Source of the DNA: Antrihabitans cavernicola
GTDB taxonomy: Bacteria; Actinomycetota; Actinomycetes; Mycobacteriales; Mycobacteriaceae
Assembly (NCBI RefSeq): GCF_008297975.1
Contig: NZ_VLNY01000002.1
Coordinates: forward strand, 62,001 to 126,000
Length of the DNA: 64,000 nucleotides
Reading direction: 5' to 3'
Shown here: positions 1 to 64,000 of the stretch, piece by piece
Layout: every line of letters starts with the position of its first letter
Position numbering within the stretch: position 1 is the stretch's first letter
The notes under the pieces: generated by a model
Databases searched by the model: none
What the model was told of the DNA's origin: nothing
What the model saw: only the letters and a program-made list of their open reading frames with translations
Position numbers and translations under genes: made by a program

Positions 1-161
1 TCTCTCGGGAGGCGCTGCAGCGCGGTCTGCGCTGCCGCTCTCGCCGCCGCTGAACTGCTCGGTTTGCGAATGATCTCTTTGAGATCCGCTCGCCGCTCGG
101 CGTAGCGCTCGACCACTTGGGCGCGCTGCGAGTTGCGGGCAATCTTCGACTTCTTGGCCAT
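1..161 (-). CDS. rpsN: 30S ribosomal protein S14, zinc-independent type (partial)
   Basis: The first 53 codons are present and the rest lies beyond the left edge. The product starts MAKKSKIARNSQRAQVVERY and continues with the basic segment LKEIIRKPSS typical of the long (about 101 aa) S14 form that lacks the zinc-binding CxxC pairs. S14 binds 16S rRNA in the head of the small subunit. It is third in a leftward cluster after L28 and L33, starting 2 bases after the L33 stop. The order rpmB-rpmG-rpsN, all in cysteine-poor forms, matches the mycobacterial Zur-controlled set of alternative ribosomal proteins, where rpsR2 comes next. The identity is clear. The zinc-independent assignment rests on the N-terminal resemblance and the neighbours, because the C-terminal part is not visible. 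Confidence 0.93.
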   Translation of the reverse strand, partial: MAKKSKIARNSQRAQVVERYAERRADLKEIIRKPSSSAAARAAAQTALQRLPR

Positions 162-163
162 CG

Positions 164-328
164 TCAACGCTCCTCGCGGAAGTCGACGTGCTTGCGCACT
201 AACGGGTCGTATTTCCGCAGCACCATGCGATCGGGGTCGTTGCGCCTGTTCTTTCGCGTCACATAGGTGTAGCCGGTTCCGGCTGTCGATTTCAGTTTGA
301 CGATCGGCCGGATCTCGTTGCGCGCCAT
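164..328 (-). CDS. rpmG: 50S ribosomal protein L33, zinc-independent (C-) form
   Basis: This 54-residue protein ([20 protein letters not shown]...) aligns over its full length with bacterial L33. It has the usual [23 protein letters not shown] core. Where zinc-binding L33 carries CPxC, this protein has YDPLVRKHV, and it contains no cysteine at all, so it is the C- paralogue made when zinc is scarce. Its ATG shares one base with the rpmB stop codon (TGATG), so the two are translationally coupled. It belongs to the leftward operon that starts at the Zur-like boxes. A C+ copy is expected elsewhere in the genome. Confidence 0.95.
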
Positions 329-564
329 CAGAGTTTCTCGCCTTGACTGCGGATTCTCGCCACGACCGACTCGATGCCGTCACGGTCGACGATCTTGATG
401 GCCTTGGTCGACAGTGTCAGCGTGACGCGACGGCCCTCGCTGGGCAGAAAGTACGTCTTGCGTTGGACATTCGGGTTCCAGCGACGGTTGGTGCGCACGT
501 GCGAGTGCGACACGGACTTGCCGAATCCCGGCCGTCGACCGGTCAGTTGGCAGTGTGCGGACAT
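328..564 (-). CDS. rpmB: 50S ribosomal protein L28, zinc-independent (C-) form
   Basis: This 78-residue L28 has the family signature [19 protein letters not shown]. Zinc-binding L28 begins with a CxxCG knuckle, but here the N-terminus is [15 protein letters not shown], leaving one cysteine, so the site is lost. L28 is a large-subunit protein. It is first in the leftward operon rpmB-rpmG-rpsN. A strong ribosome binding site (AGAGGAG) lies just ahead of the ATG, and a Zur-like palindrome sits 14 bases upstream of the start codon, where bound repressor would block transcription. By analogy with mycobacteria, this protein replaces the zinc-containing L28 during zinc limitation and so frees ribosomal zinc. 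Confidence 0.95.
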
Positions 565-577
565 ACTTCTCCTCTAA

Positions 578-592
578 CGACAATCATTTTCG
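578..592. promoter_or_regulatory. Zur-box-like palindrome ahead of rpmB
   Basis: The core CGACAATCATTTTCG is an imperfect inverted repeat (CGAxAATxATTxTCG). It resembles the actinobacterial Zur operator, usually described as TGAAAATCATTTTCA-like. It lies 14 bases upstream of the rpmB start codon in the divergent region between the C- ribosomal protein operon and the Mrf-like gene. The gene content on both sides is the classic Zur regulon, which supports the assignment. No binding has been tested. Confidence 0.7.
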
Positions 593-631
593 ACAACATC
601 GAGTTCGCACTGTAGCGTTCCGAACGGCTAA

Positions 632-646
632 TGACAATCGTTATCA
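632..646. promoter_or_regulatory. Zur-box-like palindrome ahead of the Mrf-like gene
   Basis: The core TGACAATCGTTATCA is an imperfect palindrome of the form TGAxAAxxxTTxTCA, closely related to the other box 40 bases to its left. It sits 14 bases upstream of the preferred ATG of the COG0523 gene. An in-frame ATG overlaps its left end (631), which makes that codon an unlikely start. The two boxes together would let one repressor shut both divergent zinc-limitation operons. Confidence 0.68.
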
Positions 647-660
647 ACAAAGGGGCGCGG

Positions 661-1932
661 ATGGACGGGAGAACCCCAGTCGTCGTAGTGACGGGCTGGT
701 CGGATGCGACGGCGAAGACGGCACGATCGCTGCTGAGGGCCGGAACGGTCGTCGTCGAACACGATCTCGGCGACGTTCATCGCGGGGTGGTGCGACGGAC
801 GGTGACGTCGGTCGACGGCGAGCGGACCAGCACGCTCGACCTGGCTCATTGCTGCGTGTCCTGCACGCTGCGCGACGACCTGCTGCCGTTGCTGCGCCGC
901 CTCAGCGCGCGCAGCACCGTAGACCGAATTGTGTTGGCACTGGACAGGATTCTCGAACCGGAAGCCGTGTGCGCGGCAATCGCCGATGTGGTGGTTTCCG
1001 GCGTGATCGGCCAAGTCGACGGGCCTGCGGCACGCGATGTTCGAGTCGCTGCTGTTGTCGGTTGCATCGATGCCGCGACCTGGCTCGACGACGCGACCGG
1101 CGACGACGCGCTCGACGATCGAGGCATCGTCACCGGAGTCGACGACGAGCGGACAGTTGCGCAAGTGGTGGTGGGGCAGGTCTCGATGTGCGATGCCGTC
1201 GTCGTCAGCGGTTCGACATCCGACGGCTGGGAGCACGCGCGACTGCATGCGGTTCTCGCCAGGCTCGCGCCCGGTGCGCCCGTTGCTTACGCACCCACTG
1301 CCTACTCACCGAGCAGCGTCGAGAAGCTGCTGGCCGCCGTGCCTGCGGGCGCCCGTCGCGGCGCCTCATCGGATCCGCACGACGGCCTGCTGTGCGGGCA
1401 ACCACCACTCGACGGCGACGCGGGAGTGACGATCGTCGAGTTCGCAGCGGAGCGACCGTTCCACCCTGTGCGGCTGCACGATGCGATCGACGTACTGCTC
1501 GATGGCGTGGTCACGGCTCGTGGACGAGTCTGGGTCGCTACCCAACCGAACGAGGTGTTGTGGCTCGAATCGGCGGGCGGCGGATTGCGGGTCGGAAAGG
1601 TCGGCAATTGGCTCGCTGCGATGACTGTCGCTGAGCAGGAACAGGTTTCGGCGGAGCGACGCGCCATGGCGGCGTCGCGGTGGCACGAGCGATTCGGCGA
1701 CCGGCATACGTCGTTGGTGGTCCTGGTGCACGCAGCCGATCCGACCGATATCGACCGCGCGCTGCAATGGGCACTCGTCACCGACGACGAATTGGCGAAC
1801 GAGTCCGCGTGGGCAACGTGGCCTGACCCGTTCGGCGAGGAGCACCGGGATCCCTGCGGCGAGCCGCAGCAAAGTCTCTGCGGTGACAGCGAGTCGCCGC
1901 TGACCCAGAGCCATCGAGAGGATCAGGCATGA
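661..1932 (+). CDS. mrf: COG0523/Mrf-like protein of the zinc-limitation ribosome operon
   Basis: This 423-residue protein belongs to the CobW/COG0523 superfamily and closely follows the pattern of mycobacterial Rv0106/Mrf. It has a cysteine motif HCCVSC at about residues 63-68, followed by [15 protein letters not shown]-terminal CobW domain includes [18 protein letters not shown] and [13 protein letters not shown]. The usual Walker A is degenerate ([10 protein letters not shown] instead of GxxGxGKT), as I recall for Mrf proteins, so GTPase activity is doubtful. In mycobacteria, Mrf acts with C- ribosomes in zinc-starved cells to recruit a hibernation factor. The start chosen is the ATG after AAAGGGG; an ATG 30 bases earlier lies inside a Zur-like box. 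The stop overlaps the rpmE2 start (ATGA). Confidence 0.88.
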
Positions 1933-2183
1933 AGAAGAACGTCCATCCCGACTACCACCCGGTGGTGTTCGAGGACGCGAATACCGGCTCGCAGTTCTTG
2001 ACGCGCTCGACCCGCACCAGCGAGCGAACCGTCTCATGGGCAGACGGGAACACCTATCCGTTGCTGGTGGTGGACGTGACGTCGGAGTCGCACCCGTTCT
2101 GGACGGGCAAGACGCGCGTCATGGACACCGAGGGTCGAGTGGAGAAGTTCAACCGACGCTACGGCCGGACGGGAGTCCGCTGA
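1929..2183 (+). CDS. rpmE2: 50S ribosomal protein L31 type B
   Basis: This 84-residue protein begins [20 protein letters not shown] and has the type B L31 core ([28 protein letters not shown]). It lacks the CxxC pair of zinc-binding type A L31, so it is the zinc-independent replacement. Its ATG overlaps the stop of the upstream Mrf-like gene by four bases (ATGA), and its own stop overlaps the start of rpmF, so the three genes form one coupled operon behind the Zur-like box. It would act in the central protuberance of the 50S subunit under zinc starvation. Confidence 0.96.
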
Positions 2184-2341
2184 TGGCTGTGCCGAAGCGG
2201 AAGATGTCACGATCCAACACGCGCAGTCGCCGATCGCAGTGGAAGGCATCGGTTCCCGACTTGGTGACCGTGACGGTCGACGGCGTCACTCACCGCGTGC
2301 CGCGCCGACTCGTGAAGGCGGTCCAGCGCGGACTCCTGTGA
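2183..2341 (+). CDS. rpmF: 50S ribosomal protein L32
   Basis: This 52-residue protein starts [20 protein letters not shown], the standard L32 N-terminus, and ends [14 protein letters not shown]. It has no cysteine, unlike zinc-binding L32, and resembles the mycobacterial rpmF product. The ATG is taken from the TGATG junction with the rpmE2 stop. An in-frame upstream start would give a longer chain, but the extra residues are only the shadow of rpmE2. It is last in the rightward Zur-type operon and is followed by a strong hairpin. Confidence 0.95.
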
Positions 2342-2346
2342 CCGAT

Positions 2347-2390
2347 CTGTGCGTGAAATTCGGTGCTGGGGCACTGAATTTCACGCACAG
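2347..2390. terminator. Long hairpin between convergent rpmF and asnB
   Basis: Arms CTGTGCGTGAAATTC and GAATTTCACGCACAG are perfectly complementary over 15 bases. Pairing continues inward for five more bases with one mismatch around a TGGG loop. The element starts 5 bases after the rpmF stop and ends 3 bases before the asnB stop on the other strand, so it can terminate both. There is no clear T-tract on either side, as is common in actinobacteria. Confidence 0.8.
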
Positions 2391-2393
2391 CGG

Positions 2394-4235
2394 TTAGAGC
2401 TGGAGCTGCGGGTCGTACATGTCGAGCCAGTGGTGGAGGTCGAGGACGCGGTCGAGGCTGTTGCGCACATCGCCGGGCATGGTCGTCGGATCGACCTCGG
2501 CGGCGCTGTGCACGTACGACCGGTCGACCAGCTCGAACAGCCGATCGTCACCGTCGGAGAGTACTTCCTTGACCTGCTGTTGCAGGGCGGCCGCGTAGCC
2601 CGGGTCCTGTGTCGACGGGTACGGGCTCTTGACGCGCTCGGCAACCGACTGCGGCAGAACGTGTTTCGTCGCATGCCGCAGCAGACTCTTCTCGCGCCCG
2701 TCGAATGTCTTCATCGACCACGGTGTGTTGTACACGTACTCGACCAGCCGGTGATCGCAGAACGGCACCCGCACCTCCAGGCCCACCGCCATCGAGGCAC
2801 GGTCCTTGCGGTCGAGCAGCATGCGCACGAAGCGCGTCAGATGGAGATGGCAGATCGTCCGCATCCGCTGCTCGACAGGTGACGCGTCGGGGAGCTGATC
2901 GACTTCGGCAACCGCCGCGCGGTACTGCGCGTCGATGTAGGCCGGAATGTTCAGTCGATCACGAAGATCGGCGTTGAACACGTCGAATCGGCTGTCGCCG
3001 GTTTGCGCTGTCCGGAAGGCGAGCCACGGGAAGGTATCCGCGTTGACCGCCGTCTCGTCGTGGAACCAGCGGTACCCGCCGAACACCTCGTCCGCCGACT
3101 CGCCGGACAGTGCGACCGTCGACTGCGCGCGAATTGCCTTGAACAACAGGTACAACGACGTATCCATGTCGCCGAGACCTGCCGGAATGTCACGCGCCCG
3201 GATCACCGCCCGTCGTACCGCGGGATCGGTGAGGTCGGCGGGATCGAGCATGACGTCGTGGTGCGCCGATCGGACCTTCTCCGCAACCTCGCGCACGAAC
3301 GGCGAGTCCGGGGTGTCGCGCATCTCGTCGGGTGTGAAGGTCTCCTCTTGATGCAGGAAGTCGACGGAGAACGTGCGCAGCTGCTCACCGTCGCGTGCGA
3401 GCCGCGCGGCAGCAAGGCCGGTGACTGCGCTGGAATCCAAACCGCCGGAAAGCAATACGCAGCGCGGCACGTCCGAGATCAGTTGCCGATCGACGATGTC
3501 CGTCATCAGTTCGCGCACGCGGTCGACGGTGGTGGACTGGTCGTCGGTGTGGGCGACGGCATCGAGTTTCCAGTAGGTGCGCGTACGAAGACCGGTGCGA
3601 TCGACGGTCACGATGGTGCCCGGCCGTACCTCTTCCATGTCCTTCCACAGCGACCAACCCGGTGCCTTGGTCATCGCGAACAGTTCGCGTAGGCCGTCCG
3701 CGTCGACCACCTTGGGAGCGAGCGGGTTCGCCAAGATGGCTTTCGGTTCGGAGCCGAACAGCACCCCGTCGCGGGTGGGGTAGTAGTAGAACGGCTTGAT
3801 GCCCATGCGGTCGCGGATCATCACCAGTTTGTCGTCGCGGCCGTCCCAGATCGCGAACGCGTACATGCCGTTCAAGTGATCGACGACGGCGTCGCCCCAC
3901 TGCAGGTAGCCGTGCAGCACCACTTCGGTGTCGCTGTCGGTGCGGAAGGTGTGGCCGAGTGTGCGTAGCTCGGCGCGCAGCTCCGTGAAGTTGTAGGTCT
4001 CGCCGCTGTAGACCATCGCGATGTCACCGTCGGGGGTGCCGACGGTCATCGGCTGGGTGCCGCCGGGCAGGTCGATGATGGCGAGTCGGCGATGACCGAG
4101 CGCTGCGTGGGTACGAACGTAGGTGCCCGATCCGTCGGGCCCTCGGCAGGCCATGGTCTCGGTCATCGCGTCGATGGTGGCGTGCTGTCGTGTGAGATCG
4201 GAGTCGAACGAAACCCAGCCGGTGATACCGCACAT
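2394..4235 (-). CDS. asnB: Asparagine synthetase, glutamine-hydrolysing
   Basis: This 613-residue enzyme makes asparagine from aspartate, glutamine and ATP. The chosen start gives MCGITGWVSF, placing the glutaminase nucleophile at Cys2 after removal of Met. An ATG 51 bases upstream would bury it. A GGGAGG ribosome binding site lies just ahead of the chosen start. The N-terminal class II amidotransferase domain covers about residues 2-200. The C-terminal synthetase domain carries the ATP pyrophosphatase loop LLSGGLDSSAVTG and later KDRASMAVGLEVRVPF. Length and motifs fit AsnB. The gene is transcribed alone, convergent with the ribosomal operon and divergent from the DUF2079 gene. Confidence 0.95.
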   Translation of the reverse strand: MCGITGWVSFDSDLTRQHATIDAMTETMACRGPDGSGTYVRTHAALGHRRLAIIDLPGGTQPMTVGTPDGDIAMVYSGETYNFTELRAELRTLGHTFRTDSDTEVVLHGYLQWGDAVVDHLNGMYAFAIWDGRDDKLVMIRDRMGIKPFYYYPTRDGVLFGSEPKAILANPLAPKVVDADGLRELFAMTKAPGWSLWKDMEEVRPGTIVTVDRTGLRTRTYWKLDAVAHTDDQSTTVDRVRELMTDIVDRQLISDVPRCVLLSGGLDSSAVTGLAAARLARDGEQLRTFSVDFLHQEETFTPDEMRDTPDSPFVREVAEKVRSAHHDVMLDPADLTDPAVRRAVIRARDIPAGLGDMDTSLYLLFKAIRAQSTVALSGESADEVFGGYRWFHDETAVNADTFPWLAFRTAQTGDSRFDVFNADLRDRLNIPAYIDAQYRAAVAEVDQLPDASPVEQRMRTICHLHLTRFVRMLLDRKDRASMAVGLEVRVPFCDHRLVEYVYNTPWSMKTFDGREKSLLRHATKHVLPQSVAERVKSPYPSTQDPGYAAALQQQVKEVLSDGDDRLFELVDRSYVHSAAEVDPTTMPGDVRNSLDRVLDLHHWLDMYDPQLQL

Positions 4236-4393
4236 GTCGAACCTCCCGAATTCGTTAGCGTTGGCAACTATCTTCGGTTCTAACACACGCGCGGTGCTGT
4301 GTCTCCCCCGACAAATCCGGCATCGGCACGAAACCGCTGGTCAAGAGTGCCGATTAAGGTGGCTCTCAGCTTCGGCTGCAAGCCTGCGTTGCT

Positions 4394-5829
4394 GTGACTG
4401 CGACGATCCAACGGGCTGAATCTGCGCCCGAGGTGTCGGATCGGCAGCGAAAGCCGCTGATCGCGGTGCCGCTCATGGCGTTTGCGCTCACGGCTCCGCT
4501 TTACATCGCACTCGCGCTGCGCAACCACGCCCACTTGAAGACCTGCGGTTTCGACCTGGGCATCTTCATGCAGGAGGTCAAGGCCTACGCGCACCTGCAG
4601 CAGCCCATCGCGCCGTTGCTCGGCGCCGGTGCGAGCACGTCGGTGACCACTTCTCACCGCTGATGGTGGTGTTTGCGCCCTTCTATCGCGTCTTCCCGAG
4701 CGCTGAGACGCTGTTGATCGGGCAGGCAGTGCTGTTCGCGCTGGGTGTCGTGCCCATCGCGCGGTGGGCGGTGCGCCGTCTCGGCACCGGCGCAGCGGTG
4801 GTCGTTGCGACCGGCTATTGCTTGTCGTGGGGTTTGCAGGCGGCCGTCAACTACGACTTCCACGAGATCGCTCTCGCCGTCCCCTTGCTCGCATTTTCGG
4901 TGACCGCGTTGGGGGAACGACGCTGGACAGCGGCCATGCTGTGGGCGCTGCCGCTGGTGTTCGTGAAGGAAGATCTGGGTCTGACCGTGGCGGTGATCGG
5001 CGGACTCGTCGCGTACTGGACGGCGGGCACCACGCGAACCCGCGGTGTTCTCACCGCAGTCTGGGGCGTCGGCTGGACCGTGCTGGCGGTCAAGGTGCTG
5101 ATCCCGTGGTTCAGCGCCAGTGGGCAGTACGGTCAGGCGTCCAAACTGCCGTCCGGCGGAATGACCAGCGCCGTCGACTCTGCGTGGAACGGAGTGGTCG
5201 GCGGCGACAGTCGCGCGTCCACTGTCCTGTTGTTGCTGCTCATCACCGGTTTTGCCGCGTTGCGCTCGCCGTCGACGATCATCGCCCTACCGACGCTGGC
5301 GTGGCGTTTCATCAGCGACAATTCCAACTTCTGGGGACCGATCTACCACTACAGCGCGATTTTGATGCCCGTGCTGTTCGCTGCGCTCGTCGACGCTCTC
5401 GTCCGCGGCAAGCGCGACGGGGGAATCTCGCAGCGAGGGCGCCGGACCATCCTGGGCGTCGTGCTGGTTGTCGCGATCGCGTCGGTGCCGTCGCTGCCGC
5501 TGTTCCGGCTGGTGCACGCGCAGACGTGGCAGCCGGATCGTCAACTTGCCGCCGTGCAGGCGTTGGCGGACCGGATTCCGGACGGCGACAGCGTCGGTGC
5601 GTCGAACAACCTGGTGCCTCGACTGGCCGACGATCATTCGGTCAGCATCTTCCCGCGCCGCGACGCCGATCACACGACGCCGAATTGGATCATGGTCAAC
5701 GTGGAGCGGCCACCCAACTGGCCGTTGGACAGTGCCGGCGACAAACAGGCCGTGGCCGACGCGTTGCGCAACGGCTACACCGCGGTCGCCGATCGCGATG
5801 GCATCGAACTGTTGCATCGAGGCGGCTGA
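4394..5829 (+). pseudogene. DUF2079 family membrane protein, interrupted by a frameshift
   Basis: Two overlapping frames together encode one DUF2079 protein. The first, from a GTG at 4394, gives an N-terminal membrane segment and the motif LKTCGFDLGIFMQEVKAYAH, then runs off-frame to a stop at 4661-4663. The second frame carries GDHFSPLMVVFAPFYR from about 4642 and continues to 5829 with several membrane helices. In intact relatives these two motifs lie in one chain, so a one-base loss (or two-base gain) must fall around 4621-4640. The joined product would be about 475 residues, which is normal for the family. These are predicted polytopic membrane proteins of unknown function with a glycosyltransferase-C-like look. 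It may be a true pseudogene or a sequencing error; the rest of both parts is undamaged. Confidence 0.8.
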
Positions 5830-5861
5830 TACCCCGCACGCGGTCGTGAGACGCTGACCGG

Positions 5862-6488
5862 GTGTTCCTGCAGATCCTCAACCTCGCCGGTATCGCTGTG
5901 TTCGCGATTTCCGGCGCGCTGGTCGGTGTGCGCAACCGGCTCGACCTGTTCGGCATCTGTGTGGTCGGTACCACGACAGGCATCGGCGGCGGCTTGATCC
6001 GCGATCTGCTGCTCGGTGTGCATCCGCCGACCTCGATGGTGGAGTGGCCGAACGTTGCTGTGCCCGTGGCGATGTCGCTGATCGTGTGCTTTGTGCATGC
6101 GCAGCTCGACCGGGTCTGGCGCGCGGTGCTGCTCTTCGACGCCTGCGGTATGGGGTTGTTCGCGGCGACCGGTGCGTCGATCGCACTCGATCACGGGGCG
6201 GGTGCGCTTGCCGCGGTGATGATCGGTGCCACTGCCGCCGTCGGAGGTGGCGTGCTACGCGATGTTCTTGTCAACGAGGTCCCGATGCTGCTGCGACGTG
6301 ACCTGTATGCCTTGCCTGCCTTGCTCGGCGCGGTGCTCGTCGTCGTGTGCAACCAACTCGGTCTCGCTACCGACGCAGCGCTTCTGGTGGGTGCTCTGAC
6401 GGCGACCGGGCTGCGTTGCCTTGCGCTGTGGCAGCATTGGCAGCTCCCGCAGGCACGGGTGTCGGATTCGAGCAGGAAAGGCCGCTGA
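5862..6488 (+). CDS. TRIC-type (UPF0126) cation channel protein
   Basis: This 208-residue membrane protein consists of two repeats of three helices. Each repeat carries the glycine-rich family motif: GTTTGIGGGLIRDLLLG in the first and GATAAVGGGVLRDVLVNE in the second. This is the prokaryotic trimeric intracellular cation channel family, which conducts potassium and perhaps other cations across the membrane. The start is a GTG 32 bases after the DUF2079 frame. It precedes mprA by about 50 bases but has no known functional tie to it. Confidence 0.9.
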   Translation: MFLQILNLAGIAVFAISGALVGVRNRLDLFGICVVGTTTGIGGGLIRDLLLGVHPPTSMVEWPNVAVPVAMSLIVCFVHAQLDRVWRAVLLFDACGMGLFAATGASIALDHGAGALAAVMIGATAAVGGGVLRDVLVNEVPMLLRRDLYALPALLGAVLVVVCNQLGLATDAALLVGALTATGLRCLALWQHWQLPQARVSDSSRKGR

Positions 6489-6496
6489 CAGCGTGT

Positions 6497-6513
6497 TCTC
6501 AGACAGATCTCAG
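6497..6513 (+). promoter_or_regulatory. Candidate MprA box ahead of mprA
   Basis: Two direct copies of TCTCAG occur 11 bases apart, start to start, ending 23 bases before the mprA start codon. The same pair with the same spacing lies ahead of pepD. In M. tuberculosis MprA binds loosely conserved direct repeats at both its own promoter and that of pepD, so autoregulation is likely here. Confidence 0.65.
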
Positions 6514-6535
6514 TCGATGAGGCCACACTGTCGAT

Positions 6536-7222
6536 ATGCGCATATTGGTGGTCGACGACGATCGGGCTGTCCGTGAGTCGCTTCGCCGGTCGCTGACGTT
6601 CAACGGGTACACCGTCGATCTTGCGGTCGACGGCCTCGACGCGCTCGAAAAGTCGACGGCCGCACGCCCGGACGCGTTGGTGCTGGACGTGATGATGCCG
6701 AAACTCGACGGGCTCGAGGTCTGCCGTCGGCTCCGCAGCACCGGCGACGATTTGCCGATTCTCGTTCTCACGGCGCGCGACTCGGTGTCCGAACGCGTTG
6801 CCGGCCTCGATGCGGGCGCAGACGACTACCTACCCAAGCCCTTTGCCCTCGAAGAGCTGCTGGCTCGCCTGCGGGCACTGCTGCGTCGCGCGGTTCCGGA
6901 AGCCGGTGTCGACTCCGAGGCAATGCAGTTCGCCGATCTGACACTGGATCCGGTGACCCGTGAGGTGCTGCGCGGTGAGCGCTCCATCAGCCTGACGCGC
7001 ACCGAGTTCTCGTTGCTGGAGATGTTGATGGCGAATCCGCGTCGGGTGCTCACCCGAAGTCGCATCCTCGAGGAAGTGTGGGGCTACGACTTCCCGACGT
7101 CCGGAAACGCACTCGAGGTGTATGTCGGCTACCTGCGCCGAAAGACGGAGGCAGAGGGCGAGATTCGACTGATCCACACTGTGCGCGGGGTGGGTTACGT
7201 ACTACGGGAGACGCCTCCGTGA
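6536..7222 (+). CDS. mprA: Response regulator MprA
   Basis: This 228-residue OmpR-type regulator has a receiver domain (residues 1-115) with the acidic pocket VVDDD, phospho-acceptor at about Asp51 (LVLDVMMPK), and the conserved lysine in LPKPF. A winged-helix DNA-binding domain ends VRGVGYVLR. It is followed by mprB with a four-base overlap and then pepD and moaB2, exactly the mycobacterial order. This supports its role as the regulator of the MprAB envelope-stress and persistence system. Direct TCTCAG repeats upstream suggest it controls its own transcription. Confidence 0.94.
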
Positions 7223-8757
7223 GGTTCGCTCCACATTTGGGTGCCGCACCGGAGTCGCGCGGTGATCAGCAGCTGTCGGCCGCCGACACGGGTCCGATCG
7301 TTCGCGGTCCCATCGATGCGGTACCGCAGTCCAAGTCGAAGAATCCACCCGAGATGCGGCCACCGATGCCGTTGACGCGATCGGTGTCGCTGCGCTGGCG
7401 CGTCACGTTGCTTGCCGCGTCGGTGGTGGCGATCGCGGTTGCCGTGATGGCGATGGCCGCGTATGCCGTTGTGTCGCGGGCGCTCTACGCAGATGTGGAT
7501 TCACAGCTGCGCAACCGGGCGTCGACACTGATCGACAACAACGTCGATTCGTTCGACTTCCGTTACATCACCGTTGCGACGTTCTATTCCAAGGACATCA
7601 GCGTCGCCCTGATCTTTCCGGACCTCAAGGTCTACATGCCGCCGGGCTCGCACACGCCGATCGGGCCCGAAGAGCTTGCTGTAGCCAAAGGCGACAGCGA
7701 CTATTCGTTGCACACGGTGGACAACCAGCGGGTCCTGACGCAGCGTGCCAACACGGGTAGCACCGTGGTGATTTCGCAGCGACTGGCACCGACGGGAACC
7801 GTGCTGGATCGACTGGCCTGGGTACTGTTCGTCGTCGGCGGATGCGGCGTCGTGCTCGCCGCTGTTGCGGGTACGGCGGTGGGGCGCACCGGGCTTCGCC
7901 CCATCGCGAGACTGACGGCTGCGACGGAACGAGTTGCGCGCGCCGACGACCTGACTCCGATCCCGGTGACAGGAAACGACGAACTCGCAAGGCTGACAGA
8001 GAGTTTCAACACGATGCTGCGGGCGCTGTCGGAGTCGCGCGACCGGCAGAGTCGGTTGGTAGCCGATGCCGGGCACGAGCTGCGGACGCCGTTGACGTCG
8101 TTGCGCACCAACATGGAGTTGCTGATCGCGTCCAGTCGTCCTGGCGCACCGAGCATTCCGGACGAAGACATGGCCGAGCTGCGTCAGGATGTGATCGCTC
8201 AGATCGAAGAGCTGTCCACCCTGGTCGGCGATCTGGTCGACCTTGCTCGCGAAGACGCACCCGAAACCGTCTACGAGCGTGTCGATCTGGGCGACGTCGC
8301 CGAGCGCGCGTTGGAGCGGGCGCGGCGCAGGCGGACCGAAGTGGAGTTCGTCGCCCAACTGCAACCGTGGTTCGTCTACGGCCACGAGGCAGGATTGCAG
8401 CGCGCGGTTCTCAACGTGCTGGACAACGCAGCCAAGTGGAGTCCGACCGGCGGGCGCGTGTTTGTCGACATGCGTCAGATCGGTGACGGCTTACTGCAAT
8501 TGACGGTGGACGATTCGGGGCCGGGTATCCCGGACAACGAGCGCGATCTTGTGTTCGAACGCTTCTATCGGACCATGGCGTCGCGGTCGATGCCCGGCTC
8601 CGGACTGGGCTTGGCGATCGTGCGGCAGGTGGTGACCAAGCACGGCGGCACCATTGCCGTCGACAGATCGGCGACCGGTGGTGCATCGATACGGATCGTG
8701 CTGCCGGGCGAGGCGGTGCCGTCGCTGGATCCCGAAGAGCCCGGCACTCTCTCGTAA
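7219..8757 (+). CDS. mprB: Sensor histidine kinase MprB
   Basis: The 512-residue chain starts at a GTG that overlaps the mprA stop. It has a transmembrane segment after [10 protein letters not shown], an extracytoplasmic sensor region of about 130 residues, a second transmembrane segment ([17 protein letters not shown]) and a HAMP domain. The dimerisation motif [16 protein letters not shown] holds the phosphorylated histidine at about residue 286. The ATPase domain has NAAKWSP, DSGPGIP and GSGLGLAIV boxes. Length and order match mycobacterial MprB (about 504 aa). An alternative ATG ([10 protein letters not shown]) would remove 45 poorly conserved residues. It senses envelope stress and phosphorylates MprA. 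Confidence 0.94.
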
Positions 8758-8789
8758 TCGGGAAAGGTCTCGGCAAACTGATATCGCCG

Positions 8790-8806
8790 TCTCAGTCCGC
8801 TCTCAG
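8790..8806 (+). promoter_or_regulatory. Candidate MprA box ahead of pepD
   Basis: TCTCAG occurs twice with 11 bases between starts, the same geometry as the pair upstream of mprA. It lies about 75 bases before the pepD start. This fits direct MprA control of pepD, as known in M. tuberculosis. Confidence 0.68.
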
Positions 8807-8881
8807 CCGCGTCGGACATGGTGGTCAGTAAGCAAGTGGGTTCAACACCCGCCACGCGGCGGAAGGACGAACGGGAAAACG

Positions 8882-10420
8882 ATGACGGACGATCGCACGG
8901 GGGACAACGTCCCGCAGGACAACACCACACCTCAGCAGACCGGTAACCAGCCGCCGACTCCGCCACAGCAGGGCCAGGGCGCGTATCCGCCGCACCAGGG
9001 CGGACAGCAGCCGCCCGCCGGGTACCAAGGCAACACGCAGCAGTTCGGGGCCTACCAGCAGCCGAGCGGATACCCCACCGCGCAGTTCGGCCAGGCCGCG
9101 CAGTTCGGCCAAAACACAGAGCAGGGTGCCTACCGATCGCCGTACCAGCCGACCGAGCACCTGGCCGCCCCCCAGCAGCATCCGGTCCACGAACAGCCGA
9201 AGCCGAAGCGCGGCAGGACCGGACTGGTCGCGGGTGCTGTGGCGCTCGCGCTGGTGAGTGGTGGCGTCGGCGGTGCGGTCGGCGCGATGTCCACCCACTC
9301 GGATTCCAACGGCAGCTCGGGCAGCGTGAACAACGCGCTGAACCAGCCGATACCGAACGCCAATCCCGCCATCAACGCACCTGCCGGATCGGTGCAGGCG
9401 GTCGCAGGCAAGGTGTTGCCGAGCGTCGTGATGATCAAGGTGGTCGGGAGCAGAGAAGAGGGGGAGGGTTCCGGCGTCGTCTTGTCGTCGGATGGCCTGA
9501 TCCTCACCAACAACCATGTCGCCACCGGCGCAGGTCCCAACGGCAAGCTCACTGTCGCCTTTGCCGACGGGTCCACCGCCAATGCTTCCGTCGTCGGCGC
9601 CGATCCGGTTTCCGACATCGCTGTCATCAAGGCGGACGGCAAATCCGGTCTCACTCCGATCGAGCTCGGTAGTTCCAACGGCGTGCAGGTCGGCCAGCAG
9701 GTGGTCGCGGTCGGTTCGCCGCTCGGATTGGCAGGCACCGTCACGTCGGGCATCGTCTCCTCGCTCAACCGTCCGGTCTCCACCAGTGGTGACTCGGGCA
9801 ACCAGAACACGGTCATCGACGCGATCCAGACGGACGCCGCCATCAACCCCGGAAACTCCGGCGGCGCGCTCGTCGACATGAACGGCAAGCTGATCGGCAT
9901 CAACACCGCCATCGCAAGCCTTGGCGGACAGCAGTCGGCTGGGCAGCAGGGCGGCTCGATCGGACTCGGGTTCGCCATTCCTGTCGACCAGGCACGCCGG
10001 GTCGCCGACGAACTCACCAAGACCGGTAAGGCCACCCACGCCCTGATCGGCATCCAGGTGCCGTCGCAGGACGATGCCAACGGCGCAACCGTCAGCGATG
10101 TGACTGCGGGAAGCCCAGCCGAGAAGGCTGGGATCCCCAAGGGTGCCGTCATCACCAAGGTCGACGACCGGATCATCGATACCGGCGATGCCCTGATCGC
10201 AGCAGTTCGCTCGCACGCACCCGGTGACAAGGTGCAGGTCACCTACACCGATGCGCAGGGCAAGAACCCGAAGACGACCGAAGTCACGCTGACCGACGCT
10301 CCGGCCACCACCGACACGCAGCCCGGCGCCGACCAGAACGGGGCGGATCCGAACGGCGGTGGCTCGAACGGCGGAGGCTTGCCGGGTGGTCTGCTGCCGC
10401 CGCTGAACGGCGGTCGCTGA
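8882..10420 (+). CDS. pepD: HtrA-like serine protease PepD
   Basis: This 512-residue protein has a long cytosolic N-terminus rich in Pro, Gln and Gly (about 110 residues), a single transmembrane helix (TGLVAGAVALALVSGG), a trypsin-like domain outside the membrane and a C-terminal PDZ domain. The catalytic triad is visible as LTNNHVATG (His about 211), DPVSDIAVIK (Asp about 244) and INPGNSGGAL (Ser about 324). The family degrades or refolds damaged envelope proteins and feeds back on MprAB and SigE signalling. The start chosen is the ATG after GGAAGGACG; longer in-frame reading runs into mprB. The tail is Asn/Gly-rich. Confidence 0.93.
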   Translation: MTDDRTGDNVPQDNTTPQQTGNQPPTPPQQGQGAYPPHQGGQQPPAGYQGNTQQFGAYQQPSGYPTAQFGQAAQFGQNTEQGAYRSPYQPTEHLAAPQQHPVHEQPKPKRGRTGLVAGAVALALVSGGVGGAVGAMSTHSDSNGSSGSVNNALNQPIPNANPAINAPAGSVQAVAGKVLPSVVMIKVVGSREEGEGSGVVLSSDGLILTNNHVATGAGPNGKLTVAFADGSTANASVVGADPVSDIAVIKADGKSGLTPIELGSSNGVQVGQQVVAVGSPLGLAGTVTSGIVSSLNRPVSTSGDSGNQNTVIDAIQTDAAINPGNSGGALVDMNGKLIGINTAIASLGGQQSAGQQGGSIGLGFAIPVDQARRVADELTKTGKATHALIGIQVPSQDDANGATVSDVTAGSPAEKAGIPKGAVITKVDDRIIDTGDALIAAVRSHAPGDKVQVTYTDAQGKNPKTTEVTLTDAPATTDTQPGADQNGADPNGGGSNGGGLPGGLLPPLNGGR

Positions 10421-10518
10421 TGCCGACCTCACGAACGCGTGCGCTGTTCCCGATTTCAGGGCAGGTCGAGGCTGGGCAGTTCGCACCGGCCGGCGGCCTG
10501 GGCACTACGGTGAGCACC

Positions 10519-11016
10519 ATGGAAATCGACGCCCCAGTTGCGGGCCGCGCGCTCGTTGTCATCGTTGACGACCGGACTGCTCACGGAGCCGGCACCGATT
10601 CGACGGGACCGTTGGTCACCGAGCTGCTCAACGAGGCAGGCTTCCTCGTCGACGCCACGGTGATCGTCTCTGCCGACGAAGTCGAAATTCGGAACGCCCT
10701 GAACACCGCTGTGATCGGTGGTGTCGACCTGGTCATCTCTGTCGGCGGCACCGGCGTCTCGCCGCGCGACGTCACGCCGGATGCCACCGAGGACGTGCTG
10801 GATCGGGAGCTCCTCGGCATCAGTGAGGCGCTGCGATCCTCCGGACTCGCCGCAGGCGCACTGGACGCCGGCCTCTCACGCGGCCTCGTCGGAGTCTCCG
10901 GCAGCACACTGGTGGTGAATCTCGCGAGCTCGCGCGCCGCGATCCGCGACGGCATGGCGACCCTGACGCCGCTTGCCGGACACGTCATCGGCGAGCTTTC
11001 CGGGATCGCGGAGTAG
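10519..11016 (+). CDS. moaB2: MogA/MoaB-family molybdenum cofactor protein
   Basis: About 165 residues, with the MoaB/MogA fold motifs VVIVDDRTAHGAGTDSTGP, VDLVISVGGTGVSPRD and SGSTLVVNLASS. The family adenylylates molybdopterin. The gene follows pepD exactly as moaB2 (Rv0984) does in M. tuberculosis. The start is uncertain: the ATG at 10519 gives MEIDAPVAG, a GTG sits 9 bases earlier, and another ATG overlaps the pepD stop at 10420 and would add 33 unconserved residues. Molybdopterin chemistry is the family role; the position beside mprAB-pepD is conserved for unknown reasons. Confidence 0.87.
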   Translation: MEIDAPVAGRALVVIVDDRTAHGAGTDSTGPLVTELLNEAGFLVDATVIVSADEVEIRNALNTAVIGGVDLVISVGGTGVSPRDVTPDATEDVLDRELLGISEALRSSGLAAGALDAGLSRGLVGVSGSTLVVNLASSRAAIRDGMATLTPLAGHVIGELSGIAE

Positions 11017-11018
11017 CA

Positions 11019-11210
11019 ATTTCCGACACCGACCAACCGATCGACCGGGATAGCGCAGAACGCGCCCCGGTCGATCGGGCACGGCTGGATCGGGTCTTCG
11101 GAAACGTGTTGCCGGAGACGACCGGCGACGAGCGCGCCGCGGATGACGGAATCGGACAAGACGCCTCCGACGACTGGATCCGGCAGCAGGTTCCGCCGCA
11201 CCACGGCTAG
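11019..11210 (+). CDS. Small acidic protein without a standard start codon
   Basis: The frame from 11019 to a TAG at 11208-11210 encodes about 63 residues: SDTDQPIDRDSAERAPVDR..., then LDRVFGNVLPETT, and the end DDWIRQQVPPHHG. The hydrophilic, Asp-rich composition and the final W-x-x-x-x-x-PPHHG resemble small conserved proteins I recall from other Rhodococcus and Nocardia genomes. No ATG, GTG or TTG lies in frame ahead of the SDTD segment; an ATT at 11019, right after the moaB2 stop, is the only position that keeps it whole. The alternative is an internal GTG or TTG at the NVLPE segment. Coding is likely, the start is not settled, and the function is unknown. Confidence 0.5.
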   Translation: MSDTDQPIDRDSAERAPVDRARLDRVFGNVLPETTGDERAADDGIGQDASDDWIRQQVPPHHG

Positions 11211-11661
11211 GAAATATTTCGGTCTGCCGCAAGCTGGCGCTCAGCACTTCCTGTCTCGCACGTGTATTCCAGATGAACTCGCAGGTCAATGGCGTGATGT
11301 GAATTACCTGTATTTAGAATCGTTGCCAGCATAAATCCTGGCCCCCTACACTGTGACGTAGATCACATCGAGCCCACAACGCCGTCGCGTTGCCTCGTCG
11401 TTATCTGACCGTTAGTGTCCAGTTCGAGTCAGTACTGGAACTAGGGGGCAGGGCGCAGCGTCGCGCACTCGCCTAGGTGAAATCGAGTCCGAGGATTTTG
11501 CCGCTAGCAGGAGTTAGCAGCGAGTTTGCGTGAGGTAACATCCACGTAATCAAACGTCGAAATACTTCCGCTGGGCCCCAAGGGACCACTCCCTGGTCTC
11601 GATGGTCGAGGCAAGGTGCCGACCGAGCAGTGTCGGCTACGAAATGAATGGATGAGGGTTG
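11211..11661. other. Intergenic region ahead of the MspA-like porin
   Basis: About 450 bases with no supported gene. Short frames here have no recognisable product. The region holds a CRP-type palindrome (11352-11367) and presumably the porin promoter with a long leader. It is more AT-rich than the flanking genes. No stable hairpin or known riboswitch motif was recognised. Confidence 0.6.
11352..11367. promoter_or_regulatory. CRP/GlxR-type operator upstream of the porin gene
   Basis: TGTGACGTAGATCACA has perfect TGTGA and TCACA half-sites six bases apart, the classic cAMP-receptor-protein motif also used by actinobacterial CRP (Rv3676) and GlxR. It lies about 295 bases upstream of the porin start codon and 140 bases after the small downstream frame, so the porin is the most likely target. 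Confidence 0.62.
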
Positions 11662-12318
11662 ATGACGGATATTCGTACGCCACGGCGTAACCGTGGATTG
11701 GGCACCGCTCGCGCCTTGGCGCTCGCGTCTGTCGCAGCGGTCGGCCTGGCAGTTGCTACCAGCGGCTCGGCATCGGCAGTCGTCGACAGCCAGAACAGCG
11801 TTGTCGACCACGACGGCAACACCATCGCGGCGATCATCTCGGACACGCACATCAACTTTGTGCCGCCGCTCGATGGCAACCCGCTGACCCGTGAGTTCTT
11901 CCACAACGGTCGCGCGGGCTACAAGGTCACCGGCCCGAAGGCCGACAGCTGGAGCGGCAAGGTCGCCATCGGCTACCAGATCGGCTATCCGGCCACCCTC
12001 AGCGGGCACATCACGGTCAACTACCAGACACCGCAGCTGGAGGTCGACATTGTCGGCAACACCGGCGTTCCGACGGCTGATTTCACCAACATCCTCCCGA
12101 CGATCGGTGGGGACCTGTCCGTCGGCTTCGGCCCCGGCATCGTCGACGTTCCGGCCACCTCGGGTTCCACCTCGGGCGCCGAGGGTGACATTGCGCTCTC
12201 CGCATTCCACGGCACCGTCACGGGCGTTCTCGGACCGACGAACATCCGTCCGTACGTGACGGTCACCAGCGGTGCCGGCGACTCGGTCACCACCTACGGC
12301 CCGATCGCGACCAACTGA
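11662..12318 (+). CDS. MspA-family outer-membrane porin
   Basis: This 218-residue protein begins with a signal peptide (LALASVAAVGLAVATSGSASA). The mature part follows the MspA pattern: NPLTREFFHNGRAGYKVTGP near the N-terminus, GYQIGYPATLSGHITVNYQTP, a SGAEGDIALSAFHGTVTG segment and the end GDSVTTYG. MspA porins form octameric beta-barrels in the mycolic-acid outer membrane and admit small hydrophilic solutes. The first ATG is preferred over a TTG immediately before it; GAGGG precedes it. The long leader with a CRP-type site suggests regulated expression. It replaces nothing in the M. tuberculosis synteny, where this slot is empty between moaB2 and mscL. Confidence 0.88.
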   Translation: MTDIRTPRRNRGLGTARALALASVAAVGLAVATSGSASAVVDSQNSVVDHDGNTIAAIISDTHINFVPPLDGNPLTREFFHNGRAGYKVTGPKADSWSGKVAIGYQIGYPATLSGHITVNYQTPQLEVDIVGNTGVPTADFTNILPTIGGDLSVGFGPGIVDVPATSGSTSGAEGDIALSAFHGTVTGVLGPTNIRPYVTVTSGAGDSVTTYGPIATN

Positions 12319-12336
12319 TCGCACAGCTTCATCGAT

Positions 12337-12379
12337 AACGACGTGTGCCCCGGCCGAAAGGTCCGGGGCACACGTCGTT
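12337..12379. terminator. Hairpin terminator between porin and mscL
   Basis: Perfect 17-base arms AACGACGTGTGCCCCGG and CCGGGGCACACGTCGTT surround a 9-base loop, followed by TTT on the plus strand. It sits 18 bases after the porin stop and 13 bases before the mscL stop on the opposite strand, so it can serve both convergent genes. Confidence 0.88.
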
Positions 12380-12392
12380 TCGGCCGTCTAGC

Positions 12393-12794
12393 TCAGGAGC
12401 CGTGGCGACATGTGTTTGCGCCTGCGGCGAGCAGGTCGCGGATCTCGGTGAGGAGATCGGTGTCGCTGAGGGTTTCTTCGCCCGCGGTCTTGCGACGCTT
12501 GTTCATGGCTGCAACCGGTACAACCAGCGCGAAGTAGACAACGGCCGCGATCAGCGCGAAGTTGATAGCAGCGGTGATGACAGCGCCGATATCGACGAAT
12601 GTCTTCGGGTTGTCACTGATGAGCTGGAACCCGAGGCCGATGGACCCCGAGCCTCCGATGGCAGCGATCAGTGGATCGATGATGTTGTCACTGAAGGCTT
12701 TGACGATGGCGACGAACGCTGTACCGATGACGACCGCTATGGCCAGATCGATGACGTTGCCCCGAAGCAGGAACTCTTTGAAACCCTTGAGCAT
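12393..12794 (-). CDS. mscL: Large-conductance mechanosensitive channel MscL
   Basis: This 133-residue protein begins MLKGFKEFLLRGNVIDLAIA, the conserved N-terminal amphipathic helix and start of TM1. TM1 is followed by a short periplasmic loop and TM2 (FALIAAVVYFALVVPVAAMN), then the basic RRK and a C-terminal helix. MscL opens under membrane tension to release solutes during osmotic downshock. The position downstream of and convergent to the mprAB-pepD-moaB2 block is the same as in M. tuberculosis (Rv0985c). Confidence 0.96.
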   Translation of the reverse strand: MLKGFKEFLLRGNVIDLAIAVVIGTAFVAIVKAFSDNIIDPLIAAIGGSGSIGLGFQLISDNPKTFVDIGAVITAAINFALIAAVVYFALVVPVAAMNKRRKTAGEETLSDTDLLTEIRDLLAAGANTCRHGS

Positions 12795-12917
12795 CTGAAA
12801 TTCTCCCTCATGTGTCAGCTGTGATGTCAGCCACGCATTGAGGATCGTAATGGACTGGGCTAACTTCCGGCGAGTTATAGCGCGACAGGGTGGATAGCGA
12901 TGTCCGCGTTGATTGTT

Positions 12918-13595
12918 TCAGTGGAAGGTGACGGTCAGAGCGCTCGTCAGAGAGGCAGCGGCAACCTTTCCGGCATCGCCGGTGGGTAGGGCCACCATCA
13001 CGACTCGCTCCTTGGCTCCGCGACCGCTGTCGGTCGGCGAAACGAGAACGACGGCCGCGTCCGCGGCGATCATGGTCGGACCGTTCGGCGCTGCCGGGTC
13101 CGCGTGTTCGGCTGCGGTGAAAATGTCCACTCTGTCGCCTTCGCGCAACAATTCGGCAACCCCTGCGTCGGCCAATCGGAGCGGGACCACGCGCGATTCG
13201 GTCGTCCCGACGGATACCGCGGCGAGTCGTGGGCCCAGTACCCGGGCATCGGTGATGGGCTCGCCGCGCCGGGTGGCGCCTGCGACGGTCTTGCCGACAA
13301 CCGCGTCCATCGACGACGCTGCACCCTCCGGGTGGATGCCCGAGCTGTACTCGGCGATGCGAATATCGTCGGCCGTGACGATCCGGCCGGGTTGCAGATC
13401 GTGCGCGGCGACGACGGTGGGCGTCAACTGCGATCGAGGGTCACCGCGGAAGAACAGAGCAACAGCAAGAGCGACGAGGGCGGCAGCGGCGACCCGCCGC
13501 GCGATGATCGTGCGAGCCCACGCGGGCCGCGACAGCACGGTGATGCGGTGAATCAGAGTGGGCGAGAGTGAGCGATGGGGCGCGCGTCGGTCCAT
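12918..13595 (-). CDS. SAF-domain (CpaB/RcpC-like) membrane protein
   Basis: This 225-residue protein has a basic cytosolic N-terminus, one transmembrane helix (RRVAAAALVALAVALFF) and an extracytoplasmic SAF domain starting VVAAHDLQPGRIVTADDIRIAEY. A second beta-rich region (VVPLRLADAGVAELLREGDRVDIF) is as in CpaB/RcpC Flp-pilus proteins. No pilus genes are nearby, so the role is open. The same gene type stands between mscL and the FmdB gene in mycobacteria (Rv0990c region), so it belongs to the conserved block. Confidence 0.82.
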   Translation of the reverse strand: MDRRAPHRSLSPTLIHRITVLSRPAWARTIIARRVAAAALVALAVALFFRGDPRSQLTPTVVAAHDLQPGRIVTADDIRIAEYSSGIHPEGAASSMDAVVGKTVAGATRRGEPITDARVLGPRLAAVSVGTTESRVVPLRLADAGVAELLREGDRVDIFTAAEHADPAAPNGPTMIAADAAVVLVSPTDSGRGAKERVVMVALPTGDAGKVAAASLTSALTVTFH

Positions 13596-13682
13596 GGGCG
13601 AACAGTAAGGCCGTGCCGACGCCGAGTAGGGCCCGTGACGGCCCTGCTGTGGATAGACGAAGTCCTGTGGATAACCAGCGAA

Positions 13683-14006
13683 TCAGCTGGCTACGGCCTG
13701 TTTGGTCGCGGGCGCGCCGGCGCTCGAGGCCGTCGAATCAGATTTTTCTTTTTTCGCTGTTGCGGGAGCATCCGACTTGGGCTTGTCCGTCGTCGACTTC
13801 TCGCCGGCAGCTTCGCTCGCGGTGGATCCTGCGCGGCTGTCGGTGCGGTAGAAACCGCTGCCCTTGAAGACGATGCCGACGGAGTTGAAGAGCTTGCGCA
13901 ACTTGCCGGAGCACTCCGGGCACACGGTCAGCGTGTCGTCGGAGAACGACTGGACGATGTCGAACCGGTTGTCACACTCGGTACACGCGTACGAGTAAGT
14001 AGGCAC
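13683..14006 (-). CDS. FmdB-type zinc ribbon protein (Rv0991c/Ruc-like)
   Basis: This 107-residue protein starts MPTYSYACTECDNRFDIVQS and has a second pair in CPECSGKLRKLF, making the four-cysteine zinc ribbon of the FmdB family. It then has GIVFKGSGFYRTD and a long disordered tail rich in Ala, Lys and Ser. The mycobacterial orthologue in the same position, Rv0991c, has been described as a redox-regulated chaperone (Ruc) activated by oxidation of the cysteines. The length, motif and neighbours support orthology. The function here is inferred from that. Confidence 0.88.
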   Translation of the reverse strand: MPTYSYACTECDNRFDIVQSFSDDTLTVCPECSGKLRKLFNSVGIVFKGSGFYRTDSRAGSTASEAAGEKSTTDKPKSDAPATAKKEKSDSTASSAGAPATKQAVAS

Positions 14007-14118
14007 AGATCCTCCGCTTCGGTCTTCTCACCGCCGTGTTCGTCGCACGCAGTGTTAGCACTCTACAGGTGACAGTGCCAACGTCGCTATTGCGCAGGAA
14101 ATTCCCTGCCAGAAACTT

Positions 14119-14718
14119 TCAACCCAGCGCAGCGAGACCACCGCGCGGTGTCAGCGACCAGCCCATTCTCGCGTCGTGGGCCTCCTCAGGCAATTCGGCG
14201 ACCAGCTCTGTGTCTCTCACCACTGCGATCAGGCGAGTCTCGGGATCGGCAAGGGACAGCGTGCGGTCGTAGAAGCCTGCGCCACGCCCAAGTCGGACGC
14301 CGCGGCGATCGACGGCTAGAGCGGGTACCAGCACGTTCGCTGCCGTCCGAATCTCGGCGGGAGCGAACACCGGGCCGTCCGGTTCGCGGAGACCGAACCG
14401 CGCAGGAATCAAGTTGTCGGTCGCGGTGAACTCCGCCCAGCTCAGCGGACCGGGATCCCGGGCGATCGGGAGCAACACCCTGGCACCGGCCTGGATCAGG
14501 AGCTCGAGCAGTTGGGGTGACCCGGGTTCCGTACCGATCGGCATGTACGCGCACACTGTGCTTCCTGGGGTCACCAGATCTCGCGCAGCAACGCCGAGTT
14601 CGTGGGCGTCGGCAGCATGCTCCGCGGCCGACACCGTCGAACGCGCGGCAAGGATGTGACGCCGCCATTCCTGCTTCGACATGCGCTGCACGTCGTCGTT
14701 CTCGCCGGGCGCTTGCAC
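14119..14718 (-). CDS. 5-formyltetrahydrofolate cyclo-ligase
   Basis: About 199 residues with the family pattern: basic KQEWRRHILAARSTVSAAE at the N-terminus, YMPIGTEPGSPQLLELL, and the nucleotide-binding GVRLGRGAGFYDRTL. The enzyme uses ATP to convert 5-formyl-THF to 5,10-methenyl-THF. A second ATG 36 bases downstream (MSKQEW) may be the true start. It is divergent from galU, as in M. tuberculosis (Rv0992c next to galU). Confidence 0.92.
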   Translation of the reverse strand: MQAPGENDDVQRMSKQEWRRHILAARSTVSAAEHAADAHELGVAARDLVTPGSTVCAYMPIGTEPGSPQLLELLIQAGARVLLPIARDPGPLSWAEFTATDNLIPARFGLREPDGPVFAPAEIRTAANVLVPALAVDRRGVRLGRGAGFYDRTLSLADPETRLIAVVRDTELVAELPEEAHDARMGWSLTPRGGLAALG

Positions 14719-14780
14719 CTGGATGACTTTAGGCTCTGTGCCGACATGCGTCGGGACTGTTGATGGATAGGGTGTGGGTT

Positions 14781-15722
14781 ATGACAGAGGCTGGGGTCGA
14801 TCTCCCGAAGTGCTTCCGAACTGCCGTTGTTCCGGCTGCCGGTCTGGGGACCCGCTTCCTTCCGGCAACCAAGACGGTCCCGAAGGAGCTGCTGCCGGTC
14901 GTCGACACACCGGGCATCGAGCTCGTCGCGGGCGAGGCCGCCGATTCGGGCGCCGACCGACTGGTGATCGTGACGTCACCAGGTAAGGACGGCGTCGTCG
15001 CGCATTTCGTCGAAGACCTGGTCCTGGAGAGCAAGCTCGAGGCAAGCGGCAAGCACAAACTGCTGGCGAAGGTTCGCAAAGCGCAGGGCCTGCTGCAGGT
15101 GGAGTCCGTGGTGCAGGACGAGCCTCTCGGTCTCGGCCACGCGGTTCTGCAGGCCGAGCAGGTGCTCGACGACGACGAAGATGCGCTGGCCGTGCTGCTG
15201 CCCGACGACCTGGTGCTGCCCCGCGGAGTGCTCGACGTGATGTCGCGTGTGCGGCGCAAGCGTGGTGGCAGTGTCTTGTGCGCCATCGATGTCCCGAAGG
15301 ATCAGGTCAGCTCGTACGGCGTGTTCGAGGTGGAGACCGTTCCGGATGCGGCGAACCCGAACGTCCTGAAGGTTCTCGGCATGGTGGAGAAGCCTGCCGT
15401 CGAAGATGCGCCGTCCACGTTCGCGGCCGCCGGTCGCTACCTGCTCGACCGGGCAATTTTCGATGCGCTGCGTCGCATCACACCAGGGGCGGGTGGCGAG
15501 CTTCAGCTCACCGATGCGATCGCGCTGCTGATCTCGGAGGGCCATCCGGTGCACGTCGTCGTTCATCGCGGCTCGCGACACGACCTCGGAAATCCCGGTG
15601 GCTACCTTCGAGCTGCGGTTGACTTTGCGCTGGACAGTGAAGAGTACGGTCCGTCGTTGCGAGAATGGCTGACACACAGGCTGAGTGGGGAATGGGCTCC
15701 TCAGCTCACCAATGCGGAGTAG
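14781..15722 (+). CDS. galU: UTP-glucose-1-phosphate uridylyltransferase
   Basis: This 313-residue protein has the nucleotidyltransferase signature VVPAAGLGTRFLPATKTVPK followed by ELLPVVDTPGIELVAGEA, then EPLGLGHAV and the C-terminal GGELQLTDAIALLI. It makes UDP-glucose for trehalose, glycogen and cell-wall glycan synthesis. The start chosen is the ATG giving MTEAGVDLPKCF; an earlier ATG 18 bases upstream would add six residues. It begins the galU-moeA-rimJ-membrane protein run conserved in mycolata. Confidence 0.95.
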   Translation: MTEAGVDLPKCFRTAVVPAAGLGTRFLPATKTVPKELLPVVDTPGIELVAGEAADSGADRLVIVTSPGKDGVVAHFVEDLVLESKLEASGKHKLLAKVRKAQGLLQVESVVQDEPLGLGHAVLQAEQVLDDDEDALAVLLPDDLVLPRGVLDVMSRVRRKRGGSVLCAIDVPKDQVSSYGVFEVETVPDAANPNVLKVLGMVEKPAVEDAPSTFAAAGRYLLDRAIFDALRRITPGAGGELQLTDAIALLISEGHPVHVVVHRGSRHDLGNPGGYLRAAVDFALDSEEYGPSLREWLTHRLSGEWAPQLTNAE

Positions 15723-15785
15723 TCCCCCGCTGTGGGATCGGGCCTGTGCGGGATCGGGCCCCAGTGCGAGAACGGAAAGGGATAG

Positions 15786-17045
15786 ATGCGCTCGGTTGAG
15801 GACCAGCAGACCAGGGTGACTGCTGCGGCGGTGGCGCCGCGGCCGGTCCGGGTCGCGATTTCGGAAGCGCAAGGTCTGTTGTGCGCCGAAGACGTGGTCA
15901 CCGAGCGTCCGCTCCCCGGGTTCGATCAGGCCGCGATCGACGGCTATGCAGTCCGCAGCGTGGACGTTGCCGATGCGGGCACCGATGTGCGCGACGAAGA
16001 AGGCGAACCCATCGAGCTGACGTTGCCGGTGGTCGGCGAGGTGGTCGCCGGTTCGCGCACACCGACGCGGCTGCAACCTCGTCAGACCGTGCGCGTCGAT
16101 ACGGGCGCACCGCTGCCGACGCTGGCCGACGCGGTCCTACCCCTGGATCGCACCGACGGTGGCCGAGCGAAGGTCAAGGTATACAAGCCGGTTCGCTCGG
16201 GCGACTACGTTCGGCGCATCGGCGACGACGTGCAACCGGGTGATGTCGCGGTGCGATCGGGGACGATCATCGGCTCGGCGCAGGTGGGTCTGCTGGCCGC
16301 CGTCGGTCGCAACAAGGTGCTGGTCCATCCGCAACCGCGGCTGTCGGTGATCTCGGTCGGCGGCGAGCTGGTCGACATCGATCGCACGCCCGGTGCGGGA
16401 CAGGTCTACGACGTGAACTCGTATGCGCTTGCCGCTGCCGCGCGTGATGCGGGGGCGGACGTGAATCGGGTCGGGATCGTCGGGGGAGATCTGCGCAGGT
16501 TGCGCGAGGTGGTCGAAGGTCAGCTGATCCGGTCCGAGGTGGTCGTGATCGCGGGCGCGGTCGGCGGGGGTGCGTCGGAGCAAGTACGTGACGCGCTTTC
16601 CGATCTCGGCGTCATCGAAGTAGACCGTGTCGCAATGCATCCCGGGTCCGTGCAGGGTTTCGGCAGGCTCGGACGCGACGAAGTGCCGACGTTCCTGCTG
16701 CCGTCGAATCCGGTGAGTGCGCTCGTGGTGTTCGAAGTGATGATTCGACCGCTGATCCGGATCACCTTGGGGCGCCGCCAGCCCATGCGCCGGATCGTCA
16801 AGGCGCGCACACTGGCGCCGATCACCTCGATCGAGGGCCGCAAGGGATTTCTGCGCGCCCAACTGATGCGCGACGAATCGACAGGTGAGTACCTGGTGCA
16901 GGCACTAGGCGGTGCGCCGGGTGCGTCGTCGCATCTGCTTGCGACGCTTGCCGAAGCGAACTGCCTGGTCGTGATCGACCCCGATGTGACGGATGTGCGT
17001 ACCGGCGACGAGGTGGACGTCGCGTTTCTCGCTCAGCGCGGTTGA
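15786..17045 (+). CDS. moeA: Gephyrin-like MoeA-family protein (MoeA1/Glp)
   Basis: This 419-residue MoeA-type protein has PGFDQAAIDGYAV in domain I, the beta-rich domain II, a MogA-like domain III (SVGGELVD...VYDVNSYALAAA) and C-terminal domain IV (GRKGFLRAQL). Family members insert molybdenum into molybdopterin. In Corynebacterium the equivalent Glp instead binds FtsZ and a membrane receptor during division. The usual domain III GGxSxGxxD pattern is altered here to GAVGGGASEQVRDAL, lacking the aspartate expected of an active insertase. This favours the Glp-type role. It lies between galU and rimJ, as moeA1 (Rv0994) does. Confidence 0.88.
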   Translation: MRSVEDQQTRVTAAAVAPRPVRVAISEAQGLLCAEDVVTERPLPGFDQAAIDGYAVRSVDVADAGTDVRDEEGEPIELTLPVVGEVVAGSRTPTRLQPRQTVRVDTGAPLPTLADAVLPLDRTDGGRAKVKVYKPVRSGDYVRRIGDDVQPGDVAVRSGTIIGSAQVGLLAAVGRNKVLVHPQPRLSVISVGGELVDIDRTPGAGQVYDVNSYALAAAARDAGADVNRVGIVGGDLRRLREVVEGQLIRSEVVVIAGAVGGGASEQVRDALSDLGVIEVDRVAMHPGSVQGFGRLGRDEVPTFLLPSNPVSALVVFEVMIRPLIRITLGRRQPMRRIVKARTLAPITSIEGRKGFLRAQLMRDESTGEYLVQALGGAPGASSHLLATLAEANCLVVIDPDVTDVRTGDEVDVAFLAQRG

Positions 17046-17046
17046 G

Positions 17047-17703
17047 ATGACGACCAACGCGCTCAAGTGGACCAACCATCCGGGCTGGCCTGCGGATCTC
17101 GGTCCGTTGCGGGTCGCGGCAGGCCAGGTGTCGCTGCGCCCGATCCGGCTGCGCGATGCCGGCGCGTGGAGCCGAATCCGGACTCGCGACCGCGATCACC
17201 TGCAGCCGTGGGAACCCACGGGGACCGGGCAGTGGGAAGCCCGCCACCAGGCCGCGAACTGGCCGGGGCTGTGGTCGAGTCTGAAATCGGAAGCCCGCAA
17301 GGGACACATGCTTCCGATGGTGATCGAGCTCGATGGTGAGTTCGCAGGTCAGATCACCGTCGGCAACATCGTTCGTGGTGCGTTGCGCTCGGCGTGGATC
17401 GGCTATTGGGTCGCAAAGGATCTCGGCGGGCAGGGTGTCGCGACGGCGGCGCTGGCGCTGGGCCTCGACCACTGCTTCGGCCCGGTCGGCCTGCACCGGG
17501 TCGAGGCGACCGTGCGTCCGGAAAACCTTGCAAGCCAAGCGGTTCTGCGCAATGTCGGCTTTCGCGAAGAGGGCGTACTGAAGCGCTACCTCGACGTCGA
17601 CGGGGCTTGGCGAGACCATCTGCTGGTCGGCATAACAGTCGAAGAGGTTGCAGGAACCATCACCGACAGGCTGGTCAGGACAGGGAAGGCGACGTGGTCG
17701 TAG
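17047..17703 (+). CDS. rimJ: RimJ-like GNAT acetyltransferase
   Basis: This 218-residue GNAT protein contains RPIRLRDAGAWSRIR, RDRDHLQPWEP, GYWVAKDLGGQGVATAALALG (acetyl-CoA loop) and HRVEATVRPENLASQAVLRNVGF, the typical ribosomal-protein N-acetyltransferase pattern. The ATG lies one base after the moeA stop. It matches Rv0995 in order and length. The substrate is unproven; RimJ acetylates the N-terminus of S5 in E. coli. Confidence 0.88.
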   Translation: MTTNALKWTNHPGWPADLGPLRVAAGQVSLRPIRLRDAGAWSRIRTRDRDHLQPWEPTGTGQWEARHQAANWPGLWSSLKSEARKGHMLPMVIELDGEFAGQITVGNIVRGALRSAWIGYWVAKDLGGQGVATAALALGLDHCFGPVGLHRVEATVRPENLASQAVLRNVGFREEGVLKRYLDVDGAWRDHLLVGITVEEVAGTITDRLVRTGKATWS

Positions 17704-17847
17704 GCGGCACTGTCCGCGTGTGACTGGAGTGACACGTGTGTAGTTCGGCCCGGCGAGTCTGCAGGGTCCGCCGACCTGATCGCACTAGCCTTGAGCTCGT
17801 CAGGGGTGTCGTTCGCACCGGTCGACGGGTAGGAGGTGCTAGGCGCA

Positions 17848-18681
17848 ATGCCGAATTCGTTCTTATGGATCGGCTTGGTTGCGCTGTGGCTCTTCGTGCT
17901 CTTTCCTATGTTGGCGGACAAGCACCCTCGCATACGGCAGACCACCGATGCTGCGCTGGCGACGCGGGTTTTGCACCGCGGCGGATCGAAGCGCCGGACG
18001 GATCGCGGCCCAGCGTCCGGGCATGAAAGTGATCCGAACTGGCTGCCTCGCCCACAACGGTCGCGGGTAGTTGCACGTTCCGAGGACCCAGGCACTGACG
18101 CGGAGGACCTGATGGATACTGACGCCGAAGAAGAATCCACCGAGACGGCGGAGACGGAAGCGCCACGCGAACGTATCGCGGTCGCGGAACGTGACGAGGC
18201 GCCGACCGAGCGCCCGCCGGTCCGGCGGGGTCGCGGCGGTTTCGATCCCGAAGCCGACGCCATCGCACGGGCAGAGCGATACGCATTCCGTCAGCGGGCC
18301 GTGCTTGGTCTTGTGCTGGCGACGATTCTGACAGCTGCACTGGCCGTGGTGATCTCGTCGACGATGTGGTGGGTATGTGGCCTGGCCGCGATGGTTCTGG
18401 TCGGATACCTGAGTTACCTCCGCAAGCAGGTTCGGATGGAGGAGGACATCCGTCGCCGCCGAATGGCGCGGTTGAGTCGGGCCCGCCTGGGTGTCGAGTC
18501 ACGATCGGACGACGAGCTCAAGTTGGTGCCTGCCCGGCTGCGCCGGCCAGGAGCGGTAGTCCTCGAAGTCGACGACGAAGATCCGGTGTTCGACCACCTC
18601 GATCACCATGACGTCCACGCGGCCGACGACGCTTCCGATCCCGGAAGCGAACTCCATATTCGGCGGGCTGCGGGGGAGTGA
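17848..18681 (+). CDS. One-span membrane protein, candidate Glp receptor (GLPR-like)
   Basis: This 277-residue protein has an N-terminal hydrophobic helix (MPNSFLWIGLVALWLFVLFP). A long charged cytosolic region follows, then a hydrophobic hairpin (VLGLVLATILTAALAVVISS plus MWWVCGLAAMVLVGYLSYL), and a basic/acidic C-terminal region. AGGAGG lies 11 bases before the ATG. It occupies the place of Rv0996, downstream of moeA and rimJ. In Corynebacterium the neighbouring membrane protein GLPR anchors Glp and links FtsZ to polar growth. Position and topology fit, but sequence alone does not prove the function. Confidence 0.65.
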   Translation: MPNSFLWIGLVALWLFVLFPMLADKHPRIRQTTDAALATRVLHRGGSKRRTDRGPASGHESDPNWLPRPQRSRVVARSEDPGTDAEDLMDTDAEEESTETAETEAPRERIAVAERDEAPTERPPVRRGRGGFDPEADAIARAERYAFRQRAVLGLVLATILTAALAVVISSTMWWVCGLAAMVLVGYLSYLRKQVRMEEDIRRRRMARLSRARLGVESRSDDELKLVPARLRRPGAVVLEVDDEDPVFDHLDHHDVHAADDASDPGSELHIRRAAGE

Positions 18682-18769
18682 TGAGTGGCTGCGGCCGACG
18701 GACAGACCTCGATTCGTAGCGGCGTCGGGTGTACTGCTAAAGTTGCGCAGCGCGGTCGAAGAAACCGCA

Positions 18770-18846
18770 CGGGGCTGTGGCGCAGTTGGTAGCGCGCTTC
18801 GTTCGCATCGAAGAGGTCAGGGGTTCGATTCCCCTCAGCTCCACCA
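18770..18846 (+). tRNA. tRNA-Ala (anticodon CGC)
   Basis: A complete cloverleaf can be drawn. The acceptor stem GGGGCTG pairs with CAGCTCC, with one G-U pair. The D arm contains GCGCAGTTGGTAGCGC, and the anticodon stem CTTCG/CGAAG encloses the loop TTCGCAT, giving anticodon CGC. The T arm is AGGGGTTCGATTCCCCT, and the gene encodes its own CCA end. It sits at the junction between the conserved galU-moeA block and the accessory segment to its right. Confidence 0.96.
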
Positions 18847-18998
18847 TTACTCGGCTTCTGTCGAAAGCGTAAAGCTGGTCGTCTGACCGGCATTCGGCCA
18901 ATTCAGTTCGCAGGCAAACTGGCTCCGCGCGTTGGTAGGATTGGGCACCTTGCCATCTTTGACAGGGATTGCTTGTCACTACTTTCGAAAGAGCCCCG

Positions 18999-19457
18999 AT
19001 GCAGTTTCAAATCGTCGAACGTGACGAAACTTGGGTTGCAGGGCTACCTGTGCGGAGCCCGAAACGTGCGCTCGGGCGGCTACGGGATCTCGCGCTCGAA
19101 GAAGCATGGTCTGCGGTTTTGAAACAACAAATCGGCGGTCCCCTGGCGTCGATCTATACGGATTTCGCTCCCGACCTCTACACGTACAACACGCAGATCG
19201 TGGGCTACCAATGCTCGTCGCTCGACGAGGTAACTCGCGGCCATATTGTCGCTCGCGTACCGCGGGGTCGGTATGCAGTTTTTTCCGCAGTCGGCGAGTT
19301 CCCGAACGTTATGACCGACCTGTGGACTCAGATCACGTATGCCGAAGAACACGGTCAGATCAAGAGATCTTTCTTGGGTGACTTCGAGTGTTATCCGCAC
19401 GCGTATGGGATCGAGATGTTCCTAGCTATCGAATCCGAACCCTCGAGTTCGACATGA
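18999..19457 (+). CDS. Stand-alone GyrI-like effector-binding protein (first of a pair)
   Basis: This 152-residue protein has the fold pattern of GyrI-like/AraC effector-binding domains. The N-terminal strand MQFQIVERDETWVAGLPVRS is followed by the second-half motif VPRGRYAVFSAVGEFPNVMT, an amphipathic helix, and the end FECYPHAYGIEMFLAIE. There is no DNA-binding domain, so it resembles integron-cassette (Cass2-like) or stand-alone GyrI-type proteins that bind cationic or hydrophobic small molecules. The start is the ATG giving MQFQIVE rather than an upstream TTG. It overlaps the next gene, a second copy of the same fold, by four bases (ATGA). The ligand is unknown. Confidence 0.68.
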   Translation: MQFQIVERDETWVAGLPVRSPKRALGRLRDLALEEAWSAVLKQQIGGPLASIYTDFAPDLYTYNTQIVGYQCSSLDEVTRGHIVARVPRGRYAVFSAVGEFPNVMTDLWTQITYAEEHGQIKRSFLGDFECYPHAYGIEMFLAIESEPSSST

Positions 19458-19891
19458 CGCACGAGATAGTCGTCCGGGAAGCGCAGATTTTCGGTGGGCT
19501 CGTCATACCCCGCGTGCTACCGGGCTTCAAGACGAGCGGCAGCGATCTCGTGGAGTTCCTGAAGGGCCGCTTGCGGGACCGGGATCGGCAGGCCGCCGAA
19601 GATATCTATACCATCTACATCCCCGATCCATCTGGGCAAAACAATGCACTGGTTTGTTTTGCCTACGATTATCATTCTGAAATTCCGATTGGGGACGTAT
19701 TTGCTAGATCCCCTAAAGGAATATATGCGATCTTCCGGCCCATTGGCGAATACTCGGACCCGGTTGAGGACGTTTGGGCACAAGTCCACGGCGCTGCGGA
19801 TTCGGGTGAAATCAATCGCGCATTCGCTGAGGAAATCGAGATTCTGCATCCCGATGGGGGTATCGAGTTACATATCTCGATCTCCTTGTGA
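19454..19891 (+). CDS. Stand-alone GyrI-like effector-binding protein (second of a pair)
   Basis: This 145-residue paralogue of the gene before it starts MTHEIVVREAQIFGGLVIP. It has the second repeat SPKGIYAIFRPIGEYSDPVE, a helix (DVWAQVHGAADSGEINRAF) and the end EEIEILHPDGGIELHISIS. The ATG overlaps the upstream stop, so the two products are probably made together and may pair. No helix-turn-helix is present. It is followed by 353 bases without a gene. Base composition drifts toward AT at the 3' end. Confidence 0.68.
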   Translation: MTHEIVVREAQIFGGLVIPRVLPGFKTSGSDLVEFLKGRLRDRDRQAAEDIYTIYIPDPSGQNNALVCFAYDYHSEIPIGDVFARSPKGIYAIFRPIGEYSDPVEDVWAQVHGAADSGEINRAFAEEIEILHPDGGIELHISISL

Positions 19892-20244
19892 CTGAAACTA
19901 GCTGAGCAGCAACACCGGTCGATAGGGCCTATGCTGCAACTTCCTTCGCACCGCAAATAAGTGGCTTACATGCCGACCGTCGTTCGCCGGGATTCGAGAT
20001 TATTCCCGCTGGTTTTTGAGCAAGCCTTTAGCGGATAATCGGGATTCCTGCAACGCTTGGTCGGGTTCGGTAGCAGTGTTGCTGATCTCGTCCCCGCTTC
20101 GCAGGGATTTTTAGGCTTCCCGTCACAATAGGGCGCCGGGTTCGAAGGTCAGTTAGGTAGATTTCCGACGGACAAGGATCTCTGCGACGGGAGGCCGCGG
20201 TGAATCGACAGTCGATTCACCTGCCTGCCTGAAGGGACCTGGCT
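19892..20244. other. Intergenic region in the accessory segment
   Basis: No supported gene. The right end carries a 23-base perfect palindrome (20199-20221) just before the DUF6875-type gene. AT-rich tracts around 19960-20120 could hold promoters. No tRNA-derived repeat or attachment site copy was found here. Confidence 0.5.
20199..20221. promoter_or_regulatory. Perfect palindrome 24 bases before a start codon
   Basis: Arms GGTGAATCGAC and GTCGATTCACC flank a single central A. It ends 23 bases before the ATG of the DUF6875-type gene, overlapping the likely promoter or leader. The centre TCGACAGTCGA is also the centre of a shorter palindrome ahead of the GGDEF-EAL gene (23121-23133, read on the other strand), which hints at a shared repressor. 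It could instead act as a leader hairpin. Confidence 0.5.
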
Positions 20245-20898
20245 ATGCATTGCACCGCAACCTTGGTAGATCCGGCCGCCACTGAACTCAGAATCGCAAG
20301 TCTATTCACAGCCTCACCTGAGTCAGGGCTTGAAGAGCACACGGCGACGATGAGGCGCTGGGTGTTGGAATTCCTAAGCAAGTCGCACCCTGATCTGGGG
20401 CGAAAGGGTCCAGTCTGCCCCTATACGTCCCCGGCGATCAAACGTGATCTGCTCTGGGTGGCGTTTCTGCGTGGCGGTGACCTCGAACGTGACGACATCA
20501 CCCGAGCGTTGACCGCGATCATCCAAGAATTTCGACGGCGTCCACCAACGGACGGGGACGACTCGCATCTCAAATCAGTCGTCCTCGCTTTCCCGGACTT
20601 CAGTGATGTCACGTTGATCGAATCGATTCAACTGGAGTTCAAGAACTTGTTCATAAAGTACGGCTTGATGGTTGGTCAATTCTATCCGGGCTGCGACGTC
20701 GGGGGTCTCTGGAATCCAGATTTCAAAGCACTCGATGCGCCGTATCCTATGCTCGCCGTGCGGCACATGACTGAAACCGATTATCCCTTTCTGGTCGAGA
20801 ACGAAGAATGGCTTAACGCCTATTTCACTCACTTTGCTCCCCGAATACCAACCAGGGTTCGATCGGACATGATCAAACGCCTTCTTGTTAGTGCTTGA
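20245..20898 (+). CDS. DUF6875-type protein of unknown function
   Basis: This 217-residue soluble protein has the pattern SHPDLGRKGPVCPYTSPAI near residue 50, then LLWVAFLRGGDL and FPDFSDVTLIESIQLEFK. It ends FYPGCDVGGLWNPDFKALD followed by YPMLAVRHMTETDYPFL. I recall this pattern from the family annotated DUF6875 in actinobacteria and proteobacteria, often near biosynthetic or redox genes. No catalytic motif is recognised; the conserved Cys-Pro and Tyr-Pro-Gly-Cys points might be functional. GAAGGGA precedes the ATG. A palindrome directly upstream suggests specific regulation. Confidence 0.65.
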   Translation: MHCTATLVDPAATELRIASLFTASPESGLEEHTATMRRWVLEFLSKSHPDLGRKGPVCPYTSPAIKRDLLWVAFLRGGDLERDDITRALTAIIQEFRRRPPTDGDDSHLKSVVLAFPDFSDVTLIESIQLEFKNLFIKYGLMVGQFYPGCDVGGLWNPDFKALDAPYPMLAVRHMTETDYPFLVENEEWLNAYFTHFAPRIPTRVRSDMIKRLLVSA

Positions 20899-21223
20899 CG
20901 GTGGGTACGCCGGTAGGCAATTGTGTATCGCGCGCCGAGCGGTGCGAGCCGCGACCTGAATTTCACAGACCTAACCAATCGGCCACCTTCTATCTCGTGA
21001 CACTGGCTGGCTCGACGGTTGCGGACCGACCGGTAGGAATGTCACATCTAGGCAATGGTCGGCCGTCCACAACGCTCTGCGCATGCCCGGCACCGAATTC
21101 GTGGCTCTCATGCCGTTTCGCTCTTCATGGTGAATAATGCTACTTAGGTGAGATGACAGTTGTTTCACGTCGACCTACGCAAGTTGATCTATTCGTATCC
21201 GCTATGCGACCGATAGGACCTGG
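20899..21223. other. Intergenic region before the GNAT-ThiF operon
   Basis: About 325 bases without a supported gene; a frame of about 80 codons at its left side has no recognisable product. It probably contains the promoter of the GNAT-ThiF pair. No strong inverted repeat was seen. Confidence 0.45.
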
Positions 21224-21982
21224 ATGAATTACCTAAATCCCGCCGACTTGGCCAGCGGGCCGAGTGGTCGGCCGGTGCATTTGAGTTACACGATCGCGAA
21301 CACTGAATGCCGAGTGGTTGCGACGACTCCAAGTGAAAGCCGCGAGCTCTGGGATCAGTATCTGCAAGGCGCACAACGCGCGTACCGCCGGTTCGGAGTA
21401 GAGGGCGCGCTAGAGTTGGACGCCATTCGAGACGGCCGAACGACGTCTCTATTCTTGGTAGCAATCGACCACCTCGGATCTGGACGCGTTGTTGCTGGCG
21501 CACGGGCACAGGGCCCGTATCGCTCCGCCAGCGAATCTCATGCCGTTGCCGAGTGGCAGGATCACCCGGGCCAAGAAGATGTGCGAACGATGATTGAAGA
21601 GCGAATTCCTCATGGGGTCGTTGAGGTCAAGGGCGCTTGGGTATCAGAAGATGCAGTCGAAAAGTCGGAGCTGTTTCATTTCCTCGCAAGAAGCCCGATC
21701 ATGTCGTTGACAATACTGAATGCGAGGTTCACAGTCGGCACCGCAGGATCCGATTATCATTGGCGAGAATGGGGTTCTTCTGGTGGGGTCATTGCGACGG
21801 AAATTCCACCTGCGCCGTATCCATCGGAAAAATACCAAGCAAAAGTGATATGGTGGGATCGAGAAACTTATCCGTACCTTGCAAGTTCGTTCCATGCAGT
21901 AAGTGCTCTCCATGAAATTGCTGAACTGTTAGGTGGCGTCCGCATTCTTCCTGAGCGCCACGCTTCTGGGCAAGCGTCATGA
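21224..21982 (+). CDS. GNAT-fold protein with LuxI/autoinducer-synthase-like features
   Basis: The 252-residue product shows an acyltransferase-like core. A helix region RELWDQYLQGAQRAYRRFGV is followed by an acidic strand ALELDAI and FLVAIDHLGSGRVVAGARA, then VVEVKGAWVSEDAVEKSELF and a late NARFTVGTAG. It ends with a conserved-looking PPAPYPSEKYQAKVIWWDRE. The order (aromatic/basic helix, acidic strand, hydrophobic strand then G-R) recalls LuxI- and FeeM-type N-acyl synthases, but the exact catalytic residues cannot be assigned by eye. It overlaps the ThiF-like gene by four bases (ATGA), so the two probably act in one pathway. Codon use is more AT-rich than the core genes. Confidence 0.55.
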   Translation: MNYLNPADLASGPSGRPVHLSYTIANTECRVVATTPSESRELWDQYLQGAQRAYRRFGVEGALELDAIRDGRTTSLFLVAIDHLGSGRVVAGARAQGPYRSASESHAVAEWQDHPGQEDVRTMIEERIPHGVVEVKGAWVSEDAVEKSELFHFLARSPIMSLTILNARFTVGTAGSDYHWREWGSSGGVIATEIPPAPYPSEKYQAKVIWWDRETYPYLASSFHAVSALHEIAELLGGVRILPERHASGQAS

Positions 21983-23088
21983 GCGGAATAGAAGTGCCAA
22001 CGTACCGTGCTCGGATCCTGAGCGACAATAACGAAGTTGATATCCAAACGGTCAATTCGTTACGAGCTGATCCAGGCATAGAGTTCATAGACGTGCTCGA
22101 TTCGCAGGTGAACGAGCTTGTAGGTTTGTTACCTTCGCCACCTCCGGATTTGCTCTCGGAACCATACGCCTGGGTGTATTATTCTTGGCGTCGAAGTGTA
22201 GTCCGATCGTTAGGCCCGAAAGCTTATCGCGCAGTGCGCCTCGATAGAAATAGAAATAAAATCACTCGTGAAGAACAGGACCGTCTCGGAAAATTTCGGA
22301 TAGGCGTCGTAGGGCTTAGTGTCGGGCACGCCATTGCATACACTCTTGCGATGGAGGGATTGTGCAGAGAATTGCGTCTTGCGGATTTCGACAATATTGA
22401 GTTGACCAACCTTAATAGAATACCCGCGTCAATGCTCGACCTCGGCTTGAATAAAGCAATCGTTGCTGCACGCAGGATAGCCGAAATTGATCCTTATCTT
22501 TCGGTCGTAGTATATCCATCTGGAGTATCCCGCGAAATGATGCCTGAGTTCGTCGACGGGCTAGACCTCGTGGTTGAGGAATGCGATTCTCTAGATATGA
22601 AAGTCGCTATACGCGACGCTGCGATCGAGCGACGGATTCCGATCCTCATGGAGACGAGCGATCGCGGCCTCTTGGATGTCGAGCGATATGACCTCGAACC
22701 TGACCGAAAACAATTCCACGGGTTGCTCGGTGACGAGTTTGATTTTTCCGCAATCTCAGATCTTTCGCCGCGCGAAAAGATTCCGCACATACACCGCATA
22801 CTTGATGCGAGCGAATTTTCGCCGCGGCTGTTGGCATCATTTGACGAGGTGGGCCGGACGCTATCGACTTGGCCTCAGCTTGCGGGAGATGTTCAGCTCG
22901 GCGGAGCGTCAGTCGCGGCGGCGGTCCGTCGGATCGGTCTCGGGGAGCCTTTGAAATCCGGCAGGACTAGGGTCGATATCGAGCATTCCCTGGACAATGT
23001 CAGTGAACCGGCGGTCTCGGAAGAGGGCAGCAGACTGCGTCGTGGATCCGCAGATTCCGCCATAGGTCCGAACGTCCATACACAATGA
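21979..23088 (+). CDS. ThiF/E1-like adenylyltransferase, resembles N-terminal half of Rv1355c
   Basis: This 369-residue protein has an N-terminal region ending in the motif EPYAWVYYSWRRSVVR and a ThiF-type Rossmann core: RIGVVGLSVGHAIAYTLAME, then LRLADFDNIELTNLNRIP, then LVVEECDSLDMKVAIRDAA. E1-like enzymes adenylylate a carboxyl group on a protein or small substrate. No CxxC zinc pairs or obvious catalytic cysteine are visible. M. tuberculosis Rv1355c has this same core followed by a nitroreductase-like domain, as I recall; that second half is absent here, where the chain ends in an unconserved Ser/Arg-rich tail. The link with the next gene (Rv1354c-like) is also seen in M. tuberculosis. 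The sequence is AT-rich for this genome. Confidence 0.72.
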   Translation: MSGIEVPTYRARILSDNNEVDIQTVNSLRADPGIEFIDVLDSQVNELVGLLPSPPPDLLSEPYAWVYYSWRRSVVRSLGPKAYRAVRLDRNRNKITREEQDRLGKFRIGVVGLSVGHAIAYTLAMEGLCRELRLADFDNIELTNLNRIPASMLDLGLNKAIVAARRIAEIDPYLSVVVYPSGVSREMMPEFVDGLDLVVEECDSLDMKVAIRDAAIERRIPILMETSDRGLLDVERYDLEPDRKQFHGLLGDEFDFSAISDLSPREKIPHIHRILDASEFSPRLLASFDEVGRTLSTWPQLAGDVQLGGASVAAAVRRIGLGEPLKSGRTRVDIEHSLDNVSEPAVSEEGSRLRRGSADSAIGPNVHTQ

Positions 23089-23120
23089 TCGCCCTTATCG
23101 GATAGGCGGGGTAACAGCAG

Positions 23121-23133
23121 GTCGACTGTCGAC
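23121..23133. promoter_or_regulatory. Palindrome GTCGACTGTCGAC ahead of the GGDEF-EAL gene
   Basis: A perfect 13-base palindrome with one central base lies 38 bases before the GTG start of the cyclic-di-GMP enzyme. Its centre, read on the minus strand, is TCGACAGTCGA, identical to the core of the palindrome ahead of the DUF6875-type gene. Confidence 0.42.
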
Positions 23134-23171
23134 GATCATCATGCGAACGCGCTCAGTGAGAGGGTCGGGAT

Positions 23172-25073
23172 GTGAACAGTACGGCTACCAGGAGAAGCCT
23201 CGAGCTACTCGTTTCCGAGATCGCTACATCGCTGATGGGTGTCGATGCGGCGACGATGGTTCCAACGACTGAAGTCATATTGGCGAGACTGCGTGCGTTT
23301 TTCGGTGTCGACCATACGTGCCTTCGGTATAACGATCATGAAATTCGTGCGTCGATCATGATTGCTGAATGCCCAAGCCGTGACGTGATTCCCGACCCGG
23401 ATCCTCTGGGAGTCGTCTACTTCGAGGACGCAGACGAGGTTTTCGCGCAGGCGGAGCATATGACAGACCTGATTTATGGTCGCCCAGGTTCGGGAACGGA
23501 GGGGTATCAGGAGCGAGTTCGTGAGGGTGCAGCCGCAATGGCTGCCGATGTCGTTGGTGATGGCGTTCCCGAGGCGTCGTTCCTTGCGGCGCCCCTCGTC
23601 TCAGCCGGCGTCCCCTCAGGATTCATCTCGCTCACTAAGTTTGGTGATCGTGAATTCGATGCCGACGAGATGAATGCCATGAGGGCAATCGCAGCCCTTT
23701 TTGCGCAGCTGAAGGCCCGCATTGCAGCTGAGGAGCAATTGCGGCACATAGCGTCACATGACGATCTGACTGGATTGTCGAACCGCCGGGCCCTTCTCGA
23801 ACACATGGAGGAGCGATTGGCGCCGGGAAGGCCTGGTCCGGTGGCGACGCTATTCATCGATCTGGACAGACTGAAGGCGCTCAACGACTTTCTCGGCCAT
23901 TCGGCCGGAGACCAGTTTATCTCAGCAATTGCGCGGCGGCTCCGTGATCAAACCGACCCGCGTGACATGATCGCCCGCCTCGGTGGCGATGAGTTCGTAA
24001 TCGTTCCTGCGCTTTCACTAGGCGCCGCTGCGGCAGAGAGTGAGGCGCAGCGCATCAGGAAACTGATTGGTGAGCGAGTCGAACTGGGCGGAGAGAAGGT
24101 CAGCCGCAGCGTGAGTATCGGTGTCGCGGTTGGGAATCCAGGCAGCACCTCGGTTTCGGATGTATTGCGCCAGGCCGACCAAGCTGTGATGGCAGCAAAG
24201 GCGAGCGGGGGAAATGGCATAGCTATTTTCACTGAGGAGATGAGGGCGCAGTACGAGCTCCGAGATGATATCGAGCTGAACTTGCGGCACGCTATCGAGA
24301 GCGAAGCGCTCTTTCTGCATTATCAACCAGAAGTTGATCTTCGAACTGGTCGTATCGAGGCAGTAGAGGCTCTCGTGCGATGGCAACATCCGACGCGGGG
24401 TCTCCTGTATCCAGGAGCGTTTATCGAGGTTGCGGAGGCGACGAATCTAGCCGGAGAAATTGGCCGCTGGGTAATTAGGAGTGCATGCCAGCAATTGGCG
24501 GACTGGAGAAAAGCCGGATTGGCCTCCGACATTGTGCTCAGGATAAATGTATCGCCGGTCCAGCTTGTAAGTCTCGATTTCGTCGCATCCGTGGACCAAG
24601 TGCTCGCGGAGTTTGGGATAGATGGCAAGTCTGTATGTTTTGAAATTACTGAGCACGTTGTAGTCCAAGACTTAGTGCGGACGCGAATTACGCTCCGAGG
24701 GCTGAAAGACATTGGTGTACAAGTCGCGATCGACGATTTCGGGACCGGCTACAGTTCGCTTGCACATCTGAAGGCGCTGACCGTCGACGCATTAAAGATC
24801 GACCTCGGATTCGTTCGTCGGCTGGGTGAGGACGCCGATGATCTTGCGATTGTAAAATCGATAGTTGGTCTTGCAAATTCGTTTGGTCTTGGTCTCGTGG
24901 CGGAGGGCGTTGAGACGGTCATTGCGGCCGAAACGCTTATAAGTGTCGGATGCTATCGCGCGCAGGGTTTCCTCTTGTCACTTCCAGTCGCGCCTTCGGA
25001 GATTGCCAAGCTATTGACGACGGGTTATATTTCTGTCGACTTTTCAGTAAACGACGAAGTCAACACGAATTGA
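23172..25073 (+). CDS. GAF-GGDEF-EAL cyclic-di-GMP enzyme (Rv1354c/DgcA-like)
   Basis: The 633-residue protein has an N-terminal GAF-type sensor (about 20-185), a GGDEF domain with an intact RLGGDEFVIV active site (about 190-355) and an EAL domain (about 370-620). The EAL domain has VEALVRWQHP, RINVSPVQL, EITEHVVVQD, DDFGTGYSSLAHLK and AEGVET, all in catalytically competent form. It could therefore both make and break cyclic-di-GMP. The inhibitory I-site normally has RxxD five residues before GGDEF; here it is DPRD, so product inhibition is probably lost. Domain order and wording closely resemble M. tuberculosis Rv1354c, which also neighbours a ThiF gene (Rv1355c). The start is GTG. Confidence 0.92.
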   Translation: MNSTATRRSLELLVSEIATSLMGVDAATMVPTTEVILARLRAFFGVDHTCLRYNDHEIRASIMIAECPSRDVIPDPDPLGVVYFEDADEVFAQAEHMTDLIYGRPGSGTEGYQERVREGAAAMAADVVGDGVPEASFLAAPLVSAGVPSGFISLTKFGDREFDADEMNAMRAIAALFAQLKARIAAEEQLRHIASHDDLTGLSNRRALLEHMEERLAPGRPGPVATLFIDLDRLKALNDFLGHSAGDQFISAIARRLRDQTDPRDMIARLGGDEFVIVPALSLGAAAAESEAQRIRKLIGERVELGGEKVSRSVSIGVAVGNPGSTSVSDVLRQADQAVMAAKASGGNGIAIFTEEMRAQYELRDDIELNLRHAIESEALFLHYQPEVDLRTGRIEAVEALVRWQHPTRGLLYPGAFIEVAEATNLAGEIGRWVIRSACQQLADWRKAGLASDIVLRINVSPVQLVSLDFVASVDQVLAEFGIDGKSVCFEITEHVVVQDLVRTRITLRGLKDIGVQVAIDDFGTGYSSLAHLKALTVDALKIDLGFVRRLGEDADDLAIVKSIVGLANSFGLGLVAEGVETVIAAETLISVGCYRAQGFLLSLPVAPSEIAKLLTTGYISVDFSVNDEVNTN

Positions 25074-25160
25074 TTGATTTCAGATTGATTGCGTAGAGCC
25101 GGTTGGAGTATTTTCTCCTTGTAGTCCGGTGGGCGATCGACTAGGACCAGGGGGCTCGAC

Positions 25161-26147
25161 GTGGACGGTTGGATTTTGGTGGAGACTCTGGCACCCGACG
25201 GCCCATATACGGTCATCGCAGATGGCAATCGACCCAGATCATGGGCGAGCCCACATAGAGTTCGGTTTGGATATGGCCCGACCGTGCTCAGTCAAATTGC
25301 AGTTGTGCGCGAATGTCGTGAATCTGCAGAGATCAAAGATGTTCTCATAACGGCGCGGCACGGGACGGTGCTCCGGATACTGGGAATCCCGATTCTCGGT
25401 GAGTACGGCGCAGTTCACGGTGTGTATCTCTGGTGTGGCACGAATGATGTTGCGCCGAGTGAGCGCAGGTTTACTGCCGCGTGGGAGTGGGATTCGAAGA
25501 CAAAACTCGCACACCACGGTCCTGGTATCGAGGGTGACATCCTTGGTGTACCGAAATCGGCTCACCGTGATATACGCGCCCATACCGATTTCTTCCGACG
25601 AGTCGTGCGATTCGACGGTCGGATGTCCTACTACGACTTTGTCGCGAAGTTGGACCCGCGTGAATCTTGGGATGGTGAAGTCACCATCCTTCGCGAAGAT
25701 GGATCGTTGCGGCAGTTGCATATCTTTGCCCGCGCGTACATCGAGGCGGGTGCTCGGGCCGTCCGTGGACTGGTTAATGATGTTACGGACATTCATCAAC
25801 CGGATACCTCGTTGGAAATGCCAGCGCTCAGAGCGGTCGCCGCCGCCGATGGCGATCCAGCAGGTCTGATCGCGCTGGACTACTCGACTGTCTATGAGTG
25901 GTTATCCGCGCCGAATGGTGAGTTGCGTCGATGGGTGGAGGAAGTGCCGGATATCCATCCCGACGACTGGGACGACTGGTCCTGTGCTTGCCGCGCCGTA
26001 CTCGAGGGTGACGATGTGGCGGCGGTGAATGTTCGCCTCCGCTTTGGCCAAGCGGAGTGGATTCGCGTGGTGGCTCACATCAACAACCTTAATTCGAGCG
26101 AGCGTTCGCTCGGTCTCATTCGGATCACCTCATCAGTAGACCTGTGA
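25161..26147 (+). CDS. PAS/GAF-like DUF5593-type protein, paralogue 1 of 3
   Basis: This 328-residue soluble protein starts (GTG) MDGWILVETLAPDGPYTVIA. It has two visible parts. An N-terminal GAF-like region includes VLRILGIPILGEYGAVHGVYLW. A PAS-like region carries AAWEWDSKTKLAHHGPG, FFRRVVRFDGRMSYYDFV and VRGLVNDVTDIHQPD. A C-terminal segment begins MPALRAVAAADGDPAGLIAL and includes PDIHPDDWDDW. I associate this layout with a mycolata family annotated DUF5593, of unknown function. No catalytic, membrane or DNA-binding motif is seen. It follows the cyclic-di-GMP enzyme by 87 bases, and two paralogues follow in line. Confidence 0.6.
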   Translation: MDGWILVETLAPDGPYTVIADGNRPRSWASPHRVRFGYGPTVLSQIAVVRECRESAEIKDVLITARHGTVLRILGIPILGEYGAVHGVYLWCGTNDVAPSERRFTAAWEWDSKTKLAHHGPGIEGDILGVPKSAHRDIRAHTDFFRRVVRFDGRMSYYDFVAKLDPRESWDGEVTILREDGSLRQLHIFARAYIEAGARAVRGLVNDVTDIHQPDTSLEMPALRAVAAADGDPAGLIALDYSTVYEWLSAPNGELRRWVEEVPDIHPDDWDDWSCACRAVLEGDDVAAVNVRLRFGQAEWIRVVAHINNLNSSERSLGLIRITSSVDL

Positions 26148-26300
26148 TCAGGAAGTGCGAGTATTAGTGCTCATATCAACGGAGATCGACCTCGAAGAAA
26201 ACGGCGCGGTGGGTGAGTCGGCTGTTAGCGAGTTGCGTGATTGCGACTCGCTGACTTACGTGGGTGCCTGGAGTGAACACGACGTCGATTGTCTGACGAA

Positions 26301-27305
26301 ATGACGTCGTCAGACTGGATTGTCGTAGAGACTTTGGTGCCCGCAGGCCCGCATACCGTCATCGCCGATGGTGCGGAGCCGAGGAGCTGGGCCAGTCTCA
26401 CTCGCATCCGGGCCGAGCACGGGCCGGATGCCGCTGGCAGCCTCGTCGGCGTCGTGACAAAATGCGTGGAAACTGCTGGTTCGCAACAAGAGTCGATCCT
26501 GCGCCGGCGCGGCGGAGGCCGATTGACTGTGCTCGCAGTACCGATTTTAGGGGCCTTCGGACATCCTCATGGAGCGCACGTCTGGGTTGGCGCTGACGGC
26601 GATCAACCGCCGCCTCGACGGCGGGTGGCCGCAGTTGAATGGGACGCGAAGTCTCAGTCGGCGCATCACGGTGCCGACCACGACGAATTGATACTTGGAA
26701 CGACGCGCGGGCGACGCGGCGTCACGCGGCCACCGAATGACTTCTTCCGCCGGATTGTTCGATTCGATGACCGTATCGACTATCTCACGCTGGCTGCAAA
26801 CATCGAGCAAGGAGGACGGTTCGAAGGCAATTTGACACTTCACGACGATTGCGGCGGCTTGAGAGTGCTGAGAATGGCCGCCCGGGCCTACTCCGAGGGA
26901 GACGCCCGATCATTGCGAATCCTCGTGCATGACATTTCGGATGTGCAGCCCCCTGAACCTGCGATGGACACGGCGGCGCTTCGGGCGGTTGCCGGCGCAT
27001 GCGGTGACGGAGCGGGCTTGATGACGCTGGACGGCGCGCTGATATTCGAGTGGTTGTCACCGCCCCCCGGCCGGTTGGCAGCGTGGGAAGACGAGCCCCC
27101 GTTCATACGGCAAGACGATCAACGGAAACTCGAGGCGATGTGTGCGCGTCTGCGTCTCCGTGTGAGTGCTCCCGACGAGACGTTGGTTGTTCACGTTCGA
27201 TTCGGTACGGGCGAGTGGATTCGGGCAGAAATCGCTGTGACGAGAATTGTGAATGATCCTGCCCCGCTGGGGCTTGCAATTGTAAGACTCGATGAGGAGG
27301 ACTAG
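26301..27305 (+). CDS. PAS/GAF-like DUF5593-type protein, paralogue 2 of 3
   Basis: This 334-residue protein starts at the ATG giving MTSSDWIVVETLVPAGPHTV; a TTG 12 bases earlier is less likely. It keeps the same landmarks as its neighbours: RSWASLTRIRAEHGPDA, LAVPILGAFGHPHGAHVWVG, AAVEWDAKSQSAHHGAD, FFRRIVRFDDRIDYLTL, RILVHDISDVQPPEP and a C-terminal MTLDGALIFEWLSPP. The duplicates are clearly diverged at the protein level, so the duplication is old. The function is unknown; a sensor role is guessed from PAS/GAF-like features and the neighbouring cyclic-di-GMP enzyme. Confidence 0.6.
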   Translation: MTSSDWIVVETLVPAGPHTVIADGAEPRSWASLTRIRAEHGPDAAGSLVGVVTKCVETAGSQQESILRRRGGGRLTVLAVPILGAFGHPHGAHVWVGADGDQPPPRRRVAAVEWDAKSQSAHHGADHDELILGTTRGRRGVTRPPNDFFRRIVRFDDRIDYLTLAANIEQGGRFEGNLTLHDDCGGLRVLRMAARAYSEGDARSLRILVHDISDVQPPEPAMDTAALRAVAGACGDGAGLMTLDGALIFEWLSPPPGRLAAWEDEPPFIRQDDQRKLEAMCARLRLRVSAPDETLVVHVRFGTGEWIRAEIAVTRIVNDPAPLGLAIVRLDEED

Positions 27306-27491
27306 CAGGGCTCTTGTCGAGGCAACCACATTCGATCGGTGCGCGAACTCCGGGCTAGTAAGCTCTGCTGATTGCGTACGGAGGGCCGGAGTGGCGATTG
27401 AGCCGTTTCTGATTACTGCACTCGCGCGACAAAGATGCTCTGGCATTGGCGCAGATCAGTTTGGCGAGTGCGTTGGAGATGACGCGCGCGC

Positions 27492-28490
27492 ATGACCTCA
27501 CCACCCTGGATCGTCGTGGAAACCCTTTCTCCACTCGGCCCCCATACCGTCATCGCCGATGGTGATCGGCCGAAGAGCTGGTCAAGTTTGGCCCGAGCAC
27601 GATCCGGCTATGGCGCGGATGCCACGAAACGCCTCATCGACATCGTCGGCCGGTGCGTCGAGCGTGCTGTCGAACTACAGGACGTGCTCACCGCGCGGCC
27701 GGGGAAAGAGCAACTTCGCACAGTCGGTGTCCCAGTGCTCAGCGCGTCCGGAGCGGTCCATGCTGTTCACGTTTGGGTCGGCCCCGTCGGCGCGACCCCG
27801 CCTGCGCGGCGGGGTGTTTTCGCATGGGACTGGGATGCCGACGCCGAACTCGCATATCAAGGCCCAGGGCTCGAGGCGGCGATTCACGGATTGGACCCGG
27901 CCGATCAGAAGGTGGAGCGAACCGCGAGCGAGAACTTCAGAAGCATCGTTCGATTCGACGATCGCGTGGGCTATCTGGATCTCTGCGCCAATGTTCACGG
28001 TGGTGGCGCATGGCAGGGCGAGATCACGTTTCTCGGCGAGGGAAATGGCTTGCACCAGCTGCAGATGATCGCAAAAGCGTCCACACCTGGCCGCTCGAAG
28101 GTGATTCATGGACTGTTTCACGAGATCAGTGACATTCGCCCGCCCGGGCCGATGGTCGAAATGTCCGCCCTTCGGGCGGTAGCCCGGGCCTCGGGCGACG
28201 GTGTCGCGTTGGTCGCGCTCGAAGCGGCCCTGATGTACGACTGGCTGGCCCCGCCGGCGCCGCCACTCGATCTGTGGGTCCGTGAGCGGCCGCAGGTTCA
28301 CCACGACGATCGGACCGTTCTACGAGACGCGTGCCAGCGCATCCTCGCGGATGGGATCAGTCAAGAGATCTCGTTCCGAGTGCGCTTCGACGCGGATTGG
28401 CTACGAGCGGATGCTGTGCTGACCAGAGTCTCCGACGACATTGCACCCCATGGCCTCCTCTTGGTCAGGCCGAGCGCGACGGACCACTAG
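27492..28490 (+). CDS. PAS/GAF-like DUF5593-type protein, paralogue 3 of 3
   Basis: This 332-residue protein starts MTSPPWIVVETLSPLGPHTV and shares the family landmarks: PKSWSSLARARSGYGADA, VGVPVLSASGAVHAVHVWVG, FAWDWDADAELAYQGPG, FRSIVRFDDRVGYLDLCA, HGLFHEISDIRPPGP and ALMYDWLAPPAPPLDLW. It is closest in base composition to the core genome of the three. It is the last gene before the mannosyltransferase mgtA. Three tandem copies next to one GGDEF-EAL protein suggest sensors with different ligands, but this is inference. Confidence 0.6.
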   Translation: MTSPPWIVVETLSPLGPHTVIADGDRPKSWSSLARARSGYGADATKRLIDIVGRCVERAVELQDVLTARPGKEQLRTVGVPVLSASGAVHAVHVWVGPVGATPPARRGVFAWDWDADAELAYQGPGLEAAIHGLDPADQKVERTASENFRSIVRFDDRVGYLDLCANVHGGGAWQGEITFLGEGNGLHQLQMIAKASTPGRSKVIHGLFHEISDIRPPGPMVEMSALRAVARASGDGVALVALEAALMYDWLAPPAPPLDLWVRERPQVHHDDRTVLRDACQRILADGISQEISFRVRFDADWLRADAVLTRVSDDIAPHGLLLVRPSATDH

Positions 28491-28573
28491 TCCGCACGCG
28501 TTTCGCCACGTCTTCCGCCCGTGTTCACCGGCGGTTCGCGCAACTGGATGTATCTCGGTGCACTATCGCCCCC

Positions 28574-29707
28574 GTGCGGATCATTCAGCTAGCGAATTTC
28601 TACGGCCCACGCTCGGGCGGCTTGCGGACTGCTCTGCATCATTTGGGCTCCGGCTACGTCGAGCAGGGGCACGAGGTCATCCTGATCGTCCCCGGTGCTC
28701 GTCGTTGCGAAGAAGTGCTGCCCAGCGGGGTCGTTCGAATAACGCTGCCCGCCTTGTCGATTCCTGCGACGGGTGGATATCGCGCTGCCAACCCGCGCCG
28801 GGTTGCGGATGCTCTGCGTGGCCTACGGCCGGACGCCCTGGAGGTATCGGACCGCCTGACCCTGCGTGGCTTCGGCTCCTGGGCCCGTCGACGTGGCGTG
28901 GCAAGCGTGATGATTTCGCATGAACGGCTCGACCGACTGTTCGGTCAAATCATGCCCGAATCGACTGCCCGTCGAGCCGCCGATTTCGCCAACCAGCGCA
29001 CCGCCTGGAACTACGACACCGTCGTCTGCACAACCGAATTCGCCCAGGAAGAGTTCCGGCGGATCGGTGCTACCAACGTCCGCCGGGTTCCGCTCGGTGT
29101 CGACCTCGATCTGTTCACCCCCGGTCGCCGCAACGCCGACTTGCGTTCCACCCTCGCCAACTCCGAGCACCCACTGCTGGTCCACTGCGGACGGCTCTCG
29201 GTGGAGAAGAGGGTGAATCGCAGCATCGAGGCGGTCGGCGAGCTTCGCGAGTCCGGTCTCGACGTTCGGCTGGTCGTCGCGGGCGACGGTCCGCGACGGG
29301 ACTCGTTGGAACGTCGAGCACGCGGGTTGCCGGTGCACTTCGCCGGTTTCATCAACGATCGGACGCGGCTCGCGACGCTACTTGCGACCGCAGATGTATC
29401 GCTTGCACCCGGTCCCCACGAGACGTTCGGCCTTGCCGCATTGGAGGCGCTGGCCGCAGGGACCCCGGTGGTGGCGTCGCGTTCGTCGGCCCTGGCAGGC
29501 ATCGTCACAGCCGAATGCGGTGCCGTCGCCGACGACAACGCCGCATCGTTCGCTCAGGCGGTCACCGACGTGCTGACCATGCCGTCCGACGGCCGTCGTC
29601 AAGCCGCGCGGAGCCGCGCCGAACAGTTCGGCTGGCCCGCCAGCGTCGACGGGATGCTGTCGGCACTGCGCGGCGACACCGACACAGACATGCTGTTACC
29701 GCTCTAG
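28574..29707 (+). CDS. mgtA: GDP-mannose-dependent alpha-mannosyltransferase (MgtA-like)
   Basis: This 377-residue GT4-type glycosyltransferase begins (GTG) MRIIQLANFYGPRSGGLRTA and has VISHERLDRL-like MISHERLDRLFGQ, the nucleotide-sugar region VHCGRLSVEKRVNRSIEA, and the late APGPHETFGLAALEALAAGTP motif. It closely follows M. tuberculosis Rv0557 (MgtA, once called PimB), which adds mannose to glucuronosyl diacylglycerol and supports lipomannan-type glycolipids. The start GTG was chosen at the conserved N-terminus; the open frame extends upstream without conserved sequence. Confidence 0.92.
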   Translation: MRIIQLANFYGPRSGGLRTALHHLGSGYVEQGHEVILIVPGARRCEEVLPSGVVRITLPALSIPATGGYRAANPRRVADALRGLRPDALEVSDRLTLRGFGSWARRRGVASVMISHERLDRLFGQIMPESTARRAADFANQRTAWNYDTVVCTTEFAQEEFRRIGATNVRRVPLGVDLDLFTPGRRNADLRSTLANSEHPLLVHCGRLSVEKRVNRSIEAVGELRESGLDVRLVVAGDGPRRDSLERRARGLPVHFAGFINDRTRLATLLATADVSLAPGPHETFGLAALEALAAGTPVVASRSSALAGIVTAECGAVADDNAASFAQAVTDVLTMPSDGRRQAARSRAEQFGWPASVDGMLSALRGDTDTDMLLPL

Positions 29708-29783
29708 AATCGACTTCCGCTACGCAGGTACCCTACGGTTGAGTAGCTAACTATCACCGCCCGACTGGGGGAGTAGGTCAACC

Positions 29784-30629
29784 GTGAGTGGCACGTTGAA
29801 GGACAAGAAGACGCTGGTCACCGGCGCGGCGAGTGGGATAGGTCGCGCGACCGCACTGGCGGCCGCGCGCGACGGTGCCCAGTTGTTCCTTACCGATATC
29901 AACGAGGACGGGCTGAAAGAGACTGCTGACCTGGCGGTCGACGTAGGTGGCACGGTCGCCTATTTCAAGGCTCTCGACATCTCCGACTACGACGCGGTCA
30001 CCGAGTTCGCCACCGAGGTACACAGCCAGGTCGAAAGCTTGGACGTGGTGATGAACATCGCGGGCATCTCGGCGTGGGGCACCGTCGAGAACCTGGAACA
30101 CCACCACTGGAAGTCGTTGGTGGACGTGAACTTGATGGGGCCGATTCACGTCATAGAGAACTTCATTCCGCCGATGATCAAGGCGGGCAAGGGTGGCAAC
30201 CTGGTTAACGTGTCGTCGGCCGCCGGGCTGCTGGCGTTGCCGTGGCACGCTGCATACAGCGCCAGCAAGTACGGCTTGCGCGGTGTCTCCGAGGTGCTGC
30301 AGTTCGATCTCAAACGTCACCACATCTCGGTGCACCTGGTTGTCCCCGGTGCTGTGAAGACGCCGCTGGTGGACTCGTTCGTAGTCGTCGGCGTCGACAA
30401 GGAAGACCCTCGCGTCAAGCGCTACATGCACGAGTTCGAGAAGCGGGCGATCTCGCCGAATACCGCCGCGGACGCGATCATGAAGGGCATCGAGAAGGAT
30501 CGATTCCTGGTCTACACATCTCGAGACATCCAGTTCGGTTACTGGTGGGCGCGCAAATTCGCACCGCCGTACAACTGGTTGATGCAGAAAGCGAACGACC
30601 GATTCAGCCGCTTCCTTCCACCTGCATAG
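29784..30629 (+). CDS. Short-chain dehydrogenase/reductase
   Basis: This 281-residue classical SDR starts (GTG) [20 protein letters not shown] with the TGxxxGIG cofactor loop, NIAGISAWG, and catalytic Ser plus [10 protein letters not shown] (Tyr-x-x-x-Lys). It has a longer C-terminal region ([19 protein letters not shown]) than most SDRs. The cofactor is probably NAD(P); an Asp after the second strand (FLTDIN) favours NAD. The substrate is unknown. Its last 26 bases overlap the 3' end of the convergent soxR gene. Confidence 0.85.
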
Positions 30630-31098
30630 TGTCCGCGTGGTTCAGGTGAACGTCGAGTACTTGGGCACCCGGACCACGTTCGCCGAGCCTGTCGTGCGGG
30701 TTGACCAGAGTGCAGCTTGCCAGCGACAGACAGCCGCAGCCGATGCACCCCGTCAGGTTGTCGCGTAGGCGCGTCAGCTGCGTGATGCGCTCATCGAGGT
30801 CGGTGCGCCACATGGTCGACAGCCGCGCCCAATCGCGACGCGTCGGGGTCCGCCCCTCGGGCAAGGTGTGGAGCGCACCGCGAATCTCGCTGAGCGGTAT
30901 ACCGACTCGCTGCGAAATACGGATGAACGCCACCCGCCGCAACGTCTCGCGGTGATAGCGACGTTGATTGCCCGACGTCCGACGACTGGTGATCAGTCCT
31001 TCACGTTCGTAGAAGTGCAGCGCGGATACCGCTACACCGCTGCGCTCGGACAACTCGCCCGGCGTCAGCTCCTTCACCTTCCAGTTCGGCATGTCCAT
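30604..31098 (-). CDS. soxR: Redox-sensitive MerR-family regulator SoxR
   Basis: This 164-residue MerR-type protein has the winged-helix region [20 protein letters not shown] followed by [20 protein letters not shown], a coiled dimer helix and the 2Fe-2S cluster motif [12 protein letters not shown] that defines SoxR. The cluster is oxidised by redox-cycling compounds and turns on target promoters. The tail is longer than in E. coli SoxR, and its 3' end overlaps the upstream SDR gene on the other strand. In actinobacteria SoxR often controls oxidoreductases, so the SDR is a candidate target, although the arrangement is convergent. A second ATG lies six bases after the first. Confidence 0.93.
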
Positions 31099-31211
31099 GC
31101 TCGCCCTTTCGACGGTTGCGCCTGAACTTTACTCGAGGTTGCGACACAGGCTCCGGAATCCGCTGCGCGTTCCGCCTCGCCCGGTCGACCGGCCGGGATT
31201 AATGTTGCGGA

Positions 31212-32429
31212 ATGAGTGCAGACGGCTCGTTGAAATTGGGTGCGAACTCCGAGGTCGGCAAGCTGCGTGCTGTGATGCTGCACCGTCCAGGCGACGAACT
31301 GAAGCGCTTGACGCCGCGCAACAACGATCAGCTGTTGTTCGACGGTCTGCCCTGGGTCGATCGAGCACAGGCCGAGCACGATGCGTTCGCCGATCTTCTT
31401 CGCAGTCGCGGCGTCGAGGTGTTGTTGCTCGCGAACGTGCTCACCGAGACCTTGTCGGCCAGCGGTGCCGCGCGCATGCAAGGTATTGCGGCAGCGGTCG
31501 ATTCCCGTCGACTCGGGCACGCGCTGGCGGGCGATCTTGCGACCTATCTCAGAGGAATTGCGGCACCCGACCTCGCGACGGTACTGACGGCGGGCATGAC
31601 CTTCGACGAATTGCCGATCGGTCCGAGCACCACGTCGTTGGTGCGACGCATGCACCACGGCGCCGACTTCGTCATCGATCCGCTGCCCAACCTGCTCTTC
31701 ACGAGAGACTCGTCGTTCTGGATCGGCGATCGTGTTGCGATCACGTCGTTGGCGCTCCCGGCACGCGTTCGCGAGACCTCGCTGACCGACCTGATTTACG
31801 CGTTCCATCCCCGATTCCTCGGTGTCCGTAGGGCTTACGAGTCGCACACCGCGCCCGTCGAAGGTGGCGACGTGCTGCTGTTGGCACCGGGAGTGGTTGC
31901 GGTGGGTGTCGGCGAGCGGACCACGCCTGCGGGTGCGGAAGCGTTGGCGCGCAGCCTGTTCGAAGACGATCTTGCTCATACGGTGCTGGTGGTGCCCATC
32001 GCGCAGAATCGCGCAACGATGCACTTGGACACGGTGTGCACGATGGTCGACGTCGATGCTGTCGTGATGTACCCGGGAGTACAGGATTCGTTGTCGGCCT
32101 TCACGATTCATCGTGAGGACGACGGTGTCAGCATCACCGGCGCCGATCCGTTTCTGGAAGCCGCTGCGGCCGCGATGGGCATCGGCAAGCTGCGCGTCAT
32201 CGATACCGGACTGGACAACGTGACAGCCGAACGCGAGCAGTGGGACGACGGCAACAACACGTTGGCGCTGGAACCCGGTGTCGTGGTTGCCTACGAGCGC
32301 AACGTCGAAACCAACGCGCGTCTGTCCGCGTCGGGGGTGGAAGTGCTCGCGATCTCGGGATCCGAACTCGGTTCGGGTCGTGGCGGACCACGTTGTATGT
32401 CGTGCCCGATCTCGCGCGACCTGGCGTAG
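31212..32429 (+). CDS. arcA: Arginine deiminase
   Basis: This 405-residue enzyme hydrolyses arginine to citrulline and ammonia. It shows [18 protein letters not shown] at the N-terminus, [21 protein letters not shown], the histidine motif [11 protein letters not shown] and the C-terminal nucleophile in [16 protein letters not shown]. The full length matches ArcA. No arcB or arcC lies beside it, so it stands alone, as arcA (Rv1001) does in M. tuberculosis, just before the pmt-rsmI region. Confidence 0.95.
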
Positions 32430-32451
32430 TACGCACGGGCAGCGTAGCCGC

Positions 32452-32799
32452 CTACAGGATCTCGCGCACCGACTCGACCGGGCGGGCCAGTCGAGTTCCC
32501 TTGTCGGTGACCACGATCGGTCGTTCGATCAGGATCGGGTTGCTCGCCATCGCATCGAAGATGGCCTCTTCGGTCGCCTCGGCGAGACCGAGTTCCTTGA
32601 ACAGCGCCTCACGTTTGCGTACGGCTTCGCTCGGCTGCAGGCCCGCGTCGTCGAGCAGCTTGCGCAGACCGTCGCGCGAGGGCGGAGTGTCGAGGTATTT
32701 GACGACCGTCGGCTGAACTCCTGACTCTTCGAGCAACGCCAGAACTTTGCGAGACGTACTGCATCGTGGATTGTGGTAGATGGTCGCAATCTTCGCCAT
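32452..32799 (-). CDS. arsC: ArsC/Spx-like arsenate reductase family protein
   Basis: This 115-residue thioredoxin-fold protein begins MAKIATIYHNPRCSTSRKVL; the single cysteine in PRCSTSR is the nucleophile of glutaredoxin-dependent ArsC. It continues VKYLDTPPSRDGLRKLL and NPILIERPIVVTDKGTRLARP, which includes the arsenate-binding arginines. The start is the ATG giving MAKIAT; an ATG nine bases upstream is less likely. It is convergent with arcA. No other ars gene is near, so the substrate is not certain. Confidence 0.9.
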   Translation of the reverse strand: MAKIATIYHNPRCSTSRKVLALLEESGVQPTVVKYLDTPPSRDGLRKLLDDAGLQPSEAVRKREALFKELGLAEATEEAIFDAMASNPILIERPIVVTDKGTRLARPVESVREIL

Positions 32800-32865
32800 G
32801 AAGCACATTGTGCCCCGCGCGCAATGAGATTACGCCCGCACACCCCCGATCTGAGGAGAACTTCG

Positions 32866-33528
32866 ATGCCCAAGCACACAGTCGTGATCGCAGGTGGCCA
32901 CGGCAAGATCGCCCACCATCTGATCGAGCGTTTGACCGCCCGCGGCGACGATTCCGTCGCGCTGATCCGCAACCCCGACCACAGCGCCGAGGTCGCCCGT
33001 TGGGGCGCCCGACCTGCAGTCATCGACCTGGAGAGCTCGTCTCCCGATGAGGTCGCCGCCGTACTCGACGGTGCGACCGCGGTCGTGTTCGCCGCAGGCG
33101 CAGGCCCCAACAGCGGCGTGGCACGCAAGGACTCCGTCGACCGAGGTGCCGCAGTTCTCCTGGCTCAGGCAGCCGAGAAGGCAGGTGTTCGACGTTTCTT
33201 GCAGATCAGCTCCTTCGGCGCGGGCGAACCGGCACCGGCCGACTCCGGCGAGACCTGGAAGGCCTACATCGATGCGAAGACGGCCGCCGAAGAGGATCTA
33301 CGCACGCGCGACCTGGACGCGACCATCCTGCGACCTGGCGGGCTCACCGACGACGCGGCCACCGGCAAGGTTGCTCTGAGCGAGCCGCCACTCGAACGCG
33401 GCAGCATCCCACGCGACGACGTGGCCGCTGTGCTGGTCGCGCTGCTCGACGCTTCGGCAACAGCGGGCAAGACGTTGATGGTCACCGAAGGATCCACACC
33501 GATCGCCGAATCGGTGGCTGCCTCGTGA
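32866..33528 (+). CDS. Atypical SDR / NAD(P)-binding protein
   Basis: The 220-residue protein starts MPKHTVVIAGGHGKIAHHLI, with a glycine-rich nucleotide loop of the GGxGxI type, then VIDLESSSPDEVAAVLDGAT, VVFAAGAGPNSG and RFLQISSFGAG. This is the NmrA/YwnB-like atypical SDR family. The Tyr-x-x-x-Lys pair is replaced by YIDAKTAAE. A GAGGAG site precedes the ATG. It overlaps the following GntR gene by four bases, so the two are an operon and the regulator may control it. Confidence 0.85.
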   Translation: MPKHTVVIAGGHGKIAHHLIERLTARGDDSVALIRNPDHSAEVARWGARPAVIDLESSSPDEVAAVLDGATAVVFAAGAGPNSGVARKDSVDRGAAVLLAQAAEKAGVRRFLQISSFGAGEPAPADSGETWKAYIDAKTAAEEDLRTRDLDATILRPGGLTDDAATGKVALSEPPLERGSIPRDDVAAVLVALLDASATAGKTLMVTEGSTPIAESVAAS

Positions 33529-33893
33529 AGCTGACGATCGATCACGACTCGTCGACGCCCCCGTACGAGCAACTTCGCCGCGGCATCATCGAACAGGTCC
33601 GTAGCGGCGAACTGGTTGCGGGATCGAAGATTCCGACAGTGCGTCAGTTGGCGGAGGATCTGGGTATCGCGCCCAACACGGTGGCGAGGGCATACCGTGA
33701 ACTTGAGCAGGATGCGGTGCTCGAAACCCGTGGGCGGCAAGGGTCTTTCATCTCCAGCAGTGGAGACCCGACCCGCGATCATGCGGGTCGCGCAGCAACC
33801 GAGTACGTCGCGGCGATTCGCAAACTGGGGTTGGCCGATTCGGACGCGTTGGCGTTCGTGGAGTCCGCCCTCGCCGCATCGAAAGACAGCTAG
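33525..33893 (+). CDS. Short GntR-family (YtrA-like) regulator
   Basis: This 122-residue protein has a complete GntR winged helix: PPYEQLRRGIIEQVRSGELV, IPTVRQLAEDLGIAPNTVAR and YRELEQDAVLETRGRQGSFI. Only a short dimerisation tail follows (EYVAAIRKLGLADSDALAFVE), as in YtrA-type regulators. The GTG overlaps the stop of the upstream NAD(P)-binding gene. The 3' end overlaps the convergent DoxX gene by four bases. It is likely a local repressor. Confidence 0.9.
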   Translation: MKLTIDHDSSTPPYEQLRRGIIEQVRSGELVAGSKIPTVRQLAEDLGIAPNTVARAYRELEQDAVLETRGRQGSFISSSGDPTRDHAGRAATEYVAAIRKLGLADSDALAFVESALAASKDS

Positions 33894-34252
33894 AACCTGC
33901 CGAACGCGACGATCAGCGCAAGAATCAGCAGCACTGCGTTGACCGGAAGGTTCTTGGTCTCGCCGCGCCGGTAGTGAACGACGATCGCACCGACTTGCAC
34001 CGCGGCGAGGCCCAGGGCCGCGAGCGGCGTGAACACCTCGGCGAGGCCGGTCAACCGGGGGAGGATCAGTCCCGCGGCGCCGAGCACCTCGACAGCACCG
34101 ATCCCCTTGATGGCGTTCTGCGAAAAGTCCTGCGCCCAAGCCATGTTCGGGTTCTCGACGAGTTTGGGGCGCGGCGTGACGAGCTTCATGATGCCCGCGC
34201 CGAGATACACGGCGGCGAGCAGCAGGGCGATGATCCACAGCACAACGTTCAT
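33890..34252 (-). CDS. DoxX-family membrane protein
   Basis: This 120-residue protein has four hydrophobic helices, starting MNVVLWIIALLLAAVYLGAG, followed by IMKLVTPRPKL, KGIGAVEVLGAAGLILP and a last helix with LILALIVAFGRF. This is the DoxX pattern of small membrane proteins tied to redox homeostasis. The start is the ATG giving MNVVLW rather than one 18 bases upstream. The function here is unknown. Confidence 0.85.
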   Translation of the reverse strand: MNVVLWIIALLLAAVYLGAGIMKLVTPRPKLVENPNMAWAQDFSQNAIKGIGAVEVLGAAGLILPRLTGLAEVFTPLAALGLAAVQVGAIVVHYRRGETKNLPVNAVLLILALIVAFGRF

Positions 34253-34327
34253 CGGTTTCCTCCAGGCCATCGGGGCGTCTGTCCATAATCTAACCGGACA
34301 ATATGCCGGCGCGGACGAACTATCGGT

Positions 34328-35884
34328 CTACCGCCAGCTCGGGAGCCACAGTTGCTCACTCCACGTCGTCGCAGAAATCGGCATAGCTGTGAGGATCGGC
34401 CACAACCAGACGAAGTTCGCGATCACGAGACCCAGGTAGATACACACCGCGAGCAGACCGGTGGTGCGTCGCTCGGTCGCATTGTCGGATTTGCCGAGGA
34501 CGTCGCCGAGCACCAACGCCACCGCCATGACGAGAAACGGCGCCAATGCGACGGCGTAGAAGTAGTACATCTGCCGGTCCAGGGTGGCGAACCACGGCAG
34601 GAACGCAGCGCCGTACGCGGTGAGCACGACGGCGTAGCGCCAATCGCGACGGACGAATGCCCGCCACAGCGCCCACCCGAGCACAGGGAATGCGAGCCAC
34701 CAGATGGCGGGTGTGCCGACCAACATCACTGCCTTGACGCAGTTGCCGGAGCCGCAGCCCTTGATCTTGTCGCCGTCGGCGAAGTAGTACAGCATCGGCC
34801 GCAGACCCATCGGCCAGGTCCACGGCTTCGATTCCCACGGATGCCTGTTGCCAGCGGAGTTGGTGAGCCCTTCGTGAAAGGCGAGGACGTTGCCGCTGTA
34901 GTACCAGAGTGAGCGCAGGGCGTCGGGAACGAACGAGAACGGGCCACCGGTCCCGATCTTGGTACCGACGACGTGCCGGTCCACGCCGGCCTCGCTGGCG
35001 AACCACGCCCAGTACGTCGCGAGATACACGCCGATCGGTATGAAGACCAGCGCGTACAGCGCGGGACCCAGATCGCGCAGTGCGGTGCCCGCCCACGGCC
35101 TGCGGACGGCGTAGGCGCGACGTGCCGCTACATCGAAGAAGATGGAGGCAAGGCCGAAGAAGACGATGAAGTACACGCCGGACCACTTGGTGCCGCATGC
35201 CAGACCCAGCATCAGGCCCGCCCCGAACCGCCACCACCGCACGCCGAGGCGCGGTCCGTAGTCGGTGAGCCCGATCCGATCCTCGGCGGCCACCTTCGCC
35301 ATCCGCTCGCGGACCTGATCGCGGTCGACGATCAGGCAGCCGAAAGCCGCGGTGGCGAACAAAGCAAGAAAGATGTCGAGCATTCCCAGCCGCGACGAGA
35401 CGAAGGTGACGCCGTCGGCGATCAACAGAATGCCTGCAATGGCACCGAGCATGGTGGAGCGCGTCATCCGGCGGACGATGCGCACCACGAGCAACACCAG
35501 AATGGTGCCGGCGAGTGCCGACGAGAATCGCCAGCCCCAGCCGTTGTATCCGAAGATCGCCTCGCCGACGGCGATCATCTGTTTGCCGATCGGCGGGTGA
35601 ACCACCAGGCCGTACGCGGGGTTGTCTTCGATCCAGCCGCCGGTCAGCACCTGCCAGCCCTGTGGGACGTAATGCTTTTCGTCGAACACGGGCGTGCCCG
35701 CATCGGTGGGGTAGCTGAGCAGCGTGAACCGGGTGATTGCTGCGATGACGGTGACAACCGCTGTGACCAGCCAGCCGCGCAAAGTGTCGGTCGGACGGAA
35801 CTCCGACGAGGGGATCAGCGGCGCGGGGCTGACGATCGGCGAACTCGCGGCGGGCGCGGGTCGCTCGTCGGTCAGCTGGGTCAC
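34328..35884 (-). CDS. pmt: Protein O-mannosyltransferase (GT39)
   Basis: This 518-residue polytopic membrane protein starts at a GTG (MTQLTDERPAPAA) with a first helix after LRGWLVTAVVTVIAAITRF. The catalytic acidic motif is in the first loop (PVFDEKHYVPQGW). It also has HPPIGKQMIAVGEAIFGYNG, LACGTKWSGVYFIVFFG and many helices to the end. It transfers mannose from polyprenyl phosphomannose to secreted proteins. It matches Rv1002c in place and size (about 520 residues) and is divergent from rsmI, as in M. tuberculosis. Confidence 0.95.
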   Translation of the reverse strand: MTQLTDERPAPAASSPIVSPAPLIPSSEFRPTDTLRGWLVTAVVTVIAAITRFTLLSYPTDAGTPVFDEKHYVPQGWQVLTGGWIEDNPAYGLVVHPPIGKQMIAVGEAIFGYNGWGWRFSSALAGTILVLLVVRIVRRMTRSTMLGAIAGILLIADGVTFVSSRLGMLDIFLALFATAAFGCLIVDRDQVRERMAKVAAEDRIGLTDYGPRLGVRWWRFGAGLMLGLACGTKWSGVYFIVFFGLASIFFDVAARRAYAVRRPWAGTALRDLGPALYALVFIPIGVYLATYWAWFASEAGVDRHVVGTKIGTGGPFSFVPDALRSLWYYSGNVLAFHEGLTNSAGNRHPWESKPWTWPMGLRPMLYYFADGDKIKGCGSGNCVKAVMLVGTPAIWWLAFPVLGWALWRAFVRRDWRYAVVLTAYGAAFLPWFATLDRQMYYFYAVALAPFLVMAVALVLGDVLGKSDNATERRTTGLLAVCIYLGLVIANFVWLWPILTAMPISATTWSEQLWLPSWR

Positions 35885-35960
35885 GCCCCGATCGTATGCT
35901 GTGCACGAGCAACGAATGGACCTGCGGGGGACCGTGGCGAACGAGGTGACAAGGGAGCCG

Positions 35961-36818
35961 ATGGAGAATCCGCAGGTGGAGGCCGGTCGGCTGGTGCTGG
36001 CAGGGACCCCGATGGGCGAGGTCCGCGACGCCTCCGATCGCCTGCGCGAAGCGTTGGCAACCGCCGACGTGGTCGCGGCGGAAGACACCAGACGAACCAA
36101 AACTTTGGCGCACTCGCTGGGTATCACCATCACGGGCAGGGTGGTGAGCTTCTACGACCACGTCGAGGCCGCGCGCATTCCGATGCTGGTCGCCGCCATC
36201 ACCGACGGAAGGACCGTGCTGTTGGTGACCGACGCAGGTATGCCGTCGGTAAGCGATCCCGGTTACCGATTGGTTGCCGCCTGCGTCGATGCTGGGCTCG
36301 CCATCACCTGCCTGCCCGGTCCGTCGGCGGTGACGACGGCTCTCGCGCTCTCCGGACTGCCCGTCGAACGATTTTGTTTCGACGGCTTTCCGCCGCGCAA
36401 ACACGGACAACGTCGAGACTGGCTGGACTCGTTGATTGCCGAGCCACGCGCGTGTGTGTTCTTCGAGGCGCCCCACCGCCTCGCCGACTGTCTGGCCGAT
36501 GCTGCCGAGGTCCTCGGGACCCAGCGTCGAGCCGCCGTCTGTCGGGAACTGACCAAGACCTACGAGGAAGTGAAGCGCGGAACGCTCGGCGAGCTCGCCG
36601 AGTGGGCCGCGGACGGCGTGCGAGGTGAGATCACCGTCGTCCTCGAAGGCGCGAACCCGGAACCCGCCGATCCCGTGGATCTCGTTGCCGCTGTGGAGAA
36701 ATTGGTCGCGTCCGGAACCCGGCTCAAGGACGCGTGCGCGGAAGCCGCGACGGCGGGAGTGTCGAAGCGCGAGTTGTACGAGGCTGTGCTCGCCGAACGA
36801 CGTGCGGCGGCCGACTGA
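35961..36818 (+). CDS. rsmI: 16S rRNA (cytidine1402-2'-O)-methyltransferase
   Basis: This 285-residue tetrapyrrole-methylase-fold enzyme has the RsmI motifs GRLVLAGTPMGEVRDASDRL, VVAAEDTRRTKTLAHSLGI, LLVTDAGMPSVSDPGYRLV, CLPGPSAVTTALALSGLP and FFEAPHRLADCLAD. It methylates the 2'-OH of C1402 in the decoding centre. The ATG preceded by AAGGGAG gives the usual length; in-frame upstream starts add about 15 residues. Divergent from pmt. Confidence 0.94.
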   Translation: MENPQVEAGRLVLAGTPMGEVRDASDRLREALATADVVAAEDTRRTKTLAHSLGITITGRVVSFYDHVEAARIPMLVAAITDGRTVLLVTDAGMPSVSDPGYRLVAACVDAGLAITCLPGPSAVTTALALSGLPVERFCFDGFPPRKHGQRRDWLDSLIAEPRACVFFEAPHRLADCLADAAEVLGTQRRAAVCRELTKTYEEVKRGTLGELAEWAADGVRGEITVVLEGANPEPADPVDLVAAVEKLVASGTRLKDACAEAATAGVSKRELYEAVLAERRAAAD

Positions 36819-36821
36819 CCG

Positions 36822-37817
36822 TCAGCCTGCAGCGAGCGATCGCGCCGGCTCACCTCGATAGCGCGCGTGCTCGCCGTCGATGTGGAGCATCTTCCACACC
36901 TTCCTGGTCACTCGGTTCATCAAGCCGAGATCGTCTGCCAGCGTGCGCATCTCGCCGAAGTAGCTGCTGAGGATCTTGCGCGAGTGCTCGCCGCGCCAGA
37001 ACGCTTCACGGAAGACGTCGTCTGGAATGTCGAATCGTTCGGCGAAGCTGCGTGGCGGGGTCATGATCTCGCCTGCGAGCCATCGCATGGCGAGCGGAAA
37101 TGCCAGGCCGCATACGGCCGTGCTGATCGGATTCATCCGTTCGACGTGCACGCGAAGGAACTCGTGCGCAAACGAAATGTGGCGGGCCTCTTCGGCAATG
37201 TGAATCTGCATCGTCCGCAGCACCGCAGGAGGGATGTTCACACCCTCGCGGATGAGAGCCTTCTGATAATGATCGATGGGTTCTTCGCCTGCGAGAATTC
37301 CGATCCACAAGATCACATGCGCGTAGCCCCCGGCTACGCCGACAATCGGAGAGAGAGCGCGAAACAGCGGTCGCATCCCGGGAACGTCCGCGCCGATCCT
37401 GTTGACCAATTCCTGAAACATCTGGATGTGGTTGCACTCTTCGGTCATCTCGTGCAGGCAGTAGCGGAATTCGGCCGACCCGTTGGGCAGCTTCATGATG
37501 TATTGCATCATTCCGCGGATCAAGATGGATTCGAACGCTGCGCCGACCTTGATGGTGTTCGCCTGCCGCCAGCGACCGATCTCGATCTGCCTCTCCAAGG
37601 GCAGGTCGCGGTACCACTGCGTCGCGCCCAGCGGATCGATCGCGGCAGCGAGTACCCACCGCGGATCGTCTTTGTCGATCGCGAACTCGGGTGAGTCCCA
37701 GGCGATATCGCGATAGGGGTCGAAGCTCTTGGCGACCGAGCCCTCGGACAGTGTCCGCAGCAGGTCGCGGTACGGCTCGTCGACCACGCCTTTCGAGGTC
37801 AGAAGTGACAGCGTCAT
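36822..37817 (-). CDS. AurF-like diiron oxygenase
   Basis: This 331-residue protein has the p-aminobenzoate N-oxygenase (AurF) family iron-binding motifs: a glutamate in the helix AAFESILIRGMMQY, then EFRYCLHEMTEECNHIQMFQ and HIAEEARHISFAHEF. Together they supply the carboxylate and histidine ligands of a dinuclear iron centre. AurF itself oxidises an arylamine to a nitro group; many actinobacterial homologues have unknown substrates. It ends three bases from the rsmI stop. Two palindromes in the 100 bases upstream suggest tight repression. A TetR regulator is often next to such genes but is not present here. Confidence 0.88.
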   Translation of the reverse strand: MTLSLLTSKGVVDEPYRDLLRTLSEGSVAKSFDPYRDIAWDSPEFAIDKDDPRWVLAAAIDPLGATQWYRDLPLERQIEIGRWRQANTIKVGAAFESILIRGMMQYIMKLPNGSAEFRYCLHEMTEECNHIQMFQELVNRIGADVPGMRPLFRALSPIVGVAGGYAHVILWIGILAGEEPIDHYQKALIREGVNIPPAVLRTMQIHIAEEARHISFAHEFLRVHVERMNPISTAVCGLAFPLAMRWLAGEIMTPPRSFAERFDIPDDVFREAFWRGEHSRKILSSYFGEMRTLADDLGLMNRVTRKVWKMLHIDGEHARYRGEPARSLAAG

Positions 37818-37839
37818 TGGTGCCTCCTCGTCGAGAGAC

Positions 37840-37865
37840 GCTGCCGTTCCGAACGGAACGGCAGC
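37840..37865. promoter_or_regulatory. Palindrome in the AurF leader
   Basis: Perfect 12-base arms GCTGCCGTTCCG and CGGAACGGCAGC are separated by only AA. It lies 23 bases before the AurF-like start. The two-base centre makes it a poor hairpin and a good dimer-binding site, though it could also help end the DUF2786 transcript. Confidence 0.55.
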
Positions 37866-37885
37866 CCGACACTCTCGAATCTATT

Positions 37886-37902
37886 TGTGACACTGTGTCA
37901 CA
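37886..37902. promoter_or_regulatory. TetR-type operator candidate
   Basis: TGTGACACTGTGTCACA is a perfect palindrome with 7-base arms and a 3-base centre. It lies 69 bases upstream of the AurF-like gene and 15 bases after the DUF2786 stop. The TGACAC/GTGTCA halves are typical of TetR-family operators. Confidence 0.6.
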
Positions 37903-37916
37903 GTCAAGAGAAACCG

Positions 37917-39059
37917 CTAGCCGGCTTCGAGACGTCGATCGTCGGTCCCGTCGTGACGACGCAGGTTGGCGCGGTCGGCCGCTGCGCGGCCTGCACGTAC
38001 GCCGTTCGCGTCGAACGATCCTCGCGATCGCACCAGTCTGGTGCTGGGGAACAGGCGCGTGACCTCTGCCTCGACGGCTTCGGATCGTGACGCCAGTACC
38101 GGCAGTACTTCGGCGACGGTGAACGACGACTCCTGCGCGGCGGCGGCCGTCGCTCGCTCGCCTGCTTGCCGGAGACGCTCGCCGATCCGAACAGCGAAGC
38201 CGTAGAGGAAGGCTCGTCGAAAAGCGCGCGCCGACGATGCGTCCGCCGCGTCCGCGCCCGCGTCCCGCAGCGCCCGTGTCGCCTGAATGAGCAGCGAGGT
38301 GAACAACATCTCGACCTGCCCCACATCGATCGGTGCGCCGACGGCGGTGGCCATCCCGACCTCCTCTATCCAGACGGTGCGGACGCGATTGGCGTCCGAG
38401 ATCTGGTTGAGGAGTTGCACCTTCTGCTTGATGTACGGGTTCTCCACGTGAATGCGTCGACTGACGATCTCGGTCGAGGTATTGGTGCGGGCGTCGAGCA
38501 AGGCCGCGTTGATGGCGTACTTGGTCATCAGTTCCTGGGCCTTGGCGGTGAAGATCTCGGCTTCTTCGACGAAGTCGGTGCTTTCCGCCTTCGCGAGCAA
38601 GCCGCGAATCCTGCCGAGAACCTTGGCGTCCGCTGGACCCACCGGGCTCGGATCGGCCGCGGTGTCCGCCCTGTACTCGGCCCATTTCGACGGTGGCGGG
38701 GCCTCGGCAGGAAGTGGCGGCAACTCCCGCCACAACTGGGCAACCGCCTTGCGCTGCAACGCCGTCGAGGCGAAATGGCCTGGATCGGTGTGTTGTTCGC
38801 GAATCGCCCGAAGGTGGGACAGCCACGAGCGCGGTGCCCGCTCGACCGCCTTGGACAATCGTGCCTCGTACATGATCGCCCACACCGCCAGCCGGACCTC
38901 GGCCGCGCCCAGTGATCGGCGCGTCATGTGGACGATGTCTGCCGGTTGCCAGCCGCGCTCGTATGCCGCGGTCAGTGCGTGCAGGACGGAGTCGCCGTCG
39001 GTGGGACATCCCCCCGAATTCGCGTTGTTGCCTCGAACGTATGTGCTATTTATCCCCAT
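37917..39059 (-). CDS. DUF2786 domain protein
   Basis: The 380-residue protein has an N-terminal helical region (LTAAYERGWQPADIVHMTRR). The DUF2786 motif follows: VLGRIRGLLAKAESTDFVEEAEIFTAKAQELMTKYAI, where small regularly spaced residues mark a helical repeat. A C-terminal helical part contains SARAFRRAFLYGFAVRIGERL. The start is the ATG giving MGINSTYVRG; an upstream in-frame start adds 31 unconserved residues. The function is unknown; family members occur in phages and actinobacteria. It runs in the same direction as the AurF gene but is separated by 100 bases with palindromes. Confidence 0.8.
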   Translation of the reverse strand: MGINSTYVRGNNANSGGCPTDGDSVLHALTAAYERGWQPADIVHMTRRSLGAAEVRLAVWAIMYEARLSKAVERAPRSWLSHLRAIREQHTDPGHFASTALQRKAVAQLWRELPPLPAEAPPPSKWAEYRADTAADPSPVGPADAKVLGRIRGLLAKAESTDFVEEAEIFTAKAQELMTKYAINAALLDARTNTSTEIVSRRIHVENPYIKQKVQLLNQISDANRVRTVWIEEVGMATAVGAPIDVGQVEMLFTSLLIQATRALRDAGADAADASSARAFRRAFLYGFAVRIGERLRQAGERATAAAAQESSFTVAEVLPVLASRSEAVEAEVTRLFPSTRLVRSRGSFDANGVRAGRAAADRANLRRHDGTDDRRLEAG

Positions 39060-39210
39060 GGCACGAGTATGCCGCGGGGGTCCGACAGCTCCGACGTTCT
39101 CAGATTCTCTCGGCAAGGCAAGCCGACTTCGCACACCTTCTCGGCACTCCACCCGCGATGGACCGGCTGCGCAGTGGGCAGAGCCGCTGCGAAGTGACGG
39201 CCTCCGAAAC

Positions 39211-40764
39211 TCAGTCGACGAAGCGCGGGAAAACGGCCTGCGGTGCAGGTAGCGGCTTGCCTGCCTCGATGGGGGCGCCTAGGTTCGCGAACGACCGTTC
39301 GTCGTCGTCCTGTGCCAACAGGTCCAGGATCTTGGCGCCCGAACCCGGCATCACCGGCTGCACGAGGATGCCGACGATCCGCACGACCTCGAGGGTCACG
39401 TAGAGCACCGTCGCCATCCGATCGGGATCGGTTTTGCGTAGCACCCACGGTTCCTGCGCCGAGAAGTAGCGGTTGTTTTCGGCAAGCACCGACCAGATTG
39501 CTTCCAGCGCGAGATGTATTTGCTGTGAATCGAATTCGGCGCGGCAGCGCTCGAGCAGGCCGCCTGCCAGATCGAGGAGCGCTCGATCGTCTGCGGTGAA
39601 CTCGCCCGGTGTCGGCACCGCTGCACCGCAGTTCTTCGCAACCATGGACAGCGAACGCTGTGCCAGGTTGCCGAGCTCGTTGGCGAGGTCGGCGTTGATG
39701 CGCGAGACGATCGCGTCGTGGCTGTAGCTCCCGTCCTGGCCGTACGAGATCTCGCGGAGCAGGAAGAACCGCAGCGGGTCGAGGCCGTACTGCTCCACCA
39801 ACTCGAGCGGGTCGACGACGTTGCCCACAGACTTCGACATCTTCTCGCCCTTGTTGTACAGAAAGCCGTGCACGAAAACGCGTTTCGGCAATTCGACGCC
39901 TGCGGACATCAGGAACGCAGGCCAGTACACCGTGTGGAACCGGCTGATGTCCTTGCCGATGATGTGTAGGTCGGCCGGCCAGAACCGTTGGAACGCAGCG
40001 GAATCGGTGTTCGGGTAGCCGACGCCCGTAATGTAGTTGGTGAGTGCGTCGAGCCAGACGTACATCACGTGATCGGGGTCGCCGGGCACCGGGACGCCCC
40101 AGTCGAACGTGGTGCGCGAGATCGACAGGTCGCGCAGCCCGCCCTTGACGAAGCTCACGATCTCGTTGCGGCGAGTGGCGGGTTCGAGGAACTCGGGATG
40201 CTCGGCGTAGTGCGCCAGCAGCTTGTCCTGATACGCGGAGAGTCGGAAGGTGTAGTTGGCTTCCTCGGTCCATTCGACGGGAGTTGCTGTCTCCGTGGAG
40301 ATTCGGCTGCCGTCGCCGCGGAGCGTGGTTTCGGCCTCGCTGTAGAAGGCTTCGTCGCGCACCGAATACCAGCCCGCGTAGGTATCGAGGTAGATGTCGC
40401 CGTTGGCCTGCATCTTCTCCCAGATCGCGGTGCTCGCGATCTGGTGATCTGGATCGGTGGTGTGGATGAAGCGGTCGAACGAGATGTCGAGCGCCTTGTC
40501 CATCGACTCGAACACGTCGGAGTTGCGAGATGCGAGCTGCTCCACCGGAATGCCCTCGACAGCCGCGGTCTGCTGCATCTTCTGGCCGTGCTCGTCTGTG
40601 CCCGTCATGAAGAACACGTCGAAGCCGTCGAGCCGCTTGAAACGAGCGATCGCGTCGGCGGAGATGTATTCGTAGGCGTGCCCGATGTGCGGGGCACCGT
40701 TGGGGTAGGCGATGGCCGTGGTGATGTAGAACGCTGGCCGATCGTCTTGGTGAGTCGCAGTCAT
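39211..40764 (-). CDS. metG: Methionyl-tRNA synthetase
   Basis: This 517-residue class I synthetase has the HIGH-type motif in [20 protein letters not shown] and KMSKS in [16 protein letters not shown]. The knuckle that binds zinc in other MetRS enzymes (CVxCE) is replaced by SVRDE in [12 protein letters not shown], as expected for the zinc-free actinobacterial form. It charges initiator and elongator tRNA-Met. It is divergent from tatD with only 21 bases between the starts, the same arrangement as metS-tatD in M. tuberculosis. Confidence 0.97.
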
Positions 40765-40785
40765 GATCCGCTTACTCTAAACGGC

Positions 40786-41616
40786 GTGCCGAGAGATCTT
40801 CCTGCCCCCGACCTCCCTGAGCCGCTCGCACCGCTCGTCGATGCGCACACGCATCTCGACGCGTGTGGTGCGACGGACGCCGCGAGCGTGGCGGCCATCG
40901 TCGACCGTGCCGAATCCGTTGGTGTGGGACGCGTCGTCACCGTCGCCGACGATCTCGATGCGGCACGATTCGCCGTCGATGCCGCGCACTGGGATCCGCG
41001 GGTCTGGGCAGCGACTGCGATTCACCCGACGCGGGCGAACGTTCTCGACGACGCGACCAAGGCCGAGATCGAACGACTGAGCGCGGACCCGAGGGTGGTG
41101 GCCGTCGGAGAAACCGGACTCGACTACTGCTGGCCGGGCAAGCTCGACGGCTGCGCGACCGTCGACGAGCAAGTCGAGGGCTTTCGCTGGCATATCGATC
41201 TGGCCAAACGGCTGCGCAAACCGCTGATGATCCACAACCGCGAGGCCGACCACGACCTGCTCGCGGTTCTGCTCGACGAAGGCGCACCGGAGACCGTGAT
41301 CTTCCACTGCTTCTCGTCCGACGCGACCATGGCGATCGCCTGCGTCGAGGCCGGTTACGTCTTGAGCTTGTCCGGGACCGTGAGTTTCCGCAACGCGCGC
41401 GAGCTGCACGAGGCCGCCACCCTGATCCCCGCGGACCAGCTCCTTGTCGAGACCGACGCGCCGTTCTTGACCCCCCATCCGTTCCGTGGAGCGCCGAACG
41501 AGCCTTATTGCCTTCCGTACACGGTGCGTGCGTTGGCGCAGCTGCGGGGCGTCGATCCGGCGGAACTGGCGGCCGCAGTCACCGCCACGGCGGAGCGGGT
41601 GTACCGACTGCGCTGA
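40786..41616 (+). CDS. tatD: TatD-family metal-dependent hydrolase
   Basis: This 276-residue TIM-barrel protein begins (GTG) MPRDLPAPDLPEPLAPLVDA and has the metal ligands DAHTHLD, GETGLDYCW, MIHNREADHD, VIFHCFSSD and ETDAPFLTPHP in the standard order. TatD enzymes are 3'-5' exonucleases/AP endonucleases linked to DNA repair. The much longer open frame to the left is antisense to metG and is not coding. It is followed by rpfB and ksgA, as in M. tuberculosis Rv1008-Rv1010. Confidence 0.94.
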   Translation: MPRDLPAPDLPEPLAPLVDAHTHLDACGATDAASVAAIVDRAESVGVGRVVTVADDLDAARFAVDAAHWDPRVWAATAIHPTRANVLDDATKAEIERLSADPRVVAVGETGLDYCWPGKLDGCATVDEQVEGFRWHIDLAKRLRKPLMIHNREADHDLLAVLLDEGAPETVIFHCFSSDATMAIACVEAGYVLSLSGTVSFRNARELHEAATLIPADQLLVETDAPFLTPHPFRGAPNEPYCLPYTVRALAQLRGVDPAELAAAVTATAERVYRLR

Positions 41617-42861
<1,245 letters not shown>

Positions 42862-42896
42862 CGGTTCCCGCCACGGCACGCGTGTAGGTTTGCGCC

Positions 42897-43778
42897 GTGT
42901 CAGCTGCCGACGTAACGCCACGGGGTAAAGCCGCGCTGCTCGGTCCGGCCGAAGTGCGCGGGCTCGCCGCCAATCTGGGAATCAGGCCGACCAAACAGCT
43001 GGGCCAGAACTTCGTTCACGACGCCAACACCGTGCGACGGATCGTGTCCGCGGCAGGCGTGAGCGCCGACGACGTGGTTGTCGAGGTGGGCCCGGGGCTC
43101 GGATCGCTCACTCTCGCACTGCTCGATGTGGTGGATCGCGTGATCGCCGTCGAGATCGATCCGGTTCTCGCGCAGCACCTTCCGGCGACGGTGGAGCAGC
43201 GGGCACCTGAGTTGTCCGATCGGCTGACGGTGGTCGAAACCGATGCCATGCGGGTGCAATCGGTCGATCTGCCTGCGGCTCCCACCGCGCTGGTCGCGAA
43301 CCTGCCCTACAACGTCGCGGTACCGGTGCTGCTGAACATGCTTGCCGAGTTCCCCACCATCCGAACGGCTTTGGTCATGGTGCAGGCCGAGGTCGCCGAG
43401 CGATTGGCCGCGCCGCCGGGCGGTCGAATCTACGGCGTGCCGAGCGTGAAGGCGCGCTTCTTCGGAACCGTTCGCCGGGCCGGGTCGGTAGGCCGGTCGG
43501 TGTTCTGGCCGGTTCCGCAGGTGGAATCGGGCCTGGTGCGTATCGACCGCTATGCCGAATCGCCGTGGCCGACCGACGAGGCGAGTCGTAGGCGGGTGTT
43601 CGCGGTGGTGGATGCGGCGTTCGCCCAGCGCCGCAAGACCTTACGCGCTGCACTCGCAGGCTGGGCGGGCTCGCCGGTCGAGGCGGAACGCAGGCTGGTC
43701 GCAGCCGGTATCGACCCTTCGGCACGTGGTGAAACCCTCGATGCAGCGGCGTTTGTGCAGCTCGCTGCAGGTGAGTGA
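42897..43778 (+). CDS. ksgA: 16S rRNA dimethyladenosine transferase
   Basis: This 293-residue enzyme has [18 protein letters not shown], the SAM loop [24 protein letters not shown] and the adenine-binding [15 protein letters not shown] (NLPY motif). It dimethylates A1518 and A1519 of 16S rRNA late in 30S assembly. Start GTG. It lies downstream of rpfB in the same direction, as in mycobacteria; ispE, normally next, has here been separated by an inserted regulator-exporter group. Confidence 0.95.
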
Positions 43779-43817
43779 AAAAGTGGTCCAGGGACCAAGG
43801 AAGCGCTCACCTGGCGG

Positions 43818-44786
43818 CTACGCACGCTGGTAGCGGTCCAGCAACTGCGCATGGCGCTGCGCGACCTTTCGGCATTCGTCGCGCAATTCGGGCGGGTCGA
43901 GGACGGTGAAGTCGACATCGAAGGCGGACAACCACTTCGCGATCGAATAGAGCGAATCGGCGCGGATCACGATGGCACAGTTGCCGTCGTCGGTCGCCTC
44001 CAGTGTTCCCCAATCCTCGTGCACTCCAGGCGCGATCTGATCGAACGGTGCGTGCAGCGCCACCTTGGCCCGTGCGCTGGTGGTCGCCCGATTGATGCCG
44101 CGTTCGACGAATTCCGCTGCGCCGCCCGGTGGTAACGAGCGCGGTTGGAATCGCGGGCCGGTGGGAATCTTCGGGGTCATCCGATCGACGCGGAACGACC
44201 GCCAGTCGTCGCGGCCGAGATCCCAGGCGACCAGGTACCAGCGCGCGCCTGCTCGCACGACGCGGTAGGGCTCTACCTCACGGCGACTTTCCGCACCACC
44301 GTGCGCGCGATAGTCGAAGCGAAGCCGCTCGCGTACGTGGCACACCGACGCGATCGTCGCCAGCACCTTCGCCTCGACCGCGGACTTCGCCTGCGGGCGC
44401 GCGACAACGTCGACCGTCAGCGCATCGAGGCGATGCTGTAATCGCGACGGCATCACCTGACGCAACTTGGTCAGGGCGCGCAACGACGGTTCACCGATAC
44501 CGACGACCGGACCGGTCGCGCCGGATTGCAGGCCGAATGCGACCGCCAGCGCTTCCTCGTCGTCGAGCAGTAGGGGCGGCATCTCGGCGCCCGCACCCAG
44601 TTGATACCCGCCGCCGACCCCCACGCTGGCGTTGACCGGATAGCCCAGCTCGCGAAGTCGATCGATGTCACGTCGCACCGTGCGCGGCGTGATCTCCAAA
44701 CGGTCGGCCAGTTCGGCACCGGACCACTCCCGCCGCGTCTGCAGCAGCGAAAGCAACCGAAGTAGTCGTGCTGATGTTTCCCACAT
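43818..44786 (-). CDS. WYL-domain DeoR/YafY-type transcriptional regulator
   Basis: This 322-residue protein has an N-terminal winged helix (ARLLRLLSLLQTRREWSGAE, LADRLEITPRTVRRDIDRLR). A WYL domain follows (LRFDYRAHGGAESRREVEPY, RWYLVAWDLGRDDWRSFRVD) and then a C-terminal WCX region (APFDQIAPGVHEDWGTLE...). WYL domains sense ligands, often nucleic acid or metabolite. It is divergent from the ABC exporter pair with 62 bases between starts, so it is a likely regulator of them. It and the exporter appear inserted between ksgA and ispE. Confidence 0.9.
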   Translation of the reverse strand: MWETSARLLRLLSLLQTRREWSGAELADRLEITPRTVRRDIDRLRELGYPVNASVGVGGGYQLGAGAEMPPLLLDDEEALAVAFGLQSGATGPVVGIGEPSLRALTKLRQVMPSRLQHRLDALTVDVVARPQAKSAVEAKVLATIASVCHVRERLRFDYRAHGGAESRREVEPYRVVRAGARWYLVAWDLGRDDWRSFRVDRMTPKIPTGPRFQPRSLPPGGAAEFVERGINRATTSARAKVALHAPFDQIAPGVHEDWGTLEATDDGNCAIVIRADSLYSIAKWLSAFDVDFTVLDPPELRDECRKVAQRHAQLLDRYQRA

Positions 44787-44848
44787 GCCAGAAGAATGCC
44801 AGTGATTGCGGACCGCTTCTGTCCTAATTCACTTTTAGCGTTTGGGTC

Positions 44849-45823
44849 ATGACTCAGCACATGATCCACACCCAAGGACTGACCAAGCATTTCAAGACGG
44901 TCGAAGCCGTGCGCGGCATCGACATCGACGTGAGCGACGGCGAGCTGGTCGCCTTGCTCGGACCCAACGGGGCGGGCAAGTCGACCACGTTGCGAATGCT
45001 CACCACCTTGCTGGAACCGACGTCGGGCACCGCGACCGTCGCGGGCTTCAGCGTGACCGACCAGCGCGACGACGTCCGCCGCCACATCGGCTACGTGGGG
45101 CAGGGCAGCGGGGCGGGCAACAACCAGCGCGTGCGCGACGAACTGATCACCCAGGGGCGTTGCTACAGCTTGTCGGCGCAGGCCAGCAGGCAGCGGGCCG
45201 ACGAATTGGTGGATGCACTCGACCTGGGTGAGTTCGCCGGACGATCCGTCAGCACGCTCTCCGGTGGCCAGCGCAGGCGGCTCGACATCGCTCTGGGGCT
45301 GGTGCACCGCCCGCCGCTGCTGTTTCTCGACGAGCCGACCACCGGTATGGATCCGCAGAGTCGGGCGAATCTGTGGGAGCACATTCTGCGGCTCCGCACG
45401 GAAACGGGAACGACGATCGTCCTCACGACGCACTACCTCGAAGAGGCCGATTCGATGGCCGAACGGGTGATCGTCGTCGACAGGGGTGTGGTGATCGCCG
45501 ACGACACCGCGGCATCGCTGAAGAACGACCTCGCGAGCGACCTCGTGGTTGTCGCCACGGCGGATCGCGCTGCGGCGCAACGCATCGCAACGACGGCCGA
45601 GCGTATCGATCAGGTATGTGACGTCACCGTCGCCGGATCGCGGGTGCAGATCCGCTCACGCGCCGGCTCGGCGGTCATCGCAGAGTTGCTTCGCAACGAC
45701 ACCGGTGCAGGGGTGCTCGGCGTCGACCTGTCGAGGCCCACACTCGACGACGTCTTTCTCGGCCTCACCGGTCGCAGCCTGCGCGAATCACACAGCGCAC
45801 CCGAAACCGCCAGTGTTGCTTGA
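44849..45823 (+). CDS. DrrA-type ABC exporter ATP-binding protein
   Basis: This 324-residue ATPase has Walker A ALLGPNGAGKSTTLRML, the signature STLSGGQRRRLDIALGLV, Walker B LLFLDEPTTGMDP and the H-loop LTTHYLEEAD. A C-terminal extension typical of daunorubicin-resistance (DrrA) proteins ends PTLDDVFLGLTGRSLRE. It powers the permease encoded 41 bases downstream. The substrate is unknown; drug or lipid export is usual in the family. The divergent WYL gene is the probable regulator. Confidence 0.92.
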   Translation: MTQHMIHTQGLTKHFKTVEAVRGIDIDVSDGELVALLGPNGAGKSTTLRMLTTLLEPTSGTATVAGFSVTDQRDDVRRHIGYVGQGSGAGNNQRVRDELITQGRCYSLSAQASRQRADELVDALDLGEFAGRSVSTLSGGQRRRLDIALGLVHRPPLLFLDEPTTGMDPQSRANLWEHILRLRTETGTTIVLTTHYLEEADSMAERVIVVDRGVVIADDTAASLKNDLASDLVVVATADRAAAQRIATTAERIDQVCDVTVAGSRVQIRSRAGSAVIAELLRNDTGAGVLGVDLSRPTLDDVFLGLTGRSLRESHSAPETASVA

Positions 45824-45864
45824 TCTCCCGACTTCCTGACCTCCAGACCCCGAAAGGCAAGACA

Positions 45865-46608
45865 ATGAATTCTCTTCTGCGCGACAGCGTCATCGTCATG
45901 AATCGCGAGCTGCGCCCCGCCGCACGCGACCCGTTCACCGTTGCATTCAGCCTCACCCAGCCACTGATTCTGCTGGCGCTCTTCGGTCCGTTGCTGCACG
46001 GTGTGCCCGGTATGGGGGAGCAGGTGTGGAACTGGTTCGTACCAGGCGTTTTGGCGATGATCGCAATCTTCGGCACGTCGATGGTCGGGTCGAACTTGCT
46101 TCAGGAGATGCAGCAGGGTTCCCACGAGCGAATGTTGGTGACGCCGCTCCATCGCTCCGCCCTGCTGATCGGTCGGGCCTGGAAGGAAATGATTCCCCTT
46201 GCGGCACAAGCGGTTGTGATCATCGTCGTCGCGCTGCCGCTCGGGTTGGATCTGAATCCGATCGGTGCCGCTGTTGGCATCGTGATCCTCGGAGTCTTCG
46301 GGATCGGCCTCGGCGCGCTCTCCTACGCATTGGCTCTTGCTGTACGACAGCAGGATTGGGTGTTCTGGACAGTGCAGCAGACACTGATGTTCCCGATGTT
46401 GATCCTGTCCGGAACCATGCTGCCCCTCGACAACGCACCCGGATGGATGCGCGCGCTCGCCGCGATCAACCCGTTGCGCCATGTGGTCGACACCGAACGC
46501 GCATTGTTCGTCGGCAACTTCGCGGCCGGCCAGTTGGCGACCGGTGCCGTCGCCGCCGGGATCGTCGCGGTCGCCGGACTCGGCGTCGGAATCAAGGCCC
46601 TGCGGTGA
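45865..46608 (+). CDS. ABC-2 type exporter permease (DrrB-like)
   Basis: This 247-residue membrane protein has six predicted helices. It begins MNSLLRDSVIVMNRELRPAA, with PLILLALFGPLLHGV, GTSMVGSNLLQEMQQGSHER (the conserved ABC-2 cytosolic coupling region), FPMLILSGTMLPLDNAPGWM and INPLRHVVDTERALFVG. The start is the ATG after CGAAAGGC; an upstream in-frame start would overlap the leader. It works with the preceding ATPase. Confidence 0.92.
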   Translation: MNSLLRDSVIVMNRELRPAARDPFTVAFSLTQPLILLALFGPLLHGVPGMGEQVWNWFVPGVLAMIAIFGTSMVGSNLLQEMQQGSHERMLVTPLHRSALLIGRAWKEMIPLAAQAVVIIVVALPLGLDLNPIGAAVGIVILGVFGIGLGALSYALALAVRQQDWVFWTVQQTLMFPMLILSGTMLPLDNAPGWMRALAAINPLRHVVDTERALFVGNFAAGQLATGAVAAGIVAVAGLGVGIKALR

Positions 46609-46613
46609 GCATG

Positions 46614-47087
46614 CTATCCCGCAGGCTTGGGAGCGGGGGCGGCAGGCGCGGCGGGTACGTCGGCGAAGTCGAATCCCGGTATCAGGAAACACGTCTGGCC
46701 GGCCGAATTCGTGTACGACCCGCTGACCACGCTCAGGACCCGACCGGCACCGGTGTTACCGAGTGCCTGCGGCACGGTGCCGGTGAGGAAGGGGGCGGGC
46801 GTCAGCGGCGCACTGCCGAGCGCGAACGTGTTCAAGTTGAGCCAGTTGACGTTTGCGCCTGCCCCGCCTTTGTCCTCGCCGATCGCGTAGAACTGCTGTC
46901 CGGCGGGCACGGTGGCCGATTCGGCGTTGGTCACGGCGACGACGCCGCCCATGCCGTTTGCGCAGCCGAGCGGGGCGGGTTGGTTGTCGAAGGGCACGGC
47001 GGCCGCGACGGCAGGAACTAGCATCGCCGCCCCGCAGGCGAGGGTGAGTACCGCGCCACAACGGCGAACTGTTCGACGAGTCGACAT
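46614..47087 (-). CDS. Secreted protein of unknown function
   Basis: This 157-residue protein has a signal peptide (CGAVLTLACGAAMLVPAVAAA) with an AxA-type site, then a mature region with two cysteines (APLGCANGMGG and AGQTCFLIPG) that may form a disulfide. It also has AGQQFYAIGEDKGGAGANVNWLNLN and a Pro/Ala tail. This recalls small secreted Rv-type proteins of mycolata without known function. It is convergent with the permease (5 bases apart). The start is the ATG giving MSTRRTVRRC. Confidence 0.72.
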   Translation of the reverse strand: MSTRRTVRRCGAVLTLACGAAMLVPAVAAAVPFDNQPAPLGCANGMGGVVAVTNAESATVPAGQQFYAIGEDKGGAGANVNWLNLNTFALGSAPLTPAPFLTGTVPQALGNTGAGRVLSVVSGSYTNSAGQTCFLIPGFDFADVPAAPAAPAPKPAG

Positions 47088-47198
47088 GTCTGCATCCTTT
47101 TCGACGAGCGTGCAAGGGGTCCCCGACGGTATTCGAGACTGCGGGACGCGCGGATGCTCTTGTACCAAGTTGTTGCGATCTCGAGATCCTGGAACGAG

Positions 47199-47639
47199 CT
47201 ACTGAGTGCCGGATCTGGCGCAGCCGTCGAGCTTGGTGTCGCCATACGTGAATTTCGCGGTGAACTCGAAGTCTTTGCCGGACATCGAATCGCTGCACGG
47301 TGCGTCGGTCAGCACCAGGGCGAACGCCGCGCCGGTGTCGTTGCCGCTGAAGGTGACGACGCCGTTCTCGGCGGTGCGGGTCGACTGCAGCTTTTTGCCC
47401 GGCATCGACTCCGGTGTGGAATACAGCAGCGTCGTCCCGTCGACAGTGACGCTCCAGAAGGGCTCGTTTCCGGACGCCGAGTATGCGGCCACCGGTGCGT
47501 CGGTACCCGCAGGCGCCGGTACCGGTGCCGTGGTGGCTGGTGTCGCGGCCGGTTCGCTCGCGTCGTCGCTGCATGACACGAGGGCACATGCGGCAACGAC
47601 AGCAACTATCAGCGGGGCGATTCGACCGATATGTGGCAT
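47199..47639 (-). CDS. Lipoprotein with a COG3650-like domain
   Basis: This 146-residue protein has a lipoprotein signal IVAVVAACALVSCSDD; the lipobox LVSC marks Cys as the lipidated residue. A Pro/Ala/Thr spacer follows, and then a domain with YSASGNEPFWSVTVDGTTLL and CSDSMSGKDFEFTAKFTYGD, typical of the COG3650 envelope proteins. The last part, KLDGCARSGTQ, keeps a second cysteine. The function is unknown. The start is the ATG giving MPHIGRIAP. Confidence 0.8.
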   Translation of the reverse strand: MPHIGRIAPLIVAVVAACALVSCSDDASEPAATPATTAPVPAPAGTDAPVAAYSASGNEPFWSVTVDGTTLLYSTPESMPGKKLQSTRTAENGVVTFSGNDTGAAFALVLTDAPCSDSMSGKDFEFTAKFTYGDTKLDGCARSGTQ

Positions 47640-47737
47640 GCGCCGATCGTAAGGTCCGCGGCCCCGGATCTGGCGCATTTCGCGTAGTCAGAGCCACCGA
47701 AAGCGCACCCGAACCCGGTGACCATTAGTCTTGGACA

Positions 47738-48673
47738 GTGCTTTCCGTCGTTCCACGCGCGATCTCGGTCCGGGCACCGTCCAAGGTCAACCTGCATCTT
47801 GCGGTAGGCGACCTGCGTCCGGACGGGTATCACGAACTCACCACGGTCTTTCAGGCGTTGTCGCTGAGTGATCAGGTGGATCTGGTGCCCGCGCCGGCGC
47901 TGACCGTGCGTGTTCGCGGCGAGGGGGCGCGTGACGTGCCCACCGACCGTCGCAACCTGGTGTGGAAGGCGGCGACGCGGCTCGCGCACCGGGCGGGCCG
48001 TGAGCCGCTGGTGGAGATCTCCATCGACAAGGGCATTCCCGTCGCAGGCGGAATGGCAGGCGGCAGCGCCGACGCCGCGGCGGCCCTGCTCGGGTTGAAT
48101 GCGCTGTGGCAGCTTGATCTGAGCCGCGACGAGCTGGCCGAGTTCGCTCTGGAACTCGGCAGCGATGTCCCGTTCGCGATGCACGGTGGAACAGCCCTGG
48201 GCACAGGTCGCGGCGAAAAGCTCCTGCCGGTGTTGGCCCGCGACACGTTCCACTGGGTGTTGGCGTTCGGAAAGGGCGGATTGTCGACGCCCGACGTGTT
48301 CCGTGAACTCGACCGGCTACGCGGTCAGGGGCAGCCGCCGAAGCTCGGCGATCCAGAGAAACTGATGCACGCCCTCGCCGCGGGTGATCCTGCACAGCTG
48401 GCACCGCTGCTCGGCAACGACCTGCAGGCCGCCGCCATCTCGCTGAAGCCGGAGCTGCGCCGGACGCTCCGCGCCGGGATCACGGCGGGAGCTTTGGCGG
48501 GGATCGTCTCGGGCTCCGGTCCGACCTGTGCGTTTCTCTGTGCGGATGCCGATGCGGCCGTCGAGGTCAGCACCGAGCTGTCCGGTGCAGGGGTGTGCCG
48601 CAGCGTTCGCGTTGCGTACGGACCGGTGTCCGGCGCTCGTGTCATCGATATCGAACCGATCGTGAAGCATTGA
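47738..48673 (+). CDS. ispE: 4-diphosphocytidyl-2-C-methyl-D-erythritol kinase
   Basis: This 311-residue GHMP kinase has [20 protein letters not shown] at the N-terminus, the ATP loop [39 protein letters not shown] and the C-terminal [18 protein letters not shown]. It phosphorylates CDP-methylerythritol in the MEP isoprenoid pathway. Start GTG. It is followed by an ABC-F gene in the same direction. Confidence 0.96.
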
Positions 48674-48707
48674 TTACAGAAGGCTTCGATGTGCAGAAAG
48701 TAGTGAT

Positions 48708-50489
48708 TTGACCAACCTGATCAACCTCGAACAGGTCAGCAAGTCGTTCGGCGTCAACCCGCTGCTCGAATCGATCTCGATGGGTGTGCACGAAGGGGAG
48801 CGCATCGGCGTAGTCGGTCTCAACGGCGGCGGTAAGACGACGCTGCTCGAGGTGCTGGCCGGGATCGAACCACCCGACTCCGGCCGAGTGAGCCGGGTCG
48901 GCGGATTGCGCATGGCGGTTGTCACCCAGCGCGGTGTCCTACCGCCGGGCTCGACCATCGCCGACGTCGTCATTGCTCCGCTCGGTTCCGCCGAGCACGA
49001 ATGGGCAGGTGACGTTCGAATACGAAACATCCTGTCCGGCATCGGAATCGACGGCTTGGGGTTCGACACCGAGGTGGACAACCTTTCCGGTGGCGAACGC
49101 AGGCGAGTGGCGCTCGCCGCCGCTCTGGTCCAGGATCTGGATCTGCTGGTCCTCGACGAGCCGACCAACCACCTCGATGTCGAAGGCGTCCAGTGGCTCG
49201 CCGAGCATCTGCTGACTCGTCGCACCGCGTTGGTGGTCGTCACGCACGATCGGTGGTTCCTCGACACCGTCGCGACTCGGACCTGGGAGGTGGTCGGCGG
49301 CAACGTCGAAACCTACGAAGGCGGATACGCGGACTGGATCTTCGCTCGTGCCGAACGCGCCAGGCAGGCCGACGCGTCCGAGGCGCGTCGGCAGAACCTG
49401 GCGCGCAAGGAATTGGCGTGGCTGCGTCGCGGCCCGCCGGCGCGAACGTCCAAGCCGCGCTACCGAATCGAAGCCGCCGAGACGTTGATCGCCGACGTCC
49501 CGCCACCGCGTAACAGCATCGCGCTCGCCGCCTTTGCGCGTCGCAGGCTGGGCCGCGTCGTCATCGAACTCGAGGACACTCGGCTGGAGTCGCCGGACGG
49601 CCGCGAGCTCGTCCGCGATCTCACCTGGCGATTGGCGCCGGGGGAGCGGGTCGGGCTTGTCGGGGTCAACGGATCGGGCAAGACGACGCTGCTGCGTGCC
49701 CTCGCGGGCGACGCCACCCTGGCAGCGGGTAAGCGGATCGAGGGACAGACCGTCAAGATCGGTTGGCTGCGACAGGAACTCGACGACCTGCCGATCGACA
49801 TGCGTGTCCTGGAGGCCGTTCAGGATGTCGCTGAACGAATGACGCTGGGCGACAAGGAGATTTCGGCCGGGCAACTTGCCGAACGGCTCGGCTTCACACC
49901 GGCGCGGCAGCGCACCCCGGTCCGCGATCTGTCCGGTGGCGAGCGTCGCAGGTTGCAGCTCACTCGCATCCTGATGGCGGAACCGAACGTCCTGCTGCTC
50001 GACGAGCCGACCAACGACCTCGACATCGATACCCTCCAGCAATTGGAAGATCTGCTCGACGGGTGGGCCGGCACGATGGTGGTGATCAGTCACGATCGCT
50101 ATCTGATCGAGCGCGTGTGTGATTCGACGTGGGCGCTGTTCGGCGACGGCAAGCTGACCAACCTGCCCGGCGGGATCGAGGAGTATCTCCGCCGCAGGCA
50201 CGCGTTGGCGAGCGCTGAGGCGACCTCGGGCGCAAAGAACAGCGCGACCGCAGCTACGCCGGTGCAGCGTGATGCCGCCGCGGACAGGGCAGCTCGCAAA
50301 GAGTTGCAGCGGGTAGAGCGCACGGTGGCCAAGCTCGACGACCGGGAGCGTGCGCTTCATGCTGCGCTGGCCGACGCGTCCACCGAGCCGGACAAGTTGA
50401 TCGCGCTCGGATCGGAGCTGAAGCAGGTGCTTGCCGACAAGGAAACCGCGGAGGAGCGGTGGCTCGAACTGGCAGCCGATCAGGAGTAG
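48708..50489 (+). CDS. ABC-F family ATP-binding protein (Uup/EttA-like)
   Basis: This 593-residue soluble protein carries two ABC domains. The first has VGLNGGGKTTLLEVLAG, NLSGGERRRVALAAAL and LVLDEPTNHLDVEG. The second has VGVNGSGKTTLLRALAG, DLSGGERRRLQLTRIL and LLLDEPTNDLDIDT. An ABC-tran linker rich in Arg lies between them, and a coiled-coil C-terminus (RKELQRVERTVAKLDDRERA) follows as in Uup. No membrane part exists; such proteins act on ribosomes or DNA. It starts at a TTG, the only start that keeps the full N-terminal strand MTNLINLEQVSKSFG. It lies 34 bases after ispE. Confidence 0.93.
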   Translation: MTNLINLEQVSKSFGVNPLLESISMGVHEGERIGVVGLNGGGKTTLLEVLAGIEPPDSGRVSRVGGLRMAVVTQRGVLPPGSTIADVVIAPLGSAEHEWAGDVRIRNILSGIGIDGLGFDTEVDNLSGGERRRVALAAALVQDLDLLVLDEPTNHLDVEGVQWLAEHLLTRRTALVVVTHDRWFLDTVATRTWEVVGGNVETYEGGYADWIFARAERARQADASEARRQNLARKELAWLRRGPPARTSKPRYRIEAAETLIADVPPPRNSIALAAFARRRLGRVVIELEDTRLESPDGRELVRDLTWRLAPGERVGLVGVNGSGKTTLLRALAGDATLAAGKRIEGQTVKIGWLRQELDDLPIDMRVLEAVQDVAERMTLGDKEISAGQLAERLGFTPARQRTPVRDLSGGERRRLQLTRILMAEPNVLLLDEPTNDLDIDTLQQLEDLLDGWAGTMVVISHDRYLIERVCDSTWALFGDGKLTNLPGGIEEYLRRRHALASAEATSGAKNSATAATPVQRDAAADRAARKELQRVERTVAKLDDRERALHAALADASTEPDKLIALGSELKQVLADKETAEERWLELAADQE

Positions 50490-50492
50490 CTC

Positions 50493-50882
50493 TCAGCTGA
50501 TGAGGCGGATGGGTATCGACTCGTAGCGGGGCGTGTGAGGCGTAACGGCCTCCTGCGGTGCGGTCTCCGCCGCAGCGGCAGCCGTCGGCTCCGCAGCCGT
50601 TGCTTCGACGTCGTCCGGCTTCTTCGGGTCGTCCGGCTTCTTCGGGTCGATGATGTCCTGAAGCTGGAAGACCAGCGCGGAGAACTTGCTGGCCAGCTGC
50701 AACATCAGCTCAGGCTTCTCGCCGCGCACCATCGCGAGCAGCAGGCACAGCGGACATCTGTCGCAGCTCTCGGTGGACGACGAGTTCTCGGTCACCAGTC
50801 GCAGGATCGGTTCGAACTTCTCGGCCATGGCTTCACCCAGTTGCCGCAGTTCGTCGACGGCGTCGGCGTGATCGTCGCTCAT
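50493..50882 (-). CDS. Small conserved protein with a CxxCPLC motif
   Basis: The 129-residue protein has an N-terminal helix (AVDELRQLGEAMAEKFEPIL), a cysteine cluster ESCDRCPLCLLLAMVRGEK with three closely spaced Cys that could bind metal, a second helix and a low-complexity linker with repeated DPKKPDD. The C-terminus is Ala/Thr/Glu-rich. I do not recognise a named family. It ends three bases from the ABC-F stop on the other strand and is probably monocistronic. Confidence 0.68.
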   Translation of the reverse strand: MSDDHADAVDELRQLGEAMAEKFEPILRLVTENSSSTESCDRCPLCLLLAMVRGEKPELMLQLASKFSALVFQLQDIIDPKKPDDPKKPDDVEATAAEPTAAAAAETAPQEAVTPHTPRYESIPIRLIS

Positions 50883-51154
50883 CGTGGTACCTCATGCTTC
50901 GACACCGATGTCGATTTGTGCCCGGAATCGCGTAGTTCGGTGTTGCTCGCGACCCTCCTGGATGGCGTTGTCGTTCGAGCATAGGGACGGCGTCCCCACT
51001 CCGTAGCAATTCGCCGGTAACCCCGGAAAATAGTTGCCTGTCCAGCACGTTGTCTGTAACTCGGACCAGTTCATTCGTCGTTACTCGACAATTCACGGCG
51101 GCCCACCCGCGCGCTCATCCGATCGGCCCTTACCAGCGTCGAAGGTGGTGTTAA

Positions 51155-52735
51155 ATGTGGCCGATGAAGTGGAAGTACGCCCTCCCCGCTGTCCCCGCTG
51201 CCGGCATCGCCGGCCTGGCTGCCTACGACCTGACGCAGAAGCATCATGCGTTGTTGCGCAACTTTCCGGTTCTCGGCCACATGCGCTACATCTTGGAGAC
51301 CATCGGGCCCGAACTTCGCCAATACATCATCACCGGCAACGACGAGGAGCGTCCGTTCAGCCGCAACCAACGGCGGTGGATCTACGCGTCGTCGAAGCTG
51401 CAGAACAACTACTTCGGATTCGGCACCGACAACAACACCGAATACACCGACGGCTATCCGATCATCAAGCATCGGACGTTCTCGGATGTCGCACCGGCGA
51501 CGGCATCGCACGCCGGTGAGGGTGCAGCGATTCCGTCCGCGAAGGTGATCGGCGAGCATCGCAAGCGCACCAAGGCATTCCGGCCCACCTCGGTTGTCAA
51601 CATCTCCGCCATGAGCTACGGATCACTCTCCGGTGCGGCGATCGAAGCTCTCAATCGTGGTGCGGCAGAGGCGGGTTGCATGCACAACACGGGTGAGGGC
51701 GGTCTGTCGCCGCATCACCGCAAGGGTGCAGACCTGATCCTGCAGATCGGGACGTCGTACTTCGGTTGTCGTGACAAGGCGGGCCGCTTCGACCTCGAGA
51801 AGCTCAAGGACGTCGTCGCGTCTGCTCCTGTGAAGGCCCTCGAGATCAAGCTGAGTCAGGGTGCGAAGCCGGGACTCGGTGGACTGCTTCCCGCGGCGAA
51901 GGTCACGCCGGAGATCGCGGCGATCAGAGGAATCGAGCCGGGAGTCGACTGCGCAAGTCCGTCGCGACACGCAGAGTTCCACGGGGTCGACAGCATGCTG
52001 GACTGGGTGGAGTTGCTTGCCGCGGAAACTGGCGTCCCCGTCGGAATCAAATCCGCGGTCGGCAATCTCGATTTCTGGGAACAGCTTGTCGCACAGATGT
52101 CTACGACACAGCGCGGCGTCGACTTCATCACCGTCGACGGCGGCGAAGGCGGGACGGGTGCGGCGCCGCTGATTTTCAGTGAGTCGGTCTCGCTGCCCTT
52201 CCGTGTCGGTTTCACTCGGGCGTACTCGATCTTCGCCAGGGCAGGTATCGCCGAGCAGGTCACCTTCATCGGATCGGGCAAACTGGGCCTTCCCGCCAAT
52301 GCGGTCGTTGCGTTCGCGCTCGGCTGCGACCTGGTAAATGTCGCCCGTGAAGCGATGATGTCGATCGGCTGCATCCAAGCGCAGAAGTGCCATACCGACA
52401 AATGCCCGACGGGTATCGCCACTCAGGACGAGTGGCTCGCCCACGGGCTGGATCCGTCGATCAAGTCGGAGCGCGCGGCCAACTACGTCAGGACGTTGCG
52501 CCGCGATCTACTGAAAGTGTCGGAGGCGTGCGGAGTTTCGCATCCAGGACTGATCACAGCAGATGACCTGGATCTGCTGAACGGGCAGGAGTCTGCAGCT
52601 CTACTGCGCGACGTGTACAAGTACGAGCCGGGTTGGGGGCAGCCGTCGGCGGCCGATCGCGAAGAGATCACCCGTCTGATGTGCGGGGCGCCGAAGGGCG
52701 GGTCGGTTGCACCGTCGGTGACGGCGACAGTCTAG
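51155..52735 (+). CDS. FMN-binding glutamate synthase-family protein
   Basis: The 526-residue protein has an N-terminal hydrophobic segment (WKYALPAVPAAGIAGLAAYD) that may anchor it, then the glutamate-synthase central/FMN domain: VVNISAMSYGSLSGAAIEAL, CMHNTGEGGLSPHH, EIKLSQGAKPGLGGLLPAAK, FITVDGGEGGTGAAPLIF and the 3Fe-4S-type cysteine group CIQAQKCHTDKCPTGIATQD. It lacks the glutaminase domain of GltB, and no GltD partner is adjacent, so it is a stand-alone GltS-like oxidoreductase, possibly membrane-associated. The substrate is unknown. Confidence 0.88.
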   Translation: MWPMKWKYALPAVPAAGIAGLAAYDLTQKHHALLRNFPVLGHMRYILETIGPELRQYIITGNDEERPFSRNQRRWIYASSKLQNNYFGFGTDNNTEYTDGYPIIKHRTFSDVAPATASHAGEGAAIPSAKVIGEHRKRTKAFRPTSVVNISAMSYGSLSGAAIEALNRGAAEAGCMHNTGEGGLSPHHRKGADLILQIGTSYFGCRDKAGRFDLEKLKDVVASAPVKALEIKLSQGAKPGLGGLLPAAKVTPEIAAIRGIEPGVDCASPSRHAEFHGVDSMLDWVELLAAETGVPVGIKSAVGNLDFWEQLVAQMSTTQRGVDFITVDGGEGGTGAAPLIFSESVSLPFRVGFTRAYSIFARAGIAEQVTFIGSGKLGLPANAVVAFALGCDLVNVAREAMMSIGCIQAQKCHTDKCPTGIATQDEWLAHGLDPSIKSERAANYVRTLRRDLLKVSEACGVSHPGLITADDLDLLNGQESAALLRDVYKYEPGWGQPSAADREEITRLMCGAPKGGSVAPSVTATV

Positions 52736-52748
52736 GGATTCGTCGAAA

Positions 52749-52799
52749 GCGCACTTATCGTCGCGAACGTCGAGCGAGAACACGCGACGATAAGTGCGC
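52749..52799. terminator. Long perfect inverted repeat between convergent genes
   Basis: Arms GCGCACTTATCGTCGCG and CGCGACGATAAGTGCGC are perfectly complementary over 17 bases, with a 17-base loop. The repeat starts 14 bases after the stop of the FMN enzyme gene and ends 20 bases before the stop of the convergent Abi-alpha-like gene, so it can terminate both. There is no T-tract. The perfect pairing is more than a terminator needs, so it could also be a genome-wide repeat unit. Confidence 0.75.
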
Positions 52800-52818
52800 A
52801 CTCGCGGGCTCGGTTCGA

Positions 52819-53691
52819 CTACCTGCCGCTGTACTTCTCGCCGACAGGAAGGCAGGCGGCGACGAAGTCTTCGCCGAACGTCGTCAACTGAATGCTGCGC
52901 TGAATGGCCTTGGCTGCGAAGCCGGCTCGCTTGGTTACCTCGGCCATCCGCGGCTGGGCCTCGACAAGCTGGTAGCGCGTCGGGTTGCTGACGGTCTCTT
53001 TCGAGAACTCGACCATCCCCAACCGATTGAGGTTGGTGAGGTAGGGGTGAATGCGATCCGGATAGGTGAGGCCGGCGTGCTCGCCGATCATGTTCAGGCC
53101 GCCCTCCACCAGTTCGGAACCGATTCCCAACGGGCGTCCGGTGCGAATGTCGATCGACGGCTGCGGGCCGTCCAGGTAGAGGAAGCGGAGAATTCGAGCT
53201 TCGTCGGGGGCGATCTCGGACAAGATTCGCGAGTAGGCGGGATGGCCGTCCTCGGATACGTTGACGTCCGCGGATCGGCGAAGCAGGGCTGCTCCGCGAG
53301 CTTTGAGATCGTGTTCCGGGGTGTCGCGCACCGAATACGACTGTGCGGACACGACATGCCCCGATCCGCTGCTGCCGCCGCCGCCGCCCAGACCCAGAAT
53401 GCTCCGAATCTCGGCGAAGACATCCTGCGAGATGTCGGCGACGATTGCTTGCGGCGCATCGCCGTCGAGCGTGCGCCGAACGACCACCGAACTGGTCTCG
53501 GTCGTCTTCCTGAATCCCCAGGTCGCAATGTTCGTGAAGGACGTGATGGCCACCCGTGCCAACCCGGGAGTGGCACGGACAACGTCCATGCCGCTGTTCT
53601 TGATGCGGGCCTGCGCGTCGCCGAAGCTCACCGGCGAAGACGAACCCGGAATCACGATCTCCGTCGAGTGTTCCTTTGCGGAATCTGTCAT
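52819..53691 (-). CDS. Abi-alpha/DUF4393-like protein (copy A)
   Basis: This 290-residue protein begins MTDSAKEHSTEIVIPG. It has an amphipathic N-terminal region (MDVVRATPGLARVAITSFTN), a glycine run and the core LLRRSADVNVSEDGHPAYSRI. DEARILRFLYLDGPQPSIDI then follows, with LGIGSELVEGGLNMIGEHAG and a C-terminal winged-helix-like segment YLTNLNRLGMVEFS...LTTFGEDFVAACL. I associate this with the Abi-alpha (DUF4393) family, named from abortive infection, though most members are untested. It lies one base after the DUF445 gene on the same strand, so they are an operon. A paralogue with the same partner sits at 62981-63865. Confidence 0.75.
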   Translation of the reverse strand: MTDSAKEHSTEIVIPGSSSPVSFGDAQARIKNSGMDVVRATPGLARVAITSFTNIATWGFRKTTETSSVVVRRTLDGDAPQAIVADISQDVFAEIRSILGLGGGGGSSGSGHVVSAQSYSVRDTPEHDLKARGAALLRRSADVNVSEDGHPAYSRILSEIAPDEARILRFLYLDGPQPSIDIRTGRPLGIGSELVEGGLNMIGEHAGLTYPDRIHPYLTNLNRLGMVEFSKETVSNPTRYQLVEAQPRMAEVTKRAGFAAKAIQRSIQLTTFGEDFVAACLPVGEKYSGR

Positions 53692-53692
53692 G

Positions 53693-54994
53693 TCATACCC
53701 CAAAGATGAAGATGTGTAGGAACCCGGCGAACAATCCCAGCACACCACCGTGAACGAACAGCAACCACTCGTCCTGCTTGATCGCCGACCGCAGCATCTG
53801 GACGAAATCATCCGGTCCCATCGCCGCCATCTGCTTGGCGATGAACTTGTAGACCTTCTCGCTCTGCTGGACGTTGAATTCTTCGTCGGCGAAGGCTATC
53901 GGCGCGAACGCCGTGGCTTCGGTAGCGAGCGACGCCTTGATGTGGTCGTATTCGCGGGTGCCCATGGCAACTCTGACCATGGTCTTCGCGGGCCCCAGTG
54001 CCCTGTCCGTCGCGGGGCGAATGGTCTCCTCCAGCATTTGATGAGTGCGGTCCGACCGCGGACCCGTCATCAATTCCTCGCCGACGTTGCTGATCGTGAC
54101 CACCTTGGACGCAACCATTTTCGCGTACAACTCGGTGATCTCGGGCTGCCGCTTCAGCAACAATCCCTGCCGCCAGGGGCAGTACCACTTGGGGAACACG
54201 GGCTCGAAGATGAGCGAGATGCCGATGTAGTTGACTACCCAGCCGATGATGATGCCGCCTATCGGCAGCACCAACCACGCCGTCCAATGGGTGAAATGCA
54301 GAACTGCCACCAGCAGAAATCCGCAGGGGAAGCCGAAGTAGAAGCCGAAGTTCTGCATGAAACGCAATTCCTTGCGACCCATGATGAGGAACAGCTCGTT
54401 GAGCAATTCCGGGTTGGCGGAGAAGTACTTGATCACCATCAGCTTGATGTCGAGCAATTGATCGATGTTCTCACCGATCTGGTCCGTGATATCGGCGACG
54501 ATGGCGGGTAGCTGCTGCCGCACACGTGCGTGCACCGCCTCCTTCACCGGCCCCGGCAGGTTGTGCCAGAGCTGCGGATTCTCGCGCTCGATGATTTCCT
54601 CGACGATGCCGCGGATCTGGCCCTGAGCGACCTTGGTCAATTGCTCGGCGATCGCCTCCGGTTGCAACTCGCGATAGAAGTCCCGAACACTGCCGAGCTT
54701 CGCCAATCCCTTGTCGACGGCGATGCTGGCCATTTTGTCCGCGCGCGACGGCACGATGCCTTGCCAACCGAGTCGGCCGTCGTAGCGGATGAGCGGCAGG
54801 ACCTGAACTTTCTTGGGCAGGAAGGGAAACAGCGTTTTCAACCCGAGCAACCTGAAGCCATGAAATTGCAAGGGCTTGAACAGCATCAAGATGCCGGTCC
54901 AATTCGTGATGTACCCGATGATTCCGGTGAACAACGGAACCGTGATCAGTTCCAGAAGGAGAGTGTTCTCGACCCCGAACAGAACCTGGAGCAC
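53693..54994 (-). CDS. DUF445-family membrane protein (copy A)
   Basis: The 433-residue protein (GTG start after AAGGGA) begins LLLELITVPLFTGIIGYITN followed by WTGILMLFKPL, the DUF445 N-terminal hairpin. A large cytosolic helical region (PSRADKMASIAVDKGLAKLG, IVEEIIERENPQLWHNLPG) follows, then a second membrane hairpin with FYFGFPCGFLLVAVLHF and LPIGGIIIGWVVNYIGISLI. The C-terminal helix ends LLFVHGGVLGLFAGFLHIFI. The function of DUF445 is unknown. It is cotranscribed with the Abi-alpha-like gene and diverges from the DUF6230/DUF6114 cluster. Confidence 0.85.
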   Translation of the reverse strand: MLQVLFGVENTLLLELITVPLFTGIIGYITNWTGILMLFKPLQFHGFRLLGLKTLFPFLPKKVQVLPLIRYDGRLGWQGIVPSRADKMASIAVDKGLAKLGSVRDFYRELQPEAIAEQLTKVAQGQIRGIVEEIIERENPQLWHNLPGPVKEAVHARVRQQLPAIVADITDQIGENIDQLLDIKLMVIKYFSANPELLNELFLIMGRKELRFMQNFGFYFGFPCGFLLVAVLHFTHWTAWLVLPIGGIIIGWVVNYIGISLIFEPVFPKWYCPWRQGLLLKRQPEITELYAKMVASKVVTISNVGEELMTGPRSDRTHQMLEETIRPATDRALGPAKTMVRVAMGTREYDHIKASLATEATAFAPIAFADEEFNVQQSEKVYKFIAKQMAAMGPDDFVQMLRSAIKQDEWLLFVHGGVLGLFAGFLHIFIFGV

Positions 54995-55365
54995 GTTATT
55001 TCCCTTCGCCTTGCGCCGACCGGAAGCGTTCGGGTCGCCTCCGCCGTCGTCGAAATTCTGCAGATGGTGCTCTACGCATGATGCTGACCCGCTCGCTCTC
55101 CAACCGAGCCGCGGCGTCTTCTGCCCCGCGGCGTGCTCAAATTAGCATCGTGGCGTGGGCACCAGCCTGCTATCGCCCAAAGTCGGACATTGTCAACGAG
55201 TGTCGCAGGGCGAGGCGACCCGATCGGTGTTCGATACTTGGTATCGAGCGAATTTCATTTGAAATCCGGGTGTTTCGCATCCTCGATTTCTGGCGTTCGG
55301 CCTCTTGGGTAGCCTGCTGGCCGGTAGGTTGACCGCAGTCGAATCGAATGAGGATGGGTACAGTC
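54995..55365. other. Divergent promoter region of the mirrored locus
   Basis: About 370 bases between the leftward DUF445 gene and the rightward DUF6230 gene, without a supported gene. It holds a 17-base palindrome (55231-55247) and a shorter one, ATTTCATTTGAAAT, at 55252-55265. Both lie on the DUF6230 side and may be operators. Confidence 0.55.
55231..55247. promoter_or_regulatory. Palindromic operator candidate in the divergent region
   Basis: TCGATACTTGGTATCGA has perfect 7-base arms around TTG. A second palindrome (ATTTCA-TT-TGAAAT) begins 5 bases to its right. They lie 119-135 bases before the DUF6230 start, in a region that should carry promoters for both directions. Confidence 0.5.
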
Positions 55366-56043
55366 ATGGCCGTTGCAACCCGGGGCGGAACCCGATGGCG
55401 GCGGACTGGGATGTTGTTCTTGCCTGCGCTCCTCGTGGTCGGTTTGCTCGCCGTGGGATCGCTTTTCGGCGTCCTGCCGCTGCGGCTCTCCGTTGTCGGT
55501 CAAGACTTCAAAATTAGTTCGAATGGTTCTGCTATAAAAACCCCTGCCGGTTTGGCGTTCTACCCCTCGCAGATTTCGATGAAGGACGGTACGGACAAGG
55601 CGATCCTGCTGGCCGGTTTGCCCGAAGCGCAGTTGCCGAAAGGTATGTGCATTTCGCTTGTGTTGACTTTCCCCGTCGTCGGTTCGAACACCATTCGTCT
55701 GAAAACCACCGGTAACACGGTTGCCAAGGAGATGACGTTGTCAGCGACGGCTCTCGAGGCGAATGACGCAACGCTGATACCGTCCACGAAAGACGGAAAG
55801 CCGCTGGCACCCGACGGCAGCAATATCGCGTATCCAGTCTCCATCGGCAAGAACGCGGCGGACTTGAACGGCCTACCGAAGGGACCGGAAGGAACTTTCG
55901 GCGTCGACGCTCCAGGTTCGGGTCAGATGAGCAACCTGCAGGCTTCGGCTCAAGGCGCAGTCATCTCGGGTACCGCAGCGCTCAACGGTCTCGGAGTCAA
56001 ACTTGGGCATGGTCGGGGGGTGGATCATGGGGAGTGCTTCTGA
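55366..56043 (+). CDS. DUF6230-family envelope protein, copy 1
   Basis: About 225 residues. It has a basic N-terminus, one transmembrane or signal-anchor helix (MLFLPALLVVGLLAVGSLFG) and a secreted beta-rich domain with two cysteines (FKISSNGSAIKT, LPKGMCISLVLTFPVVGSNT, LNGLPKGPEGTFGVDAPGSG). This is the pattern of DUF6230 proteins found in streptomycetes and mycolata next to DUF6114 genes; the function is unknown. Start is set at the third ATG, after GAGG; two ATGs lie up to 18 bases upstream. It is coupled to the next gene, whose start overlaps its 3' end by 17 bases. Confidence 0.7.
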   Translation: MAVATRGGTRWRRTGMLFLPALLVVGLLAVGSLFGVLPLRLSVVGQDFKISSNGSAIKTPAGLAFYPSQISMKDGTDKAILLAGLPEAQLPKGMCISLVLTFPVVGSNTIRLKTTGNTVAKEMTLSATALEANDATLIPSTKDGKPLAPDGSNIAYPVSIGKNAADLNGLPKGPEGTFGVDAPGSGQMSNLQASAQGAVISGTAALNGLGVKLGHGRGVDHGECF

Positions 56044-56563
56044 CGGGGAGTCGACCAGCAGCGGTATCGGCCAATTCGCGCAAGGCAAAGGTCTGCGTGC
56101 AAGATTCAGACGATTTCGCTGGTCGCGCCCCTTTTGGGGCGGCCTTTTCGTCATATTCGGGGGACTGGTTATCGGCTGGCTGCCACTCGGTCCGATCACG
56201 ACGATCATTCACACCGGGGTCGGCGGGTGGGCTGGATTCGCCTGTGCGGCCCTGCTGATAGCCATGGGATTGTTCATTCTGCTTGCTCCGTCACAACGAG
56301 TGCTCGCGTCGATAGTCGCCGTTGTCGTCGCGCTTGCTTCGTTTCCCTTGTCGAATCTGGGGGGCTTCGTCGTCGGCATGATGGCGGGAGTCATCGGCGG
56401 AAGTCTGGCGTTCGGATGGACGCCCGACAAACCGATGTCGGCACGAACCAAGCGACGTCTGACCAAGGGCACGCCGCCGCCCGTCCCACAACGCCCCGCC
56501 GAAGTGCCGGAAGTCGACGAGGATCCGAACTTGGATCGCGGTTCGTTCACGGAGCGGGTCTGA
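56027..56563 (+). CDS. DUF6114-family membrane protein, copy 1
   Basis: The 178-residue protein has the DUF6114 core: FRWSRPFWGGLFVIFGGLVI then GWLPLGPITTIIHTGVGGWA, three further helices with LLAPSQRVLASIVAVVVALA, and PLSNLGGFVVGMMAGVIGG. A Pro/Arg-rich cytosolic tail follows. The ATG after GGGGGG is preferred. Membrane partner of the DUF6230 protein before it, by conserved adjacency; the function is unknown. Its 3' end overlaps the convergent signal-peptidase-like gene by 17 bases. Confidence 0.8.
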   Translation: MGSASDGESTSSGIGQFAQGKGLRARFRRFRWSRPFWGGLFVIFGGLVIGWLPLGPITTIIHTGVGGWAGFACAALLIAMGLFILLAPSQRVLASIVAVVVALASFPLSNLGGFVVGMMAGVIGGSLAFGWTPDKPMSARTKRRLTKGTPPPVPQRPAEVPEVDEDPNLDRGSFTERV

Positions 56564-57209
56564 GCATGACAGGACCGTCGATCTTGCCGATCGCACCGAG
56601 CGGATACACCCGCCAGGTCACTCGTCCGCGCACCAGCGACACCGGCGTCCAGCCTTCGGCCCGTGAGTCCTCCGATTGGCCGAGGTGGTCACCGAGTAGA
56701 AACAGCATTCCGGGGGGAACGGTCTGCTCGGTGGCGGTACTCGATTTCTTACCCTCGGCGGTACAGCAATTCTCGCCGAACCTGGCCCACTGGCCGGCCC
56801 ATGCGGGGTTGTCGACGACCTGCCACGGCCCGGTGCCGTTCGGCTGCACCCGAACCACTCCCGGTGCGGTACCGACTTTTCGTATCGACACGCGGTCGCC
56901 GGGCAAGCCGATCACACGTTTGATCACCTCGGGCCCACCGGCGTCGAATCGCGTCACGACCAACTCGAATCGGGTCGCCACGCTGCCGCTGAACGGATCG
57001 ACGACAACCCGCTCGCTTGGCTGCAAGGTCGGCTGCATGCTGGTTCCGTGTACCGGTACCGACAACACGGCGATGGCGGCGCCTGCGATACAGACGAGCA
57101 CCAGCACCGCCGCTGCAACGGTCAGTGCGGGGCGACGCCACGCTGTGAGCGCGTGCACTCGAACTCCATTCCCGCCGATCCGTGAACGTGCTCGGCTTGC
57201 GCAAGTCAT
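56547..57209 (-). CDS. Signal peptidase I-like protein (S26)
   Basis: This 220-residue protein has an N-terminal membrane anchor (LTVAAAVLVLVCIAGAAIAV), the catalytic serine in VPVHGTSMQPTLQPSERVVV, the general-base lysine in GPEVIKRVIGLPGDRVSI and the late box PPGMLFLLGDHLGQSEDSR. The Ser-Lys dyad and these boxes define type I signal peptidases. The two cysteines in FGENCCTAEG are unusual. It lies within the DUF6230/DUF6114 cluster on the opposite strand, so it may process the secreted DUF6230 proteins; the main signal peptidase lepB should be elsewhere. An upstream in-frame start adds 38 residues. Confidence 0.85.
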   Translation of the reverse strand: MTCASRARSRIGGNGVRVHALTAWRRPALTVAAAVLVLVCIAGAAIAVLSVPVHGTSMQPTLQPSERVVVDPFSGSVATRFELVVTRFDAGGPEVIKRVIGLPGDRVSIRKVGTAPGVVRVQPNGTGPWQVVDNPAWAGQWARFGENCCTAEGKKSSTATEQTVPPGMLFLLGDHLGQSEDSRAEGWTPVSLVRGRVTWRVYPLGAIGKIDGPVMLRPAP

Positions 57210-57283
57210 ACTCGCACCGCGCTCCGCAAACACATCGGGCGAGTTCACCGAAACCTTGTCGAACGCACGAAGGGTCTTTCCGC

Positions 57284-58027
57284 ATGAATAATCCGATTCG
57301 GCGCAGCGCGAGCCGGCTGGCACGGACGGCTGTAAACCTAGCGCAACGCGGTCGCGAGCAGGGCACGCACGCCGCGCAAGCGTGGAACGCCCAGATGCTC
57401 GTATCTGCGGAGACCCGACACGGAACGCGATGGGGGCGAGGGGTTGCGATCCTGGTGCCCACGGTGATCGCCACTGGATTCGTCGCGGCCGGGATCGGGC
57501 AAGGCGTACTCGCTACCAGCTTCAACGTGTCCAACCAGCCGTTCGAGATCCACGCGACGGAGCTCACCGGTAACGGGCTCGGCGCGGTGATCGGAGCGAG
57601 CAACGTCAAGAACGACGACGGATCGGTGGCGCCGACGGCCGTGGTGCACGCCGGCCTGAACTCGGCAGACATTTCGGGGCTGTGCCTGATCGCAAAGCAG
57701 AACTTCATGGGCGCGGGCTACTCCATCCTGGTCTCGTCGGCAGGTGACCAGAAAGCGGGCGGCCAGAACGTCATGTTCGATGTCACCGATCTGGATGCCA
57801 TGCCCGCATTGCTGTCCAAGGCAGTCCTCGGACGCTCGGCCGACGAGATCAACGCGGCTGGACAGAACCTCGGTGGACAGGCGGGTGGCTTCGGCCTGGA
57901 CGTCACGGACGGGGTCGTGACACTCAACAACATCAACGCGACCGCATACAACGCCCAGGTGGTCGGTCAGTTGGCGATTCCGCATCTGAAGATCAGCCTC
58001 AAGCCCGGGACGGCGACAGGATGCTGA
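57284..58027 (+). CDS. DUF6230-family envelope protein, copy 2
   Basis: The 247-residue protein has a long basic N-terminus (MNNPIRRSASRLARTAVNLA), one hydrophobic helix (RGVAILVPTVIATGFVAAG) and a secreted domain (FNVSNQPFEIHATELTGNGL, SGLCLIAKQNFMGAGYSIL, AGGFGLDVTDGVVTLNNI) ending in a C-terminal Cys. GAAGGG precedes the ATG. Its stop overlaps the start of the next DUF6114 gene. It diverges from the signal-peptidase-like gene with 74 bases between the starts. Confidence 0.75.
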   Translation: MNNPIRRSASRLARTAVNLAQRGREQGTHAAQAWNAQMLVSAETRHGTRWGRGVAILVPTVIATGFVAAGIGQGVLATSFNVSNQPFEIHATELTGNGLGAVIGASNVKNDDGSVAPTAVVHAGLNSADISGLCLIAKQNFMGAGYSILVSSAGDQKAGGQNVMFDVTDLDAMPALLSKAVLGRSADEINAAGQNLGGQAGGFGLDVTDGVVTLNNINATAYNAQVVGQLAIPHLKISLKPGTATGC

Positions 58028-58692
58028 AATTCAAGGAGCGAACCGCCCCGGGTGATCACGACGAAGCACCTGCAGAATCGACAGGGCCCACCGCGCGAGC
58101 GTTCTCTACGGCACACGATGTCGTAGCAAGGTCGCGAAGCCTGCTGATCACCGGCTGGCACAAGAGCGCGGGGGCGAGGTCCTGGTTCGGTGCCTTCCGG
58201 CGCACCAGACCCTTCTGGGGTGGACTGTGGATGATCGTCGGTGGCTGGCTGATCGTGCGGCTGTCGATGGTTCCCCTCCAGGTGGTCGTCTCTGCCGGAA
58301 TGGCAGGCTTCGGTGGCTGGTTGACCGGCGGCGGTTTGATCGTGTGCGGGCTCATTGCCTGGTCCGCGCCGAGTCAGCGATACGTGGCGGGCATCATCGC
58401 CGTGATGCTGGCGATCGCGTCGCTGGTGCTGTCCAATCTCGGGGGTATGTTCGTCGGAATGCTGTTCGGGGTCGTCGGTGCTGCGATGGTCCTAAGTTGG
58501 GGACCCAAGAAGCCGCGTAAGTCGGCTCGCGCCGACATCGACGTGCCGCCGGGCGATGCTGAGAAGACCGGCGACGTAACAGCTTCCGCAGAGGAGCCTC
58601 CTACGCCTGAACCCAGTGGACACGACGCCGCGCCGCCATCCGAAAAGGATTCGGTGACAACCGGTTCCGAAGCCGGCGAGACGGAGACGTGA
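58021..58692 (+). CDS. DUF6114-family membrane protein, copy 2
   Basis: The 223-residue protein repeats the DUF6114 core with a longer N-terminal extension: FRRTRPFWGGLWMIVGGWLI, SMVPLQVVVSAGMAGFGGWL, APSQRYVAGIIAVMLAIASL and VLSNLGGMFVGMLFGVVGAA. An acidic, Thr/Ser/Pro-rich cytosolic tail follows. The ATG overlaps the upstream stop region by seven bases, and the stop overlaps the next GTG (GTGA), so four genes are coupled in line. Confidence 0.82.
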   Translation: MLKFKERTAPGDHDEAPAESTGPTARAFSTAHDVVARSRSLLITGWHKSAGARSWFGAFRRTRPFWGGLWMIVGGWLIVRLSMVPLQVVVSAGMAGFGGWLTGGGLIVCGLIAWSAPSQRYVAGIIAVMLAIASLVLSNLGGMFVGMLFGVVGAAMVLSWGPKKPRKSARADIDVPPGDAEKTGDVTASAEEPPTPEPSGHDAAPPSEKDSVTTGSEAGETET

Positions 58693-59474
58693 GCCGACGG
58701 TTCTGGCCGGTTCGTGTGCGAGTCGGCCGTGCCACGGTCGTCGCATGCGCGGCCTTGCTCATCGTCGGGACGGCGTACGGTCCAGCGAAGGTCGCGTCCG
58801 CGCTCGGCCTGCACCAAGCTCCCGCGCCCGCCCCGGAGTCGGTCGGCTACCTGCCGCCGCCCTTTCCGGTGGTCGTGAAGTCGCCGACCGTCAGGTTGAC
58901 CAACCTGCAGAAGGTCGTCGTCAACCATCCGATTCCGTTGACAAACGGAGCAGCGTCACCGCCTGACACGATCTATCTGCGCTTCAACGAGGTCGATCTC
59001 GACAACCTCACCATCACCGAATTACAGCCACGCGCACCGCAGGAACCTCTCTATTCCTTCGAGATCGCGAACCGAGGGAGCGGCGCCGAGACCGCGGCCA
59101 TCGGCAACAAGACTGCGACAACGGAGCTGTGGGGGAAGGTCAACAGCCTCAAGATCTGCATCACAGCGCAGACGTTGGCGACGGTGGTGAACACGTATGC
59201 GGGGGTGCTCGGCGGTCGACTCGACTCGCTGCTGCAGCTCATCGGCAGCATCTTCGCGCCGTTTGCCAACAGCCCGCTCGGCCCGGTCGGGCCGTGTGTG
59301 CAACTCACCGCGCTGCTACCGGTTCTCGAGGTGCTCATCGACTACGGGGTGCCGCTGCCCAACGTGCTACCGGTGACGGACCTCGATGTCAACGTGTACG
59401 CGTTGAGTGTCGCGACATCGCCAGATTCGCCGTCGATCAAACTGCCGAAGGCGGAAGTGAGGGGCCTTCCATGA
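58689..59474 (+). CDS. Secreted protein of the DUF6230/DUF6114 operon
   Basis: The 261-residue protein (GTG start) has a signal-anchor helix (ATVVACAALLIVGTAYGPAK), a Pro-rich stretch and a secreted domain of beta character (PTVRLTNLQKVVVNHPIPLT, LRFNEVDLDNLTITELQPRA). A hydrophobic helix region follows (LIGSIFAPFANSPLGPVGPC), with two cysteines. I do not know a named family; relatives occur in equivalent operons. Its start overlaps the DUF6114 stop, and its stop overlaps the start of a third DUF6230 gene. Confidence 0.68.
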   Translation: MSRRFWPVRVRVGRATVVACAALLIVGTAYGPAKVASALGLHQAPAPAPESVGYLPPPFPVVVKSPTVRLTNLQKVVVNHPIPLTNGAASPPDTIYLRFNEVDLDNLTITELQPRAPQEPLYSFEIANRGSGAETAAIGNKTATTELWGKVNSLKICITAQTLATVVNTYAGVLGGRLDSLLQLIGSIFAPFANSPLGPVGPCVQLTALLPVLEVLIDYGVPLPNVLPVTDLDVNVYALSVATSPDSPSIKLPKAEVRGLP

Positions 59475-60148
59475 CGGTGGAGTCAGAAGATCGAAACGGC
59501 ACCCGGTGGCCCCGGGTATTCGCTGTGCTGCTGCCCGTTTTGCTGGTTGTGGGCGGTATCGGCCTCAGTATCGGCAAGGGTGTGCTTGCCGCGTCGGTGG
59601 TTGCCCAATCGACAGACGCGACCCTCGTCACCGCCGGACTTCGTGGTGACGGCGTCGGCTTGATCATCGCAGCCAACCCGACGAAAAATCCGGACGGAAC
59701 AGTCGGCAGCACCTTCGTTCGACGGGTAGGCGTAGGTAAGGCAATAGCGAACGGTCTGTGCCTCGCACAGCCGGTGAAGGTCATGGGTATGACGTACACC
59801 GTCCTGATCACCGCCGGTGACAAAGACCCATCCACCTACGAAATTGCTCTCGACGGCGTGGTGCTGAACGCGACCTATGTGAAGGGATACGTCGGAACTA
59901 CCGGAAATGCTCAGGTGAACAAGAATGCTGCCGATGTGCAGGTGGCAGGAAGTTCCATCTCGTTGGACGGCGCTTCCGACAGCTTCGGCCTGCAAGCCCA
60001 GAAGATCGATCTACGCGATATTTCGGCAAACGTGCAGAACATCGATGTTCCCAACACGCTCGCGGCACCGGGTTTCACTGTGAAGGTCGCGCGCGGAACG
60101 CAGCAATGCCCGTCACCGCCGACGGGCGCTCAGCCCGGCGGACGCTGA
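59471..60148 (+). CDS. DUF6230-family envelope protein, copy 3
   Basis: The 225-residue protein has a short basic N-terminus, one helix (VFAVLLPVLLVVGGIGLSIG) and a secreted DUF6230-like domain (ASVVAQSTDATLVTAGLRGD, IANGLCLAQPVKVMGMTYTV, SDSFGLQAQKIDLRDISANV) with a late Cys and a Gly/Pro tail. The ATG overlaps the stop of the preceding gene. It is the last gene of the coupled operon and converges on a small membrane protein gene 25 bases away. Confidence 0.75.
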   Translation: MTVESEDRNGTRWPRVFAVLLPVLLVVGGIGLSIGKGVLAASVVAQSTDATLVTAGLRGDGVGLIIAANPTKNPDGTVGSTFVRRVGVGKAIANGLCLAQPVKVMGMTYTVLITAGDKDPSTYEIALDGVVLNATYVKGYVGTTGNAQVNKNAADVQVAGSSISLDGASDSFGLQAQKIDLRDISANVQNIDVPNTLAAPGFTVKVARGTQQCPSPPTGAQPGGR

Positions 60149-60173
60149 CGGGATTCCGCGGGCGGTTTGCCGG

Positions 60174-60422
60174 TCAGCGGCTGTGTGCCAGCTCGCGGGC
60201 GCGGGAGGCCTGCGGTGTGGCGTTGCGAACCGGCGAGGCTTCGCGAGCTGTCAGGCGCCCGGTCGTGGCAGCGGTGCCACGCAGTTTGGCCCACGTCTTG
60301 TTCGGCACGAACAGCAGCAGCCATGCTGCGACGATGACAGGAACGACAATCCAGGCATGCGCGGCCAGGTAGGTCACCGCACCGAAGAAATAAGCAACGA
60401 TGAGAATCGGTAGCTGCGCCAT
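60174..60422 (-). CDS. Small one- or two-helix membrane protein
   Basis: The 82-residue protein has two hydrophobic stretches (LPILIVAYFFGAVTYLAAHA and WIVVPVIVAAWLLLFVP) and a basic C-terminus (RNATPQASRARELAHSR). The start is the ATG with GGGAG six bases upstream; an in-frame ATG 12 bases earlier is less well placed. No family is recognised. A CRP-type site lies 118 bases upstream. Confidence 0.62.
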   Translation of the reverse strand: MAQLPILIVAYFFGAVTYLAAHAWIVVPVIVAAWLLLFVPNKTWAKLRGTAATTGRLTAREASPVRNATPQASRARELAHSR

Positions 60423-60539
60423 GATGTCTCCCAAAAGAGTTGAATTTCTATCAATTCGATATTTGGTTCAACATCAGCTTCGGCGCTGCTCATCCGATAA
60501 GAAAGCGAATGGGATGACGTTCACAAGCACCCCCCGTAA

Positions 60540-60555
60540 TGTGACGGCGATCACG
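60540..60555. promoter_or_regulatory. CRP/GlxR-type half-palindromic site
   Basis: TGTGACGGCGATCACG has the TGTGA half-site and TCAC of the second half with six bases between, one base short of a perfect CRP motif. It lies between the small membrane gene and the universal stress protein gene, upstream of the former on the minus strand. Confidence 0.45.
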
Positions 60556-60570
60556 AAACGGCATGAAGAA

Positions 60571-60607
60571 GGCCGCATTACTCCTTTTGTTGCGAAGTAA
60601 TGCGGCC
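60571..60607. terminator. Hairpin terminator of the universal stress protein gene
   Basis: Perfect 12-base arms GGCCGCATTACT and AGTAATGCGGCC flank a 13-base loop. On the minus strand it lies 14 bases after the stop of the universal stress protein gene. A short run of T-rich sequence is in the loop rather than after the stem. Confidence 0.8.
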
Positions 60608-60621
60608 GAATGTGGTGTGGG

Positions 60622-61419
60622 TTACTCGCTGGAAGTATTCACCAGAAGTAAGTTGCCTTCGACGCCGTGCGTCACTTTGTTGGCGATCGATCCGAGCAGG
60701 CGCGACGGACCGCTCATGCTGCGATTACCGATAACCATGATGTCGTAGTTCGAGGCCGCATCGATCAGCGCCTTCGCGGGGAGTACGCCGATCAGGATGT
60801 CGCGCTCCGGGGTCACGTCAGGGACGTCGATGCCCAGTTCGCCCAGGCTGGCGCCCATCAAACGCTCGCCCTCGCCCTGGTCCTTGGCAACCGTCACGAC
60901 ATGTGGGGTCGCGCCGAGTGCGAGCGCCAGTTCGAGCCCGCGCCGGACGGCGAGCCGGGAGGTGACCGAGCCGTCGGTGGTGAGACCTACCCTGGCACCC
61001 GATTCGCGTAGCGGTCCCTGCGCGAACAGGACGTCGGCAGGGCTGTGGTGCGACAACCGGTTGGACACGCTCCCCGAAACTCGACTGGATGCCTTCGTGA
61101 GCCCGCGGCCACCGACGACCAGCAGGGTCTCGGGCTGCTCGGTTGCCACTCGGAGCAGTTCCTCTTCCGGCTTTCCGCTCAATTGCTCGCCCGTCACATC
61201 GCTCACGCCGCGTCCTGTGACGAGTTCTTCTGCGTTGTCGGTCACACTTTTCGCCCACTCGTAGTCACGCGATCCGGGTACGTTATCGTCGCCCGTCCAC
61301 ACCGTGAGAATGCTGACCGGAACGCCCAGTCGGGCGGCGATTGTGGATCCGACATCGACTGCAATCGCCGAATCGACAGATCCGTCGGTTCCGATCAAAA
61401 CCCGTGGGTAACTACCCAT
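60622..61419 (-). CDS. Tandem universal stress protein
   Basis: The 265-residue protein has two Usp domains. The first starts MGSYPRVLIGTDGSVDSAIA and has VVGGRGLTKASSRVSGSVSN. The second has RVGLTTDGSVTSRLAVRRGL and ends IMVIGNRSMSGPSRLLGSIA followed by NKVTHGVEGNLLLVN, the ATP-binding G-x2-G-x9-G type motif. Such proteins bind ATP and adjust growth under stress or low oxygen. The start is the ATG giving MGSYPRV; an upstream start adds 30 residues. It diverges from the second DUF445 gene. Confidence 0.88.
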   Translation of the reverse strand: MGSYPRVLIGTDGSVDSAIAVDVGSTIAARLGVPVSILTVWTGDDNVPGSRDYEWAKSVTDNAEELVTGRGVSDVTGEQLSGKPEEELLRVATEQPETLLVVGGRGLTKASSRVSGSVSNRLSHHSPADVLFAQGPLRESGARVGLTTDGSVTSRLAVRRGLELALALGATPHVVTVAKDQGEGERLMGASLGELGIDVPDVTPERDILIGVLPAKALIDAASNYDIMVIGNRSMSGPSRLLGSIANKVTHGVEGNLLLVNTSSE

Positions 61420-61678
61420 CAGCCAATCCTCCGCGCGTTCGAAATCGATGATCGAGGTCGTACCTCGCTCGATTCTTCCCCAGTCGCCGGTCATTCGGAC
61501 GGAGTTCACTGTTTGCGGCGTCGGGGCGCGGAAATGGCCCCGAAATCAGCGCTGGAAAACCCCCGGCCAGGCGAGTTCGGAGGTGCCTGGGCGACTTGTC
61601 GTCAAGGTACTCTTCGTTGCGCCTGCACGGGATGGACTCGTGGGAGGCTCGCGACGCCAGCACTGGTCAGGAGGTGTC

Positions 61679-62959
61679 TTGCTCGTGGATCACAAGCTGC
61701 TCATGGAGCTGATTACGATCCCGCTGTTCACCGGCGTGATCGGCTACATAACGAACTGGACAGGCGTCCTGATGTTGTTCGCGCCGCTACGGTTCTACGG
61801 ATTTCATCTACCGGGCCTCAAATTCGCGTATCCCTATCTACCGCGCCGGGTGCAGGTGCTGCCGGTATTTCATTCGGACGGCCGCATCGGCTGGCAAGGG
61901 ATGGTTCCGTCGCGCGCCGAAAAGATGGCGAGCATTGCCGTCGACAAGAGCCTGTCGAAATTGGGCAGCGTTTCCGATTTCTATCGCGAGTTGGATCCGG
62001 ACAGCATTGCCGAACAATTCGTGAAGATTGCGCAGCCCGAAATTCGCGAGCTGGTTCACAACCTGATGCGGCGCGAAAATCCGCGCCTGTGGTACAACCT
62101 GCCCGGCTTTGCCAAGGAAGCAATCTATCGGCGGGTCGAAAGCGAACTCCCCGAGAACGCCAGCCGAATCACGGCGACCCTCGGCGATCACATCGAAGAA
62201 CTGCTCGATCCCAAGTGGATGGCGATCCGGCATCTGACCGAGCATCCGAAACTGCTCAACAGCATCTTCCGCGAGATGGGCGCCAAAGAGCTGAAGTTCA
62301 TGGTCAACTTCGGCTTCTACTTCGGCTACCCGATGGGTTTCGTCCTGGTCGGCGTGCTGCACCTGCTGCCGTTCTGGTGGGTGCTACCGCTCGGCGGTGT
62401 CGTGATCGGCTACATCGTCAACTATCTGGGTATCACGCTGATCTACGAGCCGATCCAGCCCACCCGCTGGTTGCCGTGGCGCCAGGGGCTGATGCTCAAG
62501 CGAAGGCCAGAAGTGATCGGCGGTTTTGCGGACCTGATCGCCGACGACGTCATCACGACCGAGAACATCGCCAAGGAACTGATGTTCGGGCCCCGATCCG
62601 ATCGCACCCGCCAGATGCTGGAGACAGTCATGGGCGGCGCGATCGATCACGCCGTCGGGCGTGCGCGGATTGCGGTCAAGATGTCGGTCGGTAGCGAGGA
62701 GTACGACCGACTTCAGGTCGCCATCGCCCCCGCGGCGATGAAGTTCGCCACCGACGCGATGAGTGACAGAGAGTTTTCCGCACAGCAGGCGGGTCGTATT
62801 CGATTGTTCGTCGCGACCCAGATGAGCAAGCTCAGCCTCGAGGATTTCGTCGATCTACTGCGGTCGGCGACCAAACAGGACGAGTGGCTGCTGTTCGTTC
62901 ACGGTGCGGTATTAGGGTCACTTGGTGGCTTCCTGCACCTGGCGATTTTCGGGGTGTGA
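61679..62959 (+). CDS. DUF445-family membrane protein (copy B)
   Basis: The 426-residue paralogue of the gene at 53693-54994 begins near LLMELITIPLFTGVIGYITN followed by WTGVLMLFAPLRFYGF. It keeps the same cytosolic region (PSRAEKMASIAVDKSLSKLG) and second hairpin (FYFGYPMGFVLVGVLHLLPF, LPLGGVVIGYIVNYLGITLI) and ends LLFVHGAVLGSLGGFLHLAI. AGGAGG lies just ahead; the start is either this TTG or a GTG six bases later. Longer in-frame reading upstream lacks conserved sequence. It is followed 21 bases later by an Abi-alpha-like gene. Confidence 0.85.
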   Translation: MLVDHKLLMELITIPLFTGVIGYITNWTGVLMLFAPLRFYGFHLPGLKFAYPYLPRRVQVLPVFHSDGRIGWQGMVPSRAEKMASIAVDKSLSKLGSVSDFYRELDPDSIAEQFVKIAQPEIRELVHNLMRRENPRLWYNLPGFAKEAIYRRVESELPENASRITATLGDHIEELLDPKWMAIRHLTEHPKLLNSIFREMGAKELKFMVNFGFYFGYPMGFVLVGVLHLLPFWWVLPLGGVVIGYIVNYLGITLIYEPIQPTRWLPWRQGLMLKRRPEVIGGFADLIADDVITTENIAKELMFGPRSDRTRQMLETVMGGAIDHAVGRARIAVKMSVGSEEYDRLQVAIAPAAMKFATDAMSDREFSAQQAGRIRLFVATQMSKLSLEDFVDLLRSATKQDEWLLFVHGAVLGSLGGFLHLAIFGV

Positions 62960-62980
62960 CCGACGCGATGGGACATCGAC

Positions 62981-63865
62981 ATGGCTAGCGAAATTGCACG
63001 AAGCGGCAACAATGAGGTCACACGCACCGGTGCCAATCTGCCCGCGCAGATCAGCCCCGAGGCGCGCATTCTGCGGGGCGTCTTCCGGGTTGCGGGTCTC
63101 GCCGCGGGTACCGCCATACGCGGCGGAACCTGGGCGGCCGGAACCACCATCGACGCAGGCAGGCAGGTGGTCGCCGCGGCGATGGAGGGCGACTCACCCG
63201 AAGACGTAGCCGAGCGCGCGTCGGCCCGTTTGCGGTCGCTTGCCCGGACCACTCTCGGTGTCACCGAAGAGTCGGTGCGCGAGATCGTCAGCTACGTGCC
63301 GACCGGAAATCTGCAGTCCGGCAACGACGCAACGCCGACACTGACGTCGCGCGAAAGCTCGGCCGAGGAGTTGCGACGTCGTGGCGACGAACTGCTTGCG
63401 ACCTCCGCCAACGTGTACAGCGAAGACGCGATGCATCCCGCGTACGGGCGAATCCTGGGCGAGTTGGCGCCGGACGAGGCGCGGATGCTCCGTTTCCTGG
63501 CACTCAACGGCAACCAGCCGATCGTCGACGTGCGTACCAACCGGCCGTTGGGCATCGGGTCCGAATTGATCGAATCGGACCTGTCGTCGGTGTCGGAACA
63601 GGCCGGGTGCAGGCATCCGGAGCGGTCGCGCTCGTATCTGATCAATCTGAAGCGCTTGGGGCTCTTGGCGATCGCCGACGAACCGGTGGAGCTGAGTCGG
63701 TACATGGTGCTCGAGGTGCAGCCGAAGGTCGATGCCGCGGTCAAACGTGCCGGGCGTGCGCCGAAGATCGTCCGCAAGCGCGTCGCCCTCACCGATTTCG
63801 GCGTCGACTTCTGCCGAACCTGCTTCACGCTCGAATCGTCGAACGCCACCGGAATCGGTATTTGA
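62981..63865 (+). CDS. Abi-alpha/DUF4393-like protein (copy B)
   Basis: The 294-residue paralogue of the gene at 52819-53691 has the core RRRGDELLATSANVYSEDAM then HPAYGRILGELAPDEARMLR. RPLGIGSELIESDLSSVSEQ, YLINLKRLGLLAIADEPVEL and LTDFGVDFCRTCF follow. The N-terminal half is longer and amphipathic (AAGTAIRGGTWAAGTTIDAG) and may touch membrane. It pairs with a DUF445 gene as copy A does. Confidence 0.75.
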   Translation: MASEIARSGNNEVTRTGANLPAQISPEARILRGVFRVAGLAAGTAIRGGTWAAGTTIDAGRQVVAAAMEGDSPEDVAERASARLRSLARTTLGVTEESVREIVSYVPTGNLQSGNDATPTLTSRESSAEELRRRGDELLATSANVYSEDAMHPAYGRILGELAPDEARMLRFLALNGNQPIVDVRTNRPLGIGSELIESDLSSVSEQAGCRHPERSRSYLINLKRLGLLAIADEPVELSRYMVLEVQPKVDAAVKRAGRAPKIVRKRVALTDFGVDFCRTCFTLESSNATGIGI

Positions 63866-63925
63866 CGCAGATTCGTCACGGCAATTCGCGCATCGAAGTG
63901 TCGGCGCAGGTGAGATGGTATCTAC

Positions 63926-64000
63926 ATGGACCACGACGCTGTCGCAGCCATCAGTCGTCTCAAGTACCGCTACCTGCGTTGCCTCGACACCAAGTCGTGG
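63926..64000 (+). CDS. SnoaL/NTF2-like protein (partial)
   Basis: The first 25 codons are present: MDHDAVAAISRLKYRYLRCLDTKSW, cut by the right edge. The pattern AI-x-x-LKYRYLRCLDTKSW is the typical first helix of nuclear-transport-factor-2/SnoaL_4 proteins, which are small cone-shaped folds used as isomerases, hydratases or ligand-binding proteins. Too little remains for a function. Confidence 0.65.
   Translation, partial: MDHDAVAAISRLKYRYLRCLDTKSW

What the first reader, a model, noticed from the sequence alone, without database searches (positions are those of the whole stretch)
21224..25073. LuxI-like GNAT + truncated ThiF + GAF-GGDEF-EAL: a possible new signal-making system
A GNAT-fold protein with N-acyl-synthase-like features overlaps by four bases a ThiF/E1-like enzyme, and a complete cyclic-di-GMP enzyme follows. 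M. tuberculosis keeps a ThiF gene (Rv1355c) beside the same GGDEF-EAL type (Rv1354c), so the link is conserved across genera. An attractive model is that GNAT and ThiF make a small acylated or adenylylated signal that the GAF domain of the cyclic-di-GMP enzyme reads. I know of no description of such a pathway.
Basis: partly seen in the sequence, partly recalled or inferred. Interest (0 to 1): 0.82.

Follow-up and report, generated by a model that had tools for sequence, protein, structure and literature searches.

The report
Desaturase-less acyl-oxazolone operon beside cyclic-di-GMP
These genes look like a variant of a recently described bacterial pathway that turns tryptophan into a small ring-shaped lipid, missing its usual last enzyme and sitting beside a probable tryptophan-oxidising heme protein and a cyclic-di-GMP enzyme, which makes the unknown role of these lipids testable.

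Summary
In detail: GNAT (21224-21982) overlaps ThiF (21979-23088) by four bases and an intact GAF-GGDEF-EAL gene (23172-25073) follows. The pair is homologous to trzA-trzS (Rv1356c-Rv1355c), shown in December 2025 to make N-acyl tryptazolones; that paper also noted the c-di-GMP neighbours in M. tuberculosis.

New here: (1) the window's TrzS is the cyclase half only, and no TrzS-type oxidase (FDO) was found in the genome. The FDO-less form is in 4 of 4 genomes of this genus (it holds Antrihabitans) and, separately, in 13 genomes of genus g6, two of which also lack any TrzS-type FDO. (2) A c-di-GMP gene lies within 6 kb in 52 of 59 testable named loci; partners include soluble GAF-GGDEF-EAL and membrane-type GGDEF. 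(3) A DUF6875 gene, of a family reported as tryptophan-oxidising heme proteins, precedes the GNAT; the five close Antrihabitans copies form one clade, each near a trz-type gene.

Best reading: a trz variant making a desaturase-independent, possibly pre-oxidised N-acyl-tryptophan oxazolone, functionally tied to c-di-GMP. That the GAF domain reads the product is untested.

The parts
18969..19457 (+). Cass2/GyrI-like small-molecule-binding protein (first of two overlapping ORFs); possible ligand-binding partner
   Evidence: PF14526 Cass2 E 1.4e-22.
19388..19891 (+). second Cass2/GyrI-like protein (weaker match; start codon uncertain)
   Evidence: PF14526 E 3.2e-4, 21.4 bits, below Pfam's cut-off of 27
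20245..20898 (+). DUF6875 protein, predicted heme protein that oxidises tryptophan
   Evidence: PF21780 E 1.2e-59; keeps all 34 columns that are at least 90% conserved among 26 rows; clade of five Antrihabitans copies 100/100. Heme/Trp chemistry is from a passage of PMC13307353, not tested here
21224..21982 (+). TrzA-like GNAT, predicted amino-acid (probably tryptophan) N-acyltransferase
   Evidence: 47% identity to the R. jostii trz-locus GNAT; FeeM/LuxI fold; groups 97/93 with four other Antrihabitans GNATs (L066, L068, L069, L070); the G015 trz GNAT (L067) falls outside
21979..23088 (+). TrzS cyclase (ThiF) domain without the flavin-dependent oxidase half
   Evidence: NF005901 positions 10-352 of 722; adenylation Asp203 in EECDSLD conserved in 16 of 16 rows
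23172..25073 (+). GAF-GGDEF-EAL c-di-GMP synthase/phosphodiesterase, same architecture as Rv1354c
   Evidence: PF01590, PF00990, PF00563; motifs intact; 58-73% identity to the copies in the three other Antrihabitans trz loci
25161..26147 (+). Rv3651-like protein 1 (adjacent; membership of the module uncertain)
   Evidence: PF18007 E 1.6e-15
26289..27305 (+). Rv3651-like protein 2 (adjacent; uncertain)
   Evidence: PF18007 E 3.6e-16
27492..28490 (+). Rv3651-like protein 3 (adjacent; uncertain)
   Evidence: PF18007 E 1.9e-17

Best explanation
This is a variant of the trzAS N-acyl-oxazolone pathway. The GNAT (TrzA-like) N-acylates an aromatic amino acid, most likely tryptophan or a tryptophan first oxidised by the neighbouring DUF6875 heme protein. 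The ThiF enzyme (the cyclase half of TrzS) adenylates the carboxylate with ATP and closes the oxazolone ring. The usual third step, FDO desaturation, is missing in this genome, so the end product should be a saturated N-acyl oxazolone (or one oxidised instead by DUF6875) rather than a tryptazolone. The GAF-GGDEF-EAL enzyme is a standing partner of the pathway: the product or its synthesis is functionally tied to c-di-GMP. Shown here: homology, predicted fold, architecture, no TrzS-type FDO found, conservation of the neighbourhood. Inferred from characterised relatives: the N-acylation and cyclisation activities. Inferred only: DUF6875's role in this pathway, the product, and the direction of the c-di-GMP link.
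For: Homology to characterised TrzA/TrzS (chemistry from PMC12856293). FeeM/LuxI fold of the GNAT. Adenylation Asp conserved. Best PDB sequence match of the ThiF is TcdA, which by recalled knowledge cyclises a carbamoyl-threonine. No TrzS-type FDO in the genome at E<=1e-3 with a 332-position profile that, in the same search, finds the fused FDO in 4 of 4 genomes of g6 and g29 searched (the G123 domain is itself a row of the profile). In TrzS, cyclisation precedes desaturation, and the saturated ring accumulates when O2 is limited, so a cyclase alone can give a product. c-di-GMP gene within 6 kb in 52 of 59 named loci and in 15 of 15 close FDO-less loci. Two of the 12 genomes searched have one GGDEF match each, and it is the trz one. 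The five close Antrihabitans DUF6875 genes lie next to or within 1.8 kb of a trz-type gene, against 0 of 20 with a GNAT and 1 of 20 with a GGDEF among the other-genus DUF6875 loci fetched.
Against: No metabolite or activity was measured. In the paper the saturated cyclised species was not detected in vivo with TrzAS, nor with TyzA+TyzB alone, so a saturated ring may be too labile to be an end product. A second paper (PMC12479983, passages) reports that ThiF and nitroreductase genes are absent together in a strain that makes only saturated N-acyl tyrosines, i.e. there the two travel together. DUF6875 chemistry is second-hand. Two FDO-free genomes of genus g6 (G056, G115) had no DUF6875 match, so DUF6875 is not a required substitute. 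In 5 of 11 fetched g6 FDO-less loci no GNAT was detected in the locus.
Confidence: 0.62

Rival explanations
1. The operon makes an oxazolone or N-acyl-Trp that is not a signal (stress lipid, antimicrobial, envelope component). The c-di-GMP enzyme controls its production, or both answer the same cue; nothing reads the product.
For: The paper links oxazolones to stress physiology and reports N-acyl tyrosines with antimicrobial activity. Adjacency does not give direction. c-di-GMP partners come with two unrelated sensor parts, GAF or membrane, which is easier to explain if the enzyme senses something else.
Against: The ThiF keeps a GGDEF neighbour even where no GNAT was detected in the locus (5 of 11 fetched g6 FDO-less loci). 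The pairing is found across genera and in two genomes with a single GGDEF match.
Confidence: 0.33
2. The window copy is decaying: losing the FDO half made the pathway non-functional, and GNAT and ThiF remain as relics.
For: FDO half absent; low GC in the locus (0.53-0.57 against 0.65-0.67 in flanking genes); a weak GNAT-like trace in one relative's gap (L197, E 2.7e-4 for one of 58 GNAT queries).
Against: The window ORFs are intact and invariant ThiF residues are kept. FDO-less ThiF is in 4 of 4 genomes of the genus, and one clade with the g6 form is rejected (AU p 0.0016, quick tree). No FDO remnant was found at 22901-23300.
Confidence: 0.08
3. DUF6875 is a heme-based sensor or regulator of c-di-GMP signalling (gas or redox), not a biosynthetic enzyme of this pathway.
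For: A natural fusion of a GGDEF domain with DUF6875 in one 393-aa ORF (L207, PF00990 1.1e-22 and PF21780 4.9e-61). DUF6875 stands near a GAF-GGDEF-EAL gene without GNAT or ThiF at the syntenic site of two Antrihabitans species (L196, L197).
Against: Two other Antrihabitans copies sit directly beside a GNAT with no GGDEF detected within 9 kb (L069, L070). DUF6875 proteins are reported to oxidise tryptophan, the substrate of TrzA.
Confidence: 0.25
4. E1-like protein conjugation or a CBASS-like defence module.
For: PADLOC E1-E2 models match the ThiF weakly (best 36 bits).
Against: 530 bits to the Rv1355c family. No ubiquitin-like, E2 or JAB protein was named among the ten window proteins scanned with Pfam.
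Confidence: 0.02

Closest known systems
trzAS tryptazolone pathway (Rv1356c-Rv1355c; homologs in R. jostii RHA1 and M. smegmatis; PMC12856293)
   Same: Homologous GNAT and ThiF domain, same gene order, c-di-GMP neighbour of the same type (GAF-GGDEF-EAL)
   Different: The window's TrzS lacks the FDO half and no TrzS-type FDO was found in the genome; a DUF6875 gene precedes the GNAT; substrate and product unknown
tyzACB tyrazolone pathway of M. tuberculosis (PMC10404671)
   Same: N-acyltransferase plus stand-alone ThiF cyclase
   Different: Tyz has a separate FDO gene (TyzC) and uses Tyr/Phe; the window ThiF is of the Rv1355c family
OxzAB of Pseudoalteromonas rubra
   Same: Acyltransferase plus ThiF
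   Different: OxzB is a ThiF-FDO fusion and makes tyrazolones/phenazolones (as described in PMC12856293 and PMC10404671)
FeeM and LuxI-type acyl synthases
   Different: 6-9% identity in those two alignments; no PDB sequence hit below E 0.4
DUF6875 / 'cytochrome P422' tryptophan-oxidising heme proteins (e.g. ZigI; PMC13307353 passages)
   Same: Pfam family PF21780
   Different: ZigI belongs to a quinolone diterpenoid cluster; that paper, the only one the library search for DUF6875 found, names no TrzA-type acyltransferase in the passages read
Rv1354c / MSDGC-1
   Same: GAF-GGDEF-EAL architecture; Rv1354c makes and degrades c-di-GMP in vitro (PMC2994820, passages)
   Different: Activity of the window copy not tested

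Membership tests
trzAS N-acyl-tryptazolone pathway | TrzA-type N-acyltransferase gene next to the ThiF gene | tested here: met
   47% to the R. jostii trz-locus GNAT; GNAT and ThiF genes overlap by 4 bases
trzAS N-acyl-tryptazolone pathway | ThiF cyclase domain of Rv1355c type with adenylation Asp | tested here: met
   NF005901 530 bits over positions 10-352; Asp203 conserved in 16 of 16; the same Asp falls at 217 for one candidate start in L167 and L177, of 16 loci looked at, in keeping with the paper's D217 of M. smegmatis TrzS
trzAS N-acyl-tryptazolone pathway | FDO desaturase domain fused or adjacent | tested here: not met
   Absent from the gene; no FDO hit in the window; 0 matches at E<=1e-3 in the whole genome with the FDO profile
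trzAS N-acyl-tryptazolone pathway | Acylates tryptophan with short/medium acyl-CoA | not testable with these tools
   Needs enzyme assay
LuxI/FeeM acyl-synthase fold | Predicted fold matches | tested here: met
LuxI acyl-homoserine-lactone synthase | Makes AHL from SAM | not testable with these tools
   No match to any Pfam or NCBIfam family at E<=1; the nearest homologs found are TrzA-type
DUF6875 heme Trp oxidases | PF21780 domain with conserved columns | tested here: met
   201.8 bits, cut-off 24.5; 34 of 34 conserved columns kept
DUF6875 heme Trp oxidases | Binds heme and oxidises tryptophan | not testable with these tools
   Reported for the family in PMC13307353, citing a preprint that is not held; single-sequence fold failed, pLDDT 42
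Bifunctional c-di-GMP enzymes (Rv1354c type) | GAF, GGDEF and EAL domains with intact motifs | tested here: met

The most novel reading that the evidence does not exclude
A heme-oxidised, desaturase-independent N-acyl-tryptophan oxazolone works as a lactone-like signal made by a LuxI-fold enzyme and read inside the cell by the GAF domain (or by the Cass2 proteins, or in other species by a membrane GGDEF), setting c-di-GMP levels. It would be an acyl-amino-acid counterpart of AHL signalling in mycolic-acid bacteria.
Probability: 0.2. Interest if true: 0.87.

Novelty: new variant of a known kind. Interest (0 to 1): 0.6.

Why it matters
The authors of the trzAS paper call the physiological role of oxazolones a major unresolved question. 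The survey here shows that the c-di-GMP gene is not peculiar to M. tuberculosis: one lies within 6 kb in 52 of 59 testable named loci from several genera and, in two genomes, it is the only GGDEF match found. The natural FDO-less variants suggest that acylation and cyclisation can be kept without desaturation. The DUF6875 gene predicts an oxidised product. Both points suggest simple tests in harmless laboratory actinobacteria.

Tried and rejected
Considered and rejected: an E1/E2 conjugation or defence system (weak PADLOC hits only); a decayed locus (intact ORFs, repeated origin); AHL synthesis (closest sequence relatives found are TrzA-type). DUF6875 as an obligatory FDO substitute was weakened by my own test: G056 and G115 gave no FDO match at E<=1e-6 and no DUF6875 match. 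The idea that the window GNAT is specifically the DUF6875-linked paralog was not resolved: identity favours it (51-52% against 39-42%), but the tree does not decide (AU p 0.45 and 0.456 for the two alternatives).

Led nowhere: single-protein scan of genome contigs with the GNAT; PDB sequence searches for the GNAT and DUF6875; single-sequence fold of DUF6875 (pLDDT 42; not used for a fold search); papers on Rv3651; the interactome paper PMC2671525 (only a reference matched). A first FDO reference was read from the wrong strand; FDO labels of that call are void and were redone. The PF00881 nitroreductase model detects this FDO poorly, so the A2 profile was used instead.

Dropped before counts: of 80 named loci (the best 80 of 525 by similarity to the ThiF alignment), 21 with under 6 kb on one side of the ThiF. 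Of the 18 close FDO-less matches in 17 genomes (4 genomes of g1, 13 of g6), 15 were put in the locus set (the window, 3 others of g1 and 11 of g6); G115, G170 and the second G200 copy were not fetched. Of 48 DUF6875 sites, 26 were looked at with neighbours. Trees used selected rows (61, 64, 27 and 26). The locus set holds a few genomes twice, once unnamed and once named (e.g. L066/L159, L068/L118).
Full report
Observation. GNAT and ThiF overlap by ATGA at 21979-21982. Pfam and NCBIfam show ThiF PF00899 and the first half (positions 10-352 of 722) of NF005901 'Rv1355c family' at 530 bits, and GAF, GGDEF and EAL in the third protein; the GNAT has no family hit at E<=1. GGDEF, EAL and DDFGTGY motifs are intact.

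What the pair is. A paper of December 2025 (PMC12856293; I read the abstract, all of Results, the Discussion and passages) shows that Rv1356c (TrzA) N-acylates L-tryptophan. [quoted passage not shown] The order is obligate. In M. smegmatis TrzS, D217A abolishes cyclisation, while R540A impairs the FDO and the cyclised intermediate accumulates. The Discussion notes the neighbouring c-di-GMP genes rv1354c and rv1357c and the likeness to acyl homoserine lactones. The window GNAT is 47% identical over 194 residues to the R. jostii trz-locus GNAT, and the window ThiF 56% over 338 residues to the N-half of R. jostii TrzS (strain NBRC 16295, not RHA1 itself). The adenylation Asp (D203, EECDSLD) is conserved in 16 of 16 aligned rows. 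In M. austroafricanum and M. septicum (2 of 16 loci looked at) this Asp falls at 217 for one candidate start, in keeping with the paper's number. The nearest PDB sequences of the ThiF are TcdA proteins (E 5e-7), enzymes that by recalled knowledge close a ring on a carbamoyl-threonine carboxylate.

The missing oxidase. TrzS ends where its FDO half would begin. No FDO trace was found at 22901-23300. A 332-position profile of the TrzS FDO domain (A2) finds no match at E<=1e-3 in the whole own genome; the same search finds the fused FDO at 400-535 bits in 4 of 4 genomes of two other genera (one of them supplied a row of the profile). In the three other genomes of this genus it gives only 22-45-bit partial matches. 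In a survey of 201 genomes of the family, 90 have an NF005901 match at E<=1e-30. Eighteen close matches (480 bits or more) in 17 genomes stop before the FDO: 4 of 4 genomes of the window's genus and 13 of genus g6. Of those 13, 11 also hold a full-length copy (in G200 split over two contigs) and two, G056 and G115, give no FDO match at E<=1e-6. One clade of the two FDO-less groups is rejected (AU p 0.0016), while one clade of the four Antrihabitans rows is not rejected (p 0.164; quick tree). So the FDO was lost, or never joined, at least twice.

c-di-GMP. In 80 named loci, the best by similarity to the ThiF, 59 have 6 kb or more on both sides. Of these, 52 have a GGDEF or EAL gene within 6 kb, 44 a TrzA-like GNAT and 57 the FDO. 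Inside the same loci, c-di-GMP ORFs number 55 in 531 kb within 4.5 kb, against 12 in 411 kb beyond; some of the latter are the same partner moved away by inserts (L134, L141, L187). Among the G-handle loci and the window, 14 of 16 with FDO and 17 of 23 without have a c-di-GMP gene within 6 kb. All 15 close FDO-less loci do (GGDEF 113-1390 bases from the ThiF); the six without it are among the eight more distant ThiF genes. Twelve genomes searched carry 1-31 GGDEF matches each, so by my arithmetic chance would give at most about 6%. G109 and G047 have one GGDEF match each at E<=1e-10, and it lies next to trzS. The loci are related by descent, so they are not independent trials. Partners come in two kinds: soluble GAF-GGDEF-EAL, or GGDEF with 4-7 hydrophobic segments and no GAF (10 proteins scanned, eight of them partners at trz loci; crude hydropathy of those eight). 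GAF sensing can therefore not be the general rule.

DUF6875. Upstream of the GNAT lies a DUF6875 gene (PF21780, E 1.2e-59). A 2026 paper (PMC13307353, passages only) says that DUF6875 proteins were recently found to be heme proteins able to oxidise L-tryptophan, citing a preprint that is not held. The window protein keeps all 34 conserved columns of 26 rows. DUF6875 is found in 39 of 201 genomes of the family and in 3 of 396 in a sample of the phylum, all three of this family. The five close Antrihabitans copies form one clade (100/100), and each sits next to or within 1.8 kb of a trz-type gene: the window; G042 and G015 copies directly next to a TrzA-like GNAT with no ThiF (L069, L070); G061 and G042 copies near a GAF-GGDEF-EAL gene (L196, L197). 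A sixth, divergent copy of the genus (L198, 31%) has no such neighbour. Of 20 DUF6875 loci fetched from other genera, none has the GNAT and one (L207) is a GGDEF-DUF6875 fusion in one ORF.

Synteny. In the window the order is moeA, rimJ-like, tRNA-Ala, two Cass2, DUF6875, GNAT, ThiF, GAF-GGDEF-EAL, three Rv3651-like, GT4. The same chromosomal site in G015 holds Cass2, GNAT, ThiF, GGDEF-EAL; in G061 Cass2, DUF6875, a gap, GGDEF-EAL; in G042 DUF6875, a gap, GGDEF-EAL. In G163 (genus g22), with a GT4 neighbour too, the order is two Cass2, GNAT, ThiF-FDO, GGDEF-EAL. The G042 gap holds a weak GNAT-like trace (E 2.7e-4 for one of 58 queries, uncorrected).

Mechanism and its status. Shown: architecture, predicted fold, conserved residues, no TrzS-type FDO found, conserved neighbours. 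Expected from relatives: N-acylation and ATP-dependent cyclisation. Inferred: substrate (Trp or oxidised Trp), a saturated or DUF6875-oxidised oxazolone as product, and a functional tie to c-di-GMP whose direction is open. Against it: the saturated ring was not seen in vivo in the paper; in another family of N-acyl tyrosine clusters ThiF and nitroreductase are missing together (PMC12479983, passages); two FDO-free genomes had no DUF6875 match; five g6 loci lack a detectable GNAT.

Novelty. The pathway type is known; the possible signalling role and the c-di-GMP adjacency are already printed for M. tuberculosis. The paper's similarity network colours ThiF nodes by neighbouring FDO, acyltransferase or both, so acyltransferase-only ThiF genes may already be counted there without comment. 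Library searches for Rv1355c with Rv1354c (1 paper), 'tryptazolone' (1 paper), tyrazolone/acyl-oxazolone/oxazolone synth/di-GMP (3 papers with two or more terms) and DUF6875 (1 paper) gave, in what I read of those papers, no account of an FDO-less trz operon, of DUF6875 beside trzA, or of a survey of the c-di-GMP link. Supplements were not read, and the library lacks most subscription papers and preprints, so this is not proof of absence.

Noticed in passing
L207:5352-6533 (G031): A DUF6875 domain fused behind a GGDEF domain (RGDEF motif) in one 393-aa ORF, a separate link between this heme family and c-di-GMP.
   Followed up: partly
window 18969-19891 and loci L087, L089, L094, L098, L152, L157, L161, L169, L067: A pair of Cass2/GyrI-like small-molecule-binding proteins sits just upstream of trzA in these trz loci (Rhodococcus and related genera); they could be the ligand readers.
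   Followed up: partly
window 25161-28490: Three tandem Rv3651-like proteins (40-43% identical to each other) stand where the G042 and G061 copies of this site have an MFS transporter gene.
   Followed up: no
window 18969-26147: GC falls to 0.53-0.57 directly after tRNA-Ala (18771-18846), against 0.65-0.67 in the flanking genes, which looks like a replaced or imported stretch.
   Followed up: partly
L197:8295-9563 (G042): The gap between DUF6875 and GGDEF-EAL holds a weak GNAT-like trace (tblastn E 2.7e-4 over 50 residues, one of 58 queries), perhaps a lost trzA.
   Followed up: no
L076, L077, L078, L080, L081: FDO-less ThiF plus GGDEF with no TrzA-like GNAT detected in the locus; in L077 and L078 the adjacent gene is an alpha/beta hydrolase.
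   Followed up: partly
L090, L091: trz loci in which about 5 kb of other genes lies between GNAT/GGDEF-EAL and TrzS.
   Followed up: no
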